From Kyrpidia spormannii (GTDB lineage: Bacteria > Bacillota > Bacilli > Kyrpidiales > Kyrpidiaceae): 64,000 nt of DNA. The stretch is taken from the NCBI RefSeq assembly GCF_002804065.1, contig NZ_CP024955.1, forward strand, positions 310,001 through 374,000, written 5' to 3'. Both the position numbers and the translations under genes were made by a program. Numbering within the stretch: position 1 is the first letter of the stretch; each line of letters opens with the position of its first letter. The notes beneath the pieces were generated by a model that saw only the letters and a list, made by a program, of their open reading frames with translations, was not told the DNA's origin and searched no databases. Positions 1-64,000 of the stretch are shown here, in pieces.

Positions 1-792
1 ATTGTGGTGGGCCAGTTCAGAAACAAAGGCATGACCACAGCGCCCACAAAACTCCAGGTGGAGTTCGCGTCTCAACAAGGGTTTATGTATGACTATACCA
101 ACCGGGATTTTCGTGATGAAGGGAATCCTCTGTTGGAGCTTGCGTATGCCATCACCGTTCACAAAGCACAGGGGAGCGAATTTGGAATCTGTTTTTTGGT
201 CCTACCCCAACCGTGTCGAACCGTAACAAGAGAACTTTTGTACACCGCATTGACCAGACAACAGCAAAAAATCGTCATCCTCATTCAGGGTGAACCCACC
301 GATATTCTGAAGTATTCATCGGATTACTTTTCCGATACGGCACGGAGATTGACCAACCTATTCGAAAGGCCGATGCCGACGGCGATCGGCGATGTCCTTC
401 TGGAAGACAATCTCATTCACAAGTCTGGGAAGGGCGAACCGATGCGTTCCAAGTCAGAGGTTATCATTGCCGATGCACTGGCTTCGGCAGGGATCCAGTA
501 CCATTATGAGTTGCCCTTGCGAGGTACGGACGGGCAAATTCGTTATCCGGACTTTACCATCGAAGATGATAACAGAGGGATTACTTATTACTGGGAACAT
601 TGTGGAATGCTCTACAATCCACAGTATCGGGAACGATGGGAACGCAAGCTGCAATGGTATCGCTCTCAGAACATCCTTCCGATTGAAGAAGGTGGAGGAG
701 AAAGGGGAACACTCATTGTGACGCAAGACGATGAAAACGGCGGAATCAGCTCACATGAGATAAAACAGTTAATCCAAGACATTTGGGGATAG
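1..792 (+). CDS. C-terminal part of a superfamily 1 helicase fused to a PD-(D/E)XK-like nuclease (5' end outside window)
   Basis: The frame is open from base 1, so the gene starts upstream; the GTG at 4 need not be the start. Residues 45-100 look like the UvrD/RecD C-terminal helicase domain: AITVHKAQGSEF followed by LLYTALTRQ, the usual motif V/VI region. Residues 150-240 look like an endonuclease-like fold: SKSEVIIADAL (Glu), YPDFTIED (Asp) and YYWEHCGM, the last giving E-x-H rather than E-x-K. Helicases with such a tail are common in DNA repair and phage-defence loci. The helicase call rests on motifs; the nuclease call is an inference from spacing. It is the only gene of the left defence-like remnant that still ends normally. 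Confidence 0.72.
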   Translation: MVVGQFRNKGMTTAPTKLQVEFASQQGFMYDYTNRDFRDEGNPLLELAYAITVHKAQGSEFGICFLVLPQPCRTVTRELLYTALTRQQQKIVILIQGEPTDILKYSSDYFSDTARRLTNLFERPMPTAIGDVLLEDNLIHKSGKGEPMRSKSEVIIADALASAGIQYHYELPLRGTDGQIRYPDFTIEDDNRGITYYWEHCGMLYNPQYRERWERKLQWYRSQNILPIEEGGGERGTLIVTQDDENGGISSHEIKQLIQDIWG

Positions 793-827
793 TAGAAAGA
801 GCAGATGGACAAAGGAAGCTATGGGAA

Positions 828-911
828 ATGGACACGACACTGGCCTCGGGTGGTGCCGGGTACATCGGCGGCCACGTGGTGAAGCGGCTGGTGGAGGCGG
901 GGCCCCGGTAG
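828..911 (+). pseudogene. N-terminal remnant of UDP-glucose 4-epimerase
   Basis: From the ATG at 828, 27 codons read as a galE start with an intact nucleotide-binding motif GGAGYIGGHVVKRLVEAG, then a TAG stop. The same DNA recurs at 6340, where a nearly full-length galE pseudogene begins. Here almost all of galE has been removed and the stub is followed, as in the other copy, by an Rpn-family remnant. Confidence 0.8.
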
Positions 912-959
912 GCGGAATTTCCCGACGAGGCTTTCTGATTCGTCTGCCTTTTCCGTTGA

Positions 960-1124
960 CTTCCAGTGAAAAAAGTAGCCGAACCACTGTTTTTCACGGC
1001 GAAAACGAAGGGGCAGTTGGAGGAATTGGCGATGGGTGATCCGGCGATCAAGAAGGCGCTGACGACGTTGGAGTTTTTGAGGCAGGACGAGGAAGCGAGG
1101 CATTCAAAAAACCGGTTCATATGA
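960..1124 (+). pseudogene. Remnant of an Rpn-family (PD-(D/E)XK) recombination-promoting nuclease
   Basis: Fifty-four codons read through to the TGA at 1122, with PLFFTAKTKGQLEELAMGD and then KKALTTLEFLRQDEEAR. This is the segment following the nuclease domain in Rpn/putative transposase proteins of Bacillota. The catalytic domain is missing upstream and the tail is lost. A matching copy lies at 7426-7702. The assignment is by family resemblance. Confidence 0.65.
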
Positions 1125-1230
1125 ACGATATCGTGGTACAAGCATGGGGACATCTCGCGGGGGACGCCCGGGTGATTCTTCCGATATGAGATCTTCAGCA
1201 GGATGTACATGATCCAAGGGGGTACAAACC

Positions 1231-2019
1231 ATGGTTGATTCCGCGGTGTTTTTCTGTTCAAAATGTAGGGGCCTGCAAGGTTATACGGAGTACTTCATTC
1301 CGGTTGAAGCGTTCGGAAATTCTCGTGCCCCCGTCGTGATGTTGAGTCTCAACCCTTCCCACCGGGAGTACACAAGTATCCGGCCGGGCGCCAAAACGCA
1401 CCCATTGTATTCACCGTTGAACAACGACGGTAAGTCGGCAAGGGACTGCCTGAATCGCGACCAGATTCAACGGATAAGGAACCGTCAACGGGATTATTTT
1501 CAGACTGGAGAACACCTGGATTGGTTTGATCCGGCGGAGCGCTTCTTGAACATGATTGACACAGATTCGTGGGGACCGCTCTCTTTTGGCATCAATCATT
1601 TGGAAAATGTCGCCAACGTGGATATTGTAAAGTGTCCAACGGATCCGGTGTGGGGTAACATTAAGGAAGACCACGACGCGTATATCTCGAATTGCATCCC
1701 TTGGTTGATACCACAACTATTTAATGATCACGTCAAACTCATATTCGTCAATGGATCCGGAGTTTATAAAGCGCTTAAGACGTTAACGGATCTGAGAATA
1801 CGACGCGTTGAAAAGCCACAGTCTGTGAAATTGGATTCAGGCGCTAATTGCGAAGTGTATTATGACAAGGTTTTTGATCTTTTCTCCGACAAGTTCGTTT
1901 TTTTAACAGGGACGAGCTGTCGCATCTCGAAGGATCACTATGGACAGTTTCACGAAGGTCCTCAGCGCGAAAGAGTTGCCGAGGTAGTCGAGAATGTGAT
2001 TCAACGAATGGGCTTATAA
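1231..2019 (+). CDS. Uncharacterised protein resembling the uracil-DNA glycosylase fold
   Basis: A 262-residue soluble protein. An ATG at 1231 follows CAAGGGGG at a usable distance. The N-terminus has Cys-x2-Cys (FFCSKCRG). At residues 35-45, VVMLSLNPSHREY recalls the motif A loop of the UDG superfamily; IFVNGSGVYKAL near 173 and LTGTSCRISKDHYG near 226 sit where the later UDG strands and Leu/His loop would be. No signal peptide or membrane segment is seen. It stands alone between decayed genes and next to helicase/HerA/DruA remains, so a role in DNA repair or defence is possible. The fold assignment is tentative; a plain hypothetical protein is the safe call. Confidence 0.5.
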   Translation: MVDSAVFFCSKCRGLQGYTEYFIPVEAFGNSRAPVVMLSLNPSHREYTSIRPGAKTHPLYSPLNNDGKSARDCLNRDQIQRIRNRQRDYFQTGEHLDWFDPAERFLNMIDTDSWGPLSFGINHLENVANVDIVKCPTDPVWGNIKEDHDAYISNCIPWLIPQLFNDHVKLIFVNGSGVYKALKTLTDLRIRRVEKPQSVKLDSGANCEVYYDKVFDLFSDKFVFLTGTSCRISKDHYGQFHEGPQRERVAEVVENVIQRMGL

Positions 2020-2085
2020 ATACCGCCCAAAAAAGGCCAGTTTGGCCGAAAGACCGTTCGGCAAGTTCGACCGTATCGGCCCGCG

Positions 2086-2739
2086 GTGGATGCCCTCGAT
2101 TCAGTTCGGGACGCATCGCGTTCACCTGATGTGTTTTGGCGACAAAGGATTTTTGTGCCCGATGTCGTATTAAGTCGTATTAAAGTATTAGATAGGACTA
2201 TAGGCCAAAACTTATGTATTTTGTTCCGGAAGGAGACACCGTTTGTAAATACCGTTGACTCCATATCCACCTCGACTGTTACAGCCGAAGAACAAAAGCC
2301 GGATGCAAAGCAATCCGACGATCGCCTCGACAACGTGATTTTTGTCGAAGAGACGCTGCGGCAGATTCAAGCAGAGGTGTTACGCGGCCAAATCATTTCG
2401 ACATTGAAGCGCCAAGGCTTTCAAGTCACAGACCGCGGTGTCGCCCTGCCGCACGACGTGCAGAAGGAAAGGATTCGTCAACTCCACGCCCTCGCTGTCC
2501 GGCACCGGATTCATGAGGCGCGCGGCCTGCGTCAGCACGAACATCGACTTCTCCGATACATAGCCGGTGGATCTGAAGTTGTGCCGGAGAAGATCTCACC
2601 AACACTGGTGGAGGTCAGTCGCGGATCCGAGGAAGAGTTGCTCTTCCGGTACGCACGGCTGCACTGGAGCATTCCAATCTCCGCGGGCCAACAGGGGGCG
2701 AGTTTACGATTCCCATCAACCGGATTCTCAAAGGGCTGA
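2086..2739 (+). pseudogene. DruA-like (DUF4338) protein, N-terminal remnant
   Basis: The readable part begins near 2320 (LDNVIFVEETLRQIQAEVL) and runs to about 2690. It contains GFQVTDRGVALP, a typical helical stretch, and then FRYARLHWSIPISAGQ, the hallmark just before the conserved core of DUF4338, the family of the Druantia protein DruA. Immediately after, where members continue with a YGRRLRFLV-like strand, the frame changes to unrelated sequence and stops. The catalytic C-terminal half is absent. No convincing start with a ribosome-binding site is visible; the ATG at 2086 is only the first in frame. Family members occur both in Druantia loci and as stand-alone genes, so this does not prove a former Druantia system. 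Confidence 0.6.
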
Positions 2740-3107
2740 ATAGACAGAGCCTGGTTATCACGGTGCGAAATTTGGTGCTTGATCGTTGGGAACTCTTCAT
2801 ACAGATCCTGTACGAATCCTCCTTTTTCCAAAATCTGACCATGCCCAAAGGCGAAAACCGCATGACGGCGTGCGAAACCCTGGCTGATAATATTAAGAAA
2901 AAGAAGATCAAATTGACGGATTTACATACCCATGAGTCTTTTCAAATGGTATGGGAGTTGCTGGGGCAGGAACGGATTCAGAAGATCTTCTACAGAACTG
3001 AGGCCTCACGCGCACGTTTTCGCGAGGCATGGGAAGAAGCGGATCCGCAGTTGTTTTATCACGAATATTGGAAACCTGTTGCAGAACTGTTCCGCGGGTA
3101 CTGTCCC
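2694..3107 (+). pseudogene. Left fragment of a HerA-like (DUF87) ATPase, cut by the IS256-family element
   Basis: An open frame starts abruptly at the DruA junction (GEFTIPINRILKGLNRQS, then VLDRWELFIQILYESSFF) and runs to VAELFRGYCPV at the left end of the IS. It has the character of the middle of a HerA/DUF87 ATPase and lines up with the right-hand fragment at 4638-5215, which is clearly such a protein. I infer one gene interrupted by the IS, with its own N-terminus (Walker A) already lost. On its own this piece is not diagnostic. Confidence 0.45.
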
Positions 3108-4637
3108 GTCAAGTGGTGTAAAATCACCATGTGTGTCAAGAGTGTGACAGGGTTGCCTTTGTCCCCGCCTGGAAGTGTATCGCCCGTCGTCGCTCCGTCA
3201 AGGGACGCTGCGCTTGACCTGTCGGTCACCCTTGACCTCGCTCCTTCCGGGCGAGTATCGGCAGCTAGGGGACAAAGCCAAGGTTTGCGTGTGGCATACA
3301 CGCCCCCCCTTCAGGCTTAGACTTACTTCTGTAGCACGGATGCGGACGCGAGCAGGGCCTGATCCGGCTTCAGTTTCGCCATCGATTCGAGGCTGAAATA
3401 CCGGCGGGACACCATCCACTCCTCATGTTGTTCCTGCAGGATGGATCCCATCAGTCGCAGCACGGATTCCCGATTCGGGAAGATCCCGACGACGTCCATC
3501 CGCCGTCTCATCTCACGGCCCATCCGCTCCAGTGGGTTGGTGGAGCAGATCTGCCGCCAATGCTCGCCAGGCAGTGCCATGAAGGCCAATACGTCCTCCT
3601 CCGCCGCCTCCAGGATCTGCATGGCCTTCGGGAACTTGCCCCGCAGTTCCTCGACCACCCGGCGCAGCTGTCCTCGGGCCGCCTCCTGGGTGGGCTGGGC
3701 AAAGATGGTCCGGATGATCGCCGCCACCATCGGCTGCTGTTTCTTCGGCACTTGGCTCAGGACGTTGCGGAGGGTATGCACTTTGCACCGCTGCCACGCA
3801 GCGCCTGTCAGCACTTCTGAAATCGCCTGCCGCAGGCCAAGGTGGGCATCACTGATGACCAGCCTGACTCCCCGAAGTCCACGCTCTTTCAGCCCTCTGA
3901 GAAACTCGGTCCAGAATGCCCCGTCCTCACTGGTCCCGATGTCAAACCCCAGCACCTCACGCTCCCCAGTATCGGTCACCCCGATGGCGATCACAAAGGC
4001 CATGCTCTGGACCCGCCCGCCTTCCCGCACCTTGGGGAAGGTGGCGTCCAGCCAGACATACGGATATTCCCGTTCCAGCGGCCGCCCTTTGAACTGTTGG
4101 ATGTCCTCATCCAGCACACAAACGAGAGACTTCACTTTTGCTGATGCCATCCAGCCCAAGCGCCCGAACCACATCGTCCACCTTCCGGGTGCTGACCCCA
4201 TTGACATAGGCCTCCTGGACCACGGCGGCTAGGGCCTGTTCCGCCCGGCGGCGTGGCTCCAGAATCGACGGGAAAAAGCTTCCCTGGCGAAGTTTGGGGA
4301 TCTTCAGGTCGAGAGTCCCAAGACGAGTATCCCACTCCCGTTTCCGGTAGCCATTGCGTTGCGTCCTGCGTTCCTCAGTGCGCTCGTAAGGGTTCGCGCT
4401 GACCTTTTGCGTGGCCTCGGCATCGATTAAAGATTGGGCGAACATCTGCATCAGTTCACGCAAGAAATCGATCTGTTCCTCACCCTGGATCTTGCGAATC
4501 CACTCAAGAACTGCGAAACTGTTGAGAGAAGCCATCGTTGCGTGACCTCCTACTGGTTTGGTTTCCACACTCTAGTAGACACGCACGATGGCTTCCTCGT
4601 CAATTGTGGAGGGCCAAATTTACACCACTACTTGAGA
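3108..4637. mobile_element. IS256-family insertion sequence, transposase frameshifted
   Basis: The ends carry related terminal sequences: GTCAAGTGGTGTAAAA at the left (about 3108) and ATTTACACCACTACTTGAGAC at the right (to about 4640), which pair as imperfect inverted repeats differing by a 3-base insertion. The length of about 1.5 kb fits the family. I see no clear 8-9 bp target duplication. The element separates two parts of a HerA-like pseudogene. Confidence 0.8.
3323..4568 (-). pseudogene. IS256-family (mutator-type) transposase with one frameshift
   Basis: The N-terminal part (4568 to 4107) has an ATG after a GGAGGT-like site and the typical QRNGYRKREWDTRLGTLDL / IPKLRQGSFFPS stretch, ending at SKSEVSRLCAG. 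The C-terminal part (4207 to 3323) continues with LDEDIQQFKGRPLE in another frame, so a single frameshift lies in the overlap near 4107-4140. DDE residues are visible: WLDATFPK, VISDAHLGL and the Glu in TNPLERMGREMRRR. Apart from the frameshift it looks complete. A programmed shift is not usual in this family, so inactivation or a sequencing error is likelier. Confidence 0.88.
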
Positions 4638-5215
4638 CTCTAACGTTCCGCGCGAAAATCGTCCTCAGGCAAGACCGATTGAAAAAGCCCTGGGATGGCT
4701 GTTGAACCTCGATGTTGAGCAACGTCCGATTTTGATTATAGATCTGTCCAAAGAGCATGTCGAAGGCTTGTTGTAGAACGAGGACATTCAAATGCTGGTC
4801 ATCAAACGGCTGTTGGAAGTTTTGAATCAAGCAGCAACGGGGCGCGGGGTGCGGGACGTCCTCGTGGATGCGGCGCGTACCACTCGCAAATATGGGCTGG
4901 GATGGCTGTTTATCAGTCAAACCCTTTCAAGCCTTCACACCGAGATCCTTCAACAGTTGCGCGTCTTCTTTTTCGGGTTTGGATTGGGACTTTGGTCAGG
5001 AATTTCAGGCGCTGCGTCAGCTCGTTGGTTTCGCCGGGCCGGCTTTGGGTCTCTATCAGCTTTTCCGGGATCCCCACTCGGCTTTTGATACCGCCAGCCG
5101 CCAATATTCGTTCATGACCATTGGCCCGGTGAGCCCGCTCTCCTTTGCCGGTACGCCTCTTTTTTTTCAATGCATTCAACACAGTCGAAGCCTTTTTGGA
5201 AGCGAACAACTTTAG
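4638..5215 (+). pseudogene. Right fragment of a HerA-like (DUF87) ATPase, with stop and frameshifts
   Basis: Reading from GACTCTAACGTT, the frame gives EKALGWLLNL, then QRPILIIDLSKEH, a TAG in frame, then VIKRLLEVLNQA, DAARTTRKYGLGWLFISQTL and LRVFFFGFGL. It shifts near 4985 to FGQEFQALRQLVG, LYQLFRDPHSAFDTASRQYSF and GPVSPLSFAGTP, and degrades after 5160. The RTTRKYGLGW.FISQ stretch is the arginine-containing C-terminal core of HerA/DUF87 hexameric ATPases, which pair with nucleases in repair and defence. One stop and at least two frame changes show it is dead. Confidence 0.72.
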
Positions 5216-5425
5216 AGTGTAACACCATCAGCCGGCCGGACCGTTACCGCAACGATGCGGGCGTCTGTTCAACCGTAAGTTAGCTTGTACACCTAAACTC
5301 CTTTTCTTTGTTTACGGCGTTGCTGTCGTAATGTTTATAGATACCGTAGACAACTTGACCAAGTCCATTTGTGGTTGCGCAAAGACAAGTAACTGTATGA
5401 TGTCGATTTATCTCCCCTGATTATG

Positions 5426-5600
5426 GAAACAGGAGCTGTCCGCGTGGGTGTGCGCCGGGCGGGAAGCGGTGCGGCGCCGGGAACTGGAGCGGGCAGTCTA
5501 CCCAGGTGTTCGCCGTGGAACGCACCTGCCGGGAAATGGCCCTGTGCAGGTTTGCAGTGCCTTGCTCCAAATCGTTCGCAACGTCTATTGTGATTTTGAA
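5426..5600 (+). pseudogene. Internally deleted copy of an EAL-domain gene
   Basis: The bases from ATGGAAACAGGAGCTGTCCG repeat the start of the EAL-domain pseudogene at 9908. The two copies agree to about GGAGCGG, then this copy jumps about 150 bases to the segment encoding the stretch after the EAL motif (GCAGTC.ACCCAGGTGTTCG) and continues to the DMALCRFA-equivalent. Identity then fades. The joint lies at a short shared GCGG. Confidence 0.75.
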
Positions 5601-5612
5601 TTATTGAAAGGA

Positions 5613-5978
5613 TCAAGGATCCCAGTAGTGAATGGGATTACCGTGTGACCGGACGGGAGGAGGACTGCCGACATATTTATCGAAAATGGGATCTCCTCGT
5701 TCAAGCATCTTTCCTTCGAATAGGCACCGACCATCATGACATGGAACAACATCTTGAATTTCCATAGCTCCACGCACCGTATTCCCGGCAACGAAAAGGA
5801 CGTACTGTTCTCCACGGGCTCGTTCGCGGTTGACCCTCTAACACGCTCGACCTGCTTGGTAAAGATCCTGTGGCGACATGCCATTCCTCCACCCGACCAT
5901 CGTACGGTCAAGACAGTCTGTCTCAGGGTTTACTTCCTCGGCATTTTTAAGGTAAATCAAGATCATCGTTCCCACCAT
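5613..5978 (-). pseudogene. Small protein gene (121 codons) with one in-frame stop
   Basis: On the minus strand the ATG at 5978 opens a frame with only one TAG, at 5838-5840, before its end at 5613. It reads MVGTMILIYLKNAEEVNPE, GWRNGMSPQDLYQAGRAC, stop, RVNRERARGEQYVLFVAGN, TVRGAMEIQDVVP and so on. The middle (R-A-x-x-x-x-Y-V-L-F-V-x-x-x-x-V-R-G-x-x-E-I) resembles PUA/ASCH-like or EVE-like small domains; this is weak. Such continuity around a single stop suggests a recently broken real gene. Confidence 0.5.
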
Positions 5979-6339
5979 CCTTAATTGAGAAATCCCCGAG
6001 GTGAGCTTTGTTATCGCCAGACTCCACCCCTGAAAACGATTGTATCGTTCGAATTGGTGCGTTTCAACCAATATTATCGCACCCCACTTTGCAGGAACTC
6101 AAGGCGTCTCGTGGACATATGTCCTGTAAAGCTACTACTGCGAAGCGAACGAACGCCAATTGGTATAATAAGATTGGATCAACAGATGCGCTGCGACGAT
6201 CTCCGGCCGGCTGCCGATCGCCCTGGAATCAGCGGCTCCGCAACAAGCCGCGTGTTGAGCGAAGCCCCCGTGATGGCGTATACTGCCGTCAAAACCGTAC
6301 AAATGAGCGAAACCAATCGGGAGAGGGCGGGTGCGGGGA
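5979..6339. other. Gene-free stretch upstream of the galE pseudogene
   Basis: No convincing coding sequence in either direction. A TATAAT occurs at about 6163-6168 (TTGGTATAATAAG), but no good -35 box at the right distance was found. GAGAGGGCGGG at 6331 precedes the galE start and could be its ribosome-binding site. Confidence 0.4.
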
Positions 6340-7330
6340 ATGGACACAGTATTGGTAATCGGGTGGGGCCGGGTACACGGCAGCCATGTGGTGAAGCGGT
6401 TGGTGGAGGCGGTGCGGCCGGTGGTGGTGCTGGAGAATGAGAGCACCGGGCATCGGGAAACCGTGCGTGCTGTGGAAGCGCTGACGGGGTGGGAGATTCC
6501 ATACGTACCGGGGGATGTGGGCGATGGGGACGGCGTTCGCCTGATCGTCGAAGAGCACCGGGTGGGTGCGGTGATGCATTTTGCGGCGAAAAGCGTCGTG
6601 GGTGAATCCGTGCGGCACCCGGAGGTGTACTTTGCGGAAAATGCCGCGAGGGGGATCGCGTTTTTTTCGGGCGTTGTGCGAGGCCGGGGCGAGTCGGATC
6701 GTGCTGTCCTCCACGGCGGCGGTGTACGGGAATCCAGAGGGGTGCCGATTCCGGAGGAGCACCCGGTGCGGCCGATCAATCCGTTCGGTGCGTCGAAGGT
6801 GATGCTGGAGCAGGTGCTGGGTTGGCTGTAGACCACTTTTCCGATGCAGTGGGTGGCACTGAGGCATTTTAATGCGACGGGAGCTGACTCGTCCGGGCGA
6901 TTGGGTGAACGGCACGACCCGGAGACGCATTTGATCCCCATCGTGCTTGAGGCGGCGCTGGGCCGGCGGGAGCAGGTGACGGTGTTCGGCACGGATTACG
7001 ACACCGGATGGAACGTGCATTCGGGACTACATCTACGTGCTGGATCTGGCTGACGCCCATCTGGAGGCGCTGGCGGCACTCGATGGCGGTCACCCTTCGG
7101 CGATTTTCAACGTCGGGACGGGGCGGGGGCATTCGGTGCTCGAGGTGATCCGGATGGCCGAGGAGGTGTCCGGGCGGACCGTCCCGGTGGAGCTGGGGGC
7201 CGGCGTCCGGGGGATCCGCCGGTGCTGGTGGCGGACGGAGGCCGGCTGCGGGAAATCGACTCGCAACCGCGGCACGGCCTGCGGGAGATCGTGGCCTCGG
7301 CGAGGGCTTGGCATCGGGGTCAGGGGCGGT
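6340..7330 (+). pseudogene. galE: UDP-glucose 4-epimerase pseudogene, several frameshifts
   Basis: From the ATG at 6340 the reading follows GalE almost to its end: VVKRLVEA, EEHRVGAVMHFAAKSVVGES, ALCEAGASRIVLSSTAAVYG in a second frame, PEEHPVRPINPFGASKVML, a TAG at 6829, RHFNATGADSSGRLGE, ETHLIPIVLEAALGRR and [12 protein letters not shown] in a further frame. The Rossmann motif is corrupted to GWGRVHG instead of GGAGYIG. At least three frame changes and one stop make it non-functional. An Rpn-family remnant follows, as in the 828-1124 copy. A functional epimerase of the same superfamily survives at 22921. Confidence 0.9.
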
Positions 7331-7425
7331 AAGTCGGGCTTCTTCGCGCGGTGGGCGATGCACTGGGCGGAGGACGCTGGGTAAGACCACACTCTGGCGC
7401 CGCCGAATATGCGGTGCCCGCCGGG

Positions 7426-7702
7426 TGTTGTTTTCACGGCGAAAACGAAGGAGCAGTTGGAGGGATTGGCTATGGGGGATCCGGCGGTCAAAAAGGCGTT
7501 GACGACGCTGGAGTTTTTGTGGAAGGAGCAGGGCAGGAGGGAAGAGAACAAGGGGAGGAAAGAGGGGAGAGAATGAAGGGATCGGGAGGCACGAAAGGAG
7601 GTGCCAAAGAACTTCTTGGGGATGGGGCTGACTGTGGAGCAAGTGGCGGAAGGAACCGGACTAAGTCGTGAGGAGATCGAGGCCATCCGCTTATTGACCT
7701 AG
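7426..7702 (+). pseudogene. Rpn-family nuclease/transposase C-terminal remnant
   Basis: The frame gives VVFTAKTKEQLEGLAMGD, then VKKALTTLEFLWKEQGRREEN, and after a frame change FLGMGLTVEQVAEGTGLSRE with EIEAIRLLT to the TAG at 7700. The last part is the typical C-terminal helix-turn-helix-like tail of Rpn proteins. The nuclease domain is absent. It duplicates the element at 960-1124 and preserves the tail lost there. Confidence 0.7.
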
Positions 7703-7733
7703 TGCAAACTATAAATGAAAGGGGCGGAGACAG

Positions 7734-8852
7734 TTGGGGACGCCCGCCAAGATCACATTCATTCTCCCAGGTTCGGGTCATCATCCTGTGGGTGGTTTCA
7801 AGGTTGTCTATGAATACGCCAATGGGCTTGCGCGTCGTGGGCATCAGGTTACGGTGGTGCATCCGGCAGTTCTCAAAAAGGATGCTTCTTTGGTGACTCG
7901 GAGTAAAGGATGGTTACGCTACGTACAAAGAAGCTGGGATGGGTCGTATCGGCCTTCTTCTTGGTTCCGAGCTGATCCAGCTGTACGGTTGGTGTGGTTG
8001 CCGTCCTTGAAAGAACGATATATCCCTGATGGGGAGGTCATAGTTGCAACAGCTTGGCAAACCGCCGAATGGGTCGCGGAATATTCCCCGGCAAAAGGCA
8101 GGAAGTTCTATCTCATTCAGCACAAAGAAACGTGGTCTGGTCCTGAGGAAAGAGTGATGAACACCTGGAGCCTTCCCCTTCGAAAGATCGTCATCGCAAA
8201 ATGGCTGCAGGACATCGCGGAACAGATGGGCGAAACAGCCGAGTACATACCAAATGGCTTGGATATTGAGGCGTTTGGGATGGACATTCCTCCTGAAGAT
8301 CGGGACGGATGCCGTGTCATGATGCTGTACCACGAGTATGACTGGAAGGGATCCCGGGATGGATTGCGGGCTCTGGAGATGGTGAAGGAATGCCAACCGG
8401 ATCTTCACGTGACATTGTTCGGTGTTCCGTCGAAACCTTCGGGACTTCCCTCATGGATCGAGTATTTTCAAAATCCTCCTCAGCGAGTTCTTCGCCGATT
8501 GTACAACGAGGCGGCTGTTTTTTTGGCAACTAGTTGGAGTGAAGGATGGGGGCTTCCAGCATCGGAGGCCATGATTTGCGGAGCGGCGGTGGTAGCCACA
8601 GATATCGGGGGACACCGTGAATTTGCGATGGATGTGGAGACGGCATTGCTCGTTCCACCACGAGATCCTTCCGCCATGGCTAATCAAGTTCAAAGGCTCC
8701 TTGCCAGCCCGAGATTGCGGATTGACCTGGCATACAGAGGAAACCGGTTTATTCAGCGGTTTACTTGGCAGCGTTCGGTCGACGCAATGGAACGTTGCTT
8801 TTTTCAGAGCGTCGAATCGCGAGAGGCCGTTTTCGATGAGGAGATGAGGTGA
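7734..8852 (+). CDS. Glycosyltransferase, family 4 type
   Basis: A 372-residue cytoplasmic glycosyltransferase of GT-B fold. The TTG at 7734 follows AAAGGGGCGG at good spacing. The N-domain opens with ITFILPGSGHHPVGGFKVVYEYANGL, the acceptor-side glycine loop. The C-domain has the nucleotide-sugar site: ATSWSEGWGLPASEAMICGAAVVATDIGGHREF, with the E-x7-E pattern of GT4. Donor and acceptor cannot be told. It is isolated from the main polysaccharide cluster by IS elements and pseudogenes but most likely belonged to it. A following gene has been lost: only short unreadable sequence remains to the IS630 remnant. Confidence 0.85.
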   Translation: MGTPAKITFILPGSGHHPVGGFKVVYEYANGLARRGHQVTVVHPAVLKKDASLVTRSKGWLRYVQRSWDGSYRPSSWFRADPAVRLVWLPSLKERYIPDGEVIVATAWQTAEWVAEYSPAKGRKFYLIQHKETWSGPEERVMNTWSLPLRKIVIAKWLQDIAEQMGETAEYIPNGLDIEAFGMDIPPEDRDGCRVMMLYHEYDWKGSRDGLRALEMVKECQPDLHVTLFGVPSKPSGLPSWIEYFQNPPQRVLRRLYNEAAVFLATSWSEGWGLPASEAMICGAAVVATDIGGHREFAMDVETALLVPPRDPSAMANQVQRLLASPRLRIDLAYRGNRFIQRFTWQRSVDAMERCFFQSVESREAVFDEEMR

Positions 8853-8984
8853 TGCAGCCACTTGTATGTATCTCATCATGATTTCGATGGGCGGTATTCC
8901 CCCTGTCCTCGTTGGTTGCGGGAATTGAAGAAAGATGTCTGTACGGTTGCAAGTTGACATTGGGTGTTGGCTTGAAATCATGTG

Positions 8985-9858
8985 AAATTAAACGAGTGCC
9001 CTTTCAGACAACCTTGATCTTCTTTTGCTCACGTAGAAGTCTGGCATGGCGGCTGTGCTTGTTTCGCCAACGCAGGTACGACCGAATCGCTGTGGCCAAC
9101 GCCTCGTGATTTGGATAGTGACTCCCACGCAACACAAACGATCGCAACGGAGCAAAATGACATTCGATTCGGTTCAACCATGATGCCTGGGTCGGTGTAA
9201 AAACCAGTTCTACATCGTTTTCTGCAGCCCACTCAGTCACAGTACGATGCTTGTGAGGTGAAAAATTATCCAAGACCACGTACAGCCGTTCAGACCGGTG
9301 ATACCGCCGGCGGAGCAACTTGAGAAAACGCAGTATGTCCTGGTGCTTCTTGCTGGATGAGACGTGCCCGTACAGCTTATCCGCTTTCAGATCCAGAGCC
9401 GCAAACAAGTGCCTCACCCCGTGGGTGCGGCGGTACGTTGCCGGCAATCGATCGGGCCGACTTTTCGGGTACCATCCGCAACCGGAAAACGGCTGAATGG
9501 ACAACGGTCCAAACTCGTCAATGCAGATGACCCGTCCGTCTTTAGGCGGATTCCGGTAGAGCGACTGGATTCGTTTTTTTTACCTCAAACTCAGGATCAT
9601 TCGAGGCTTTCCATGTCTTGGTATGCTGGTAGGTGATGTCGGCTTCCTCCAGAATGACACGGATAGTCTCAATGCTAATGGAGGTCACGATGCCCCGCCT
9701 TTCGGCCTCCTCTTTGAGCTTGGACAGTGACCAATGGGTAAAGGGCAAACCCAAGGTGTTTGGCGGGATCTGGGCCAACTCAATGATCGCGGCTCTTTGT
9801 TCTTCGGTAAAGGTCCGCGGTCGTCCGCCTCTGTACCGGGGTTTTAAGGCCTCCAATC
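8985..9858. mobile_element. Truncated IS630-family element
   Basis: The transposase is present from its central region to its C-terminus on the minus strand, while the N-terminal helix-turn-helix part and the far end are missing where the EAL-domain sequence begins at about 9860. The outer boundary near 8985 is approximate. Confidence 0.65.
9004..9856 (-). pseudogene. IS630-family transposase, N-terminally truncated, frame break in an A8 run
   Basis: The upstream part (9856 to about 9578) reads GGRPRTFTEEQRAAIIELAQ and THWSLSKLKEEAERRGI, up to DPEFEVKK. The next frame continues KRIQSLYRNPPKDGRVICIDEFGPLS (Asp of DDE), YVVLDNFSPHKHR (second Asp) and TQASWLNRIECHFAPLR (Glu). The change of frame is exactly at eight consecutive A residues on the coding strand; one A fewer restores a single frame. 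Either the run has expanded, or ribosomes slip there, as described for some IS630 relatives. The missing N-terminus makes it inactive in any case. Confidence 0.85.
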
Positions 9859-9907
9859 CATGCTGATTGGGATTATGGAGAGGAAGAATGCCCCAGGGGC
9901 CCCGATC

Positions 9908-10769
9908 ATGGAAACAGGAGCTGTCCGCATGGGTGTGCGCCGGGCGGGAAGGGGTGCGGCGGAGGTGGGAGTTGATGAAGAGGCGGTGCAGCGTCGGGAG
10001 CTGGAGCGGTTCATCCGGGACCGCAACATGGTGACACTGTTTCAGCCCATCATCCCTCTGGCCGACGGGGAGACTATCGGGTTTGAGGTGTTGAACCGGC
10101 CGCCGCTGAGCTCGTCGTTTGCCAATGCGGAGGCATTTTACCGTTATGTCGGGCAGTCCACCCAGGTGTTCGTCGTGGAGCGCAGTTGCCGGGATATGGC
10201 CCTGTGCCGGTTTGCGGAACAGGTCGGGAGAAGTGAGACCTGCAGGATGCCCTGCTCTTCCTCAACATCCATCCCCATGTGATTTTGGACCCTTCGTTTC
10301 GGCCCGGGCACACCCTGCGCCTAGTGGAGGATTACGGCTTTTCCCCTTCCCAAATTGTGCTCGAGTTGACCGAGCGCGGGGCGATTGAGGACTACGGCCG
10401 GTTCGCCTGCCTGCTCCACCATTAACGTCCCAGGGCTTTTGGGTGGCGGTGGACGATGCGGGAACCGGGTACAACAGCCTCCAGACCCTCGTCTGTTTAC
10501 AGCCGAAGTTTCTTAAATTGGATCGTTTCTTGGTGCGGGGCATCGCCGACAATGCGGCGGCCCGACGAATGGCGGCGCTGCTCCTGGACTACGCCCGGGA
10601 GGCGGGCACCCGGGTGATCGGTGAAGGGATCGAGACCGCCGAGGAGTTCGCCTGCCTACTGGATATGGGTGTGAAGCTTGGACAAGGGTGCCTGATCGGG
10701 CGGGCGGCCCGGCGGCCCGAGCGCTGGAGTGATCAGGCGATGCCGCGCGGTCGGATGAGATTGGCGTAA
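9908..10769 (+). pseudogene. EAL-domain (c-di-GMP phosphodiesterase-like) pseudogene
   Basis: The ATG at 9908 (or 9860) opens a frame with LERFIRDRNMVTLFQPIIPL, ETIGFEVLNRP (the EAL position reads EVL), a frameshift near 10240, then FLNIHPHVI, IVLELTERGAIEDYG, a second frameshift near 10425, and VAVDDAGTGYNSLQTL, FLKLDRFLVRGI, VIGEGIETAEE and GVKLGQGCLIGR. These are the successive EAL-domain motifs, including the DDAGTGY loop 6 region. Two frameshifts inactivate it. An internally deleted copy lies at 5426. Confidence 0.85.
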
Positions 10770-10967
10770 ATGACGGGCCAACAACTCAGAGACGCATGTA
10801 CACAGTCACGGAGGTATCGTGTCTATATTCTATGGCGGCACTATCTTGGTCCTGTCCTGCTACTGTCGTATAATGTCGATAGCACAGCCGGCCCGCTCAT
10901 TGGATCTTTTCTATGTTATCCGCAGTTTGAACATGGGTGTGCTGTGGGCGGTGGCTGTTCTAGGAAA

Positions 10968-12508
10968 ATTATATAACTCAAATTTCGCAACCTCAGGCAG
11001 CGAGTTTTGCCTTGATTGTGATGGGTAAATGCTCGATGAACTGCTGTACAATCTGCTCGATCACGTCGTGGTCCTGTGTGATGATTCGATCCAAGGCGGT
11101 TCTGAGCAACTCCAGAAGGAGTCTGAGTGCATCGATAAATCGTAGATCGTCGAGTTCATTACAGCAATCGAAAAACAGACCGCCGCTGGTTCGGGGATCC
11201 CGAGCGTCTCTGGAGGTTACTGACAACATGATGGAGCGGGTGAACACGATGGTTGTGTGCGCGAACATTTGGTCATACGTGCGCCCCTGAAGTTCTTTCG
11301 CCAGTCGGAGATAGGATTTGGTGACCTTGAACAATGTCTCGATGTCCCATCGCTTCCCATAGATCCGGACGATCTCTTCGTCGGCCAGGTGAGTGTCGGT
11401 ACATAGAAGCGCCAGCCACCTGCGGGAACGGCTTCGATCTCGCACGAACACAATCTTGGCCGCTACCGGCTGCCCCGTTTTCTCCCTCTCCCAACTGGAC
11501 GGTGACGGAGCCCAGAATCTTGGCTCGGCCCCGGCGCTTGCGGATCGCTTGGTACAGCTGGGAAAGCCTGAAGTGCTGGCCTTCATAGCCGTATCGGACC
11601 TTGGGCATATTCTTGAGCATGCACACGAGGTGCAGAGAGTGGCGAACGGCCTGCAGAATCGTCGATGGGTAGGAAAACCAGCTATCGAACAACAGGTATT
11701 TGGCCGAGATACCCATGGCTTGAGCCTGTTCCAGCAGTTTGAACATGACGTCTGTGGCCTTGCGTGTCCCCTCCTGTCGCCGCTTATAGCCGCAGGTGCG
11801 TTTATCGACCGATTCGTTGATGCCACATAGCCGATTTCGTTTGTTTTCAGAACTCAACAACGACAAGCACAAGGGGACAAACGAGTTCCCATCCGACCAA
11901 CTCAACGTGAGCATGCGAAAGCCTCGTACAAACTGATGAGACACATGATCATAGACCTTAGACAGCAGTTCCATCTTTTTACTTCGGCTGCGGCTAAACA
12001 GAGAATCATCGATGATGAACACATCGGTTCGGTTCTCGGACGTAAGTCGGGCAAAGCGGTGCACCACCGCAGAGCTGAGCAACAGCAGAAAGCGCCGCCA
12101 GTTGTGCCGGGGAGAGTTGAGGAACCGATACACCGTGTCCTTGCCGAACTTGTCCATGAGTTGATGTTCCAGAACACTCTTCAGAATGCGCTGGTAAAAG
12201 ACCAGTGTAAACAGCAGGCGAAAGACTTCCAGGACAGAAATGCCGGCTTGTTTCGTGATATGGGATTTTCTAAGCAGTTTCCCAACCTGGTACTCTTTGA
12301 AGAACGCCATTACCATAGATTGGAGTTGATCTGGATGCTGAGAATCACGTATCATGTAGGAAACATCCTCTCTTTTTGGCGTAGATTCTGGTCTTGGTAA
12401 CTCCAGTCTAGCAAAAGATGAGGATGTTTTGCTTATCTATGACTCAAAAACCCAGTGAAATCAACGATCTAAAGGTTCATGCTGGGTGCGAAACTTGAGT
12501 TATATAAT
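10968..12508. mobile_element. IS4-family-like insertion sequence
   Basis: The ends are inverted repeats: ATTATATAACTCAAATTTCG at the left from 10968, and the complement of ATTATATAACTCAAGTTTCG at the right to 12508, with about 20 of 21 positions matching. The length is 1.54 kb. It encodes one transposase on the minus strand and lies just before rfbB, the first gene of the rhamnose operon. The AT-rich ends hide any target duplication. Confidence 0.88.
10993..12355 (-). pseudogene. IS4-family transposase, one frameshift
   Basis: The upstream frame (from the ATG at 12355) carries TDVFIIDDSLFSRSRSKKME (first Asp), LLFDSWFSYPSTILQAV (second Asp) and KNMPKVRYGYEG, and loses the frame near 11500 after KILGSVTVQLG. 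The downstream frame continues REKTGQPVAAKIVFVRD, then LADEEIVRIYGKRWDIETLFK, the Y-(2)-R-(3)-E-(6)-K signature of IS4, and KSYLRLAKELQGRTYD to the stop at 10993. All catalytic residues are present; only the single frameshift breaks it. Confidence 0.85.
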
Positions 12509-12554
12509 ACTCATGTTATATGCGTTGGTCAATTCTTGGGGGGGGGAATTGGTT

Positions 12555-13577
12555 ATGAAACTATTGGTAACCGGAGGAGCCGGGTTTATTGGCAGTAACT
12601 TCGTTCATTATATGTTGAATGAGCACCCCACCTATCGAATCGTCACCGTGGATGCATTGACCTACGCGGGGAACCTTGAAAATCTAAAAAACGTCGAGGA
12701 TGATCCGCGCCACCAGTTTGTGAAGGGCGACATATGTGACAGGTTGCTTGTATTCGATTTGGTTTCCGACGGGTTTGATGTCATAGTCAACTTTGCAGCG
12801 GAATCCCATGTCGATCGAAGCATTCTTGATGCCTCTCCCTTTGTCCGTACCAACGTCTTGGGTACACAAGTTTTGCTCGATGCCGTTCGGGAGTTTGGGG
12901 TTTCCAAATATATTCAGGTGTCTACCGATGAGGTATATGGCAGTCTCAACGGCGACGGCTATTTCACTGAAGATACGCCTTTGTCCCCAAACAGTCCCTA
13001 TTCGGCGAGCAAAGCGAGTGCGGATTTACTCGTCCGCGCCGCTCATCATACATATGGGATCGATGTCAACATCACCCGTTGCTCGAACAATTACGGACCA
13101 TTCCAGTTTCCAGAGAAACTCATTCCCCTTACAATTTCCAATGCCTTGGAAAATCGTTCGATACCGGTGTACGGCGATGGACAACAGGTGAGAGATTGGC
13201 TGCATGTACTGGATCACTGTCGGGCGATTGATCAGGTCATCCACCACGGTCGTCCCGGGGAGGTTTACAACATCGGGGGACATAACGAGAGGACGAACCT
13301 TGAGGTTGTCAAACGGATTCTGAGCCTGTTGAACAAGCCGGAATCACTGATCCAACATGTGCAGGACAGGCCGGGCCACGACCGCAGGTACGCCATCGAC
13401 GCGACGAAAATTCGCAGGGAATTGGGTTGGGCTCCCCAATATGGGTTCGAAGAAGGGTTACGGCAGACCATTCAATGGTACTTGGACCACCAAGAGTGGC
13501 TGCAAAGGGTAAAGTCAAAAGACTATATGCGCTACTATGAACGGCAATACAGCAGGCGAATGGGGTTTGTAGGATGA
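12555..13577 (+). CDS. rfbB: dTDP-glucose 4,6-dehydratase
   Basis: Converts dTDP-D-glucose to dTDP-4-keto-6-deoxy-D-glucose, the second step of dTDP-L-rhamnose synthesis, using tightly bound NAD. The start is the ATG at 12555 after a G-rich site (GGGGGGGG); upstream in-frame codons from 12486 derive from the IS end. The 340 residues match the family length. GGAGFIGSN binds NAD, ESHVDRSI and STDEVYG are family signatures, and YSASKAS holds the catalytic Tyr/Lys. The stop overlaps the ATG of rfbD by four bases. The IS4-type element ends only about 47 bp upstream, so native promoter sequence has probably been displaced. Confidence 0.96.
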   Translation: MKLLVTGGAGFIGSNFVHYMLNEHPTYRIVTVDALTYAGNLENLKNVEDDPRHQFVKGDICDRLLVFDLVSDGFDVIVNFAAESHVDRSILDASPFVRTNVLGTQVLLDAVREFGVSKYIQVSTDEVYGSLNGDGYFTEDTPLSPNSPYSASKASADLLVRAAHHTYGIDVNITRCSNNYGPFQFPEKLIPLTISNALENRSIPVYGDGQQVRDWLHVLDHCRAIDQVIHHGRPGEVYNIGGHNERTNLEVVKRILSLLNKPESLIQHVQDRPGHDRRYAIDATKIRRELGWAPQYGFEEGLRQTIQWYLDHQEWLQRVKSKDYMRYYERQYSRRMGFVG

Positions 13578-14434
13578 AGATTATTGTTACGGGTGCGAAT
13601 GGACAGTTGGGGTGTGACCTCATCCGGGTGTTGGAGACCGAGGACACTGTCGTACCCTTCAGTCACAGAGATCTGGATGTGACCGATAACGACCGAGTGT
13701 CTCGGGTGATTGAGGATGTGCGTCCGGAAGTGGTCATCCACGCCGCGGCTTACACCCGGGTGGACGAAGCCGAAAGAGATCCGGATGAAGCATTCCGGGT
13801 AAACGCCATCGGAGCGAGGAACGTGGCGGCGGCCGCAGAGGCGGTGGGGGCGAAGGTTGTGTATGTCAGTACGGATTATGTGTTCGACGGAAAGAAACCA
13901 TCGTACTCAGAGTTCGACACCCCATCGCCAATTAACGTGTACGGACGTTCGAAATTGGCGGGGGAGCAGATGACCGCTTTCTTCAATCGGCGGCATTTCA
14001 TTGTGCGCACCTCCTGGCTATACGGACGTAACGGGAAAAATTTCGTGAAGACAATGCTGGAATTGACCCGTCAGGGAAAACCTGTCCGGGTTGTGAACGA
14101 TCAGATCGGCTCCCCAACATACACCATGGATCTGGCCCGTTTCATTGGAAGGCTGATTTCGACCAATCTGTTCGGCACCTACCACGCTTCGAACTCGGGA
14201 AGTTGTTCTTGGTATGAATTTGCCAAGGCCATTTTCAAAGAGGCCGGATTCAGTGACGTTCAGGTGGAGCCCATTTCTTCGCGGGAACTGGCGCGGGCGG
14301 CGGCAAGACCCGCTTTCTCCGTGTTGGATCATCAGGCGATTCGTCTGAACGGGCTGGAGGCTTTACGCCCCTGGCGGGAAGCGCTTCGGGACTTTGTGCG
14401 CCACGATCTAACCGAGGCACAGAAAGAAGGGTGA
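13574..14434 (+). CDS. rfbD: dTDP-4-dehydrorhamnose reductase
   Basis: Reduces dTDP-4-keto-L-rhamnose to dTDP-L-rhamnose with NAD(P)H, the last step of the pathway. The 286 residues are normal length. GANGQLGCDL is the dinucleotide site, VSTDYVFDG and YGRSKLAGEQ (Tyr-x3-Lys) form the catalytic region, and RTSWLYG and DQIGSPTYT are typical. It is translationally coupled to rfbB through ATGA and is followed by a GTG start overlapping its stop. The order rfbB-rfbD-rfbC-rfbA differs from the common A-C-B-D order of many operons but all four enzymes are present. Confidence 0.96.
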   Translation: MKIIVTGANGQLGCDLIRVLETEDTVVPFSHRDLDVTDNDRVSRVIEDVRPEVVIHAAAYTRVDEAERDPDEAFRVNAIGARNVAAAAEAVGAKVVYVSTDYVFDGKKPSYSEFDTPSPINVYGRSKLAGEQMTAFFNRRHFIVRTSWLYGRNGKNFVKTMLELTRQGKPVRVVNDQIGSPTYTMDLARFIGRLISTNLFGTYHASNSGSCSWYEFAKAIFKEAGFSDVQVEPISSRELARAAARPAFSVLDHQAIRLNGLEALRPWREALRDFVRHDLTEAQKEG

Positions 14435-14439
14435 GAGTT

Positions 14440-15006
14440 GTGAACGATCATGCGCTTCCCAGATTATCCCTGAACGATATCGGGGTTGAATACCGCGAGC
14501 TTGTGACGACCCAGGAGTATGGTCCCAAACCCAGGATCGAGGGCGTGCAGATCTTGGATCTGCGGTGGTTTACGGATGACGGAGGTGCTTTTACAGAGTT
14601 GGCTCGACTTGACGAACAAGGTTGTTTGGCCGTATTGCCGGAATTTCAGGTGCGCCAAGTGAACTATTCGGTGGTGTTGCCGGGAGCGGTGAAAGCCTGG
14701 CATTTTCATTTCAATCAAGAGGATGTCTGGTTTATCCCGCCCACGGTCCGATTGTTGGTGGGGCTGCTGGATGTCCGGACATCTTCTCCAACCTATCGGA
14801 ACACCATGCGTTTCGTGATGGGGGCGGGCAAAGCGCAGGTCCTTTACATCCCTCGCGGTGTTGCCCACGGTGTGGCCAACATTTGGGCTCAGGATGCGTA
14901 CATGATGTACTTGGTCAACCAACAATTTGATCCTGAGCAACCCGATGAAAACCGATTGCCGTGGGATGTATTGGGTGATTCGTTTTGGCAGATCCAGAAG
15001 GGGTAA
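14440..15006 (+). CDS. rfbC: dTDP-4-dehydrorhamnose 3,5-epimerase family protein
   Basis: Cupin-fold enzyme of the third step: epimerises C3 and C5 of dTDP-4-keto-6-deoxyglucose. The GTG at 14440 is preferred to that at 14431 because GAAGGG ends about 10 bases upstream. Features of the family: GAVKAWHFHFNQEDVWF holds the metal-free active-site His, IPRGVAHGVANI the second His cluster, and YLVNQQFDPEQPDENRLPWD the C-terminal signature with the base-pairing Asp. The sequence is more divergent than rfbB/rfbD/rfbA (the usual GLHYQ is AWHFH), so it may belong to a divergent subfamily, but operon context supports the role. Confidence 0.88.
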   Translation: MNDHALPRLSLNDIGVEYRELVTTQEYGPKPRIEGVQILDLRWFTDDGGAFTELARLDEQGCLAVLPEFQVRQVNYSVVLPGAVKAWHFHFNQEDVWFIPPTVRLLVGLLDVRTSSPTYRNTMRFVMGAGKAQVLYIPRGVAHGVANIWAQDAYMMYLVNQQFDPEQPDENRLPWDVLGDSFWQIQKG

Positions 15007-15018
15007 GGAGAGATACCG

Positions 15019-15951
15019 ATGAAAGGCATTCTGTTGGCCGGTGGTTCGGGGACCCGGTTGCATCCCATGACGTCGGTTGCCAGCAAACACCTCATGCCGG
15101 TCTACGATAAGCCCATGATCTACTACCCGCTTTCGACTCTCTTATTGGCGGGGATCCGGGATATCGTACTGATTTCGACACCCAGAGATCTTCCCCTTTA
15201 TCAGCGGGTTTTGGGGGACGGGTCGCGGTTGGGGATCAGACTATCATATATGGAACAGGAAAGACCTGCGGGGATTGCTCAAGCATTTCTCATTGCGGAA
15301 TCGTTCATCGGGAACGATTCGGTCTGTCTGATTCTTGGAGATAACATTTTTTACGGACACGGACTTGGGGAGATGGTCCGTCGACATACCCTCCTTGAAC
15401 ATGGGGCCGTGATCTTCGGTTATTGGGTAAAAGATCCCGAGCGCTACGGGGTCGTGGAATTCGACGAGGATCAGCGAGTTGTCGGTTTGGAGGAAAAGCC
15501 GTCTCAGCCCAAATCGAATTACGCGGTCTCCGGCTTGTATTTTTACGATCATGAGGTGGTGCAGATCGCAAAGGCACTCAAACCGTCCGCCAGGGGTGAG
15601 CTTGAGATCACCGACGTGAATCGGGAATATTTGCGGAGAGGACAATTGCGGGTGGAGATCATGGGGCGGGGAATCGCCTGGCTCGATACGGGAACCCCGC
15701 CGAGTTTGCTCGATGCGGCGAATTTCGTGGCCACGGTGGAACGGCGCCAAGGTCTCAAAATCGCGTGTCTTGAGGAGATTGCCTATCGTGTGGGATATAT
15801 TTCGCTGGATGATCTGGAAGCATTGATCCGGGATATGCCGGACACGGACTACAGAGGGTACTTGGAATACCTTTGGTATACCGAAGTAAAGAGGTTGGGT
15901 GAATCGTCCAGAAAAAATGTTAACTGGTTGAGGCGAACACGGGTGAGGTGA
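15019..15951 (+). CDS. rfbA: Glucose-1-phosphate thymidylyltransferase
   Basis: Couples dTTP and glucose-1-phosphate to dTDP-glucose, the entry reaction of the rhamnose pathway. ATG after AAGGAGA. The nucleotidyltransferase signature [11 protein letters not shown] and [17 protein letters not shown] are at the N-terminus, with [11 protein letters not shown] (metal-binding Asp), [18 protein letters not shown] and [14 protein letters not shown] further on. The 310 residues exceed the usual 290 by a C-terminal extension ([17 protein letters not shown]). Substrate glucose-1-phosphate could come from the phosphosugar mutase at 59541. Confidence 0.95.
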
Positions 15952-15957
15952 AGTGTT

Positions 15958-16817
15958 GTGGATACTAGGATTTCTGTGGTCATAAATACATTTAATGAAG
16001 AAAAAATTTAGCATTTGCTTTGCGCTCTGTAAAGAATTGGGCAGATGAAATCGTGGTTGTTGATATGTATAGTGAAGACCGAACGACCGAGATTGCCAAG
16101 CAATATGGAGCTAAAGTTTTTTATCATGACCGTATCGGCTTTGTTGAACCAGCGCGTAACTATGCTATATCCAGGACTCAAGGTGATTGGATTCTCGTTC
16201 TAGATGCTGATGAAGTCGTTCCGCTGTCTCTCAGCCAGATGTTATGTCAGATTGTGGAGGATGATAGGGCAGACGTTGTAAAGATACCTAGGCTTAACTA
16301 TCTATTAGGAGCACCAATGTATTTTTGTGGCTGGGGACCGGGTCAGGATAGGCATATGCGGTTCTTTAAGCGTAATATGCTGATCATGAGTGAGGATATC
16401 CATAAGCCGCCTCAGCCCACATCAGATGCACGTGTGTATGAGATAGAATACACCGAGCCGGGTCTAGCTTTGATCCATTTCAACTATATTGATGCCACGC
16501 AATTTATTGAAAAATTGAACCGGTATACCACGATTGAAGCTGTACAGGCATATGACCGAGGCCAAAGGCCCTCAACGATAACTATAATATGGACAATGAT
16601 AAAGGAGTTTCTTATTCGCTACGTTTTGTTGCAAGGTTTCCGGGACGGGTGGCGTGGTTGGTATCTATCTTTGTTTATGATGTTCTACAGAGCAGCGACT
16701 TTCACTAAGTTGACGGAGTTCCAGCGGTACGGAGGTCGAGAACGTGTAATCAGGGATTATCAGAACCTGGCTGAACAGATCGTCCGTGAACATGAACGCG
16801 AGGTGACACAAACGTGA
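15958..16817 (+). pseudogene. Family 2 glycosyltransferase with a one-base frameshift near its start
   Basis: The GTG at 15958 has a good GAGGTGA seven bases upstream and reads DTRISVVINTFNEEKI and then stop. In a shifted frame the protein continues FALRSVKNWADEIVVVDMYSEDRTTEIA and LVLDADEVVPLSL (DxD motif), to the stop at 16817. The break falls in six A residues at 16004-16009; one extra A restores a continuous GT2 protein of about 286 residues, of the WaaE/KdtX-like GT2 type. It may be a real mutation, a phase-variable tract or a sequencing error. Base composition is clearly more AT-rich than the rfb genes, hinting at separate acquisition. Confidence 0.85.
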
Positions 16818-17662
16818 GCTGCCCGTCGGTTTATATCGTTGTTATAAACTGGAATGGTTATGAAGACACATCGCGTTGCTTAACATCTCTTCGGGATTTA
16901 GAGTATCCAACTTACAGGATTATTGTTATTGATAATGGATCTGATGATGGTTCGGTCGAGCTCCTAAGAAAAAATTATCCGAATGTAATAATTTTGGAAG
17001 CCAAGGAGAACGTTGGATTCGCTCGTGGCAATAACATTGGGATTCGGTATGCTTTGAATCATTATGCAGCATATGTATGGTTATTAAATAATGATACTAC
17101 TGTGTCTCGAACTGCTCTCTTTGAGCTTGTGCAAGTTGCAGAATCGGATGTCACCATCGGTGCTGTAGGTTCGGTAGTTTATTACATGAATTGTCCTGAG
17201 AAGATCCAGGTTTGGGGTGGTGGTTGGGTGAATACATGGATTGGAAGGGCCGGACATTTTATAACTCCCGTCCCCTCACAACGTCTAGACTATGTTGTTG
17301 GAGCGAGTATCCTTCTCCGATCAGATGCCTTACGAGATGTAGGGTATCTTGACGAAGACTACTTTATGTATTGGGAGGATACCGATATAAGTTTTCGTTT
17401 AAGAAAAGCTGGGTGGAAATTGGCAGTAGCCCCAAATTCTAAGGTTTTCCATAAAGTTTCTGGGTCGATAGGGGAAGGTAGCGAGGCATTTCATTTTTAC
17501 TTCAATAGATCAGCCAAACGTTTCTTTCAAAGATACTGTGTGATGCCATGGGTTCCAATTAGCATTGGAGTAGGTGGGCGTCTGGCTAAACTTGTCGTAA
17601 AAAAGAATTGGAAGGCTGTTAGGGCTATAGTGAGGTCAATGTTTGTACCTAGTAAAATATGA
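16814..17662 (+). CDS. Family 2 glycosyltransferase (rhamnosyltransferase-like)
   Basis: A 282-residue GT-A fold enzyme. The GTG start overlaps the upstream stop (GTGA), so both glycosyltransferases were co-translated. YIVVINWNGYEDTSRCLTSL is the GT2 N-terminus, IDNGSDDGS binds nucleotide, WLLNNDTTV supplies the DxD-like motif (NND) and YFMYWEDTDISFRLRKAGW is the ED-x-D acceptor loop typical of rhamnosyl-/N-glycosyl transferases of cell-surface polysaccharides. The neighbouring dTDP-rhamnose genes make L-rhamnose a plausible donor. The gene is AT-rich relative to its surroundings. Confidence 0.9.
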   Translation: MSCPSVYIVVINWNGYEDTSRCLTSLRDLEYPTYRIIVIDNGSDDGSVELLRKNYPNVIILEAKENVGFARGNNIGIRYALNHYAAYVWLLNNDTTVSRTALFELVQVAESDVTIGAVGSVVYYMNCPEKIQVWGGGWVNTWIGRAGHFITPVPSQRLDYVVGASILLRSDALRDVGYLDEDYFMYWEDTDISFRLRKAGWKLAVAPNSKVFHKVSGSIGEGSEAFHFYFNRSAKRFFQRYCVMPWVPISIGVGGRLAKLVVKKNWKAVRAIVRSMFVPSKI

Positions 17663-17739
17663 AACAGGGTGGACGATTCCATTCGGACTTAAAGACCAAA
17701 TCCGATGAACAGCCAAAAACGAATGGATTGATTCTCTAC

Positions 17740-17945
17740 TTAGGGCCTGCTGAACGAATCTCCGATCGGCGCATACGGAAAGGGGGCCTGACCGGAAGAG
17801 CCATCCGAAAAAAGTGCACAAAAGAATTCGCAGTCGGCGCTCCAGATTCATCACCAGCATCTGAAGGGCGATGACCGTCTCGCTGGTGGTCTGCGGGCGT
17901 GCCCGAATCCAGCCAAGCCCATACAGACGCTTGCCTTCGCCAGGT
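17740..17945 (-). pseudogene. C-terminal fragment of an IS1182/IS5-like transposase
   Basis: On the minus strand the frame gives GEGKRLYGLGWIRARPQTTS, then ETVIALQMLVMNLERRLRI, resembling the last helix of IS1182-type transposases (YGLRRAR.RG......A..MN.K.). Both sides end in other mobile DNA: an IS630 fragment begins at about 17941. Only the tail of the gene is present and the family assignment is tentative. Confidence 0.45.
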
Positions 17946-18298
17946 GTAGAGATCCACATCATTCTGGACAACCACTCCGCTCATACGTCCAAGCAGATCC
18001 GAGACTATTTGGAAAGCGTGCCGGGCCGTTTTACATGTGTGTTCACCCCGAAACACGGTTCCTGGCTCAATATCATCGAATCTTGTTTCGCCAAGATGAG
18101 CCGGACTGTTCTACGGCACATCCGGGTGAACTCGAAGGAGGAACTGCGGGAACGGATCGAACGGTACTTGGACGAACTCAACGAGCACCCCGTTTCATTC
18201 CGATGGCGCTATGGGCTTCAAGTGATCAGGGAGTGACAAAGACCCTTCAAGCATGTCGAATTATGCGGTGCACAGTTTTTAGGAAACTATCTGCTATG
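17941..18298 (+). pseudogene. Truncated IS630-family transposase with its right end
   Basis: From PGVEIHIILDNHSAHTSK to the stop at 18236 the sequence is nearly the same as the C-terminal third of the intact IS630 transposase at 27447-28592, including SWLNIIES with the catalytic Glu. The non-coding tail also matches up to CAGTTTTTAGGAAACTATC, a decayed form of the intact element's end. The first two thirds are missing, so it cannot be active. Confidence 0.88.
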
Positions 18299-18360
18299 GG
18301 TCCTGTGAACAAGTCCTTGATCCAATGAAGATCGTGCATATATAGTACATTGAATGTTAG

Positions 18361-18708
18361 GCGGACACTACATATGGGAGATTTTCGCCGACTCAAAGAC
18401 TTTTTCATAGGACCCCTAGGGTTCATGTTCTCCCAAGCCTTATCACTGAATCTCCTGGCTTGGTTACACTGGAGGCTGCCGCAAGCGGAGCGGCCGTCGT
18501 GTCCGGGAAATACCCAACTTTGTATGACTATGTGGGCTCCAGAATCTACTATTGTGATCCAGGATCCCTATCATCCATACAAGCAACAGTACTGGACGCT
18601 TACACAAACGGTCCTCAGGAGGGTCTGAGACAGTACGTGTTGGATCATTTATCGTGGGATAGCGTTGCGGACAAACTTATACATGTGTATAAGCAACTGG
18701 TGGATTAG
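18361..18708 (+). pseudogene. C-terminal fragment of a family 4 glycosyltransferase
   Basis: An open frame without a start reads RVHVLPSLITESPGLVTLEA, then ASGAAVVSGKYPTLYDYVGS, and ends at the TAG at 18706. This is the donor-binding half-motif (E-x7-E region) and last helices of a GT4 enzyme. The in-frame stop at 18358 and the adjoining IS remains show that the N-terminal two thirds were lost. Confidence 0.75.
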
Positions 18709-18758
18709 GCGGGGTGTGAGTAGGGGATATTTAAATCCAGGTTCAGGAGGATTAGAAC

Positions 18759-19811
18759 GTGCGCGTTGTTGTGATTGCATTGTCCGTGGGAGGGGCCATG
18801 GGGCAGTATGTTAGTGAACTCGCGAGGGGTTTGAGTGGCAAGGTTGAACTTTACGTTTTTGCCCCTTCTCACTACGAGTATGCCGAGGGTATCGACCGGT
18901 TACATTGCTTTTACATGGGGGAAACTCGTGGTCGACGTCTGCTCCATCTGTTAAACATTTTAGAGGCTTGGTGCGTATGGAGACGTATCAAGGCATTAGA
19001 ACCCGATGTAATCCATCTGTTTAATGGCGAAGGATATCCTTGGGGACTCTTTTTTGCTTGGGCTTCGAGAAAGGCTGGGGTTCCTTTGCTTGTAACTCTA
19101 CACGATCCAGAACCACATCCAGGAAATGTATGGGAATCTCTGAATGCTCGAATGAGAGGATTCACTCTGAAGCAGGCAACAGCCATCCACATCCATACAG
19201 CACGGTTTAAGCCGCTACTGGCTAAGCAGGGCATTGATGAAACTTTCATTCACATAATACCTCATGGCAGCTTGGCAAGGAGATTTCTGAAGCACAGGGA
19301 GCAAGGAATCCAACGCGAGCCGATTGTTCTATTTTTTGGTAGATTAGAGGCTTATAAGGGTCTTGATATATTGGTTGAGGCTGGGTTAGCCTTGAAAGGG
19401 AAGGTACGGGTGGTCATTGCGGGCCCTGGCAACCTGGAGACTGAGATTCTACAAAAAATAAAAGAACACCCCGATGTCTTTGAGTTACATAACCGGTTTC
19501 TTGATGACAAAGAGGTTGCTCATCTATTCCAATGGGCTTCAGTTTGTGTTCTACCCTACAAACATGCGACGCAGTCGAGCGTTCCCTTGATTGCGGCTGC
19601 TTTCAATGTGCCGGTGGTTGCAACTTCTTTAGGGGGATTTATAGAAGATGTTCCGAGGGTGAATGGTGTACTTGTCCCTCCGGGTGATGTTAACGCATTG
19701 GTTGCAGGAATCGGCGAAGCGCTGCACAGACGGCCCGTCTATCCACGTGAGCTCGAATTTGATTCACTAGCTGATAGCTTTATGAACATGTACATGTCAA
19801 TTCTTCGGTGA
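18759..19811 (+). CDS. Glycosyltransferase, family 4
   Basis: A 350-residue GT-B enzyme starting with GTG at 18759, eight bases after a perfect AGGAGG. The N-domain has SVGGAMGQYVSELARGL, and VIHLFNGEGYPWGLFFAW. The C-domain opens with IVLFFGRLEAYKGLDILVEA, the classical GT4 start of the nucleotide-sugar half, and later has SSVPLIAAAFNVPVVATSLGGF with VPPGD. The more usual E-x7-E is here S/P-containing, so the donor is not predictable. It sits between a GT fragment and the polymerase gene, as expected for a repeat-unit assembly cluster. Confidence 0.85.
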   Translation: MRVVVIALSVGGAMGQYVSELARGLSGKVELYVFAPSHYEYAEGIDRLHCFYMGETRGRRLLHLLNILEAWCVWRRIKALEPDVIHLFNGEGYPWGLFFAWASRKAGVPLLVTLHDPEPHPGNVWESLNARMRGFTLKQATAIHIHTARFKPLLAKQGIDETFIHIIPHGSLARRFLKHREQGIQREPIVLFFGRLEAYKGLDILVEAGLALKGKVRVVIAGPGNLETEILQKIKEHPDVFELHNRFLDDKEVAHLFQWASVCVLPYKHATQSSVPLIAAAFNVPVVATSLGGFIEDVPRVNGVLVPPGDVNALVAGIGEALHRRPVYPRELEFDSLADSFMNMYMSILR

Positions 19812-20066
19812 CGTATGGTCAGTCACGTCTGGGGACGTTCTTTGAAAGCGGGGAACAAGGTAGAGACGTCATGGCCTACCCCGAAACGATAGTTGAGAAA
19901 TCAATTCGGTCTATTTGAACCTTGCCAGAACCTCTGCGTGTCTACCGAACATAGATGCGCACGGTGAACTTTAACACTTGAAAAGGTAGTGCGGATACAT
20001 GTATGTCGTACTGTATTTTGACCATGCACATGTAGACCTCAGGAGACTGACCGGGGGTGGTTACCT

Positions 20067-21425
20067 TTGAGTGATACGGAATTCAGGTTGGTACTTTCGG
20101 CGGTGCACGTTGCTTTTTATCTTATATGTTTTTTCATTACATTTAGACCGATCATGACAACGTTTCATCTGACTCTGATCATGGCCAGTATAGCTTTCGG
20201 GATACGGCCTGCGTTGAGTGCTATTGCTGATAGTTATACTTTGTATCCTACTGCCGGGGGAACTTGGGCGTATGAGAGTGGAATGATATACCAATTCCTG
20301 TTTATGTTTACCTATGCTGTTGGCTACTTAATCAGATACCGATCAACATGGGGTAACCATGTGAAGATTCAGCTTAAACCATCAAAATCCGGATTAGTAG
20401 TATCGCTACTTCTCGGGCTAGGGGCAGTCTTGGCCATTCACCTCCTTTCCCATGGGTTGTGGTTGCCTACCCGCAGAAGCCAAACACTCACGTCCGTTGT
20501 TCCTTTCGGAAAATATCTTTTCCCGCTTGCTGTGATACCACTTACGATGGTTCTACCGTTAGTTTTCGTTCGTCTACAATACAAGATGACCCCTTTACGC
20601 CTGCTTGTGGGTGCACTTGTAGTCGGTGTATGCGTGGTTTTACTGTCACTTTTGTACCAGCGCGGCTTTATTTTAATCGGGATTATATTATTTCTGTGGA
20701 TGTTGGACAGACTCCACCGGTTAAGTGTGAAAAGAGCTGTTACATTTGGAGTTGCGGCTTTGGTACTCTTATTTACCATAAGACCAGTGGTCAACGAAGT
20801 GTTGACCATATCACGGCCCACTGTTGATACACATCAGGACCAAAACGTGCCTCTTCGTGTCACTGATTTTGTAAGGGAGAATATACTGTCTAAGCCTAAT
20901 TTTGATAATGCTGATGTTTGGCCGGTTGTAATTGACTTTGTGAAGAGAAACGGGGAACTAGAGGGATCCGGCTATCTAGCTGTTCCTTTGCGTTTTTTTT
21001 CGCCGTCATTACGGAACGAACTGAATGTGCCGACAGTAGTTGATACGTTGAATTCCTATTATTGGGGCGAGAGTTATTGGAAAACAAATTTCGGTTTTAA
21101 TGTAACGATGTCGCAAGAGCTGTACATGAATTTTGGTTTGATTGGTTTGTTTCTTGGGTGGCTTCCTGGCCTACTTACTGCCGTTGTTGATCGTTACTTG
21201 TCTAGGCTTCAAACGGTCAGGGATTATACGCTTTATGTGGTGTTTGCGGGCTGGGTTTGCGGCGGTTTTACGAGCGATACTGCAGGCATTGTCCAATGGA
21301 GCGTAGCCATATTACTGTTTGCCTTGCTACTTAGGGCGGTAGGTAGGGTGCGCTTAACGAGTGGGGGGATTAACGATAGTCCTGCGTCTGGAAAAGGAGG
21401 GCGCCTCTGTGCCGACCGGTCTTGA
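20067..21425 (+). CDS. Polytopic membrane protein, probable oligosaccharide repeat-unit polymerase (Wzy-like)
   Basis: A 452-residue protein starting with TTG at 20067, after GGGGGTGG. Roughly ten to twelve hydrophobic segments are visible, among them VAFYLICFFITF, SGLVVSLLLGLGAVLAIHLL, LLVGALVVGVCVVLLSLL, FILIGIILFLWML and TFGVAALVLLF, with a long soluble loop near residues 265-345 and a last group of segments (LYMNFGLIGLFLGWLPGLL; VQWSVAILLFALLL). Loop size and position fit O-antigen/oligosaccharide polymerases, a poorly conserved group recognised mainly by topology and context. Its place among GTs and the priming transferase supports this. A flippase is an alternative but topology is less like MATE/Wzx. 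Confidence 0.72.
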   Translation: MSDTEFRLVLSAVHVAFYLICFFITFRPIMTTFHLTLIMASIAFGIRPALSAIADSYTLYPTAGGTWAYESGMIYQFLFMFTYAVGYLIRYRSTWGNHVKIQLKPSKSGLVVSLLLGLGAVLAIHLLSHGLWLPTRRSQTLTSVVPFGKYLFPLAVIPLTMVLPLVFVRLQYKMTPLRLLVGALVVGVCVVLLSLLYQRGFILIGIILFLWMLDRLHRLSVKRAVTFGVAALVLLFTIRPVVNEVLTISRPTVDTHQDQNVPLRVTDFVRENILSKPNFDNADVWPVVIDFVKRNGELEGSGYLAVPLRFFSPSLRNELNVPTVVDTLNSYYWGESYWKTNFGFNVTMSQELYMNFGLIGLFLGWLPGLLTAVVDRYLSRLQTVRDYTLYVVFAGWVCGGFTSDTAGIVQWSVAILLFALLLRAVGRVRLTSGGINDSPASGKGGRLCADRS

Positions 21426-21647
21426 TGGCCCGATCTGTGGCCGGGGGATTTGGCAGTGTATTATGGAGTTGGACCAGTGTTTAGTTGCTAAGAACGCGTT
21501 GCATGCGCGTGGACCCGTTCATTACCAAACATTTACTGAGCACTTTTCCGTACCTCTTTTTTTGTGTAAATCGCTCACCGAAGGGGTGTTGCGTCTGCTA
21601 AGCGGAACACAGGTCAGCAAGATGTGGAAGGAAGAGAGAGTGGCTTG

Positions 21648-22745
21648 GTGAAACTATTCTACCTCATCACCCGCAGCGAGCAGGGCGGGGCGCAAACGCA
21701 TGTGTTGGATTTGATTCGCGGTTTCCGGGGTCGGGCCGACATCGTTCTGGGAGTCGGGGAAGAAGGGTATTTGGCTGAACAGGTTCGGGATTCCGGCATA
21801 GACGTTCATGTGCTTCCCCATCTGGTCCAGCCTGTGAGTCCTGCGAAGGATTGGTTGGCTTTGTGGGAAATCAATTCGTTGATCCGCAAGTTCCAGCCCG
21901 ACCTGGTTCATGCTCATTCGTCGAAGGCGGGGTTTTTGGGGCGGTTGGCGGCATACAGGGCTGGGGTACCGGCGGTGTTTACCGCCCACGGATGGGCGTT
22001 CGCAGACGGTGTGCCGTGGGGCCGCAAGATCGTCGCCACGGTTAGCGAACGGCGGGCGGGGCGCTGGTGTGAGCGGATCATTACGGTATCAGAAGCGGAT
22101 CGCATCCTGGCTCTGCGGCATCGGATAGCCGATGAAAACACCTTGGTGACCATCCGCAACGGGATTGCGGATACGCCGCGGAGAGCAGAACCGACGAACA
22201 CTGATGAGCCGCGCATTGTGATGGTGGCTCGTTTTGCCCGACCAAAAGATCAATCGCTTTTGATTCGAGCACTTGAAGGTCTCAATGGGGAGTTTTCCTT
22301 GTCCTTTGTCGGCGATGGGCCAACTCGCCGAGAAATGGAAGCCCTGACAGCGAACTCCTCGATTTGCCATCGAATCACCTTTCTTGGTGCCCGCGCAGAT
22401 GTGGCCGAACTCTTGGCAAAAGCCCACGTGTTTGTGTTGACGTCAAATTGGGAGGGCTTTCCGATCAGCATTTTGGAAGCGATGCGGGCGGGACTGCCGG
22501 TGGTGGCGTCGGACGTGGGAGGCGTGTGCGAGGCGGTGGTGGACGGGGAGACCGGATATTTGGTGCCACGGGGGGATGAGGTGACCCTGCGGGATCGGCT
22601 GAAGCGGTTGATCACCAATCCAGACCTCCGTACACGCATGGGACAAGCCGGCAGGCGTCGGTATGAACAGCATTTTACGCTCGACAAGATGCTAAATCGG
22701 ACCTGGCAAGTCTATGAAGAGGTTTTGCGCGAACATCGGCGGTGA
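21648..22745 (+). CDS. Glycosyltransferase, family 4
   Basis: About 365 residues. The GTG at 21648 (or TTG at 21645) follows GGAAGAGAG; the in-frame ATG at 21624 would place the start within that purine-rich site. SEQGGAQTHVLDLIRGF is the N-terminal glycine loop, PDLVHAHSSKAGFLGRLAA and FTAHGWAF follow, and the C-domain has IVMVARFARPKDQSLLIRAL, FVGDGPTRREME and SNWEGFPISILEAMRAGLPVV with the E-x7-E pair. Such proteins often add the second sugar to the undecaprenyl-PP-linked primer. GC content is higher than in the preceding cluster genes, like the following epimerase and priming transferase. Confidence 0.9.
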   Translation: MKLFYLITRSEQGGAQTHVLDLIRGFRGRADIVLGVGEEGYLAEQVRDSGIDVHVLPHLVQPVSPAKDWLALWEINSLIRKFQPDLVHAHSSKAGFLGRLAAYRAGVPAVFTAHGWAFADGVPWGRKIVATVSERRAGRWCERIITVSEADRILALRHRIADENTLVTIRNGIADTPRRAEPTNTDEPRIVMVARFARPKDQSLLIRALEGLNGEFSLSFVGDGPTRREMEALTANSSICHRITFLGARADVAELLAKAHVFVLTSNWEGFPISILEAMRAGLPVVASDVGGVCEAVVDGETGYLVPRGDEVTLRDRLKRLITNPDLRTRMGQAGRRRYEQHFTLDKMLNRTWQVYEEVLREHRR

Positions 22746-22792
22746 GGTGGCGTTGAAAGTTGTTTTCTTGTGCCTGGCGGGCGGGGATTGGC

Positions 22793-22821
22793 TTGTCGAA
22801 CCTTGTCCTTTGACGTAGAAT
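22793..22821 (+). promoter_or_regulatory. Putative sigma-A-type promoter before the epimerase
   Basis: TTGTCG at 22793-22798 and TAGAAT at 22816-22821 are separated by 17 bases and lie about 100 bases upstream of the epimerase start. It would allow the epimerase and priming transferase to be expressed apart from the upstream genes. Confidence 0.5.
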
Positions 22822-22920
22822 AACTTTTGTTCGTATGTCTCGGGCCGATAGGATTCGTTGGGGAGTTGGCGATGCTCCGAGGTTCAATAACGCGAGTATC
22901 GGGGTGCGGAGGTGAAACGG

Positions 22921-23880
22921 GTGCGGGTGTTGGTAACCGGGGGTGCGGGTTTTATCGGTTCCCATGTGGTGGACCGACTGTGTGAAGAAGGCCACGATGT
23001 GGCGGTGGTGGACGACCTGAGCACTGGTCGAGAGGATCAGGTCCATCCCTTGGCCCTGTTACATATTCAGTCCGTGGAATGTCAATCCCTCGCCGATGTC
23101 TTCGGGAATGTTCGTCCGGAGGTGGTGATTCACCTCGCTGCGCAAAGCAATGTGCCCAGGTCAATCCGGGATCCTCTGGCCGACGGGCGGGTCAATGTAC
23201 TGGGTACTGTCAACGTGTTGAACCAGTGCAGGGAATACGGCGTGCGGAAGATCATCTATGCCTCATCGGCCGCCGTGTACGGTGAGCCTCAGTATCTGGC
23301 TATTGACGAGGCGCACCCGATCCTCCCCTCCTCCTTCTATGGCATTTCAAAATTCACCCCGGAATTGTACATCCGACGTTATGCGGATTTGTACGGCCTG
23401 GACTATACGATTTTGCGTTTTGCCAATGTTTACGGTCCCCGCCAGGACCCAAATGGGGAGGGCGGAGTCGTCTCAATCTTTGTGGACAAGCTGTTGCGGG
23501 GGGAGACGGCTTATATCGATGGGGACGGGGAGCAGACCCGGGACTTTGTCTACGTGGAAGATGTGGCGGCGGCCAATGTAGCGGCCATAACCCTCGGGTC
23601 TCGGGAAGTGGTGAACATCGCAACCGGTCATCCCACCTCGGTGAATGAACTGTGGGATACATTGCGTCAATTGTCGGGCTCGAAGGCCCGGGCCGTTCAT
23701 CGGGAGCCTCGACCGGGGGATATCCGTGACAGTTATCTTGCCAACGATCGAGCACGCCGGGTGCTGGACTGGGAGCCGAGCTTTACGCTGCAGGAGGGGC
23801 TTGAGCGGACCTTGGCGAATTATGAACAGCGGTTCGCTGGTGCCCCGACCGGTGTCGGCAAGGACAGCTTTTTAAAGTAA
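22921..23880 (+). CDS. NAD-dependent sugar epimerase/dehydratase (UDP-glucose 4-epimerase type)
   Basis: An extended short-chain dehydrogenase. GTG at 22921, eight bases after CGGAGGTG; the GTG at 22912 overlaps that site. GGAGFIGSHVVDRL binds NAD, VIHLAAQSNVPRS, YASSAAVYGEP and FYGISKFTPE (catalytic Tyr-x3-Lys) follow, and RFANVYGPRQDPNGEGGV is the substrate-binding region of UDP-hexose 4-epimerases. At about 320 residues it has normal length. It could replace the dead galE at 6340 and provide UDP-galactose or a related sugar to the cluster. Confidence 0.9.
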   Translation: MRVLVTGGAGFIGSHVVDRLCEEGHDVAVVDDLSTGREDQVHPLALLHIQSVECQSLADVFGNVRPEVVIHLAAQSNVPRSIRDPLADGRVNVLGTVNVLNQCREYGVRKIIYASSAAVYGEPQYLAIDEAHPILPSSFYGISKFTPELYIRRYADLYGLDYTILRFANVYGPRQDPNGEGGVVSIFVDKLLRGETAYIDGDGEQTRDFVYVEDVAAANVAAITLGSREVVNIATGHPTSVNELWDTLRQLSGSKARAVHREPRPGDIRDSYLANDRARRVLDWEPSFTLQEGLERTLANYEQRFAGAPTGVGKDSFLK

Positions 23881-23891
23881 GGAGATGGGCC

Positions 23892-25256
23892 ATGAATACC
23901 TCCGGGGACAGCATCGTCAAGAAAATCCTCTGGATGGCCTTGGATCTCGCGATCTTGTACGGCAGCTTCATGCTCGCCTATGTTCTGCGTTTCCATCACG
24001 GCATTCCGCCGGAGAACCTTGACCCATTCTTCTTTTTGGCCCCTTGGGTTGGCGCGGCGGCCTTATTGATTTTTTATTTTTTCGATCTGTACGCCACCAC
24101 GGCGAGGAAACATCTGGTTCAGATGTTGCAATCGGTGATCGTGTCCGAGGCGTTGCTGGCCTTGGTGATCATGGCCCTGAGTTTCTGGGGCCGGGGATTC
24201 GCCTTTCCGCGCACGGTCATTTTCCTCGGGATGTTCCTGGAGACCATTCTGGCTATGTCGGCCCGGGTGGTTGCTTGGTCCACCCATTGGATGACCAGCG
24301 GCAAGCGCCGGGTGCTCATCGTGTCCACCGGGTCGCTGGATGCGGCACGGTATCGTGAAAAGCTGGCGCGTCATGCGCCGGGATGGTTTGCGGTGGCGGG
24401 AACGGCCACGGCAGACCAATTGGAAAAAGAACCGGATATCCTGGATGATGTGGACGTGCTGTTGCTCTCGCCCCGGCTGTCGAGAGAGCACAAAGAGTTT
24501 GTTTTGCGGGTCGGGGTTCGCTGTGGGAAGGAAGTGCTGCTGGTTCCCGATGCTTATGAGCTGTTTTTGGCCGGGACCCAGTGGCAACAGATCGACGACC
24601 TACTGGTGCTGTCGGTGACGCCGCCGACCCTGTCTCCGTTTCAGCGATCGGTGAAGCGTCTGATGGATGTGGTTGCGTCTGCAGTGTTGATTATGTTAAC
24701 TTCTCCCCTAATGATATTGCTGTTCGTGCTCGTTCCGTTGACCTCTCCGGGCCCTGCCCTGTATCGCCAGGAACGGCTGGGGGAACGGCGGAAACCTTTT
24801 GTGCTCTATAAGTTTCGGAGCATGGTGCGGGATGCCGAGAAGTTGACGGGCCCGGTGTTGGCCTCCGAGGATGATCCGCGCATCACGCCCTTGGGGCGCC
24901 TGATGCGCTCGACCCGGTTGGATGAGTTACCCCAGTTGTTCAACGTGCTCAAAGGCGACATGAGCCTGGTGGGGCCTCGGCCGGAACGGCGTCATTTTGT
25001 TGAGCAATTTGAGCAAGACCTGCCCCATTACGGGTACCGCATGGCGGTGAAGCCGGGGATTACGGGCCTGGCCCAGGTGATGGCCAATTACAGTACCACG
25101 GCCGAAGACAAACTGCGGTACGATCTCCTTTACATACGAAATTATTCTATTTTGTTGGATATCAAAATTCTGTTTCAAACCCTGGCGATCCTGTTTCGCC
25201 GGGACCGGTCGGCGGGGGTGCGCCGAGAAGAGGTATCCAAAGAGGCGGTGCGGTGA
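23892..25256 (+). CDS. Undecaprenyl-phosphate sugar-1-phosphate transferase (WbaP/exopolysaccharide primer)
   Basis: A membrane enzyme that starts repeat-unit synthesis by moving hexose-1-phosphate from a UDP-sugar to undecaprenyl phosphate. ATG at 23892 after AAGGAG. Residues 12-125 contain four hydrophobic segments (LDLAILYGSFMLAYVLRF, VGAAALLIFYFFDLY, ALLALVIMALSFW, TVIFLGMFLETILA), then a CoA-binding-like domain (RRVLIVSTGSLDAARY), and from about 250 a further membrane segment and the catalytic domain with GPALYRQERLG, YKFRSMVRDA, TRLDELPQLFNVLKGDMS and VGPRPERRHF. The 454 residues fit the polyprenyl glycosylphosphotransferase family. It closes the polysaccharide cluster. Confidence 0.94.
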   Translation: MNTSGDSIVKKILWMALDLAILYGSFMLAYVLRFHHGIPPENLDPFFFLAPWVGAAALLIFYFFDLYATTARKHLVQMLQSVIVSEALLALVIMALSFWGRGFAFPRTVIFLGMFLETILAMSARVVAWSTHWMTSGKRRVLIVSTGSLDAARYREKLARHAPGWFAVAGTATADQLEKEPDILDDVDVLLLSPRLSREHKEFVLRVGVRCGKEVLLVPDAYELFLAGTQWQQIDDLLVLSVTPPTLSPFQRSVKRLMDVVASAVLIMLTSPLMILLFVLVPLTSPGPALYRQERLGERRKPFVLYKFRSMVRDAEKLTGPVLASEDDPRITPLGRLMRSTRLDELPQLFNVLKGDMSLVGPRPERRHFVEQFEQDLPHYGYRMAVKPGITGLAQVMANYSTTAEDKLRYDLLYIRNYSILLDIKILFQTLAILFRRDRSAGVRREEVSKEAVR

Positions 25257-25480
25257 GGACATTCACGCGAGATTAGGATCGAGTATGCTAGTATGGAGGA
25301 CGATGGCGATTCCCGGTTGTGGTACTCCCTTCAGTCTCTCACTGGTATGAAATGTGCCGTACCGGACGAATTTACATGGGAGAACATCTCAACGACCGGG
25401 GGGTGGCCACCCGGAGGCGATCTAAAAAATCCGTTTATTATTCTGGCTTTCTACTGACCCCAGTGAAAGGAGGTCGGCCG

Positions 25481-26626
25481 ATGACGACCGTGGCTGTAAG
25501 CGAACGGGTGCTACGATGGGCGATTGACCGGACGGCAGACCCGATCGCGCTCCAACAAAAGTTTCCCAAACTTCCTGAATGGCTTAGCGGGGAAAGCCAG
25601 CCAACATTGCGGCAACTTGAAAATTTCGCGGTTGCGACTTCCGTCCCACTCGGATATCTGTTTCTTTCTGAGCCTCCTGAGGAGCGGTTGCCGATACACC
25701 TGTTTCGCACTCTGGACGGTAAACACGTGACCCGACCGAGTCCTGGACTTTTGGAAACGGTTCGCATGATGGAGAGACGCCAGGCATGGATGCGTGACTA
25801 CCTCGTGGAGCGAGGGCAGGAACCGCTATCTTTTGTTGGATCAGCAAGTGCGGCGAGTGACCCCGGCGATATTGCTCGGGCGATGAGGAAGACGTTGGGC
25901 ATTGACGCCGGGTGGGCAAAAAAGCAATCGACTTGGGAGATAGCCCTGCGGGCGTTGCAAAGGAAGATGGAGAATGTCGGTATCCTTGTCGTGGTGAACG
26001 GTATCGTGGGAAACAATACACGCCGCAAACTGGATGTAAAGGAATTTCGGGGGTTTGTGCTGGTTGACGAATACGCACCCCTCGTTTTTGTGAATGGTGC
26101 CGATGCTAAGGGGGCTCAGATGTTTACCTTGGCGCACGAATTGGCACACATCTGGTTCGGTAAGAGCGCTGCCTTTGATCTGCGGGAACTCCAGCCGGCG
26201 AACGACGAACTGGAGCAAAAATGCGATCGCGCTGCCGCCGAGTTCCTTGTTCCTGCGGAGGAGTTGCGGTCGGTTTGGGACCAAATGAAACACGAGGCGA
26301 GACCCTATCAAATGATTGCCCGCCATTTTAAGGTCAGTGAGTTGGTTATCGCACGAAGGGCTCTTGATTTGGCCCTGATTAGCCGTGAAGACTTCCTGGA
26401 ATTTTACAGGGGTTATGTGAGCCGCGAACGGGACAGTCAAGATCAGGATCATGTCGGTGGGAATTTCTATCTAACGCAGCATCTTCGAATCAGCCGGCGC
26501 TTCGCGGAGGCTGTTGTCCGCTCCGTGAAGGAGGGTAGGACTCTATATGATGAGGCGTATCGTCTGACCGGGTTATACGGGACATCCTTCGAACGGTACG
26601 CCCAACGTCTTGATACTGGGGAGTAG
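25481..26626 (+). CDS. ImmA/IrrE-type metallopeptidase with N-terminal HTH-like region (antitoxin-type partner of DUF4411)
   Basis: A 381-residue protein. The ATG at 25481 follows a perfect AAAGGAGG, so in-frame codons upstream to 25319 are not used. The N-terminus (LPEWLSGESQPTLRQLENFAVATSVPLGYLF) is a Cro/C1-like helix-turn-helix remnant typical of COG2856 proteins. FTLAHELAHIWFG is the zinc HExxH motif, with a downstream Glu helix (CDRAAAEFLVP). The following gene, a DUF4411/PIN protein, starts two bases after the stop. This pairing is a known toxin-antitoxin arrangement; which substrate is cleaved is not visible. Confidence 0.88.
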   Translation: MTTVAVSERVLRWAIDRTADPIALQQKFPKLPEWLSGESQPTLRQLENFAVATSVPLGYLFLSEPPEERLPIHLFRTLDGKHVTRPSPGLLETVRMMERRQAWMRDYLVERGQEPLSFVGSASAASDPGDIARAMRKTLGIDAGWAKKQSTWEIALRALQRKMENVGILVVVNGIVGNNTRRKLDVKEFRGFVLVDEYAPLVFVNGADAKGAQMFTLAHELAHIWFGKSAAFDLRELQPANDELEQKCDRAAAEFLVPAEELRSVWDQMKHEARPYQMIARHFKVSELVIARRALDLALISREDFLEFYRGYVSRERDSQDQDHVGGNFYLTQHLRISRRFAEAVVRSVKEGRTLYDEAYRLTGLYGTSFERYAQRLDTGE

Positions 26627-26628
26627 TC

Positions 26629-27129
26629 ATGGTGGATGTGATAACATATGTACTTGACGCAAATGTGTTTATCGAGGCGGCCAGAAGATACTATGCCTTT
26701 GATCTCGCTCCTGCATTTTGGAGAGCGTTGATTGAACATGCAATCCAAGGGCGCGTGTTGAGTATCGATCGGGTAAGTGAGGAACTCAAGAAGGGCAATG
26801 ATGACCTGGCCAAATGGGCAAAGAATGAGTTTCACGACTGGTTTGTCTCCACCGCAGAGCATTCCGTCATCGAGTGCTATCGTTCAATTATGGAGTGGGT
26901 GCACAGCCGGAGTCAATTTTCGGATGCGGCGAAAGCGGATTTTGCGGGCGGTGCGGATGGTTGGCTCGTTGCGTTCGCGAGGACGCGTGGATATGTTGTC
27001 GTCACCCATGAGCAGTTTGATGACAAGATCAAGCGCAAGGTTCCGATTCCAAACGTATGCCGCGCATTTGATGTTACAAGTGTCGATACCTTTGCTATGC
27101 TTCGAGAACTGGGCGTGAGGTTAGGCTGA
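26629..27129 (+). CDS. DUF4411 family PIN-like toxin
   Basis: A 166-residue protein beginning at the ATG directly behind the ImmA/IrrE gene. TYVLDANVFIEAARRYY supplies the first acidic residue of a PIN-like active site, RVSEELKKGNDDLAKW the second region, DGWLVAFARTRGYVVVTHEQFDD the third Asp and the strand end. PIN proteins are Mg-dependent ribonucleases; DUF4411 members are predicted toxins controlled by the adjacent HTH/metallopeptidase protein. Here all expected acidic positions are kept, so it looks functional. Confidence 0.85.
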   Translation: MVDVITYVLDANVFIEAARRYYAFDLAPAFWRALIEHAIQGRVLSIDRVSEELKKGNDDLAKWAKNEFHDWFVSTAEHSVIECYRSIMEWVHSRSQFSDAAKADFAGGADGWLVAFARTRGYVVVTHEQFDDKIKRKVPIPNVCRAFDVTSVDTFAMLRELGVRLG

Positions 27130-27389
27130 TCCTGCTCCTGCGGAGTGCAAAGTTATGTTGCAATAAGCGGGAATAAAGTACTAACATTCGGGCGATCGTA
27201 AATCAGGAGAAATAGGAATGGCGTAGTGGGGAGGGGCTCCAGGATGGGTGATGGGAACCTGTGGGCTTACGTCTGAATTTTGGCGCGAGGAGTTATCGCA
27301 CACGTTAGGCGAAGGTGGGTGGAGACGCAGCCGAAGTGTTGTTCGCGCGCTGAAGATTGAACGTGGGGAAGGGTTTTGGAGGCATACTA
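27130..27389. other. Intergenic stretch before the IS630 element
   Basis: No gene recognised. It contains a short decayed-looking open stretch on the plus strand (GLTSEFWREELSHTLGEGG) without family resemblance. The target TA of the IS630 insertion lies at its end. Confidence 0.35.
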
Positions 27390-28678
27390 GTAGATCGTTT
27401 CCGAAAAACTGTTCACCGCATAATTCGACATGCTTGAAAGGTTTTGTCACTCTCTGACCATTTGAAGCCCATAGCGCCATCGGAATGGAACGGGGTGTTT
27501 GTTGAGTTCATCCAAGTACTGTTCAATCCGTTCCCGCAGTTCCTCCTTCGAGTTCACCCGGATGTGCCGCAGAACAGTCCGGCTCATTTGGGCGAAAAAA
27601 GATTCGATGATGTTGAGCCAAGAACCGTGTTTCGGTGTGAACACAAATGTAAAACGGCCCGGCACGCTTTCCAAATAGCTTCGGGTCTGCTTGGACGTAT
27701 GAGCAGAGTGGTTATCCAAAATGATGTGGATCTCTACACCGGGCGGATAGTACGCATCGACCACCTTCAAAAACTCAATGAACTCCGCACTCCGGTGTCG
27801 TTCGCACAACGAATGATGCACATGGCCCGTTACAAGATCAATCCCGCTGAGAACACTGAGCGTCCCCAACCGGACGTATTCGTGATCCCGCTGAAGCGTT
27901 CCTCCCACTCCCGGTTTAGGGAGTCGGTCAGGTGCCGTGTTCGCGATGGCCTGGATGCCTGGCTTTTCGTCATATGACAGAATGGCTTTCAGAGGAGCTT
28001 GCGGGTCGCCGGCCTCCCGTAAGATCTCCACCTCTTGGTAGACCGCCAGTACCTCAGCCATCTTGGCGTCAAATTCAGGGTCGCGTTTTTCCAGATAGTA
28101 TTCGATGCGGTGAGGGTGGATGTCCTGTGCTCTCAGAATTTTTGAGATGGTTCCTTTCGCCAGGCGAGCCAAGGACGGGTGTCCCGCCTCCTCACAATGT
28201 GCACGGACATGTTGCGCCAGCAGGCTGTACGTCCACACTTCGTGCGGGTATCCAAGGGCCGTCGGCTTTTGGCAAGCCAAGGAGATCAGCCAAGCCTTCG
28301 CTTCCGGGGTGATGACCTCCGGATGACCGGAGCGGGGCAGATCATCCAAGGCTTGCAAGACGCCCACTTTCCGAGCGCGGCGGATTGTTCCGTTGACCGC
28401 AACGAGGCTCATGCCCAAGTCCCGTGCAATGGCTGCCTTGTTCTGTCCGTCCGCACACAGGAGAAGGATGCTCGCTCTTTGGACATGGCGAACACTTTCC
28501 GAGCGGGATTGGCGAATGCGTTCCAACTGCATTCGTTCCTCTTCCGTCAGTGTAATTTCTGGATGCAACTTTCGATAGACACGCCCCGGCATTCTGCTCC
28601 CTCATTTCTACACGTATCGTCACCTTACCCTATCATATGTCGATTGCAAATGCTGTCGAAACAAGGGAAACGATCTAC
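27390..28678. mobile_element. Intact-looking IS630-family insertion sequence
   Basis: Both ends show GTAGATCGTTTCC in inverted orientation (27390 inward, 28678 inward), each flanked by a TA, the target duplicated by this family; the surrounding bases on both sides are CTAG. Length about 1.29 kb. One intact transposase. A truncated relative lies at 17941-18298. Its right end is only about 78 bp before the splB start. Confidence 0.92.
27447..28592 (-). CDS. IS630-family transposase
   Basis: A 381-residue DDE transposase, complete and in one frame, in contrast to the two other IS630 relics of the window. N-terminal HTH (KAAIARDLGMSLVAVNGTIRRA), then LSYDEKPGIQAI (Asp), HIILDNHSAHTSKQ (Asp) and GSWLNIIESFFAQMSR (Glu). 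It lies on the minus strand, so transcription reads away from splB. It could supply transposase to the truncated copy. Confidence 0.95.
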   Translation of the reverse strand: MPGRVYRKLHPEITLTEEERMQLERIRQSRSESVRHVQRASILLLCADGQNKAAIARDLGMSLVAVNGTIRRARKVGVLQALDDLPRSGHPEVITPEAKAWLISLACQKPTALGYPHEVWTYSLLAQHVRAHCEEAGHPSLARLAKGTISKILRAQDIHPHRIEYYLEKRDPEFDAKMAEVLAVYQEVEILREAGDPQAPLKAILSYDEKPGIQAIANTAPDRLPKPGVGGTLQRDHEYVRLGTLSVLSGIDLVTGHVHHSLCERHRSAEFIEFLKVVDAYYPPGVEIHIILDNHSAHTSKQTRSYLESVPGRFTFVFTPKHGSWLNIIESFFAQMSRTVLRHIRVNSKEELRERIEQYLDELNKHPVPFRWRYGLQMVRE

Positions 28679-28756
28679 TAGGGGATGAAGATCATATCGC
28701 CCGCCGGAGCCCGGCTGGATGGAGGCTGACGGCACGGCGTCCCCGGAGGAGAGACG

Positions 28757-29782
28757 ATGCAACCGTTCATTCCGGATCGCGCCTTTTTCGAACCCCGGGC
28801 GTTGGACTACCCTATTGGCCGGGACATTTACCGTCGTCTTCAGGATCTCGGCGTCGAGATTCGTTACACGACGTCCCACAACCGGGTGACCGGCATACCC
28901 GGCGATGATGACCTGCAGCGGTATCGAAACGCAAAACGAACCCTGGTGGTCGGGGTTCGCCGGAGCCTGGAATTCGACACCTCCAGGCCGTCGGCGGAAT
29001 ACGCCATTCCCATCGCGACCGGGTGTATCGGCCACTGCCACTATTGTTACTTGCAGACCACTCTGGGCGCCAAGCCCTACGTGCGGGTGTATGTCAACAT
29101 TCCGGAAATCCTTGAACGGGCGCATCGCTATATCGACGAGCGCAGACCCCGGATCACTCGTTTTGAAGCGGCCTGCACCTCCGATCCCCTGAGTCTGGAG
29201 CACCTGACGGGAAATCTGCGCCGGCTGATCGAATTCATGGGACAAGAGGAATACGGGCGACTGCGGTTTGTGACCAAGTACGACCTGGTGGACAGTCTGC
29301 TGGACGCCCGCCACAACGGTCACACCCGGATCCGCTTTTCCGTGAACAGCGACTATGTGGTGCGGAATTTTGAAGCGAACACCGCTTCTCTCGAGGAGCG
29401 CCTGGCGGCGGCGCGCAGGGTGGCGGAGGCCGGCTATCCCCTCGGCTTCATTATCGCGCCCATCTATCTGTACGAGGGATGGCGGGAGGAATATGAAGAG
29501 CTGGTGAGGCGGGTGAGCCGGGCCATGCCCCCGGACCGTCGCCAAGGTGTGACCTTTGAACTGATTCAGCACCGTTTCACCCGCCCTGCAAAACGGGTCA
29601 TTGAAAAACGATATCCCAAGACCAAGCTTGATCTGGACGAGTCAAGGCGCAAATATAAATGGGGCCGCTACGGAATCGGCAAATTCGTGTATCCCGACGA
29701 ACAACAGGCGGAGATCCGGGAATGGTTTCACCGGTGGATCGCCGACTATGTTCCCGGGGCGATCATTGAGTATTTTACGTGA
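28757..29782 (+). CDS. splB: Spore photoproduct lyase
   Basis: Radical-SAM enzyme that reverts the thymine dimer (spore photoproduct) in germinating spores, using AdoMet and a 4Fe-4S cluster. ATG at 28757 after GGAGGAG. The cluster motif CIGHCHYC with the following YLQT is present; FEAACTSDPLSLEH holds the conserved catalytic Cys, and RFSVNSDYVV and KYKWGRYGIGKFVY are family signatures. The 341 residues are normal length. It shows that the organism makes endospores. The IS630 copy ends 78 bp upstream, so the natural promoter has probably been separated. Confidence 0.96.
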   Translation: MQPFIPDRAFFEPRALDYPIGRDIYRRLQDLGVEIRYTTSHNRVTGIPGDDDLQRYRNAKRTLVVGVRRSLEFDTSRPSAEYAIPIATGCIGHCHYCYLQTTLGAKPYVRVYVNIPEILERAHRYIDERRPRITRFEAACTSDPLSLEHLTGNLRRLIEFMGQEEYGRLRFVTKYDLVDSLLDARHNGHTRIRFSVNSDYVVRNFEANTASLEERLAAARRVAEAGYPLGFIIAPIYLYEGWREEYEELVRRVSRAMPPDRRQGVTFELIQHRFTRPAKRVIEKRYPKTKLDLDESRRKYKWGRYGIGKFVYPDEQQAEIREWFHRWIADYVPGAIIEYFT

Positions 29783-29890
29783 TCCGGAATGGGGAAAAGC
29801 CCTCCAAGCCGTCGGTTCTGTCGGCACCGTCGCCCGGTGACACGTTTCAAGGACCAGAGGATCCCCTTTTAGAAGGTTCTCCGGGGGTGA

Positions 29891-30010
29891 TTGAGAGACC
29901 AAGCCGTGCGGCAAGGACTGACACTGCCGATGATGGACAGTCTCATTGCGGCGACGGTCATTGTCCATGAACTGGTTGTTGCGTTCAAGAACAGTCAACT
30001 TGAGCTCGAA
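29891..30010 (+). pseudogene. C-terminal remnant of a VapC-like PIN toxin
   Basis: The frame reads AVRQGLTLPMMDSLIAATVIVHELVVAFKN and then loses resemblance. The pattern G-L-x-L-P-x-x-D-x-L-I-A-A-T-A-x-x-H-x-L-x-x-x-x-x-N is the C-terminal half of VapC-type PIN domains with two of the acidic residues' positions. No N-terminus or VapB partner is present. Confidence 0.6.
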
Positions 30011-30052
30011 ATCATCGCACCGAGCTCAGATGGCCCGGTGGAGGCAGTTGGA

Positions 30053-30463
30053 TCACACGCGGTCTTTCACGCCAAGATATTGCTTCAAGGCGTCCTGGAG
30101 CAAATGGGAGAAATTCACATTTCGTTCCCGTGCCAGGTCATCAAGCCACTTGGGAATGGTGAGGGTCTTTTTGACCGCACGTTGTTCCATCTCGTCACGG
30201 AATGGCGGCATCCACACTTCAACCAGAACAATGACCTGGTTCTCCACGGGACGCAGTTTCTTGACCGGTGTCGGCTCCGGAATCGGGTCCCCGTCCCGTT
30301 CCATACTGTACAAGTGAAGGGCCAGTGCTTCACGAGCATTTTTCAGGGCCTCTTCTGTGGTATGGCCGCATGGCAGACATCCGGGAAGATCCGGGAACTC
30401 GATGGAGATTCCGTCGTCGGCATACTCGAATATTGCCGGATACACATACCGATCCTTTGCCAT
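30053..30463 (-). CDS. hicB: HicB family antitoxin
   Basis: A 136-residue antitoxin: N-terminal degenerate RNase H-like fold (YVYPAIFEYADDGISIEFPDLPGC) that covers HicA, and a C-terminal ribbon-helix-helix (KKTLTIPKWLDDLARERNVNFSHLLQDALKQYL) for DNA binding. It follows hicA in the same operon with a 39-base gap. A second HicB-like gene at 32757 shares the same architecture. Confidence 0.92.
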   Translation of the reverse strand: MAKDRYVYPAIFEYADDGISIEFPDLPGCLPCGHTTEEALKNAREALALHLYSMERDGDPIPEPTPVKKLRPVENQVIVLVEVWMPPFRDEMEQRAVKKTLTIPKWLDDLARERNVNFSHLLQDALKQYLGVKDRV

Positions 30464-30502
30464 GCGCGATCACTCCCACTCTATCTACGCTAGGACAGCG
30501 TG

Positions 30503-30712
30503 CTATTTTGGAGGTAGAAGGCCCGCCTGCTGAAAGATCCTTCGAACTGTGTTGGTCGGCACATCTTTTACGGGATGGGTGATGGTCACTTTGCCCGGCT
30601 TTGTTGGATGTTTAAAATGGTGATGGTCACCGACGGCTCTCACAAAGTACCATCCGTCTGCCTCGATGATTTTAATGAGCTCTCGGGACGAATAACTTTT
30701 CACCGGCTCCAT
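30503..30712 (-). CDS. hicA: HicA family toxin (mRNA interferase)
   Basis: A 69-residue protein with the dsRBD-like HicA fold: MEPVKSYSSRELIKIIEADG, then FVRAVGDHHHFKHPTKPGKV with the catalytic His, and IPHP-like THPVKDVPTNTVRRIFQQAG. HicA cleaves mRNA independently of translation. The ATG at 30712 is preceded by GTGGGG; a longer frame reaching to 30913 overlaps the HEPN gene region and has no better start. Toxin first, antitoxin second is the usual order. Confidence 0.92.
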   Translation of the reverse strand: MEPVKSYSSRELIKIIEADGWYFVRAVGDHHHFKHPTKPGKVTITHPVKDVPTNTVRRIFQQAGLLPPK

Positions 30713-30729
30713 CACCCCACTTACTCTCG

Positions 30730-30765
30730 AGACCATTATAATACGTACGACCATACGTGTATAGA
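30730..30765 (-). promoter_or_regulatory. hicAB promoter with palindromic operator
   Basis: Upstream of hicA, on the minus strand, TATTATAAT acts as a -10 box. Overlapping it is the imperfect palindrome ACGTACGACCATACGT (30743-30758, arms ACGTA/TACGT). Its position over the promoter and the ribbon-helix-helix domain of HicB suggest autoregulation. Confidence 0.55.
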
Positions 30766-30825
30766 GCTTCGGATGGATGGCGTGGGAAACACCGGCGGGA
30801 GACATGGCTGTGGTGTGTTCGGTCG

Positions 30826-31269
30826 TCATGACTCTGTTCCGCCCGGTCGATCGATTCTCGGTTCTCGCCCTTCCTGCTTTAAAAAGCCGGCGATCTTCGT
30901 CTCCAGGTCGCAAAGTTTCGGATAATGAGATTCTTTAATCCGCTGATAGATGTCTCTCGCCGTCTGTTCGTCATACGTGTGGGAAGCACGGTTCTGATCC
31001 AGCATCATATCAATCCATCCGTCCCCGTCGTCGAGCAGCCCGACGGAAAAAGCTTCCCGAATCGCGCTCCACGGGCTGTTGACCTCAAAACCTTCTCGGG
31101 CCAGGTACGCTTGCATCAGCTTCCAGCTGAGCTCAAAGGTAAACTCAAATCGTTGGATGACGCCGTCCACGACGATATCTTGATCCGGGTCGATCGTGAG
31201 ACTTTCGCCCAGCCGACGAAGAGCTTTTTGGTAATCACGGTATTTTTCGGAGACCCGATTGGTTGACAT
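30826..31269 (-). CDS. HEPN protein of an MNT-HEPN module (HI0074-like)
   Basis: A 147-residue all-helical protein, the partner of the nucleotidyltransferase gene that overlaps its start by 35 bases. ATG at 31269 after GGAGGGGG. FEFTFELSWKLMQAYLAREG and AIREAFSVGLLDDGDGW are typical of the nucleotidyltransferase-substrate-binding family. The expected RNase motif R-x4-H-x-Y reads Q-N-R-A-S-H-T-Y: the His and the Tyr (the residue AMPylated by MNT partners in studied systems) are kept, but Gln stands where the catalytic Arg is usual. Either an altered or an inactive toxin, or Arg two residues on takes its place. Confidence 0.88.
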   Translation of the reverse strand: MSTNRVSEKYRDYQKALRRLGESLTIDPDQDIVVDGVIQRFEFTFELSWKLMQAYLAREGFEVNSPWSAIREAFSVGLLDDGDGWIDMMLDQNRASHTYDEQTARDIYQRIKESHYPKLCDLETKIAGFLKQEGREPRIDRPGGTES

Positions 31270-31570
31270 AAATCTGCACCCCCTCCCGGTCGATGGCCTG
31301 TTTTAAAGATGGATTCGAGACCCGCTGATAGTGAACCACGTCAAAACGGAGAGCGGTTCGGAGTTGTTCGAAAGCGTCCTGGAGCAGGTTCACATCCCTG
31401 GCGGTCAGTTTGTCTCCGTACAGGCAGATGTCGATATCCGAGGATCTGCGGTAATCGCCCCGGGCTCGGGAACCGTAGACGGCAGCGCGTTCGACGCGTT
31501 CATTGCCGCTGAGGACGGCGACGATATCCTGCAACAAACGGTCGCCGATACCGAAGCGGTCCATGAACAT
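31235..31570 (-). CDS. MNT-type nucleotidyltransferase antitoxin
   Basis: Minimal nucleotidyltransferase of about 111 residues. The ATG at 31570 lies eight bases after GGAAAGGA; a GTG two codons earlier is too close. AAVYGSRARGDYRRSSDIDICLYG contains the full GS-x10-D-x-D catalytic motif, and LRFDVVHYQRVSN the third acidic residue. In characterised pairs such proteins neutralise the HEPN partner by adding AMP to a Tyr. The two genes overlap, so they are translationally coupled. Confidence 0.9.
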   Translation of the reverse strand: MFMDRFGIGDRLLQDIVAVLSGNERVERAAVYGSRARGDYRRSSDIDICLYGDKLTARDVNLLQDAFEQLRTALRFDVVHYQRVSNPSLKQAIDREGVQIYVNQSGLRKIP

Positions 31571-31736
31571 CCGCACCGTCCTTTCCGAGGGTGGTCGTCG
31601 ACCGGGAGTTGGTTCGAGGAGATCAGGCGGTTGCCTACCTTTTACCTGATGTTGGTGGGGATTGTCAACGGGGGGTGTTGGACATCATTCACGGGATTCT
31701 CCATAATAAAAATACAGGCAAAGGGGGCGCGGAGGA

Positions 31737-32057
31737 GTGGCAATCCCTGAGAACATACCGGAATTTCTTTGGCCGTTGTTTCATAACTACGTGCCCGAAA
31801 GCATTGACCCGGTCCGGAATTGGAAGTTTGTGATCAAAACGGTCATGGTCGCGGGTACGTGGGAACAGGTGGAGTGGGCCGCCCAAACCTACGGCCGCGA
31901 CCGGTTCGAGCAGGTTGTTCGCGAGGACCTGGAGGGCAATCGGGAGTTGCCCAGGCCCGTGGCGAATTTTTGGTCCATCGCCTTTTGGGGCAAGCCTCTT
32001 CCCCCGCTCCACAAGGGGGAGCGGGGGAAACCCACTCGCAAAATTCCGGGGGTGTAG
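31737..32057 (+). CDS. DUF6922-like small protein, C-terminus replaced by a palindrome
   Basis: GTG at 31737 after AAAGGGGG. Residues 1-80 (IPEFLWPLFHNYVPESID, NWKFVIKTVMVAGTWEQVEWA, then TYGRDRFEQVVREDL and PRPVANFWSIAFWG) match the small DUF6922 family, often found before AbiEii-type nucleotidyltransferase toxin genes. The last 20 residues (LPPLHKGERGKP) are coded by a hairpin at about 31999-32029 (TTCCCCCGCTCC / GGAGCGGGGGAA), so the natural end seems displaced. A supporting role for a neighbouring toxin is inferred from family context only. Confidence 0.65.
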   Translation: MAIPENIPEFLWPLFHNYVPESIDPVRNWKFVIKTVMVAGTWEQVEWAAQTYGRDRFEQVVREDLEGNRELPRPVANFWSIAFWGKPLPPLHKGERGKPTRKIPGV

Positions 32058-32425
32058 GCTCGTGTTTTTGGATCAAATCGACCCCAAAACCGCAGAAACG
32101 CGCGCCGTTAAAAAGTGGTATCATGAGCCTTGAGGATATCGTTCGCGAGGCTGGTGAAATTTTTGAGGAGGATGGCGAAAAGCTTTTTTCGGCCAAACTG
32201 TTTTTACAATGCAAGAGCTGCAACATGCGGTTGAGGAACTGACCGGACAAACGTTCATGCCTGCTCAAGAGAAGAACCGGGACAACGGTGGAACTAAGCG
32301 TCGGGAGCCGTGAAAAGCCCGGTTGCATCCCCTGCCGATTTCGATGCCCTGCACGGGAGGCCGGGTGGAAAACTATGGGCTGTCGAAACGAAGAGGGGGT
32401 GAGGTGTCCACCTTTTGAAAAACTA
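32058..32425 (+). other. Degraded sequence after the DUF6922 gene, possible AbiEii-like remnant
   Basis: No intact gene. Short readable pieces occur (LDQIDPKTAETRAVKKW near 32070; LEDIVREAGEIFEEDGEKLF with SAKLFLQ near 32125-32210) that resemble the start and C-terminal part of AbiEii/AbiGii-type nucleotidyltransferases, the usual neighbours of DUF6922 genes. The resemblance is weak. An 8-base inverted pair TGTCCACC/GGTGGACA (32406, 32449) follows. Confidence 0.3.
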
Positions 32426-32557
32426 TTAATTGAAAATGTATGCGTGGGGTGGACATTTATCAGACTTGAGGGAATTGGTCGACTTGAGATCGACTTTGGG
32501 CGTTTCATGCCCCTGTTCTACATATCTGCGGATACGGCGCCAAATTGCATCACTCAT
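32426..32557 (-). pseudogene. 43-codon small gene or remnant (ETPKVDLK family)
   Basis: The ATG at 32557 is preceded by GTGGGGG at good spacing and reads MSDAIWRRIRRYVEQGHETP, KVDLKSTNSLKSDKC, to the TAA at 32426. A second relative lies at 36700-36978 (EERGRETPKVELKQTLDLCN). Compared with it, this copy seems cut short after LKS. Function unknown; a helical DNA-binding-type protein is only a guess. Confidence 0.4.
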
Positions 32558-32684
32558 TTTTTCCCCCACTCATTGGGACAAAATTGCTTTCGATCGTGGT
32601 CCATCGGAAGTGTCCTCTACAAGTACTCAAAAGGCTTGGAAAACGCAACGTGATTTTCCCGATGTCTGTGACGAGCTCGCTGGA

Positions 32685-32693
32685 TGTTATAAT
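32685..32693 (+). promoter_or_regulatory. Extended -10 promoter element before the orphan hicB
   Basis: TGTTATAAT gives a perfect TATAAT at 32688-32693 with an upstream TG, about 64 bases before the start of the hicB-like gene. No good -35 box is seen, as allowed for extended -10 promoters. Confidence 0.45.
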
Positions 32694-32756
32694 TCTACTT
32701 CGGGGCGGCAAACACCTTCATAAAATCTCCGAACCTGGGGTGGGTGTGGGACAGCG

Positions 32757-33236
32757 ATGAAGAGTAACAAAATGACCGATGAAAAGTTCAGAAGTGACAT
32801 TCCCGACAGCTATTTCTACCCGGCCATTTTCACCTTTGGGGAGGACGGCGTATCCGTAGAGTTTCCCGACCTTGACGGATGCTTCACCGGCGGCTCGGAC
32901 GTTCAGGAAGCACATCGGTTGGCGGAAGACGTGTTGGCCGGATATCTCTCTATTCTCGAAGAAGAAGGCCGACCGATTCCCAAACCGAGCGTTGGAAAGA
33001 GATTCGATCTGCAAGAAAAGCAAGAGGTGGTCCTGGTTCGAGCCTGGATGCCACCTTACCGCGAAAACTATCGAACCCGGGCCGTTAAAAAAACCGTGAC
33101 CCTGCCGAGTTGGTTAAAGAAAGCGGTGGGAGAGCGTCACATTAACTTTTCGCGCGTCCTCCAAGAAGCTTTGATGAAGCAGCTTGGTATCACGATAAAG
33201 TCGGGATCGTCGGACTCTGAGGACTGGATAGAATAG
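32757..33236 (+). CDS. Orphan HicB family antitoxin-like protein
   Basis: A 159-residue protein. YFYPAIFTFGEDGVSVEFPDLDGC is the N-terminal HicB fold and VKKTVTLPSWLKKAVGERHI with NFSRVLQEALMKQL the C-terminal ribbon-helix-helix. It parallels the HicB at 30053 closely in layout (both carry an extra VLVxxWMPPxR segment in the middle). No HicA gene precedes or follows it. The start is either the ATG at 32757 or the ATG at 32772. A hairpin terminator follows 55 bases after the stop. Confidence 0.88.
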   Translation: MKSNKMTDEKFRSDIPDSYFYPAIFTFGEDGVSVEFPDLDGCFTGGSDVQEAHRLAEDVLAGYLSILEEEGRPIPKPSVGKRFDLQEKQEVVLVRAWMPPYRENYRTRAVKKTVTLPSWLKKAVGERHINFSRVLQEALMKQLGITIKSGSSDSEDWIE

Positions 33237-33291
33237 ACATCGGTGACAATCGCTCGGGTTCACCGGAAACAAGCTGAAACGGCTCAAAATC

Positions 33292-33328
33292 AAAGGCCCC
33301 CGATCCAATGAGGACAGCGGGGGCCTTT
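33292..33328 (+). terminator. Rho-independent terminator-like hairpin
   Basis: AAAGGCCCCCG and CGGGGGCCTTT form an 11-bp stem around a 15-base loop. The stem ends in TTT on the plus strand, and in the complementary orientation also in TTT, so it may serve both the orphan hicB and the converging secreted-protein gene. Confidence 0.7.
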
Positions 33329-33468
33329 GCTCGCAAAGCTCGCCGACCAGTGCCATGCTCCTTTTCAGACCGGAGTCAGTTCTCGCGCCGCTTCGCCCTC
33401 CCGCTTCCATACCCGCCCGTTGCGGGATGGAGGGACCGGTCCGTTTGACCAATCCGAAAGGTATACAC

Positions 33469-35343
33469 CTAACGACCGCCGAAAAATGCCAGTTTCCCCG
33501 TGAAGGCGTCGATGTACTGGATCGGGTGATTCGGATCGAACTCGTACACCAACTGGCCTTGCGGGGCCGCCTGATTGCCGAATGCCGGCCATGTGTACAC
33601 CAGCCGGATGGGCTGCGCCTGGAGAAAAGCCGTTTTGGCCTGCTCCGGAGTGATGGTATCTCGATTATCCGGCAGCGCCGGCGATGACGCGGGCGGCAGT
33701 GTGAATCCCACGATCCGCCCCGTGGTTGCATCCACTTGCACATTGTAGATGCGATCCAGGATGGGCACGCCCTGAACCAATGGACGAAAGATGTATGTGT
33801 ACACCGGCAGCGGCTCCGGCATGAAGTTGGGATCCTTGGCCGGGTCGAACCAGTCCGGAGGGCTCGGCAGTGGCTTGGAACCGTCCATTTCCCAAACGAG
33901 TTGAACAGTTTGGCTGCCCTTGGGCAAAATCTGCTGCAGGAACGAGAGGGCCTTCGCTTCTCCTTGTTCCATGGACAGAACCGCCGGTTTGCCTCGAAGC
34001 ATCTGGGTATCCACGTTCAGGTCCAGCCACTGGCCGGTGTCGGCGTCAAACACCGCGTTGATGTGGCTCGGCTGTTCCGCGGGGGCAATGGTTGAGCCTT
34101 GCGCGGCCGGGGAACTCGCGGGCGGGCGGAGCGACCAAGTCAACACCCGCGGATGATAACCGCTCAAGGTGTCCGGAGGCGGTGTCTGCTCCTCAAAAGT
34201 CATCCCAGAAAGATCCATATGCAGGAAATCCGCCACCAGGCGTGCGGCCGTGTCTTTGTCCTTGGCCTGAAGGGCCTGCCCCTGACCGATGATGGAGAGG
34301 GTTTTATTCATTTCCATATTCGGCGGTATCGAAAGTCCTCCGGTAAACGGTTTCCCTGAAAAGGCGTCGATGCTCCCCTGCCGCATGGGAAAATAGCCGA
34401 GGACCGGCCGGTCTCCCTTTTGGAGCTGCCCGGAAGAATCCAGATGGAACGGCGTCGTGAGATACATTTTTTCCAGTTGGAGTTGGGCCGCCAGCAATTT
34501 TTGCGCCTCGTCCGACGAGATGGCCCCGGAGGGGTCGGGGAGTTTCGAACTGTCAAATGGATGCATAATCTGCATCCCAATGACATGACCGAATTGATCC
34601 ACCCGGATGTCCAGGGAATTTTGGGGGAAAGGAATGCCGTGCACTTTCTCGCTGAACGTTACCACTGCGAACCGCCACTGTAAAGTTTTTGTTCCGGGTG
34701 TGGCGGTTTGGGTGATTCCGCCGCCGCCGATTCGCTCCAGCCCCTGATCGCGAAAAGGAGAGCCCACCTTTTGCAAGAAAGCGGTGGCGGCTTGAAGCGC
34801 CAGTTGGTTGTCCGGCTGACGATCGCCGGTCCACGCGGGGTTCATCCGTGAGAAGTCCAGGATTGCGCCGGTTATGGCATCAACCCTTGCATTGAGCGTG
34901 TCCGGCGGCTCCGATGGCGGGCCTTGGAATTTGGACGGATCGGTCGCAAAAAAGGTCAGATCCCATGTGGGTCTGGATCCCATAAAGATGCCGGCTCGGG
35001 GATCTCCCGGGAGATAGTACGCGGTGACATAGGGGAATTCTCCCAGTCCGTCAAACAGGGCGCGAACTTTGGCCACCGCCTCTTTCTCGCTGATGGCGTT
35101 CGGCGGCGGGGTGGGCGCCTTCGTCGGCGGAACGGTTGGAGGGACCGCCGATGCGACGGGCGGGGTCCCCGTTTGCCCGGCGGGCGCGACGGTGTCCGGT
35201 GTGGTGACAGAGTCGGGCGCCGCGGCAGGGCCGGGCACTTGCCCCGGGGCGGCGTGCACGGGGCCGCTCGGGACGGGATACCCTGTGGAGAGAACGGCCA
35301 GGGTTGCTGCCGAGACAGCGATCTTAGAAAACCGTTTCACCAA
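33469..35343 (-). CDS. Secreted YcdB/YcdC (PepSY-like repeat) domain protein
   Basis: A 624-residue exported protein. The N-terminus MVKRFSKIAVSAATLAVLST GYPV is a signal peptide with cleavage likely after VHAA. Residues 30-85 form a Pro/Ala/Thr-rich linker. From about 85 (SEKEAVAKVRALFDGLGEF) two or more YcdB/YcdC repeats follow, with typical motifs NARVDAITGAILDFSRM, NSLDIRVDQFGHVIGM, SIDAFSGKPFTG, YNVQVDATTGRIVGF and QYIDAFTGKLAFF at the very end. YcdB-type PepSY-like domains act outside the membrane, probably as protease inhibitors or wall-associated proteins; the specific role is unknown. RBS is GGAGGAG upstream of 35343. Confidence 0.85.
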   Translation of the reverse strand: MVKRFSKIAVSAATLAVLSTGYPVPSGPVHAAPGQVPGPAAAPDSVTTPDTVAPAGQTGTPPVASAVPPTVPPTKAPTPPPNAISEKEAVAKVRALFDGLGEFPYVTAYYLPGDPRAGIFMGSRPTWDLTFFATDPSKFQGPPSEPPDTLNARVDAITGAILDFSRMNPAWTGDRQPDNQLALQAATAFLQKVGSPFRDQGLERIGGGGITQTATPGTKTLQWRFAVVTFSEKVHGIPFPQNSLDIRVDQFGHVIGMQIMHPFDSSKLPDPSGAISSDEAQKLLAAQLQLEKMYLTTPFHLDSSGQLQKGDRPVLGYFPMRQGSIDAFSGKPFTGGLSIPPNMEMNKTLSIIGQGQALQAKDKDTAARLVADFLHMDLSGMTFEEQTPPPDTLSGYHPRVLTWSLRPPASSPAAQGSTIAPAEQPSHINAVFDADTGQWLDLNVDTQMLRGKPAVLSMEQGEAKALSFLQQILPKGSQTVQLVWEMDGSKPLPSPPDWFDPAKDPNFMPEPLPVYTYIFRPLVQGVPILDRIYNVQVDATTGRIVGFTLPPASSPALPDNRDTITPEQAKTAFLQAQPIRLVYTWPAFGNQAAPQGQLVYEFDPNHPIQYIDAFTGKLAFFGGR

Positions 35344-35643
35344 ATTTCTCCTCCCAAATAGGAATGATGGGAATGGTTCGAAACATATTCGGTTTTATTG
35401 TACGGTTGGATATAGTTTCCGGTCAAGGTGGAGTGCAGGAAGCCTCAACGTGGCAGGCGGAGGTGGATGCGTTGATTCAGCGTGTTCGGAGGGGCTCAAA
35501 ATGGAACCGGTTGGGTTGGTGGTGAACAGTTACTCCGGTGGCGGAGCGGTTTGTTGACTCCAGATTACGAAAACAGTATTTTATACCTATGAAAGTAAGG
35601 TTATAATGTATCCATCAAATGATACTATTTATCTCGACCGGAT
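35344..35643. promoter_or_regulatory. Divergent promoter region between the secreted protein and fic
   Basis: TTGACT (35554-35559) and TATTTT (35577-35582) with 17-base spacing point toward the Fic gene; a second AT-rich TATAAT lies at about 35603. The left half contains the ribosome-binding site for the secreted protein. No gene seen. Confidence 0.5.
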
Positions 35644-36711
35644 GTGGTTCATGTGCGTTCGTTTATGCCCGATGTCATGGGAAGGTGGCCTGTCAGCAAA
35701 GGCATTGTGGTGCTGACCAACCGGATTGCCGAGTACCGCGGAAAGCAGGCGTTGTATCAGCGGCAAATCCCGCAGGTGCTTGATACGTTGCGGGAGTATG
35801 CCGTCATTCAAAGTACGGAGTCGTCGAACCGAATCGAGGGCATCGTTGTGCCGACCCGAAGGTTTACGTCCATCATGCGACACGCATCTGAGCCGCAAAC
35901 CCGGTCGGAGGCCGAGATTGCGGGGTACCGTGACGTGTTGAGGATGATTCACGAGCATCATGAACACATGCGGTTAACCTCAAATTTGATTCTCCAATTG
36001 CACCGGGATCTGATGAAGTATGCCGGTAAAGGCGGGCAATGGAAGATGGCGGACAATTATATCGAAGAGGTTGCCCCGGATGGTGAGCGGAGGATTCGTT
36101 TCCAAACCGTACCGGCATGGCAAACACCAGGCGCAGTGGAAGAGTTGTGCCGCCTGTTTCTCCTGGAACTGCAGCGCGGAGAATGGCCGGACGTTCTGCT
36201 CATCGCCGCCTTTGTCCTGGATTTCTTGTGCATCCATCCCTTTGCTGATGGGAATGGACGCATGGCGCGGCTTTTGTCCCTTCTGTTGCTTTATCAGAGC
36301 GGGTACGTCGTGGGACGATACATCAGTTTGGCACGGGTGATCGAAGATACGAAGGATCAGTATTATGACACATTGTACCGGTCATCGCAGGGTTGGCATG
36401 AGGGTGAACATGATTTAACGCCTTGGATGGAATATTTCCTGACCATGCTGCTTGAAGCGTATCGGAGATTCGAGCAGCGGGTGGGGGACACTGAGGCGGC
36501 GAAGCATCGGGGATGGAAGAAGGAACGAATTCAAAACGTGGTTCACGGGTTTGTGGCGGATTTTAGCATTTCTGACGTGGAAAAGCTGTGTCCCGGAATC
36601 AGTCGGTCAATGGTTACGCGTGTTTTGAACGAATTGAGCCGCCAAGGTGTCATCGAGTGCATTCAAAAAGGGCGCCATGCCCGCTGGAAGCGATGCGGCC
36701 AGGGCAACTGA
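35644..36711 (+). CDS. Fic family protein (self-inhibited AMP-transferase type)
   Basis: About 355 residues; start GTG 35644, GTG 35653 or ATG 35665, none with a strong ribosome-binding site. AVIQSTESSNRIEGIVVP is the N-terminal inhibitory helix motif (S/T-x3-E-G/N type), CIHPFADGNGRMARLLSLLLL the catalytic Fic motif with all key residues (HPFxDGNGR). The C-terminus (EKLCPGISRSMVTRVLNELSRQGVIECIQKGR) is a winged-helix domain. Fic enzymes attach AMP to target Ser/Thr/Tyr residues; the intact inhibitory motif means it is normally kept off. The target is unknown. It sits alone, without a separate FicA-like antitoxin. Confidence 0.93.
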   Translation: MVHVRSFMPDVMGRWPVSKGIVVLTNRIAEYRGKQALYQRQIPQVLDTLREYAVIQSTESSNRIEGIVVPTRRFTSIMRHASEPQTRSEAEIAGYRDVLRMIHEHHEHMRLTSNLILQLHRDLMKYAGKGGQWKMADNYIEEVAPDGERRIRFQTVPAWQTPGAVEELCRLFLLELQRGEWPDVLLIAAFVLDFLCIHPFADGNGRMARLLSLLLLYQSGYVVGRYISLARVIEDTKDQYYDTLYRSSQGWHEGEHDLTPWMEYFLTMLLEAYRRFEQRVGDTEAAKHRGWKKERIQNVVHGFVADFSISDVEKLCPGISRSMVTRVLNELSRQGVIECIQKGRHARWKRCGQGN

Positions 36712-36978
36712 GTGTGGGCGGGCTTGCGCGCGTTGCGGGACTCAGGGCCGGGGGATAAGTGGGAGGGAGCGGCAATCGTTTCGCCTGTCGTAATCACTGC
36801 AAGGTGTCCTATCCGGACCAGGCTTACAGAATTTTGCACCATTTTTATGTACAGTTCGTCAGTATTTGGATGGATAAATCCCACGATATAGTCTTCTGGA
36901 TTGGAACGGTCGCGAGGGCATGTTGCATAGATCAAGCGTTTGCTTGAGCTCAACCTTGGGTGTTTCACGGCCTCGTTC
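36700..36978 (-). pseudogene. Frameshifted small gene of the ETPKVELK type
   Basis: Minus strand: GVEERGRETPKVELKQTLDL, CNMPSRPF, then after a frameshift near 36900 PEDYIVGFIHPNTDELYIKM and VQNSVSLVRIGHLAVITTGE with TIAAPSHLSPG. Relatedness to the 43-codon remnant at 32426 is clear over the ETPKV-LK segment. The start merges with the Cys-rich end of the 36980 gene. Product unknown. Confidence 0.45.
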
Positions 36979-36979
36979 C

Positions 36980-38155
36980 TCAACTCCCTCCGCATCCGCC
37001 TCCGCAACTGCTGCCGCAGCTGCTTCCGCAGGAACTGCCGCCACAAGAGGAGCCGTTGTGACCCGGGGAGTGGTGGTGGGAATCGCCATCCCCCCAGTAG
37101 TACCCCCAGGATCCGCAGGAGCTGCCGCCGCCCGAGCGGTCCCGTTTTGCAGCGGCGGCCGTCGCAGGCGATGCGGAGGCCATTCTTGCGGCAAACTGTT
37201 CCGGTTCGGCCAAGGAAAAATAAACCATCGAAGCGGCGCCGGCGGCCAGGGCTGGGATGGGCGATTTTTTGGCGGTTCGGCGCCCCTTCGTGCTTCCCGA
37301 ACTCCCGGCGAGCTTTATTTTTGCCTGACTGATCTGGTCCCGCAGGGTGTTGACCAGCCAATGGGCGTAAGGAGTGTCTGGACGGAAATATTTTTCCTTC
37401 AAGGCTGAAAACTCGCTTTTCTCAAACTCCTGAATGAGATCGGCGGGCAAAGGATAGCGGAAAAATCCGTTCCATGCGAACCAACTGTAGGGGAGCGGAT
37501 GGAAAATCTGGTGATAGGTCCAATCGAACCACGCCCTCTCCCCGGGGTTGAGGATGGGATCGGGATTCGGGACGTGATGGATCATCCGGCCGGCAAATCG
37601 GGTACAAAAATCCTCGTATTCCAGGGTGAACAGGAGCATGGTGTGCCACACTTCGTCCACCGTCTGGCTGTACATGGGCGTGTAGCGGAGGATGGCCGAC
37701 ATGAGGAAAAAGCGTTTGAGCTCGAATAAGGCCCAATCGAATTCCTCGGCTGTCCACTCCGGGTGATCTTTGAGGCAACGATTTCTGACCTTCTCCACAT
37801 AGGCCGGATCCAGGGACGCGGCCAATCGTTCCGCTAAAGGTTCCAAGGGCGTGTCTTTTTGCAGATCCAGACTTTTCGGGATGGTCCCCCAGTCGGGCCG
37901 AGAGTGGGTGCGGGAACTCTCCTGGGTGCGGCCATTCCCGGAAACCGGGGCGCGGTTGGTCACCGGTGTTTTGCGAATCCCGGGACTTCTCCGGTTAGCG
38001 CCCAAGATCCCTATGGTGGCAAACCACAGGATCGGCAACAGGATGTCGCCCGCCACGGTGACGATTCGATTGTCGCGAAAGGGGCCTGTCATGACGTAGA
38101 TGAGACCGATGGTGATCAAGGCCGCAGCCGCAAGAATGCCGATTCGCTTTGCCAC
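36980..38155 (-). CDS. Membrane protein with D-x-x-W-H domain and Cys/Gly/Ser-rich tail
   Basis: A 391-residue protein. GTG start six bases after GGGGGG. Two hydrophobic segments at the N-terminus (IGILAAAALITIGLIYVM; ILLPILWFATIGILG). The central domain (residues 100-270) contains YSQTVDEVWHTMLLFTLEYE, MIHHVPNPDP and WFDWTYHQIFHPLP, a His-rich helical fold like the glycine-rich-domain (DUF1399-like) proteins with a D-x-x-W-H motif. A hydrophobic/charged stretch follows, and the C-terminus is DGDSHHHSPGHNG, then SSCGGSSCGSSCGSSCGGGC with GGS, seven Cys in about 25 residues. Such tails resemble those of TIGR04222-type membrane proteins. Function unknown; metal binding or cross-linking is conceivable. 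The promoter region and first codons are duplicated at 39242-39400. Confidence 0.65.
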   Translation of the reverse strand: MAKRIGILAAAALITIGLIYVMTGPFRDNRIVTVAGDILLPILWFATIGILGANRRSPGIRKTPVTNRAPVSGNGRTQESSRTHSRPDWGTIPKSLDLQKDTPLEPLAERLAASLDPAYVEKVRNRCLKDHPEWTAEEFDWALFELKRFFLMSAILRYTPMYSQTVDEVWHTMLLFTLEYEDFCTRFAGRMIHHVPNPDPILNPGERAWFDWTYHQIFHPLPYSWFAWNGFFRYPLPADLIQEFEKSEFSALKEKYFRPDTPYAHWLVNTLRDQISQAKIKLAGSSGSTKGRRTAKKSPIPALAAGAASMVYFSLAEPEQFAARMASASPATAAAAKRDRSGGGSSCGSWGYYWGDGDSHHHSPGHNGSSCGGSSCGSSCGSSCGGGCGGS

Positions 38156-38262
38156 CGAATTCCCCCCACTGTGAGGATCGACTTCCTAGCCTCTAACACC
38201 AGTGTACCGCCACGGCATAATTCCCGTAAACCCTAGAGATCTTTACGTTACACCTTATATGC
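38156..38262. repeat. Direct repeat copy 1 (upstream region of the Cys-tail gene)
   Basis: About 105 bases starting in the GTG region and running through CCACTGTGAGGATCGACTT, CTAGCCTCTAACACCAGTGT and CGCCACGGCATA recur at 39301-39400 with about 90 percent identity in the same orientation. The repeats bracket the HTH/MazF module. Confidence 0.9.
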
Positions 38263-38296
38263 GAACACGTTGTCTGAGAGCATGAAGTGACATATA

Positions 38297-38320
38297 CTTC
38301 TACGTAGGTAGGTGTAGAAG
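38297..38320 (+). promoter_or_regulatory. Perfect palindrome at the start of the HTH/MazF operon
   Basis: CTTCTAC and GTAGAAG, separated by 10 bases (GTAGGTAGGT), end one base before the ATG at 38322. The spacer holds the only ribosome-binding-like sequence (AGGTAGG). A repressor bound here would block both transcription and translation initiation, as expected for an autoregulated antitoxin. Confidence 0.6.
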
Positions 38321-38321
38321 C

Positions 38322-38741
38322 ATGGAGAAGCTGCTGACTCCTGAGCAGGTGGCTGAGCACTTGGTTGTGGCTGAACGTACAGTCTACGAATGGCTCCGGA
38401 CCGGGCGCCTGCGAGGGATCAAACTCGGGCGCCTGTGGCGGGTGCGTGAGAAGGACTTGGAGGCTTTCCTCCAGGGCGAGGAAGAGGAACCTTTGTCTTT
38501 CGAGGATCCGGCGGCTGCACGCCGTGGGCTGGAGGGCGTGAAGGGCAGCCTCGTGGTGCCTTGGAAGAAGCTGCCCAAAAAACGTGAGGCAACGGAAGAG
38601 GACGGCGCATGGCTGGAATCGGACCTGGGCGGGGAACTTCCACCTTATGACTGGGGACCGGAAGGCCCGCCGAAGGGAAAGCCGGTGCGGTACGTGCCGG
38701 GCGTAGGTCCTGTGGTTGAGGGCGGAAAGCATGATCGGTGA
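38322..38741 (+). CDS. Excisionase-type HTH protein, probable antitoxin of the MazF-like toxin
   Basis: A 139-residue protein. Residues 4-50 (LTPEQVAEHLVVAERTVYEW, LRTGRLRGIKLGRLWRVREKDLEAFL) form a winged MerR/excisionase-like DNA-binding domain. The rest is acidic and Pro/Gly-rich (EEEEPLSFEDPAAARRGLEG; ELPPYDWGPEGPPKGKPV), probably disordered, and could wrap around the toxin. It overlaps the MazF-like gene by 11 bases. The palindrome just upstream fits autoregulation. HTH-Xis plus PemK/MazF pairs are known but much less common than MazE/MazF. Confidence 0.85.
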   Translation: MEKLLTPEQVAEHLVVAERTVYEWLRTGRLRGIKLGRLWRVREKDLEAFLQGEEEEPLSFEDPAAARRGLEGVKGSLVVPWKKLPKKREATEEDGAWLESDLGGELPPYDWGPEGPPKGKPVRYVPGVGPVVEGGKHDR

Positions 38742-39096
38742 CCGCCTCGAGCCAGGAGACATTCTCTTGGTTCACCTGCCTGGGCACGTCCCGCCGGGAC
38801 ACGAGCAGGAGGGGGTTCGCCCGGCTGTCGTGCTTGGCGTGCCGCCGGAGCCCGTCCGCTTTGGCGTGGTCCTCGTTGCACCGGCGACGACGAGCGCCGG
38901 GCAGTGGGCCAGGAGGAATCCCCTGCTTTACCCACGCTTGCCGGCCGGCGCCGGCGGACTTCGTCGGCCATCGACCATCCTCTTGGACCAGGTGCGAGCA
39001 CTCGACCTACAGCGGACGGTGGAGTACCTGGGTACGCTGGCCCCGACGGAACTGGAGACGATCCGCAGGGGACTGCGCGCGCTGCTGAATCTGTGA
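38731..39096 (+). CDS. PemK/MazF family toxin
   Basis: A 121-residue endoribonuclease-type toxin. ATG at 38731 after GAGGGCGGA. EPGDILLVHLP is the N-terminal strand, GHEQEGVRPAVVLGV carries the conserved E-x-G-x-x-R-P core, FGVVLVAPATTSAGQWARRN the T/S catalytic region, and RPSTILLDQVRALDLQRTVE the final strands; LAPTELETIRRGLRALL is the closing helix. It is translationally coupled to the HTH gene. The protein is longer than E. coli MazF and rich in Arg/Gly. Confidence 0.9.
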   Translation: MIGDRLEPGDILLVHLPGHVPPGHEQEGVRPAVVLGVPPEPVRFGVVLVAPATTSAGQWARRNPLLYPRLPAGAGGLRRPSTILLDQVRALDLQRTVEYLGTLAPTELETIRRGLRALLNL

Positions 39097-39220
39097 AGCG
39101 TGGCATCGCCATCGCGGAGGGGGGAGAGATCGTGTTGGACATTCCGCTCCCATTGACCGGGCTGATGCCCACGGGGTCTTTTGCGCAGGGGAGCAGAAGA
39201 GGGGGAATCTCGCGGTGAAT
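39097..39220 (+). pseudogene. C-terminal remnant of an adenine deaminase-like gene
   Basis: The frame reads RGIAIAEGGEIVLDIPLPLT and GLMPTGSFAQ, the last conserved strands of adenine deaminase (AdeC: G-G-x-x-V-x-x-G-x-V-x-x-x-x-P-L-P-x-x-G-L-M). No other part of the gene is present. It lies between the MazF toxin and the second repeat copy. Confidence 0.55.
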
Positions 39221-39241
39221 CGTTCCGGTGCGGCCGAGGGT

Positions 39242-39400
39242 CTTTTGCGAATCCCGGGACTTCTCCGGTTAGTGCCAAGATTGCCGATTCGCTTTGCCAC
39301 CGAAATCCCCCCACTGTGAGGATCGACTTTCTAGCCTCTAACACCAGTGTGCCGCCACGGCATAGTTCCCGGAAACCCCAGAAGTCTTTACGTGGGCTTA
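39242..39400. repeat. Direct repeat copy 2, including a deleted start of the Cys-tail gene
   Basis: GCGAATCCCGGGACTTCTCC (also at about 37974) is followed directly by the start-codon region of the 36980 gene in minus orientation, with some 130 bases of coding sequence missing between, and then by the upstream region matching 38156-38262. The minus-strand frame reads VAKRIGNLGTNRRSPGIRK. It is thus a duplicated and internally deleted 5' end. Confidence 0.88.
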
Positions 39401-39483
39401 ACGCTCGGTTGTGACCACGAGATTCCCCCCACCTGGCGTTGCGGCCCTTCTCGATACAGCGGATGCAGCCTCAGCACTCCGAT

Positions 39484-40436
39484 GATGGTGGGCCGGCTGA
39501 CCCCCGAGCAAAAGCAGATGGAGCGGACGTACCGGGCGTATCGGGCCATCGGGGCGGTGTTGAATTTTAGCTGCACCCCCTACCTGTTGGACAACATCCC
39601 GCGTCAGGGAGAGGTGGTCGCCCTTTTCCGAGTCCAGCGCCACCCCTTATGTGAACGCCGTCTACGGGGCCCGGAGCAACCGGGAGTCGGCCCAGAGCGC
39701 GCTGTGCGCCGCGGTGGCCGGCCGGGTACCGGAGTACGGGCTACTTCTGGCTGAGAACCGCCGGGGGCAAATCGTGGTGGACGTCAAGGCCGAGTTGTCG
39801 AGTGATTTTGACTACCAACTGTTGGGATATGCTGTGCCGAAAAAGATCGGCCACCGGATCCCGGTATTCGTGGGCATCCCCGATACGGCCTCCCCGGAGG
39901 CACTCATGAACCTGTGTGCCGAGCTGAACACCGCCGGGGCCGTGCCCATGTTTCACATAGTCGGCCTCACCCCCGAGGCACCGACTTTGGAAGCGGCCCT
40001 GGGCGGTCGGGAGCCCGTGGACACCGTGACCGTCACAGACCGGGACTTGCTGGAGGTTCGGGAACAGATCTCCCAAGCCCCGGGTCAGGTAGATTTCGTT
40101 CTTCTCGGCTGCCCCCACCTCAGCCTGCGCCAGCTGCAGACCATCGCCGAGCTGGTGCGGGGGAAGAAGCTGCGGGTGGAGCTGTGGATCAACACCTCGG
40201 CGTATACCCGGGAGGTGGCGGCCCGGATGGGCCTGGTGGACGTTATCGAGAGGGCGGGGGGGCACGTGCTTCAGGACACCTGCGTGGACCAGCCGATCTG
40301 GAAGCACCTGGAGGGTAAAACCGGAGCCACGGAATCGCCCAAATGCGCCTATTACACGAAACGCAGGCAGATGAACTTTGTGATCCGGAGCCTGGAGGCC
40401 TGTGTTCAGGCGGCGATCGAGGGGGTGATCGCATGA
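39484..40436 (+). pseudogene. Aconitase X catalytic (large) subunit, truncated and frameshifted
   Basis: The readable gene starts at GRLTPEQKQMERTYRAYRAI and GAVLNFSCTPYLLDNIPRQG, shifts frame near 39620, and continues VNAVYGARSNRESAQSALCA, VAGRVPEYGLLLAENR, PVFVGIPDTASPEALM, FVLLGCPHLSLRQLQTI and WINTSAYTREVAARM, to the stop at 40436. CTPYL and CPH hold cluster/active-site Cys residues of the AcnX family (DUF521). The first 60-100 residues expected for the family are missing. Type I AcnX consists of this and the swivel subunit that follows; bacterial members characterised so far dehydrate cis-3-hydroxy-L-proline. As it stands it should be inactive. Confidence 0.82.
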
Positions 40437-40861
40437 CGGCACCCCAAGCTGCGGAGGCCTTTGCGTGCCACAAAATCTCCGGGGGCGTGGCATCCGGGGA
40501 AGTTCTGTTTTCCCAGGATGATATCTGCTTTTATCTGTGCGACCCGGAGACGGGCAAGGTCATCGAGGACGGCCACTGTCTTTACGGCGTCAGCGTCTCG
40601 GGGAAGATTTTGGTCTTCCCCAGCGGGAAAGGGAGCTCCGTCGTCCAGACCGACGGGCTATACCAGTTGGCCATGCGGGGGAATGCCCCGAAAGCGGTGG
40701 TGGTCCAGCACCCGGACACCGTCCTCGTGGCGACCTGCATCATTCTCGACGTGCCCATGGTCGATCGGGTGGAGGCCGCTTTTTATGAACGGGTCAAGAC
40801 CGGTGATGCCGTTCGGTTGGACGCGTCGAGCGGAGTGATCCAACTCATCGGGAGAGCGTAG
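40433..40861 (+). CDS. Aconitase X swivel (small) subunit, DUF126
   Basis: A 142-residue protein whose ATG overlaps the stop of the large subunit. CHKISGGVASGEVLFSQDDI, GHCLYGVSVSGKILVFPSGK GSS and APKAVVVQHPDTVLVATCIIL DVPMV are typical of the swivel domain; the P-S-G-x-G-S-S motif binds the substrate carboxylate. The reading frame is whole although its partner is broken. A RpiR regulator follows two bases downstream. Confidence 0.88.
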   Translation: MTAPQAAEAFACHKISGGVASGEVLFSQDDICFYLCDPETGKVIEDGHCLYGVSVSGKILVFPSGKGSSVVQTDGLYQLAMRGNAPKAVVVQHPDTVLVATCIILDVPMVDRVEAAFYERVKTGDAVRLDASSGVIQLIGRA

Positions 40862-40862
40862 G

Positions 40863-41729
40863 ATGAAAGAATTGCAGAATCTCAAAAGCTTGGAGGATTT
40901 CCTGCAACGCCTCGGAGCCGCAGCGGGCGAATCCGAGACCAACCGGCATTTGGCGGACTATTTTGCGACCCATTATCTTGAAATTCCTTTCATGACCGCC
41001 GGGGAGGTGGCGGCGGAAGCCAAGGTCAGTCAGGCCAGTGTCTCCCGTTTCTGTATGTCCCTGGGCTTTCACGGATACAGCGATTTGCTCCGGGAGTTGC
41101 AGAAATTGGTCCGGGAGGACATTACGGCGCCCAAGCGCCTGCGATACGCCACCCGGGGGAACCGGGACGACTACGAAGAGATCCTTGCCAATGAACAGCT
41201 CAATATCGCCGGACTGAGGGAAGTCGCGGAGCAGGAGGCCTTCCGGAGGCTGGCGGACAAATTGGCCACGGCTCCGCGGGTGGTGCTCTTGTCCGCCCGG
41301 ATGTCGGCGACGCTCCTCCCCTATATGACCTATGTGCTCAATAAAATGCGGGATGGGGTCGAGGAGGTTCTTCCCCACACGCCGGCCTGGAACAGTTTGC
41401 CCTTGAGGGATCCGGCGGGCACGCAGATCGTGACCATCGCCTTTCCGCGATATCCGAACATTCTCCTTTCCCATGTGGAGCGCTTGCACGATGCCGGGTT
41501 TTCCATCGCGGCCGTCACCGATCGCGTCGTCTCCCCCGTTACCCAATTTGCCGATCCGGTGATCACGGTGCCGGTGACCACCTCGTCGATTTTTGATGTG
41601 TACGGGGCGCCTATTGTGCTGCTCAACTTGCTCCTTCTGGAGACGGCGAAGCGGATCCCCGGGATTGAAGAGCGGCTGAACCGGGTGGAAACGTTGGAGC
41701 AGGGAGAACACATTTATTGGAATTTTTGA
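40863..41729 (+). CDS. RpiR/MurR family transcriptional regulator
   Basis: A 288-residue regulator. N-terminal HTH_6 domain (FMTAGEVAAEAKVSQASVSRFCMSLGFHGYSDLLREL), C-terminal SIS domain (LADKLATAPRVVLLSARMSA; PAGTQIVTIAFPRYPNILLS) that in this family binds a phosphosugar or other ligand. The tight link to the AcnX genes suggests it controlled them; the ligand would then be a hydroxyproline-pathway compound rather than a sugar, which is an inference. ATG directly behind GAGAGCGTAGG. Confidence 0.88.
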   Translation: MKELQNLKSLEDFLQRLGAAAGESETNRHLADYFATHYLEIPFMTAGEVAAEAKVSQASVSRFCMSLGFHGYSDLLRELQKLVREDITAPKRLRYATRGNRDDYEEILANEQLNIAGLREVAEQEAFRRLADKLATAPRVVLLSARMSATLLPYMTYVLNKMRDGVEEVLPHTPAWNSLPLRDPAGTQIVTIAFPRYPNILLSHVERLHDAGFSIAAVTDRVVSPVTQFADPVITVPVTTSSIFDVYGAPIVLLNLLLLETAKRIPGIEERLNRVETLEQGEHIYWNF

Positions 41730-41738
41730 TCTGAAAAA

Positions 41739-41782
41739 ACGCGCCGCAAACCTCTTCCTTCAGGAAGAGGTTTGCGGCGCGT
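41739..41782. terminator. 44-base perfect hairpin between rpiR and tnpB
   Basis: ACGCGCCGCAAACCTCTTCCT and its exact complement AGGAAGAGGTTTGCGGCGCGT flank a 2-base loop, a 21-bp perfect stem. On the plus strand six A residues precede it and no U-run follows; read on the minus strand it is followed by TTTTTT. It may terminate rpiR by structure alone, block antisense transcription, or have guided insertion of the tnpB element. Confidence 0.65.
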
Positions 41783-41862
41783 CATTGAGCGGACAGAGGA
41801 AGAGCGGCTCTTTTGGCGAATATGCGTTTGCGAGACTCGAACATTCGGGGTATCTTAGAACC

Positions 41863-43062
41863 ATGAAAATTTTCAAGTCCTTTCGATTCCGTTTGGAACC
41901 CACAACCGAACAATCCCAGTGCCTCACCCGTTACCGGGGATGTGCGCGGTTGGTCTGGAACAAGGCGCTGGCCTTGCAAAAGGGGCGACTGGAGGCCGGG
42001 TACCCTTTACTCTCGTATGAGGAGCTTGCCCGGCTCCTGACACTCTGGAGACACAGCGAGGAATACGGGTTTTTGGCCAACGCCCCTGTGCACCCTTTGC
42101 AGTGGACGCTCAAGTTCCTGGATCGGGCAATCCGGGCGGCGTTTGACAAGTCCAACCCGGCGCGCTTCCCGACGTTCAAGAAAAAGAACCGGGACGAGGC
42201 GGGCCTGCGCTTTCCGGACCCGAAACAGATCAAGCTCGACCTGTCGACCAAGGATGCGGACGGGCGGTGTGTCTTGCCGAAGGTTTTCCTGCCCAAGATC
42301 GGGTGGGTGAAGTTCCGCAAGTCCCGGACCATCGACGGGACGATTCGGAATGCCACGGTAACATGGCAGGCCGGGCACTGGTACATCTCTTTCCAGACGG
42401 AGATCGACGTGCCGGAGCCGGTCCACCCGTCGGAGTCGGCTGTGGGGATCGACCGGGGAATTGTGCATTTTGCGGCGTTGTCGGACGGCACGTTTGTCGA
42501 TGCGCCGGGGTGGTTCCGGCGGCATGAAAAGAAACTGGCTTGGGAAATGCGGAAGCTGTCGCGGAAGAAAAGGTTCTCGCGAAACTGGCAGAAACAGAAG
42601 GCCAGGATTCAGCGTCTTCATGCGCATATCGCGAATGCCCGGCGGGATTTTCTGCACAAGACCTCCACGGCCATCAGCAAAACCCACGCGATGGTGTTTG
42701 TGGAGGATTTGCGGATCCAGAACATGAGCCGGTCGGCCAAGGGGACGAGGGAGAATCCGGGGAAGAACGTGCGGGCGAAGAGCGGGCTGAACAAAGCGAT
42801 CCTGGACCAAGGGTGGTCGATGTTCCAGACGTTTTTGGAGTACAAGCTCCACTGGTCGGGAGGCTGGCTGGGGACCGTCCCGGCCCCGTACACGAGCCAA
42901 AGATGCCCGGTACCGGAATGCGGGCATGTGAGCAATGCGAATCGGCCGAGGCAATCGACATTCCGGTGCGAGAGGTGCGGGTATGAGGGCAATGCCGACA
43001 CAGTGGGAGCGATGAACATTTTAAGGGCTGGACTGGCCCGGATCGCCTGTTCTCCGGTGTAG
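41863..43062 (+). CDS. tnpB: IS200/IS605-type TnpB (RNA-guided nuclease family)
   Basis: About 399 residues from the ATG at 41863 (MKIFKSFRFRLEPTTEQSQC); upstream codons from 41785 are not family-like. The RuvC active site is complete: VGIDRGIVHFAAL (Asp), MVFVEDLRIQNM (Glu) and the C-terminal CGYEGNADTVGAMNIL (Asp). The zinc finger is CPVPECGHV...CERCG. TnpB uses an RNA made from the 3' end of its gene and the right end of the element to cut DNA. No TnpA (Y1 transposase) is present, so this is a tnpB-only element that depends on a helper. Confidence 0.93.
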   Translation: MKIFKSFRFRLEPTTEQSQCLTRYRGCARLVWNKALALQKGRLEAGYPLLSYEELARLLTLWRHSEEYGFLANAPVHPLQWTLKFLDRAIRAAFDKSNPARFPTFKKKNRDEAGLRFPDPKQIKLDLSTKDADGRCVLPKVFLPKIGWVKFRKSRTIDGTIRNATVTWQAGHWYISFQTEIDVPEPVHPSESAVGIDRGIVHFAALSDGTFVDAPGWFRRHEKKLAWEMRKLSRKKRFSRNWQKQKARIQRLHAHIANARRDFLHKTSTAISKTHAMVFVEDLRIQNMSRSAKGTRENPGKNVRAKSGLNKAILDQGWSMFQTFLEYKLHWSGGWLGTVPAPYTSQRCPVPECGHVSNANRPRQSTFRCERCGYEGNADTVGAMNILRAGLARIACSPV

Positions 43063-43155
43063 CGCCGGGGAGTCGGTTGTTCGACCGATCCAAGGGGTGC
43101 AACAAGGCCCCTGGTGGCAGGAAGGAATCCTCCGCCTTCAGGCGGGGGAGGAGGT
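42960..43155 (+). ncRNA. Predicted reRNA (omega RNA) scaffold and right end of the tnpB element
   Basis: The region from the end of tnpB to about 43155 ends in GGAATCCTCCGCCTTCAGGCGGGGGAGGAGG, in pieces CCTCCGCCTTCAGGCGGGGG, the terminal hairpin common at IS605 right ends and omega RNAs. The guide would be the bases directly after the right end, which here are the first bases of the group II intron. 5' limit is approximate. Confidence 0.6.
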
Positions 43156-45285
43156 GTGCGGGCGGCAGCCCACATTGGATGCTGAACATCCAGCAACGGT
43201 TGGACTGCTGGACAGGTCAGCGCTGCATAGTGGTCAGTGCAGCAAAGGATACTTCTAGGGCGTTTCCGTGAGGAACGTGGCGAAGGAGAGAGGGAGTGCC
43301 GAGAGGTCCCTATCCGAAGTGTGCAGGTTGAAAGCGAAATGCTGAATGCCAAAGCGGCGGGATGAACTGGGGACGCTGCGTTCTCTGCGGAACCTAAAAC
43401 CCCCCCATGAGGGAGGGGTGAGGCAGCCCTGTCGACCACGATAACGGGGTATGCGGTTCATCACGTGGAGGGTGAGACATGTGCACTGTAGCCAATGTGG
43501 GTGACCCGTCGAGATCTCTCGGTTACCGTAGTGGGCATGGGCATATAAGGGTATCCGAAGTTGCTCGTGTGCCGAGAGAAGTCAGAGCGCCTTCATAGTA
43601 GCGAAGTAACCCCGAGACCATAACTCGGTGTGAAGTGAAGGAAGGCGTCGTTGCTGAAAAAGTTGATTCAGAAGCAGGCATGCTAATTGGTAAGCCTCCG
43701 CTGCGAAACACTGCCAAGATGGTCCTGCTTGCGAGGAGACGCTCGAACTTGAAGTGGCACAATCTTTACGGACGTTTGCTCAGCTATCAACGGTTGTATG
43801 AGGCGTGGCTAAAAGTGAAGGCGAATCGGGGGGCTGGCGGAGTAGACGGAATCAGTCTGTCCGCTTTTGAAAGCAAATTGGAGGAAAACCTCCAAGAGCT
43901 TCTAAGAGACCTCAAAGCCAAGACTTATAAGCCAATGCCAGTACTCAGACGCTACATTCCGAAACGAAACGGCAAGAAACGTCCACTTGGCCTTCCGTCT
44001 ATACGGGACAAGGTTGTACAGCAAGCGGTGGTGGATATACTCCAACCTCTATACGAGACGGAGTTTCATCCGGCCTCCGTCGGCTTCCGTCCCGGAAAAG
44101 GTGCGTTCAATGCGTTCGGACGCATCATTCACCTGATGGAGCAAGGCTATGTTTGGGTGTACGATGCTGACATCAAGGGCTACTTTGACTGTATAGACCA
44201 TCGAATACTGCTGGAGGTTATGAAGCGAAGGATTGCCGACCGATCCATTTTGGACCTCATCTGGCAGTGGTTAAAGGCTGGGGTCATGGAGAATGGTGTG
44301 AGAAGTTTCTCCAAGGCGGGTACGCCGCAGGGCGGAGTCATCTCTCCATTGCTGGCCAATGTCTACCTCAACGAGTTGGACTGGGAGCTCAGTAAGGCTG
44401 GAGTGCAGTTTGTGCGCTATGCCGACGACTTTTTGGTCTTCGCAAAGAATGAAGAAGGCGTCAAGCATGGGGAAAATATCGTTCGAACTGTGATGAAAAG
44501 ACTAAAGCTCGAACTGTCGGTTGAAAAGACCAAGACCCTGCACCTGATGGAGGAACGCACCTCAGACGGAAGGATAATTCCTGAACTCGAATACCTCGGA
44601 GTGGCAATCCAAGGATGGTTTCGAAAACGGGACGGAACATGGAGCTTTGGGCTGAAATGTACCTCGGAAGCCATGAAGGATTTCCGAGTGGCAGTGAAGG
44701 AAAAGACCCCAAAGACGCATACCCTAAGTCTGGCAGCGCTGGTCGAGAGAGTGAACCCGATCATCATGGGAAAGGCGGCGTACTGGGCACAAGCTGCTAA
44801 AGCGGTGCAGGTGTATAAATCAATTCGAGGCCGATGCCGCTGTGCCACAGCGCTCCTCGGTCAACAGACGAGCAGGCTAGATGCGTATGTCCGTCAACGT
44901 ATTCGGCGTTGCCGCCTGCCTCAGCGTGGCGGTAGCAAGACGTACAGGAGAGCTAACATGCTCAGGTCAATCTACACCCACGAGCGCCTTATAAAGGCGG
45001 GACTTCGATATGCCGAGAGAATTGTTCGGGATGCGGCTACGGGCCTGCCGCTGACAGATGACGAGTATTTAGCGCTTATCCGTCAGCGCAGGGAGAAGGC
45101 AGCCGCTGCCAAGCGGCAACGCAAAGCTGATGACGCAGCGTACTGGGCCAAGCGAGCTGCTGCGTATCAACGAGCCCAGGAACGAGTACGCAAGTTCGAG
45201 AGTAAGTGACGTAGAGCGGTTTGCGGGAAAACCGCACGAGCCGTTCATTGAGGGGCTGGCCCCGAAAGGGGTTGGCCTACTCTAT
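43156..45285 (+). mobile_element. Group II intron with maturase/reverse transcriptase
   Basis: The 5' end is placed at GTGCG (43156), the consensus intron start, directly after the IS605-type hairpin. Domain V is GAGCGGTTTGCGGGAAAACC with GCACGAGCCGTTC (45214-45246): AGC triad and GAAA tetraloop are present. Domain VI follows with a bulged A in GGCCTACTC and the intron ends in CTAT at 45285 (consensus AY). Length about 2.13 kb with the ORF in domain IV. The 3' flank is hutI, the 5' flank is not, see findings. The exact 5' boundary is an inference from the consensus. Confidence 0.85.
43635..45209 (+). CDS. ltrA: Group II intron reverse transcriptase/maturase
   Basis: Up to 524 residues; start GTG 43635 or ATG 43680. 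RT motifs in order: RGAGGVDGISLSAFESKL, YIPKRNGKKRPLGLPSIRDK, ASVGFRPGKGAFNA, YVWVYDADIKGYFDCIDH, AGTPQGGVISPLLANVYLNEL and FVRYADDFLVFAKN with the catalytic YADD. The maturase (X) region follows. At the C-terminus a Lys/Arg/Ala-rich helix (REKAAAAKRQRKADDAAYWA) ends the protein; the usual H-N-H endonuclease finger is not visible. The protein should help splicing and retromobility of its intron. Confidence 0.95.
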   Translation: MKEGVVAEKVDSEAGMLIGKPPLRNTAKMVLLARRRSNLKWHNLYGRLLSYQRLYEAWLKVKANRGAGGVDGISLSAFESKLEENLQELLRDLKAKTYKPMPVLRRYIPKRNGKKRPLGLPSIRDKVVQQAVVDILQPLYETEFHPASVGFRPGKGAFNAFGRIIHLMEQGYVWVYDADIKGYFDCIDHRILLEVMKRRIADRSILDLIWQWLKAGVMENGVRSFSKAGTPQGGVISPLLANVYLNELDWELSKAGVQFVRYADDFLVFAKNEEGVKHGENIVRTVMKRLKLELSVEKTKTLHLMEERTSDGRIIPELEYLGVAIQGWFRKRDGTWSFGLKCTSEAMKDFRVAVKEKTPKTHTLSLAALVERVNPIIMGKAAYWAQAAKAVQVYKSIRGRCRCATALLGQQTSRLDAYVRQRIRRCRLPQRGGSKTYRRANMLRSIYTHERLIKAGLRYAERIVRDAATGLPLTDDEYLALIRQRREKAAAAKRQRKADDAAYWAKRAAAYQRAQERVRKFESK

Positions 45286-46099
45286 CAAGATGACGATGGG
45301 GACGACGACGGTGGAGGCGAAAAGCGGGTACGGGTTGGAGTGGGAGACGGAACGGAAGCAGCTGCGGGTGGCCCGGGAGTTGAATCGGCGCCACCCGATG
45401 GACGTCGTTTCCACTTTTTTGGGCGCTCACGCGGTGCCGGGGGAGTATCGGGATCGGCCGGATGATTATGTGGCCCAGGTGGCCGAGGAAATGGTGCCGG
45501 CGGTGGCCAGGGAAAGGCTGGCGGAGTTTTGCGATGTGTTCTGTGAGCAGGGGGTGTTTTCGGCCGAGCGGTCCCGGGTGATTCTTGAAGCGGGGCGGCG
45601 CTGGGGTCTGCGTCCGAAGGTGCACGCCGACGAGTTGGCGGCCACGGGCGGGGCGGAGCTGGCGGCGGAGGTGGGGGCGGTTTCGGCGGATCATCTGCTC
45701 CATGCGACGGAGGAAGGGTTGCGGGCCCTGGCCGATGGGGGCGTAGTGGCGGTGCTGCTGCCGGGGACGGCGTTTTTTCTGGGGGAGACGCCCGCTACGG
45801 CGCGGAAAATGATCGATGAGTTCGCTCTGCCGGTTGCTTTGGCGACCGATTATAATCCCGGAAGTAGCCCGACGGAATCGCTGCAGTTGGTCATGGCCAT
45901 GGCGGCGGCGACGATGCGCATGACGCCCGAGGAGATCGTGACGGCGGTGACTCTCAATGCGGCCTGCGCTTTGGGCCGAGGCGGGGAGACGGGAACGCTG
46001 GAGCCCGGAAAATGGGCGGATTTTGTATTGTGGGAGGCGGAGAATCCGGCGTATCTCGTCTATCGTTTTGGGACTCGCAACTGCTCACATAAAACTTAA
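45286..46099 (+). pseudogene. hutI: Imidazolonepropionase fragment, both ends lost
   Basis: After the intron the frame reads MTMGTTTVEAKSGYGLEWET (the conserved HutI strand), ELNRRHPMDVVSTFLGAHAV, PKVHADELAATGG (metal-binding His), ADHLLHATEEGLRALADGGV (His) and PVALATDYNPGSSPTESLQL (Asp). It breaks off at YLVYRFGTRNC with a stop made by the IS607 end. About 130-150 N-terminal residues, with the first metal His pair, and some 15 C-terminal residues are missing. HutI opens imidazolone propionate in histidine degradation; this copy is dead. Confidence 0.92.
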
Positions 46100-46140
46100 T
46101 AAAGATTGATATTCCTCATCATTTTGTGTAATATTATCTC

Positions 46141-46782
46141 ATGAAGGTTTCCATTGGTAGAGCGGCCAAAGAGCTGGGAGTTGCCCCGGAGACCCTTCGC
46201 CGCTGGGAAGCGGAGGGGAAGATTCAGGTGGAGCGGACGCCCGGAGGTCACCGTCGGTATGACCTGGCCAGCCTTCGCGGATGGGCCCGCAAGGAACCGG
46301 AACCGAAAGAGCGGGTCACTCTCGCCTATGCCCGGGTCTCCAGTCACGACCAGAAGGGGGATTTGGAACGGCAAGTGGAGTTGCTGGAGACGTTCTGCGC
46401 CGCAAACGGGTGGCGGTTTGAGGTGGTCCGCGACTTGGGTTCCGGGCTCAACTACAACAAAAGGGGCCTGCGGGAACTCATTCGCCGGATCTGTTCCGGG
46501 GAGGTGGGCCGGTTGGTGGTCACCCACAAGGACTGTCTGCTTCGGTTCGGGTCGGAGTTGGTCTTCTCCTTGTGCGAGCATTTTGGAACGGAGGTGGTCA
46601 TCATCAATGCCTCGGAAGAGGCGACCTTCGAGGAAGAGCTGGTGCAGGACGTGCTGGAGATCATCACGGTGTTTTCGGCCCGGCTGTACGGGAGCCGGAG
46701 CCGGAAGAACCGGGACATCCTGAAGACGTTGAAGGAGGCGGCCGATGCGATCTGCCTTGAAAATGCTTCTGGAAGTGGATGA
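46141..46782 (+). CDS. tnpA: IS607-family transposase (serine recombinase)
   Basis: A 213-residue protein. MerR-type HTH at the N-terminus (SIGRAAKELGVAPETLRRWE, EGKIQVERTPGGHRRY), then the serine recombinase domain with LAYARVSSHDQKGDLERQVE, where the Ser of RVSS is the nucleophile, and RLVVTHKDCLLRFGSELVFS; the TATA-like IIN/ASEEATFEEELVQDV is typical. Complete and probably active. It acts on the element's ends by a serine-linked DNA intermediate. Confidence 0.93.
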   Translation: MKVSIGRAAKELGVAPETLRRWEAEGKIQVERTPGGHRRYDLASLRGWARKEPEPKERVTLAYARVSSHDQKGDLERQVELLETFCAANGWRFEVVRDLGSGLNYNKRGLRELIRRICSGEVGRLVVTHKDCLLRFGSELVFSLCEHFGTEVVIINASEEATFEEELVQDVLEIITVFSARLYGSRSRKNRDILKTLKEAADAICLENASGSG

Positions 46783-48106
46783 ACACACGGCGGCGGTGCT
46801 GGACGGGCAGTCGCGGATCGCCAACTGGCTGTACAATCACCTGCTCGAAGAGGCGAACACCTTGCGGGAGAAGTTCCGGAGCACCCAGGACCCGGAAGCG
46901 GCCAGGGTGCTGTACACCAAGCGGGGCCTGCGGGACCGGGTTCCGGCGCTCAAACAGGAGTATCCATTCCTGCGGACGGTGTATTCGTCCGTGCTGAAGA
47001 ACGCGGCCCTGCGGCTGAGCGGAGCGATCCGGAAATACCAGAAGGCGCGTCGCGAAAAGGGGGCGAAGAAGGTCGGCTGGCCGAAGTTCCGGTCGTGGAG
47101 GCGGGAATGGTTCTCCCTGCAATACGACGAGCCCTGGAAGGGCTTCGGGCTGGAGGGCCGGACTTTGCGGTTATCCCTGGGGAAAGTCCTGGACGAAAAG
47201 ACGGGCAAGGAGAAGCAAGCCCAGGTGACGGCCCATCTGGCGGAACCCTTGCCCGATTGGTTCGAACCGGGAATGGTTCGTCAGCTTCGGATCGTCAAAG
47301 AGGGAAGATTATTCTACGCGGTGTTCACGGTGGAGAGGCCTGTACCGGCCCGGCGGCCGGCGGGGCGGGTCATTGCCATTGACCCGAACCACAAGAACCT
47401 GGGCTACGGAGTGGGGACCGACGGGGTGGCGACGGAAATCCGGAATCCGTGGTTTCTCAAGATTCTGGACCGGAGGATCGACGAGGTGAAATCCCTGCGG
47501 GACCGGTGCAAGAGGAAGTCGGTTCGGGTGGTACGGGAAGACGGATCGGAGGTGTGGTTGCCGTCGCGAAGGTGGAAGAAGCTGAACGAGCGGCTGGAAG
47601 AGCTGTGGCGGGTGCGCCGAGAGCAGACGAAGGTGTACCTGTGGACGATGGTCAACCGGTTGTACCGGGAGTATGACGCGGTGTTCGTGGGGGACTACAC
47701 GCCCCGGGGTGGGGAAATCAGCCGGGGGATGCGCCGAGCAATGAACAACCAGTCGCTCATTGGGCGGTTCAAGGGAACCTTGGCGTGGGTGGCGACCCGA
47801 TCCGGGAAAGTGTACGGGGAGTGGGACGAAGACGGGTCCACCCGGACGTGTTGCCAGTGCCACTACAAAGTGCCGGTCGGGATTCCTCCGGAGGTTCGGG
47901 AGTGGACCTGTCCGGAGTGCGGGACGCACCACATCCGGGACGAGAATTCGTCGATCAACGGACTAGAACAAGTGCTGAAAACCTTAGAGGTGCCTTGCTC
48001 GGGCCGTCTGGGAGGCCAAATTGCCGTTAAGACCAGGCGGGCTTGGCGGTTCGACGGTCTAGGGATCCAAGAGATTCCGGGGGCCGTCGGCGGGCGGGTG
48101 AGTTGA
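46745..48106 (+). CDS. tnpB: IS607-associated TnpB with rearranged RuvC motif
   Basis: A 453-residue protein starting inside tnpA. RuvC-I is VIAIDPNHKNLGYGV (Asp). At the RuvC-II place, where most TnpBs have V-x-E-D, it reads AVFVGDYTPRGG, with Gly for Glu. A Glu stands instead in YGEWDEDGSTRTCCQCHY, just before the zinc finger, which corresponds to the alternative catalytic Glu of rearranged TnpB/Fanzor-like nucleases (N-E-A-Y-S-T-Q-T-C type). RuvC-III is HIRDENSSINGL (Asp). The zinc finger is CCQC...CPEC. It should therefore be active with a shifted acidic residue. Confidence 0.9.
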   Translation: MRSALKMLLEVDEHTAAVLDGQSRIANWLYNHLLEEANTLREKFRSTQDPEAARVLYTKRGLRDRVPALKQEYPFLRTVYSSVLKNAALRLSGAIRKYQKARREKGAKKVGWPKFRSWRREWFSLQYDEPWKGFGLEGRTLRLSLGKVLDEKTGKEKQAQVTAHLAEPLPDWFEPGMVRQLRIVKEGRLFYAVFTVERPVPARRPAGRVIAIDPNHKNLGYGVGTDGVATEIRNPWFLKILDRRIDEVKSLRDRCKRKSVRVVREDGSEVWLPSRRWKKLNERLEELWRVRREQTKVYLWTMVNRLYREYDAVFVGDYTPRGGEISRGMRRAMNNQSLIGRFKGTLAWVATRSGKVYGEWDEDGSTRTCCQCHYKVPVGIPPEVREWTCPECGTHHIRDENSSINGLEQVLKTLEVPCSGRLGGQIAVKTRRAWRFDGLGIQEIPGAVGGRVS

Positions 48107-48332
48107 TCACGCCGCCAGCCGCCAAGAGATCAAATGAGGGACATGACAGTCCTGAACCCAAATCCTGCGCAAAGTGAGATTTGTGTAGGTTTGGGAGAGC
48201 GGTGAACCACGCCCACGCCGTGGTGAAAAAAGGTCATTTGGTGGCTGTGAACGGTAAATTTGTTGGATTGTGCTAGCTATCTTGGCCCAAGTTACGCAAA
48301 GTAATTGGCGGATTATCTCTTCGAGGAAAGAA
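48107..48332 (+). ncRNA. Right end of IS607 and possible omega RNA region
   Basis: No gene. Between 48150 and 48235 there are paired segments (CCAAATCC...AGATTTGTGTAGGTTTGG and CCACGCCCACGCCGTGG) that could form the hairpins of a guide RNA scaffold, as expected after an IS607 tnpB. GCGAGGAAAG at about 48320 belongs to the following CoA-transferase start. Confidence 0.4.
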
Positions 48333-48440
48333 ATGGGACGGTCTAATGGGACGGAACCACTCGAAGGAATCCGCGTGATCGGTCTCACGCGCGTACTGGC
48401 CGGACCGTATACCACCATGATGCTAGCGGATCTCGGGTCT
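48333..48440 (+). pseudogene. N-terminal stub of a CaiB/BaiF (family III) CoA-transferase
   Basis: A good GAGGAAAG precedes the ATG at 48333, which reads PLEGIRVIGLTRVLAGPYTT and MMLADLGS before a TAA. This is the strongly conserved start of family III CoA-transferases (the next expected residues would be AEVIKVE). The rest of the gene is replaced by an IS256 fragment. Confidence 0.85.
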
Positions 48441-48830
48441 TAAGAGGCAGCCCAGCGCAGCACCTGTTCCCCATTCTGCCAGCGCTTCACGTTCCGACTC
48501 GCCATACGCACCTTTTCATGTGCCGATGCAATCGCGTTCGTCGAGCGCAGTTTCCCTGCAAGAGTTCCGGAATACCCAGTCGGATCACGGTCACGGTCTC
48601 TTCCATTCCTTCCCGCAAACTGGCTGCAGTCCCTGGATACGCCTTCTCAAGCTGCGCGGCCAATCGCCGTGGGGCCGCCGGCGACTCTTTCGCGGTCTCC
48701 TGACGCCAGGTCCCCTGCAGTTGCCTCTTGACCCAATCTCTCGGTTTCTCCGGCAGGCGCTCCAGAACATTGCGCTCCGTAAGGCGATAGCCTTTTGTAG
48801 CGTTCCAAGAAACGGGCCGCCCTGGTCGTT
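48441..48830 (-). pseudogene. C-terminal fragment of an IS256-family transposase
   Basis: Minus strand: ERNVLERLPEKPRDWVKRQL, AAQLEKAYPGTAASLREGME, ETVTVIRLGIPELLQG and, after a frameshift, STNAIASAHEK-like and RNVKRWQNGEQVLRWAAS. These are the final segments of the mutator/IS256 group in which the last acidic residue sits in L-R-S-T-N-x-I-E-S. It is a different subgroup from the element at 3108. Both ends of the gene are missing or altered. Confidence 0.75.
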
Positions 48831-49357
48831 TAGAATATGTCCCGCAGGCTGATGTCCAGCCCTTCAAAGATGCTCACCGTGACCGTTTCGTCCTTGTTGT
48901 GTACTGTCGGGAACACGTCGGTATCAGTCAGTCGATAGACTTCTACAATCTGGTGGTGTGGGTCGACAATCCAATATTCACGAACTCCTGCAGCCTTGTA
49001 GGCCCGGAGCTTGACCGTCTTGTCCTTGTATGCTGTAGCAGGTGACAGAACTTCCACGACCATATCCGGAACGCCCACACATCCATGCGGACGCAGTTTC
49101 GATGGATCACACACGACGGTGATGTCTGGTTGCACATAATTTCCCGATTTGTCACCATCCAGGTAAACATCAAATGGTGCAGTAAAACATTCATACGTTT
49201 TTCCTTTTAGATATCCGCTTATGTCACGAAACAGTCTGCCCACAATCCTTTGGTGTTCTGTGGAAGGCGACGGGGTCATGTCGTAAATCACACCGTCGAT
49301 ACGTTCCCACCGTTCAAACTGTTTGGGGTCAAGCTGGATTTCCATCCGCCATCCCAC
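48830..49357 (-). CDS. Uma2 family (DUF820) putative restriction-endonuclease-fold protein
   Basis: About 175 residues; GTG 49357 or ATG 49345. RWERIDGVIYDMTPSPSTEH, FDVYLDGDKSGNYVQPDITVVC (with PDI, the first Asp), VPDMVVEVLSPATAYKDKTVKL (E-V-L-S-P) and RAYKAAGVREYWIVDPHHQI are the DUF820 motifs of a PD-(D/E)XK fold; V-E-V-L-S supplies the E-x-L variant. The family is abundant in cyanobacteria and some Bacillota; function is not settled. The N-terminus looks short compared with typical members (about 190). Confidence 0.85.
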   Translation of the reverse strand: MGWRMEIQLDPKQFERWERIDGVIYDMTPSPSTEHQRIVGRLFRDISGYLKGKTYECFTAPFDVYLDGDKSGNYVQPDITVVCDPSKLRPHGCVGVPDMVVEVLSPATAYKDKTVKLRAYKAAGVREYWIVDPHHQIVEVYRLTDTDVFPTVHNKDETVTVSIFEGLDISLRDIF

Positions 49358-49396
49358 CTTCCAACATCACTCGGAGTCTCCGAAAGGGCAACGAGA

Positions 49397-49590
49397 AAAC
49401 CTGGCAACAATTCGACGACATTGAAAAGCGGCTTGACAATATCCAGGTACAGTTGGAATACGTCAAGACCAGGCTGTTGGAGCATCATGAGGGATTTGGT
49501 GAACTCCACTTCGATAAATGGGACACGTGCCATTTGTCTTCTTCTGGGAACTGCCGACCTAAGGCGTCGACGGGGTTAGGGGTACCTCCT
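49397..49590 (+). other. Remnant of a coiled-coil protein
   Basis: Plus strand frame KTWQQFDDIEKRLDNIQVQL and EYVKTRLLEHHEGFGEL, a heptad-rich stretch without start, ending in sequence that runs into the 3' side of the converging nitronate monooxygenase gene. Nothing else is seen here. Confidence 0.35.
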
Positions 49591-49591
49591 T

Positions 49592-50716
49592 TCAGTGGGG
49601 GTTCCTCGTGGCCAGGTACCGGGTCCAACCGGTCGCCTTGCCGATCGCCCGTTCCACCTCTTGAATGAGTTGCCGGACGATGTCTCTCGCGCTCGCGTCC
49701 CGGCTCTGGGCGGAACCCTGGCCGGCCCACAGAGACATGAATTCGGGATCGGCTTGTCGTGCGGCCCAGTTGCGAATGGGGCGGGTGAGGGCATTCTGAA
49801 TGGGATACGGGGGTATTGGGGCGTCATATTGTGCCATCCACGAAATAAAGGTGTTTCTGAGGCCCCGGGCGGGTTTTCCGGAAAAGGCGTCTGTGATGAC
49901 AGTCTCGGTGTCGCGGCTGTGGAGCAGGGCTTTCTTGTAGGCCGGGTGTGCGCCGCTCTCCCGACTGGCGAGAAAGGCGGTGCCCATTTGAACGGCGGAG
50001 GCCCCGAGGGTGAGGCAAGCGGCGATCCCTCTGCCGTCCATGATCCCTCCGGAAGCGATGACGGGAATGCGGACTCTGTCCACGATTTGGGGAACCAGGG
50101 CGATGGTGCCGACAAGGGAAGACGAGTGTGCTTCGAGAAAGGTCCCGCGGTGGCCGCCCGCTTCGCAACCCTGGGCCACGACGGCATCCACACCCGCCTC
50201 CTGAAGGTATACGGCTTCCGCCACGCTGGTGGCCGTGCCGATCACTCGGATTCCGCGGGATTTCAACTCTGTGATCTGTTCTTGGGTCGGGCAGCCGAAA
50301 GTGAAACTAAAGACGGGAATGCGTTCTTCTAAGATGACTTCCAACTGTTCGGTAAACGTATCCCCGGGGGCATTTTCGATGGGAATGCTGTCAATCTCCC
50401 TCCCCACCTCCTCGGGCAACGCCTCGAGGGATTTTAAATGATGTATCATGGCCTTGACGACTTCCCTGTCCACTTGGATGTTCTGGTCTGGAATAAACAA
50501 GTTTACTCCAAATGGCCGATCGGTGAGTTCACGAATCCGGCGAATGGCGGCCCGGATGGAGTCGGGCGACATATATCCGGCTCCGAGAAAACCGAGTCCG
50601 CCTTCATTGGACACCGCGGCGACGAGTTCAGGCGTCGTGGGCCCGCCCGCCATTGGGGCCTGGATAATGGGATATTGAATGCTTAACATGCGCGTGACGG
50701 TAGTGTCATTCCACAT
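49592..50716 (-). CDS. Nitronate monooxygenase (2-nitropropane dioxygenase family)
   Basis: A 374-residue FMN-dependent TIM-barrel enzyme that oxidises toxic alkyl nitronates. The ATG at 50716 is preceded by AAAGGAG. IQYPIIQAPMAGGPTTPEL starts the barrel, PFGVNLFIPD follows, VVAQGCEAGGHRGTF carries the catalytic His and the FMN phosphate site, IPVIASGGIMDGRGIAACLT and LGASAVQMGTAFLASRES complete the flavin site. Complete, and one of the first housekeeping-type genes after the mobile-element zone. Confidence 0.92.
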   Translation of the reverse strand: MWNDTTVTRMLSIQYPIIQAPMAGGPTTPELVAAVSNEGGLGFLGAGYMSPDSIRAAIRRIRELTDRPFGVNLFIPDQNIQVDREVVKAMIHHLKSLEALPEEVGREIDSIPIENAPGDTFTEQLEVILEERIPVFSFTFGCPTQEQITELKSRGIRVIGTATSVAEAVYLQEAGVDAVVAQGCEAGGHRGTFLEAHSSSLVGTIALVPQIVDRVRIPVIASGGIMDGRGIAACLTLGASAVQMGTAFLASRESGAHPAYKKALLHSRDTETVITDAFSGKPARGLRNTFISWMAQYDAPIPPYPIQNALTRPIRNWAARQADPEFMSLWAGQGSAQSRDASARDIVRQLIQEVERAIGKATGWTRYLATRNPH

Positions 50717-50884
50717 GGGATTCGCTCCTTTGAATGAGGATCTAACTCACATTGTAACGCAAATCGGTCGCAAAGCCCTCCTGTATAACATCTCCCCTCG
50801 CCCACCCGGGATGAAGTATGTTATGGTGGTCTTGGAAGGCTGTTATCCACATGGCGGCCTACCCACATTCGCGAGGTGAGGGCC

Positions 50885-51766
50885 ATGGCGAGTGGCGGTG
50901 TGTGGAGACGGGGGATGACGGCGATGGCGGGCGTGGTGTCGGCGGCGCTGGTGCTTTCGGCCTGCGGGGCGGCGGCACCATCCGCGCCGGGTCAGGGCGG
51001 CGGGGCGTCGGTGCCGGAAGGGACCGGGGATACGGCGTCCGCCTCGGATGGGCAGAAGGGGGCAACCGCGACGAATCCCAACGATTCGAACGGTTCGCAG
51101 GTCAAAAAGCTGGCGGTCCGGCACGTGGCGGAGGGGGACTATCCCGCGGCGGAGATGGGCGATTGGGTGCGGGCCAATCGTGAGCGGCCCTTCTGGGGAT
51201 TTTTTACCTTTGGCGGGACCAGGTACCTGATGGTCAGCCGGGGCCCAAGCCCGAATCCGGGCCATAAAGTCGAGGTGCAAGAAATCAAACAGTTGCCAAG
51301 CGGGCACCTTCAGGTTAGGGCCGTCTTTCGTGATCCCGAGCCGGGCAAACTGTACGCCCAGGTGATCAGTTATCCGGTGGATGTGGTGGAGACGCCGGCC
51401 TGGGCCACTGCGTATGAACTGATTTTTGAAGGGCCCAAGGCGCCGAAATCCCCGGGTTTGGTGGAGCCGAACATCATGGTGACGGCGCCCAAGCCCGAGC
51501 ACACACTGACAGGAACATCGCTCCACCTCCAGGGCAAAGCCCGGGCCTTCGAGGGCCAGATTCACGTGTATTTGGAAGATGGTCACAATGTCCTCCTGGA
51601 TCAAGTGTTGTCCGGAGCGGGCGCGCCGGAATGGATGACCATCGACAAAAATTTCGCCTATAAGGCCCCGACGAATCCGGCGGGGATGTTGATGGTTTAC
51701 GCGGCGAGCCCCCGGGACGGGTCGAAACAGGATGTGGTGATGGTGCCCGTGCGGTTCCAGCGGTGA
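50885..51766 (+). CDS. Lipoprotein with Gmad2-type immunoglobulin-like domain
   Basis: About 293 residues. ATG at 50885 after GAGGTGAGG. Signal peptide with lipobox: MAGVVSAALVLSACGAAA (L-S-A-C), so the mature protein is anchored in the membrane by Cys. A Gly/Ser/Ala-rich linker (to about 80) is followed by a domain with GTRYLMVSRGPSPNPGHKVE and QVISYPVDVVETPA, like PrcB_C, and by a C-terminal Gmad2 domain (IMVTAPKPEHTLTGTSLHLQ, GKARAFEGQIHVYLEDG). Gmad2 is found in spore germination and surface proteins of Bacillota. Exact role unknown. Confidence 0.85.
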   Translation: MASGGVWRRGMTAMAGVVSAALVLSACGAAAPSAPGQGGGASVPEGTGDTASASDGQKGATATNPNDSNGSQVKKLAVRHVAEGDYPAAEMGDWVRANRERPFWGFFTFGGTRYLMVSRGPSPNPGHKVEVQEIKQLPSGHLQVRAVFRDPEPGKLYAQVISYPVDVVETPAWATAYELIFEGPKAPKSPGLVEPNIMVTAPKPEHTLTGTSLHLQGKARAFEGQIHVYLEDGHNVLLDQVLSGAGAPEWMTIDKNFAYKAPTNPAGMLMVYAASPRDGSKQDVVMVPVRFQR

Positions 51767-51988
51767 TGGATCCGGCCGAGGTGTCGTCCGGATCCGGGTT
51801 GTGTTTTTGCTGAGGGGCCGGAGGACTGGGGTGCGGCCGTCGGCCCACGAAGGGGCAGGCCATCCCGCCGGGGCCCGGGCACTCAATTAAGAAACAAAAA
51901 TTTATTGCGATCCCGGGCGGTATCGTAATAAAACTCAGATGTCCGTAAGTCAGCCGAAATGAGCGCGTACTGGGGAGGAGGGGGCGCC

Positions 51989-53185
51989 TTGGCGATTTTG
52001 GCCGAGGAACTGTCAGCGTTGGCGGCAGCGGCGGGCGGCGATGTGGTGACTTGGCGGAGGTATTTGCACGCCCATCCGGAGTTGTCGTTTCAGGAAGAGA
52101 ATACGGCGCAATTCGTTTACGATACTCTGCTGTCTTTTGGCGGTTTTGAGCTGAGTCGGCCGACGAAGACCAGCGTGGTGGCCCGGTTGATCGGGGAGGC
52201 CCCCGGCCCGGTGGTGGCGGTGCGGGCGGACATGGACGCTTTGCCGATCCAGGAAGAGAATGATCTGCCCTTCGCCTCGACGAATCCCGGGGTGATGCAC
52301 GCCTGTGGGCACGACGGGCACACGGCGATGCTGCTGGGGGTAGCCCGGGTCCTGTCCAAGCTTCGCTCACGGCTGCGGGGCGAGGTGCGGTTTTTGTTTC
52401 AGCACGCAGAAGAACTGTTTCCCGGAGGTGCCCAGGAGTTGGTGAATCTCGGGGTGCTGGACGGGGTGCAGGCGGTGATCGGGGCGCACCTCTGGATTCC
52501 CTTGGAGGTCGGTAAAATCGGCGTGAAAGCCGGGGAACTCATGGCTTCGCCGGACAGGTTCCGGATCGTGATTCGCGGGCGGGGCGGGCACGCGGCTCAG
52601 CCGCATCTCACCGTGGATAGCATCGCCGTGGGCGCCCAGGTGGTCACAAACCTGCAACACATTGTGTCCCGCTATGTGGACCCACTGGACCGGCTGGTGG
52701 TCTCGGTGACGCGGTTTATGGCCGGAACGGCGGACAATATTATTCCGGAATCGGCGGAATTGTGGGGGACGGTGCGCTGTTTTAATCCGGAGTTGCGGCG
52801 GCAGGCGCCCCAGTGGATTGAGCGGATTCTGAAGGGGGTGACCGAAGCCCACGAGGCGGAGTACGATTTTGAGTACACCCACGGATACCGGCCGGTGATC
52901 AACGATGCGACTGTGACGGCGTGGCTTCGGGAGGGGCTCGAGGAAGCTTTTGGCCCCGAAGTGATCGTCGAAGCCGTGCCCACCATGGGGGGAGAAGATT
53001 TTTCCGCTTATCAATCCAGGGTGGCTGGGAGCTTCTTCTTCATCGGCGCGGGAAATCCGGATAAGGGTATTGTGTATCCGCACCACCACCCCAGGTTTAC
53101 CGTGGATGAGGATGCTCTGCCCATCGGGGTGAAGGCTCTGGCCGCCGGGGTGATGAAATTGTTGGCCGAGGTGAAGGCTTCTTGA
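51989..53185 (+). CDS. M20 family metallo-amidohydrolase
   Basis: About 398 residues. The TTG at 51989 lies eight bases behind GGGGAGGAG; the ATG at 51959 is in frame but has no ribosome-binding site. YLHAHPELSFQEENTAQFVY, VVAVRADMDALPIQE (metal Asp), GVMHACGHDGHTAMLLGVAR (H-x-x-C-G-H-D), LFQHAEELFPGGAQEL (Glu pair) and PHHHPRFTVDEDAL are the signatures of N-acyl-amino-acid/hippurate/IAA-type hydrolases. The natural substrate cannot be named. It stands alone. Confidence 0.93.
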   Translation: MAILAEELSALAAAAGGDVVTWRRYLHAHPELSFQEENTAQFVYDTLLSFGGFELSRPTKTSVVARLIGEAPGPVVAVRADMDALPIQEENDLPFASTNPGVMHACGHDGHTAMLLGVARVLSKLRSRLRGEVRFLFQHAEELFPGGAQELVNLGVLDGVQAVIGAHLWIPLEVGKIGVKAGELMASPDRFRIVIRGRGGHAAQPHLTVDSIAVGAQVVTNLQHIVSRYVDPLDRLVVSVTRFMAGTADNIIPESAELWGTVRCFNPELRRQAPQWIERILKGVTEAHEAEYDFEYTHGYRPVINDATVTAWLREGLEEAFGPEVIVEAVPTMGGEDFSAYQSRVAGSFFFIGAGNPDKGIVYPHHHPRFTVDEDALPIGVKALAAGVMKLLAEVKAS

Positions 53186-53404
53186 TTCAGCGCACAGCGG
53201 GCGAGGAAGATTGCACCCACGGCCATGGATGGAGAATGTGCAGCGTCAAGCCATCAATGAATGTGAGCGTGGATTTTGCGATATCCTCAATGGGGAGTAT
53301 CGGATGAAACTCCCCAATTCTCCACGCCTCTGTGAAGCACGCTGACGCACACCTCGACACGGCATGCGCTTGCGCAGACCGACTCGGATCGGGTTCCCGC
53401 TATC

Positions 53405-53998
53405 TCAATCATTCAATCCTTTTCCGTCGAGAATTCGCTGTACACACTTTTCAATTCTCGACGTTCGGGTTTTGGCTTGTTTGGGTTGAGAAAAGTAAAG
53501 AAGGTAGGCTCTCTGCCGGCCCGGTGTCAACGCCTCGAAAGCCGTCCTCAAGGCAGGCATGTCATGGAATTTCTGCTGTAGCTCCTCGGGGATATCGAAG
53601 TCTGCATTCTTCTTGAAATCCACCTTCAAGCCGGCTTTTTCGACTTGAATGGCTTCATGGATATAGGATTTCAAGATCGTTTCCATCTCAACGATCTCCC
53701 GAACATCGGTGAACCGAATCTGGCGCGCCGCCTGCACGTTCTCCGTCTGTTGGACGAGAACTCCGTGGGGATCCCGCAACAGAGCGCCTTTGACAAACAG
53801 GAGCGCACAGTATTCCTTGAATCCGTGGACCAAGACGATGTTCTTGTTCTGAAACGTGTAACAGGGGACACCCCACTTGAAGTCTTCGGTCAGGTCGCAT
53901 TCCAGAGCGATCGACCGTAATGCCTCAAACTCCTTCCTCCACTTGTCCGCCTTCCTCAGGAATTCATCCACCTTGGGGTTCGTTCTGCGTTCAGCCAC
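53405..53998 (-). CDS. YdeI/DUF1801-like protein (YdeI family)
   Basis: About 197 residues. GTG at 53998 after GAGGAGGGG, giving MAERRTNPKVDEFLRKADKW. LRSIALECDLTEDFKWGVPCYTFQNKNIVLVHGFK is the DUF1801 core, followed by LPKDPHGVL-like and a C-terminal module PEELQQKFHDMPALRTAFEA with LTPGRQRAYLLYFSQPKQ, AKTRTSRIEKC, the OmdA/YdeI resistance-like tail. Family members are cytoplasmic, of unknown or iron-related function. It converges on the M20 gene with 219 bases of empty sequence between. Confidence 0.85.
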   Translation of the reverse strand: MAERRTNPKVDEFLRKADKWRKEFEALRSIALECDLTEDFKWGVPCYTFQNKNIVLVHGFKEYCALLFVKGALLRDPHGVLVQQTENVQAARQIRFTDVREIVEMETILKSYIHEAIQVEKAGLKVDFKKNADFDIPEELQQKFHDMPALRTAFEALTPGRQRAYLLYFSQPKQAKTRTSRIEKCVQRILDGKGLND

Positions 53999-54059
53999 TC
54001 GGACATACCCCTCCTCACCTTTTTCGATCCGCCGGCCCCACCGCCACCTCATGTGTCCG

Positions 54060-54249
54060 GGCCAGATCGCCGCTCCCGCGGCGATCGGCCACCGCCAACA
54101 CTCTCGCCGCCCCGCATGCCTACTCCATTTCAGAGAGATTCCGATCCCGCGGCATCCCCACGGTCATAGGCGGACCTCACGCCACGCTCATGCCGGAGGA
54201 AGTCAAGGAACACGAGGATGCGGTATGCCACACCCGCGCTGGGATTTGA
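54060..54249 (+). pseudogene. Remnant of a B12-binding radical-SAM protein
   Basis: The frame reads ATANTLAAPHAYSISERFRSRGIPTVIGGP and then HATLMPEEVKEHEDAV before a TGA at 54247. G-I-x-x-V-x-G-G-P-H-A-T-x-x-P-E-E is the second half of the cobalamin-binding domain that precedes the radical-SAM core in this family. No further part of the gene exists here. Confidence 0.75.
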
Positions 54250-54293
54250 TCAAAGGGCGCATCTATGGCCTCGCACAAGGGTTCGGGCAAGGT

Positions 54294-57200
54294 TCAGCGC
54301 ACGGCTTCGGCGTCGGCTTCGGTCAGGGACAACAGCGCCCGGACGTCCTCTTCCGTCAGGCGGAATGCGGACGGGTCTTTTTCACTCTCGATGACCCGGT
54401 CGAACAACGCCTGTTTTTTCATCTGCAGGGCGTACATCCGCTCCTCAATTGTTCCTTTGGCGATCACCCGGAGCACGAGGACGGGATTTTTCTGCCCGAT
54501 CCGATGGGCCCGGCCGATGGCCTGGGCGTCCACCGCCGGATTCCACCACAGGTCATACAGAATCACCGTGTCCGCTCCGGTGAGGTTCAGTCCCGTCCCC
54601 CCGGCCCTCAGGGAAATGAGGAACACGCCCCGTTCACCGGCGTTGAATGCGTCGGCCATGGCCAAACGATCTTTAGGTGGGGTGCGGCCGTCGAGATAAA
54701 AGGCCTCGATTCCTTCCTCGGCCAAGCGCCTGCGAATGCGCTCCAGCATCTGGGTGAACTGGGAGAAGACCAAGGCTCGGCGGCCTGCCGCCTGGTACTC
54801 CCGCAGCAACTCCAGAAGGGCTTCCAGTTTGGCGGAGCTTCCCTCGTACTCCGGCACCACCAGGGCCGGGTCGGCGCAGACCTGGCGAAGCCGAGTGATC
54901 AGGGCGAGGATGGCGATGCGATTCTCCGTCAATCCGCCTTTTTGCATCAGCTGCTGGGCCCTGAGTTGGGCGTCGTTCAAGAATGCCAGGTAGGCCGCCT
55001 TCTGTTTGTCGTCGAGCTCCACCCAGTGGATCATCTCCGTGCGCTCCGGGAGGTCTCTGAGGACATCTTGTTTTGTCCGCCGCAGAATAAAAGGGCGGAC
55101 GCGACGCCGCGCTTGTTCCGGCGAGAGATCTTTGAACCGCTGAAGGGGCGGGAAAAGCCCGGGCATCAAGGTGTGGATGATCGACCAGAGATCGTCCAGG
55201 GCATTTTCGATGGGCGTCCCGGTCAGGGCGAACCGCTTCGGGGCCTGGATCTGTTGGACCGCCCGGAAAATCTGGGTGGTGTGGTTTTTGACAGTCTGGG
55301 CCTCGTCCAAAATCAAATGTTCAAAGGGAATTTCCGCATATTGGGCGATGTCTTGCCGGAGCAACGGGTACGAGGTGACGGCGATGTCCCCGGCCTGTAG
55401 ATTTTGCAGTTTCTGGTTCCGGCTCTCGGGTGGCCCGTCCGCCACAATGACCCGCAGGGAGGGGGCGAAACGGCGAAACTCGGCCTCCCAGTTATAAATC
55501 AGCGAAGCCGGCACCACGAGGAGGGACGGCCGATCGGTGGGCGCCGTCTCCCGCTCGGACAGCAAAAAGGCAATGGTTTGCACCGTTTTTCCCAGGCCCA
55601 TTTCGTCGGCGAGAATACCCCCCAGGGAATAGTGGGCGAGCGTTTTCATCCAGCGAAAACCGGTGAGTTGATAGGGGCGGAGAGCGGTGCGAAGGCCCGT
55701 TGGCGGGGCGATTTCCAAGGCTTCCGGGTCACTGAGGGACTCCACCAAAGTTCGGACGGCCGCGCTGTACCGGGCTACACCCCGGGTGTCGTCGGCGTCT
55801 ACGAGGAGCGCCGTCTTGTATAGCGGCACGCGAAACCCTCGAGCATCCCGGCCTTTCCGGGATGAGGATCGCGCGTCTCCAAGGACCGTTTGGAGCACCG
55901 ATCGGGCCCGGCGGAAGGATTCATCTTCCAGGGAGAGAAAGGCACCCGACTCCAGGCGCACGTAGCGCATCCCCCGAAGCAGAGCTTGCCGAATCTGTTC
56001 GACCTCCGCCGGGTCGACCCCATGTACGTCGAAACGCACGGTCAGCCAGCCCCCGGCCGGGTCGAGATCAAAGCGAATCTCTGGTTGTGGCTGAACGTCG
56101 GTGACGTAGGCGGAGGCGCCATCGGACAGGTAGAGACTGACGTGGTCCAGGGCCGTCAAGGCGGGAACCGTTTCGTGAAAAAACCGATAAAGCGTTTCGT
56201 CGTCTTTCGGGACGGACAGTTTCGCTTGTCCCCCGGGACCCGGTTTGACGGTTACAGGGCCTCTGTTCAGGATCGAAATGACCTGCATTTCCCGATCCAT
56301 GTCTCGAATGTAAAACTTATCCATAGACGGCGAGACGGCACGGTCGGCGTCCTTGCTGGGAGATTCCGGCGCAGATCCGGCCACCGGGCGAAACACCGCA
56401 TCCTCGTAATGAAAAGAGACGTCCAGGGAAAGGGCGTCGGGCCCCTCGTCAATGAGGACCTCGGTGCGCAGGGGGAATTTTGCAATCTGTTTCGATAAAG
56501 ACGGTTGGACCTGAATTTTGCCGATCGTCTCCAAAGCCGGAACGGTCAGGGACAGGGCGGTGCCCACCAGATCCCGGGGGATGGAAAGATGAGTCTGTGG
56601 GCGCTCGTACGGGCGAAGGAACCCCCCGGGTCTCGTTTCAGAACGGAGTGCCAGCATGAAGCTGGAGACCAGATTGTCCTCCTGTTCGGACAGGCGATAC
56701 AAAGTTCCGTCTACCACCAGCCACCGGTAAGTTGCCAAGTACTCAGCCCGGGCCAAGGGGGCGAGATCCAACCGAACGCCCCCTTCCGTCGTTTTGTCGC
56801 CCGGGAGAAGGCGGAATTCGAGCCCCGCCTTCGGCAGTGGATCCTCGGCGACATAAATGGGCGCCGGGGCGGCGGTGCCGTGGGTCAGGAAGATCTGCCG
56901 GCCGCGCAGTTCGTCAAGGAGTGCGTCTGCTGCCGCAGGCGGAAGTGCCAAACGGCGATCCCCGTACTTGCGATCGTAAGAGTAATAGCCGTTCACCGAG
57001 CGATAAAAACTTTCTTCGGCCATCACTTGGCCGAGTACCCGCAGGATCGACAAATCCTCGGGGGCGACGTGGTGCAACTCCGGCTGATACGAGAACCTCG
57101 GAGTCAGGGGGTGGGGGGCGCCGATCTGAACATCCCGGATAAAATCCCGGATATTCTTGACCACAAAGGTACGGTCCACCCCGGCTTTCAGCTCAAGGCT

Positions 57201-57869
57201 CACGTGGCCTTCGTAAACGAGAACATAATCGATGGTCAGGCGGGATGTCGCCCGAGGCTCCGGGGAGGGGAGCGGCCCGGCCGATGTCCCGCCCGGTTGG
57301 TGTTCCGATTCCAACAGGTCCCCCAATCTTCGGATGAGGTGGGCGACGGCGACCCGGACCTTCTGCGATTCCTTTTCCCGGGCCTTGCTGTCGCGGACGG
57401 TCTGGCCTGTGCTGGCGCCGGATGCCAAGTTGTCACCTTGCTCGGGCCGTTGATCCACCGCCCTTCGGCTCCCATTCCCGAAGTTTGGACTCTCTTGCAC
57501 AAACGCACCGGAGCGGTCGTCTCCAGGGCGCTTGCCGCCCGGCTCAATCTCCCGCTGTACAAAGCCACACTCAATCAAATGCAGCAGGGCTGCGGCGATG
57601 TGTTTGCACACGCCCATTCGTCTGAAAGCCGGGCAAGAACACCACAGGAGTTCCAGGGTGCCCTGGTGTTTCTCGATCACGACCCGGTATTCCTTGCTTC
57701 CCAGGACCGAGCATTCCCACTGTTGGCGGCCGCTGACCGCGAGATTCCCTTCGGGCGGACTTGTGATTTGCACGCGTCCTTCGTCCGCATAGCGTTTCCC
57801 GCGGTTGTACGTAGCCCGGTCGCCGACCAGGGCTAGAATTTCCCTCGCTGTGGTCGGAAACGGTTGCAT
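54294..57869 (-). CDS. SNF2 family DNA helicase/translocase with SWIM zinc finger
   Basis: A 1191-residue protein. ATG at 57869 after GAGGGGA. The SWIM finger is at residues 75-100 (LLWCSCPAFRRMGVCKHIAAAL: C-x-C...C-x-H). A long central region with beta-rich segments follows (Helicase-like SNF2_N-associated). The motor is in the last 450 residues: GGILADEMGLGKTVQTIAFL (Walker A), LVVPASLIYNWEAEF, HLILDEAQTVKNHT (DEAQ), ALTGTPIENALDDLWSI, VFSQFTQMLERIRRRL and IGRAHRIGQKNPVLVLRVI. Such HepA-type proteins are common in Bacillota, acting on DNA or nucleoprotein during repair or transcription recovery. Confidence 0.95.
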   Translation of the reverse strand: MQPFPTTAREILALVGDRATYNRGKRYADEGRVQITSPPEGNLAVSGRQQWECSVLGSKEYRVVIEKHQGTLELLWCSCPAFRRMGVCKHIAAALLHLIECGFVQREIEPGGKRPGDDRSGAFVQESPNFGNGSRRAVDQRPEQGDNLASGASTGQTVRDSKAREKESQKVRVAVAHLIRRLGDLLESEHQPGGTSAGPLPSPEPRATSRLTIDYVLVYEGHVSLELKAGVDRTFVVKNIRDFIRDVQIGAPHPLTPRFSYQPELHHVAPEDLSILRVLGQVMAEESFYRSVNGYYSYDRKYGDRRLALPPAAADALLDELRGRQIFLTHGTAAPAPIYVAEDPLPKAGLEFRLLPGDKTTEGGVRLDLAPLARAEYLATYRWLVVDGTLYRLSEQEDNLVSSFMLALRSETRPGGFLRPYERPQTHLSIPRDLVGTALSLTVPALETIGKIQVQPSLSKQIAKFPLRTEVLIDEGPDALSLDVSFHYEDAVFRPVAGSAPESPSKDADRAVSPSMDKFYIRDMDREMQVISILNRGPVTVKPGPGGQAKLSVPKDDETLYRFFHETVPALTALDHVSLYLSDGASAYVTDVQPQPEIRFDLDPAGGWLTVRFDVHGVDPAEVEQIRQALLRGMRYVRLESGAFLSLEDESFRRARSVLQTVLGDARSSSRKGRDARGFRVPLYKTALLVDADDTRGVARYSAAVRTLVESLSDPEALEIAPPTGLRTALRPYQLTGFRWMKTLAHYSLGGILADEMGLGKTVQTIAFLLSERETAPTDRPSLLVVPASLIYNWEAEFRRFAPSLRVIVADGPPESRNQKLQNLQAGDIAVTSYPLLRQDIAQYAEIPFEHLILDEAQTVKNHTTQIFRAVQQIQAPKRFALTGTPIENALDDLWSIIHTLMPGLFPPLQRFKDLSPEQARRRVRPFILRRTKQDVLRDLPERTEMIHWVELDDKQKAAYLAFLNDAQLRAQQLMQKGGLTENRIAILALITRLRQVCADPALVVPEYEGSSAKLEALLELLREYQAAGRRALVFSQFTQMLERIRRRLAEEGIEAFYLDGRTPPKDRLAMADAFNAGERGVFLISLRAGGTGLNLTGADTVILYDLWWNPAVDAQAIGRAHRIGQKNPVLVLRVIAKGTIEERMYALQMKKQALFDRVIESEKDPSAFRLTEEDVRALLSLTEADAEAVR

Positions 57870-57950
57870 GCCTATCCCCTCACCCGGTCGAAGATTCTCA
57901 TCTTCTCATTGTACACCACCTGGCGAAGGGTTTGGGGGGCGCGGCCGAAA

Positions 57951-59300
57951 TTAAGACCGGCCAGCAACCGTGGAGGCTTGTTGGACCGGATCCCACACGG
58001 AGTTGAAAGGCGGGGCGTAGGACAAGTCCAGTTCCTGCAGTTGGTCGATGGTGAGGCCGGCGTACAAGGCGGTAGCGATGACGTCGATCCGCTTGTCTAC
58101 CCCGTGTTTCCCCACGATTTGCGCCCCGAGCAACTTTCGATTCTCCTTGTGATAGAGCAGCTTGAGGTGAAGCCGCTCCCCGTTCGGGTAGTAACCGGCG
58201 TGGTCCCGGGAGCGAATCGACACCACTTCGTACGGAATGTTGAGCTGTTTCGCTTCGCGCTCCGACAGCCCGGTTCTGCCCATGGCCACATTCAACACCT
58301 TCATGATCGCCGACCCCACGACTCCGGCAAAATGCGCTTCTCCGCCGCCCATATTGGTCCCGGCGATGCGCCCTTGCTTGTTGGCCGTCGTCCCCAGGGG
58401 GATGTAATCCTCGGTCCCCTTTACTCGATGATAGTGAACGGCGCAGTCGCCGGCGGCGTAAATGTTCGACCGGTTGGTCCGCATCTGGTCGTCGACGCGG
58501 ATCGCCCCTTTGACTCCCAACTCAATTCCTGCGTCCTTGGCGAGCTCGCTGTTCGGAAGGATTCCGATGGCCACGAGCACGAGGTCCGCCGGGTAAAAGC
58601 CCGTCTTCGTCTCCACCCCGGTCACCCGGCCGTTCTCTCCCCGCAGGGCCACCACCTCTTCGTTCAGCGCCACGCGGATGCCATTCTGCTCCAATTCCTG
58701 TTGAGCCAATTGCGCCAACTCGGGATCAAAGGTTCCGGCCACTTGGGGCGCCAAGTCTAACACCGCCACTTCTTTCTTTAAATGATGAAACGCCTCGGCC
58801 ATCTCCAGGCCAATGTATCCTCCGCCCACGATGACCACCCTGGCGACATTTTTCTTTTGTACCCAACCCTGAATACGGAGGGCGTCGTCCATATCTTTGA
58901 GGGGGAAGACTCCTTCCAGGTCCCGCCCTTCCCACTGCGGGAAAATGGCGTGTCCACCCGTGGCGATGAGGAGGGTATCGTAGGAGAAGCCCTCCTCGCT
59001 TCCCTCGGCCAGATTTTTGACGATCACCGCGTTTTCTTCGGGGAGAATCTTCGTGACCTCGTGGCGGATGAAAACCTCGATGCGGTACTTGTCCCGAAAC
59101 TCCTCGGGGGTGCGGGCGATTAAATTCTTGGCCTCGGACACCACGCCCCCGATGAGATACGGTAAGCCGCACTGGGCGTAGGAGAGGGTCGATCCCTTTT
59201 CAAAAGCGAGGATTTCCGCGTCCGCTTGCAGGCGGCGGATCTGGGACGCGGCGCTCATCCCCGCCGCGTCGCCGCCGATGATGACGAAGCGTTTTCCCAT
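57951..59300 (-). CDS. CoA-disulfide reductase-like FAD/NAD(P)H oxidoreductase
   Basis: A 449-residue flavoprotein of the single-Cys disulfide reductase group. FVIIGGDAAGMSAASQIRRL binds FAD, STLSYAQCGLPYLIGGV carries the redox Cys of CoA-disulfide reductases and NADH oxidases, RVVIVGGGYIGLEMAEAFHH binds NAD(P)H, NIYAAGDCAVHYHR closes the FAD site. The C-terminal dimerisation domain is present without a rhodanese extension. It may keep CoA reduced or reduce polysulfide/peroxide. Alone in its orientation after the SNF2 gene, with a short gap. Confidence 0.93.
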   Translation of the reverse strand: MGKRFVIIGGDAAGMSAASQIRRLQADAEILAFEKGSTLSYAQCGLPYLIGGVVSEAKNLIARTPEEFRDKYRIEVFIRHEVTKILPEENAVIVKNLAEGSEEGFSYDTLLIATGGHAIFPQWEGRDLEGVFPLKDMDDALRIQGWVQKKNVARVVIVGGGYIGLEMAEAFHHLKKEVAVLDLAPQVAGTFDPELAQLAQQELEQNGIRVALNEEVVALRGENGRVTGVETKTGFYPADLVLVAIGILPNSELAKDAGIELGVKGAIRVDDQMRTNRSNIYAAGDCAVHYHRVKGTEDYIPLGTTANKQGRIAGTNMGGGEAHFAGVVGSAIMKVLNVAMGRTGLSEREAKQLNIPYEVVSIRSRDHAGYYPNGERLHLKLLYHKENRKLLGAQIVGKHGVDKRIDVIATALYAGLTIDQLQELDLSYAPPFNSVWDPVQQASTVAGRS

Positions 59301-59540
59301 TGTGTCAGCCCCTTTCGCTCCTTTTTATACTACCCGAGGTATGGCGGGACACACAACGGGGGATGAGGGGCCGGCCCGCCCACTCGTTTTCGGAAGGCTT
59401 TTAGCAGTGGAGCCCGGTCAACCGACGGATGGAGTCCGCGGCGATGCCCTGCCCGTCCGGTTCGGCTACACAGAGTGAGAGATTTTCCGGTATAGTTAAA
59501 ATGACATGATCGGACGAATCGATGGGTGGAGGGGTGCCGG

Positions 59541-61316
59541 ATGGGTGAAAGTGCGGCAGGGGATCGGCTGACCGAGAAACGAAAAGAGCGCTACCGGGTT
59601 TGGAGGAAACACTTAATGGCCGACCCGGATCTGGCTGAAGATCTGACGCGGTTGGAGCGCGATCCCGCGGCCTTGGCGGAAGCGTTCGGTGATGACTTGC
59701 GGTTTGGAACCGGAGGATTGCGCGGGGTGATGGGGGCGGGGACCAATCGGATGAACCGCTTCACGGTGCGCCTGGCTACGGCGGGGCTTGCGAGGTATCT
59801 GAAAGGGCAGGGGACTGCCGACCGCGGAGTGGTGGTGGCTTACGATTCCCGGCGATGGTCGGACGTATTCGCCAAGGAAACGGCGTTAACCCTGGCCGGG
59901 GCAGGGATTCCGGTTTATCTGTTTGAAGACATTCGCCCGACCCCGGAGTTGTCCTTTGCGGTGCGGGAGCTTGGGGCGGCGGCGGGGGTGGTGATCACGG
60001 CGAGCCACAATCCGCCGGAGTATAACGGGTACAAGGTGTACGGACCGGACGGTTGCCAGGCGGTGCCGTCCCTGGCCGAGGCGATTGTCCGGGAGATCGA
60101 CCAGGTGGAAGATCCTTTTGCGGTGATCACGGCAGATGAACAGGAGGCGGTCCGGGCGGGGCTGCTGCGGCGGCTCGGGTCGGAGATGGACGATCGGTAC
60201 GTCGCCCGGGTGCGGCAGCTGACCTTGGCCCAAGGCCCGGGGGACGGTGCGGTGGACAAGAGGGGAGCTGGGCGGCCGGGAGTTTTGGCGACGCTGGTCT
60301 ATACGCCGCTGCACGGGACCGGGGGCAAATTGGTGCCCCGGGTCCTGAAGGAGATGGGCCACTGGGTGGTGTGTGTGGAGGATCAGATGCGCCCGGATCC
60401 GGAGTTTCGCACCGTGTCGTCGCCGAACCCTGAGGATCCCGCGGCTTTCGACCGGGCTCTGGAACTGGCCCGGCAGTTGAAAGCGGATGCGGCTTTGGCC
60501 ACCGACCCCGACTGCGACCGGGTGGGGGTGGCGGTGGCGGACGGCCACGGGGATTACGAATATCTCAACGGCAACCAGGTCGGCGTGCTCTTGTTGGATT
60601 ATATTTTGGAGCGGAGAAAAGATCTTGGCGCGCTGCCCGACAGGGGCGTGATGATCAAGACCATCGTCACCTCGGAGATGGGGCGGGCGTTGGCGGATGC
60701 GTATGGTCTTGAGACCATCGACGTGTTGACGGGGTTCAAATTCATCGGCGAACAGATCGGACTCCTTGAGGGCACCGGAAGGAGCTTTGTCTTCGGATAT
60801 GAGGAAAGTTGCGGCTACCTCATCGGGGATTTTGTCCGGGATAAAGACGGGGTGCAGGCGTCGGCTCTGGTGGCAGAGATGATCGCGTACCACAAGCGAT
60901 CGGGTAAGACCCTGCTCAACCGCTTGGAGGAGCTCTATCGCCAGTACGGATACTACCGGGAGCGGTTGGTGTCGGTCAGCATGCCCGGGGCCGAGGGTCA
61001 GACCCGGATGACGGGGATGATGAAGGGCTGGCGGGAGGCGCCCCCCCGGGAGGTGGCGGGGCTGGCAGTGATGGAGGTGCAGGACTACCTCGTGAGCCGG
61101 GTGCGCCGGGCGGACGGCAGTGAGGGGAAGCTGGAGTTGCCCCGGTCAGATGTGCTGAAGTTCGTGTTGGAAGGGGGGCAGTGGTTCTGTTTACGGCCTT
61201 CGGGAACGGAGCCAAAGCTGAAGATCTACTTTGGAGTCCGTGGAAAGGACGAAGCCCAGGCCCGGGAGCTTGTGGATCGGCTGCACCGGGCGGTGATGGA
61301 GCGGGTGGAAGGGTAG
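59541..61316 (+). CDS. pgcA: Phospho-sugar mutase (alpha-D-phosphohexomutase, PgcA-like)
   Basis: A 591-residue enzyme that interconverts glucose-6-phosphate and glucose-1-phosphate. ATG at 59541, seven bases after GGAGGGG. LRFGTGGLRGVMGAGTNRMN, VVITASHNPPEYNGYKVYG with the phospho-Ser, ATDPDCDRVGVAV (Mg loop), FGYEESCGYLIGD (sugar loop) and LRPSGTEPKLKIYF (phosphate loop) are all intact. The length matches Bacillus PgcA/YhxB. It is the likely source of glucose-1-phosphate for rfbA. Confidence 0.95.
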   Translation: MGESAAGDRLTEKRKERYRVWRKHLMADPDLAEDLTRLERDPAALAEAFGDDLRFGTGGLRGVMGAGTNRMNRFTVRLATAGLARYLKGQGTADRGVVVAYDSRRWSDVFAKETALTLAGAGIPVYLFEDIRPTPELSFAVRELGAAAGVVITASHNPPEYNGYKVYGPDGCQAVPSLAEAIVREIDQVEDPFAVITADEQEAVRAGLLRRLGSEMDDRYVARVRQLTLAQGPGDGAVDKRGAGRPGVLATLVYTPLHGTGGKLVPRVLKEMGHWVVCVEDQMRPDPEFRTVSSPNPEDPAAFDRALELARQLKADAALATDPDCDRVGVAVADGHGDYEYLNGNQVGVLLLDYILERRKDLGALPDRGVMIKTIVTSEMGRALADAYGLETIDVLTGFKFIGEQIGLLEGTGRSFVFGYEESCGYLIGDFVRDKDGVQASALVAEMIAYHKRSGKTLLNRLEELYRQYGYYRERLVSVSMPGAEGQTRMTGMMKGWREAPPREVAGLAVMEVQDYLVSRVRRADGSEGKLELPRSDVLKFVLEGGQWFCLRPSGTEPKLKIYFGVRGKDEAQARELVDRLHRAVMERVEG

Positions 61317-61377
61317 GTCTGTGGGTGTGAGCGGTCCCTGGGGCAGGGCCACGATTGGGGTATGGGGCGGTGTGAAG

Positions 61378-61398
61378 GCCAGGGGCCTGTCGGCCCCT
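61378..61398. terminator. Short GC hairpin between converging genes
   Basis: CAGGGGCCTGTCGGCCCCTT forms AGGGGCC/GGCCCCT around TGTC, at the meeting point of the phosphosugar mutase gene and the converging PucR-type gene. No T-run on the plus strand. Confidence 0.4.
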
Positions 61399-62125
61399 TC
61401 ACTCGGTCATAGCGAGAAGTTCCGCTGCCTGGAGAGCGGTCCAGATCGCCGAAACATCCTCAATGCGCCGGAGCTGGACGCCGAGAATCTGCTCGATCTG
61501 GCGGAGTCGGTACATCAACGTGTTGCGATGGATAAAGAGCGCGTCGGCCGTTTGGCTCGTCCCTTGTCCGAGGAACAAGTACATGCGGAGGGTTTCCAAT
61601 AGATGGCTGTGCTCCGGCAGCAGCAGTGGGCCCAAGGTGTCCTCCACCAGCGTATGTAACGCCTCGGGGCTGAGTTGGGCAAGCACCCGGCTGATTCGCC
61701 GGTGAAACAGCGGGGGGATCACCCCTCGAAGTTCACTGCGAGCGGCAAAGCGGAGCAAAAGCTCCGTTTCTTTTAATGTGACGGAAAGATCCGACAACGA
61801 TGGTGTGCTGGAAACGACAATCAGAAGCCCGAGGTCGGGGCGGTAGTTTCGCCAGGATTCGTACAAGGCTTTGCCTTGTCTTGACCAGTTGTCGGGGTCT
61901 CTGGACACGAAAATTCCCGTGAGTCCATTGGGCCGATACGCGAGAAAATCAAATTTAGTTCGATATCCCCAGATGTGGGCCAACATGAATTTGCGCAAGA
62001 CGTCCATGTGTTGGAAAGGGGCGCGATGGTCTTTTAAGTCCATCGATACCAGGACGAAAGGCCCGGTATCGAAAAGGCCGCACAATTGCAGGAGTTGCTG
62101 AACCTCCTGGGTTAACCCCGATTGA
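61399..62125 (-). pseudogene. PucR/CdaR-type transcriptional regulator, N-terminally truncated
   Basis: The minus-strand frame from about 62125 reads GLTQEVQQLLQLCGLFDTGP, FVLVSMDLKDHRAPFQHMDV, a GGDEF-like sensor region and ends with LLETLRMYLFLGQGTSQTAD and ALFIHRNTLMYRLRQIEQIL, the HTH_30 domain of PucR/CdaR regulators. About 100-150 N-terminal residues are missing: upstream of 62125 the minus strand continues only as the antisense of the dehydrogenase gene. The HTH is intact but no start belongs to it. Confidence 0.82.
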
Positions 62126-63162
62126 AGCAACCGCTGGGGAGGACCACCGCCCCTCCGGGGTTGGTGCTGGGGCACGAGATCACCGGCGAAGTCATCGAAG
62201 TCGGGAGGGATGTGGAGTTCGTCAAGAAGGGAGATTTGGTTTCCGTTCCCTTCAATATTGCGTGTGGCCGTTGTCGGAATTGTAAGGAAGGCAATACACA
62301 TATCTGTCTCAATGTGAACCCCGATCGCCCGGGTTCTGCTTACGGGTATGTCGACATGGGCGGGTGGGTCGGCGGTCAGGCCGAGTATGTAATGGTGCCC
62401 TATGCAGATTTTCAGGTGTTGAAATTTCCGGATAAGGACCAGGCCATGGAAAAAATCCTGGACCTCACAATGCTCTCGGACATTTTTCCCACGGGATTTC
62501 ACGGAGCGGTGAGTGCCGGGGTGAAACCGGGGTCGACTGTGTACGTGGCCGGGGCCGGACCTGTAGGACTGGCGGCCGCCCACTCTGCCCAGTTGCTGGG
62601 GGCGGCGGTGGTCATCGTGGGTGACCTGAACGCCGAGCGGTTGGCCCAGGCCCGAAGCTTTGGATGTGAAACGGTGGATCTCACCAAACATGACAGCCTT
62701 CCGGAGCAACTCGAGCAGATTCTTGGAGTGCCAGAGGTAGACTGCGCGGTGGACTGCGTAGGTTTCGAGGCCCACGGTCACGGACCGGAGCACCGGGAGG
62801 CGCCGGCGACGGTTCTTAACTCATTAATGGAAGTCACCCGGGCCGGCGGGCGGATGGGAATCCCCGGCCTGTACGTGACCGGCGACCCTGGCGCGGTGGA
62901 CGAGGATGCCAAACAGGGAACGCTCAAGTTGCGCATCGGCCTCGGATGGGCAAAGGCGATCAGCTTTGTGACAGGGCAGACGCCGGTGATGAGGTACCAC
63001 CGGCAGTTGATGATGGCGATTTTGAACGAGAAGGCCCATATCGCCAAGGCGGTCAACGCCACGGTGATTTCACTGGATGAGGCTCCCCAGGGATATAAAG
63101 ATTTTGACCGGGGTGTGGCCCGGAAGTTTGTGATCGATCCCCACGGCCTGATCCGGCGCTGA
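62122..63162 (+). pseudogene. fdhA: Formaldehyde dehydrogenase (glutathione-independent) type, N-terminus missing
   Basis: From about 62140 the frame reads TAPPGLVLGHEITGEVIEVG, KKGDLVSVPFNIACGRCRNC (structural zinc Cys cluster), YGYVDMGGWVGGQAEYVMVP, VYVAGAGPVGLAAAHSAQLL (NAD site) and GMGIPGLYVTGDPGAVDEDA. Members start about 60 residues earlier with the catalytic zinc Cys (N-I-C-G-S-D-x-H); that part is absent and the frame begins within the junction to the PucR gene. A TTG at 62122 could start translation, but the catalytic zinc site would be incomplete. Confidence 0.85.
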
Positions 63163-63193
63163 GAGCGGCGGGCCGAAATGCGGGGGAGAGTCG

Positions 63194-63976
63194 ATGGACC
63201 GGGCACCTTCGTTATGGAGCCGAAGCCTGGCCGAGGGGATCGGGACGGCGTTGTTGGTGTTGATCGGGCCGGGGTGTGCGGCGTTCAACGGTATATTGAC
63301 GGGGCAGGCGCATCACTCGGCGACCCTGGCCGATGTCGGTGTCATCAGTCTGGCGTTTGGGATCATTGTGGTGGGGATGATTTATGCATTCGGGCATATT
63401 TCGGGGTGCCACATCAACCCGGCGGTGACGGTGGGGTTGGCGGTGATCCGGCGGTTTCCCTGGCGGGAGGTTCCGGCCTATGTGGCGGCCCAACTGATCG
63501 GCGCGATGGCGGGGGCGCTGGGGGTTGTCGCGATCCTGGGGCCGGCCGGAGCGACGGTGGGCAATCTCGGGGCGACGGTGCTCTCTCCTTCCACAGGGTA
63601 TGTGCAGGGAATTGTGATTGAGGCGATCGAGGCGTTTGTCCTGATGACGGTGATCATGGGCGCGGCGGTGGACGGCCGCGCGCCCCAAGGGTTTGCAGGG
63701 TTGGTTATCGGGTTGACGGTGGCGGGGATTATCATGACCACGGCGGGGCCCACGGGTTCGTCGTTTAATCCGGCCCGTACGTTTGGTCCCTATGTGATGG
63801 ACAGTTTTTTTGGTGGGCAGGTGCGGTGGGCAGAGTATCCGGTGTATGTGATCGGCCCGATCCTCGGGGCGTCGCTGGCCGCCTGGTTATATAGTGCGGT
63901 GGCGGGATTGACGGTGCCCGGCGACGAGTCCGGGGCGGAAGAACAAAAGGCGGCGGCGAAACATGAAACTGCCTGA
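63194..63976 (+). CDS. MIP family channel (aquaporin/glycerol facilitator)
   Basis: A 260-residue membrane protein with six hydrophobic segments and both pore loops: HISGCHINPAVTVGLAV and TAGPTGSSFNPARTFGPYV (two NPA motifs). The ATG at 63194 follows GGGGAGA. The residue after the second NPA is Arg (R in the selectivity filter). The aromatic/arginine pattern (SFNPART with small residues) suits water or small solutes; glycerol cannot be excluded. It follows the truncated dehydrogenase by 31 bases and ends just before the window edge. Confidence 0.92.
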   Translation: MDRAPSLWSRSLAEGIGTALLVLIGPGCAAFNGILTGQAHHSATLADVGVISLAFGIIVVGMIYAFGHISGCHINPAVTVGLAVIRRFPWREVPAYVAAQLIGAMAGALGVVAILGPAGATVGNLGATVLSPSTGYVQGIVIEAIEAFVLMTVIMGAAVDGRAPQGFAGLVIGLTVAGIIMTTAGPTGSSFNPARTFGPYVMDSFFGGQVRWAEYPVYVIGPILGASLAAWLYSAVAGLTVPGDESGAEEQKAAAKHETA

Positions 63977-64000
63977 AGGCGGGCGATGTACGGGTGCCGG

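Follow-up and report, generated by a model that had tools for sequence, protein, structure and literature searches.

The protein encoded by the gene studied here is anchored in the membrane and belongs to an unnamed family, whose members combine a conserved helical D-x-x-W-H domain with a disordered tail in which the cysteines are conserved and, in many cases, regularly spaced. The best explanation overall, to which we give a probability of about 0.43, is that of a membrane-tethered and predicted cytoplasmic tail, carried by a GRDP-like domain and acting as a putative thiol- or metal-binding site. We prefer it because it best fits both the conserved cysteines and the predicted topology. The family is of interest on three counts. 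First, a domain of unknown function, present from plants to phages, appears to be paired with a cysteine-rich tail, which offers a handle on DUF1399/GRDP proteins. Second, the pairing hints at the portion of MctA, a protein of 232 aa, that could be active in microcin Mcc1229. Third, the envelope-stress response of some Bacillaceae gains a membrane protein that is probably under sigma-W control.

Protein layout and predicted membrane topology

The gene lies in the window, i.e. the whole stretch of 64,000 nucleotides of Kyrpidia spormannii DNA that was analysed, and a search of its own genome returned a single match to its product. The features of the gene and of its surroundings are collected in Table 1. 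With AlphaFold2, block pLDDT values were mostly above 90 over the domain (about residues 90 to 285), and the domain modelled alone reached a pLDDT of 93.6 and a pTM of 0.91. In the tail, residues 343 to 379 fell below a pLDDT of 50, and the last five ten-residue blocks were at 42-48 and 40. The membrane protein with a D-x-x-W-H domain and a cysteine-rich tail described by the initial annotation is borne out by the reading frame and by the structural model, which adds the two N-terminal helices.

Table 1. Coordinates, within the window, of the gene, of the parts of its product and of neighbouring features
Feature	Position	Strand	Basis or remark
Whole gene, 391 aa, GTG start, stop included	36980..38155	-	open reading frame
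Two N-terminal hydrophobic helices (residues 2-23 and 29-53), then a basic stretch; membrane anchor	37997..38152	-	AlphaFold2
D-x-x-W-H domain, mostly helical (residues 90-285), distant GRDP-like relative	37301..37888	-	AlphaFold2, alignment
D167-x-x-W170-H171 motif	37643..37657	-	invariant in 65 aligned sequences
Disordered Ser/Gly/Cys tail (residues 343-391)	36983..37129	-	sequence, AlphaFold2
Degraded copy of the gene's 5' end and upstream region, in two pieces, internal part missing	39239..39393	-	sequence comparison
HTH_17 and PemK/MazF-like toxin pair, between the gene and the 5' copy	38322..39093	+	family matches
Fic protein gene	35644-36711		neighbour
IS605 OrfB	41785-43062		farther off

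The repeated tail is also as first described, with five SSCG units (starting at residues 345, 369, 374, 378 and 382) and a GGGCGGS terminus. Its six cysteines are arranged as C347, a His-rich linker, then C371, C376, C380, C384 and C388; the stretch DSHHHSPGHNG, with HHH at 360, lies between the first and second SSCG units. To place this end among its neighbours, 368 ORFs of the window (at least 60 aa) were ranked by the number of cysteines in their last 60 residues. Three of them exceed the 391-aa protein in terminal cysteines (9-10). Serine, glycine and cysteine nevertheless make up 39 of its 60 terminal residues, by far the most among the ten most cysteine-rich ends of the 368, the others having 16 to 26.

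A genome-contig scan yielded 187 confirmed relatives, and all homologue counts given here refer to the best 80 of these 187, with start codons picked by script. A first scan of genome contigs and the viral contig scans gave no confirmed relative. Nearly all of the best 80 come from Bacillus, Paenibacillus and allied genera, together with one Chryseobacterium and one Pseudomonas entry, probably mislabelled. Among 65 aligned sequences (64 of the 80 kept homologues plus the window protein), the invariant residues of the domain include D167, W170, H171, Y180, H193, H194, P196 and R207.

An N-terminal transmembrane segment is found in 76 of the best 80 of 187 homologues, and a second one above threshold in none of the 80. 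The mean net charge is +3.6 after the segment against +0.2 before it, and is higher after than before in 73 of the 80. As there is more positive charge after the segment and no second segment, the domain and the tail are predicted to be cytoplasmic. Of the options raised by the initial annotation, lipidation of the tail is for this reason unlikely, and so is cross-linking if it were to take place outside the cell. There is moreover no lipobox cysteine after a signal peptide: the first cysteine of the window protein is residue 127, inside the domain. A bacterial lipoprotein and surface cross-linking were rejected on these two grounds.

Conservation of the tail and local history of the gene

At least four cysteines lie within the final 60 residues of 78 of the best 80 of 187 homologues, the two with fewer being L029 and L081, and the mean number is 5.6 in the last 60 residues versus 0.75 in the remainder of the protein. 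The exact end C-x2-C-x3-C-x2-stop occurs in 40 of the 80, and a spacing of 4 or 5 between the first two cysteines of the last 70 residues in 59. The commonest ends are CGGGCSS (n=31) and CGSGCSS (n=10), and 21 of the 80 end in GGGGD. The window tail is off the commonest spacing, its last three cysteines being spaced 3-3 instead of 2-3 and its first two lying 23 apart. In 294 aligned pairs of tails, chosen at 55-85% domain identity, residues were kept at rates of 0.92 for Cys, 0.70 for Ser, 0.70 for Gly and 0.17 for His, a contrast that is partly built in, since the tail alignment favours matching cysteines. The count of cysteine spacings is independent of that alignment. Judged from these comparisons, the tail cysteines are under selection, the His-rich stretch is a local feature of the window protein and is not conserved, and the number of SSCG units in the window reflects local repeat growth on a conserved cysteine tail.

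The initial annotation had left room for a tail that arose by local repeat expansion only, with homologues lacking it. As a sole explanation this is ruled out by the 78 of 80 homologues (best 80 of 187) that keep a cysteine-rich end, often at fixed spacing; expansion does account for the SSCG count. We consider it very improbable that the tail is an extension that is neutral or driven by repeats. In its favour, SSCG units vary in number among these homologues, with none in 14, one in 55, two in 8, three in 2 and four in 1, and are most numerous in the window protein, with five; mixed SSC and SSSSC units are also found. For the complete tail, however, the conservation across genera of the cysteines and, in 40 of the 80, of their exact spacing speaks against it, the extra SSCG units alone being still explicable in this way. 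The tail is thus probably a working part rather than a stray repeat, because most relatives keep the cysteine-rich end and because such ends recur on distant plasmid and phage relatives (see below), one of which is needed to make a microcin. As a side observation, a 98-aa ORF (L033:13917-14213) copies only the C-terminal helix and cysteine tail of a family member located some 5 kb away.

The family is patchily distributed, with carriers in 36 of 298 genomes of the class, in 6 of the 61 genomes searched as relatives (own genome counted) and, using a smaller profile, in 6 of 398 genomes of a phylum sample. In the genome of a sister species (G001), the matching 18.9-kb stretch keeps only both ends of the gene, the middle being gone; the PemK module has no match in this stretch. 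This distribution and the sister species with gene ends only indicate that the gene is dispensable.

The duplication of the 5' end reported by the initial annotation is real but partial: positions 38131-38248 match 39276-39393 at 92%, and 37965-38002 match 39239-39276 at 95%. It probably arrived together with the HTH_17-PemK module, since on the sequence this module sits between the gene and the degraded copy. As for the mobile modules said to flank the gene, the HTH_17-PemK pair, the Fic gene and IS605 OrfB are indeed nearby, but only IS605 OrfB is a transposon gene. Farther along the window, at 39651-40861, aconitase X frames were noted: the large-subunit part starts at profile position 145 of 400 and overlaps the swivel-domain ORF, and is possibly a 5'-truncated copy.

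Distant relatives and microcin Mcc1229

Searches with Pfam and NCBIfam returned for the window protein no family beyond a chance-level match. In particular, PF07173 (GRDP-like) gave no match at E up to 1, and it is absent from the families listed for the 65 members. The PF07173 profile was silent in the own genome and equally in 14 controls, hence uninformative there. Two distant relatives with tails, from Cupriavidus P-10 and Rhizobium CC1099, scored 21.0 and 16.5 bits against PF07173 (E 5.9e-4 and 0.014), below the gathering cut-off of 22.7. With Foldseek on a viral library, a Harvfovirus GRDP-like protein ranked second of 48 (probability 1.00, E 0.077, TMt 0.49) behind a Terrestrivirus protein (E 0.036), none of the matches having an E of 0.001 or better. 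Among the solved structures listed as matches (Foldseek, VIA-align), none was significant, whether the complete model or only the domain was compared. The plant GRDP-like domain carries the D-x-x-W-H motif as well. A distant relationship between the D-x-x-W-H domain and the GRDP-like (DUF1399) domain is probable, and GRDP-like (PF07173/DUF1399) may be the nearest named domain of the window protein itself. PHROGs gave nothing for the window protein. An anti-phage system was rejected: PADLOC gave nothing for the window protein either and, on the phage protein mentioned below, one weak PDC-M01B match (E 8e-4, residues 160-223), located outside the D-x-x-W-H motif.

Beyond the Bacillales, the profile of the family aligned by hhalign (99.4%, E 6.4e-22) with that of 13 distant relatives from E. 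coli, Agrobacterium, Rhizobium, Rhodococcus, Streptomyces, Aureibacter and Klebsiella phage 05F01. The pairing of domain and tail is also found in E. coli MctA, Klebsiella phage 05F01, Agrobacterium, Rhizobium and some Streptomyces. Out of 20 distant relatives, hand-picked from the plasmid and phage matches, 11 have at least three cysteines in their last 40 residues. The other 9 have fewer: four none (Aureibacter, Vibrio, Streptomyces zaomyceticus and NBC_01136), two a single one and three two. The phage-borne member, gene_95 of Klebsiella phage 05F01 (L008:4821-5681), has a long SCSSSSC tail.

On E. coli plasmid p0.1229_3, the homologue gene (3094-3792) is followed by genes at 3831-5423 (ABC transporter) and 5426-6319 (cupin protein). 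By their coordinates these correspond to mctA, mctB and mctC in the strain table of PMC8853679, where the deletions of the three genes are given as 3084-3792, 3831-5423 and 5426-6319. According to this source, Mcc1229 activity needs all three of mctA, the ABC transporter gene mctB and the cupin gene mctC, and mctA-like ORFs are noted to have cysteine-rich C-terminal regions. The class of Mcc1229 is called unclear in a review (PMC10233263). On pHUSEC41-3, the counterparts of the two partners match ABC_membrane/ABC_tran and JmjC_2, and the homologue shares 36% identity over 84 residues with the window protein (pairwise BLASTP, E 1e-12). The arrangement of mctA homologue, ABC transporter and JmjC/cupin gene was seen on small E. 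coli plasmids (L111:3094-6319, NZ_CP028323.1; L007:391-3592), with 25 matching Escherichia plasmid records. These data suggest that MctA consists of a D-x-x-W-H domain and a short cysteine-rich core.

Because of MctA, the strongest rival to our reading is a RiPP-like precursor, in which the tail would be the core, to be modified, cut and exported by trans-acting enzymes, and the D-x-x-W-H domain would be its folded leader or carrier. Besides MctA, a homologue with a cysteine-rich end that is needed together with MctB and MctC for microcin activity (PMC8853679), two loci point that way. On Agrobacterium plasmid pAtCFBP6625a (L099:2121-6264), two copies with tails lie in tandem and in line with genes for a glycosyltransferase and an ABC exporter, a set that could be an operon for making a peptide. 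In Streptomyces NBC_01136 (L097:1307-3609), a tail-less D-x-x-W-H protein stands beside a 178-aa protein with a cysteine-rich tail and a protein that is cupin-like as judged by eye from its sequence; the locus looks as if domain and tail had been split.

Several observations nevertheless make this reading possible but unlikely for the window protein. The latter is membrane-anchored, and no modification enzyme or exporter was seen among the ten neighbouring window ORFs scanned, where the initial annotation had proposed to look for modification enzymes and TIGR04222-like proteins. YcaO, MNIO and JmjC_2, the three families searched for, were not found in the own genome, controls being positive; a peptide modified by any of these three was consequently rejected there. 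No widely shared neighbour that would name a pathway was found in the 80 loci (best 80 of 187). Finally, the conservation of the tail across genera is not expected of competing, diversifying cores. The earlier proposal of a precursor peptide thus finds no backing in the own genome, and is suggested by MctA.

In one Paenibacillus clade of 8 loci (L068, L072, L076, L079, L083, L085, L086 and L094), the gene has a pair of ABC transporter genes immediately upstream, the closer of them at a distance of 31 nt. Outside this clade, ABC ATPases recognised by motif numbered 4 of 281 near the gene and 5 of 488 far from it, with a motif that, in the clade itself, missed one transporter of each pair. An ABC-exporter partnership as a general rule was therefore rejected for the 80 loci (best 80 of 187), being confined to one Paenibacillus clade.

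A broader proposal, which we regard as unlikely, is that a single design, a GRDP-like domain presenting its own cysteine-rich tail, is common to plants, bacteria, plasmids and a phage. Where the protein is soluble and encoded in an operon (MctA of Mcc1229, the Agrobacterium proteins, perhaps those of Streptomyces), its tail would become a secreted modified peptide, with the domain as folded leader; the Bacillales form would be membrane-tethered, keep its tail inside and, in some of its members, be under envelope-stress control. In the literature searched, with partial coverage, we found no report tying GRDP-like domains to cysteine tails and to RiPPs or sigma-W.

Probable control by sigma-W in some relatives and comparison with known systems

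A sigma-W-type promoter, TGAAAC-N15-17-CGT, was found upstream of 10 of 68 loci, counted over a longer region and after crude dereplication of the 80, versus 10 of 817 neighbouring ORFs, called mechanically (p 4e-7). A relaxed form of the pattern, chosen after looking, gave 15 of 68 versus 10 of 817. The p-values are optimistic, because several of the relaxed hits (for example L019, L044, L062, L084 and L087) look like near relatives. Of 20 regulator patterns tried upstream of the 68 loci, sigma-W stands out (0.15 versus 0.01); a sigma-F-like pattern gave 0.06 versus 0.03, a CymR-like one 0.01 versus 0.01, and the others were at or below background. No candidate came out of a dyad search. Sigma-W thus probably activates the gene in some of the Bacillaceae-type relatives. 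The window gene itself lacks the sigma-W-type promoter, and a simple scan found neither a sigma-70-like promoter on the gene's strand nor a terminator.

Another reading takes the tail as a docking or assembly tag: low-complexity S/G/D/C ends would bind a common membrane partner, and the cysteines would stabilise the assembly under stress. The GGGGD end of the 21 homologues (best 80 of 187) is shared by 9 of the 13 readable YxzE-like proteins (15 loci), which have one transmembrane segment and an S/D/G tail, and yxzE is placed in the core of the B. subtilis sigma-W regulon (PMC3498285). Furthermore, 8 of the 65 members match YxzE weakly (hmmscan, E up to 0.1, best E 0.024). These matches are however of low complexity, YxzE tails have few or no cysteines, the sigma-W pattern lies upstream of only 1 of the 13 YxzE-like proteins read, and YxzE was not found in the own genome. 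We hold this reading to be quite unlikely. The window protein itself had no match to PF25184 (YxzE-like, cut-off 40 bits) at E up to 1.

With the preferred reading, that of a tethered thiol- or metal-binding tail, domain and tail would lie on the cytoplasmic face of the membrane, where the cysteines would be reduced. The tail cysteines would form a putative soft-metal or thiol-redox site, held beside the conserved D, H and H of the domain. In those Bacillaceae-type relatives where the gene is probably driven by sigma-W, its product would help the cell to cope with envelope damage or membrane-active peptides.

Four known systems resemble the window protein in part. The YxzE-like putative bacteriocins (PF25184) share with it the N-terminal transmembrane segment, the basic stretch, the S/G-rich end and, in part, the GGGGD terminus; they differ by the lack of a D-x-x-W-H domain and by few or no cysteines. 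The TIGR04222 proteins, putative MNIO substrates, are likewise membrane proteins with a C-terminal Ser/Gly region interspersed with cysteines (PMC12452194), whereas the window tail is predicted to be cytoplasmic rather than periplasmic and MNIO was not found in the genome. Identity with TIGR04222 was rejected: NCBIfam gave no family for the window protein at E up to 1, and the own genome has a sub-cut-off match elsewhere only.

The plant GRDP-like proteins AtGRDP1 and AtGRDP2 resemble it by a domain joined to a C-terminal glycine-rich region with cysteines, which in AtGRDP2 is a DUF1399 domain followed by a glycine-rich domain with interspersed cysteines (PMC4299439). Unlike them, the window protein is membrane-anchored and has no PF07173 match of its own, and AtGRDP2 differs further by an additional RNP motif (PMC4299439). 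Lastly, MctA shares with the window protein a homologous domain and a cysteine-rich C terminus, but it has no visible N-terminal hydrophobic anchor, is Fur-regulated (PMC8853679), and shares its operon with genes for an ABC transporter and a JmjC/cupin protein, whereas the window gene has neither partner beside it.
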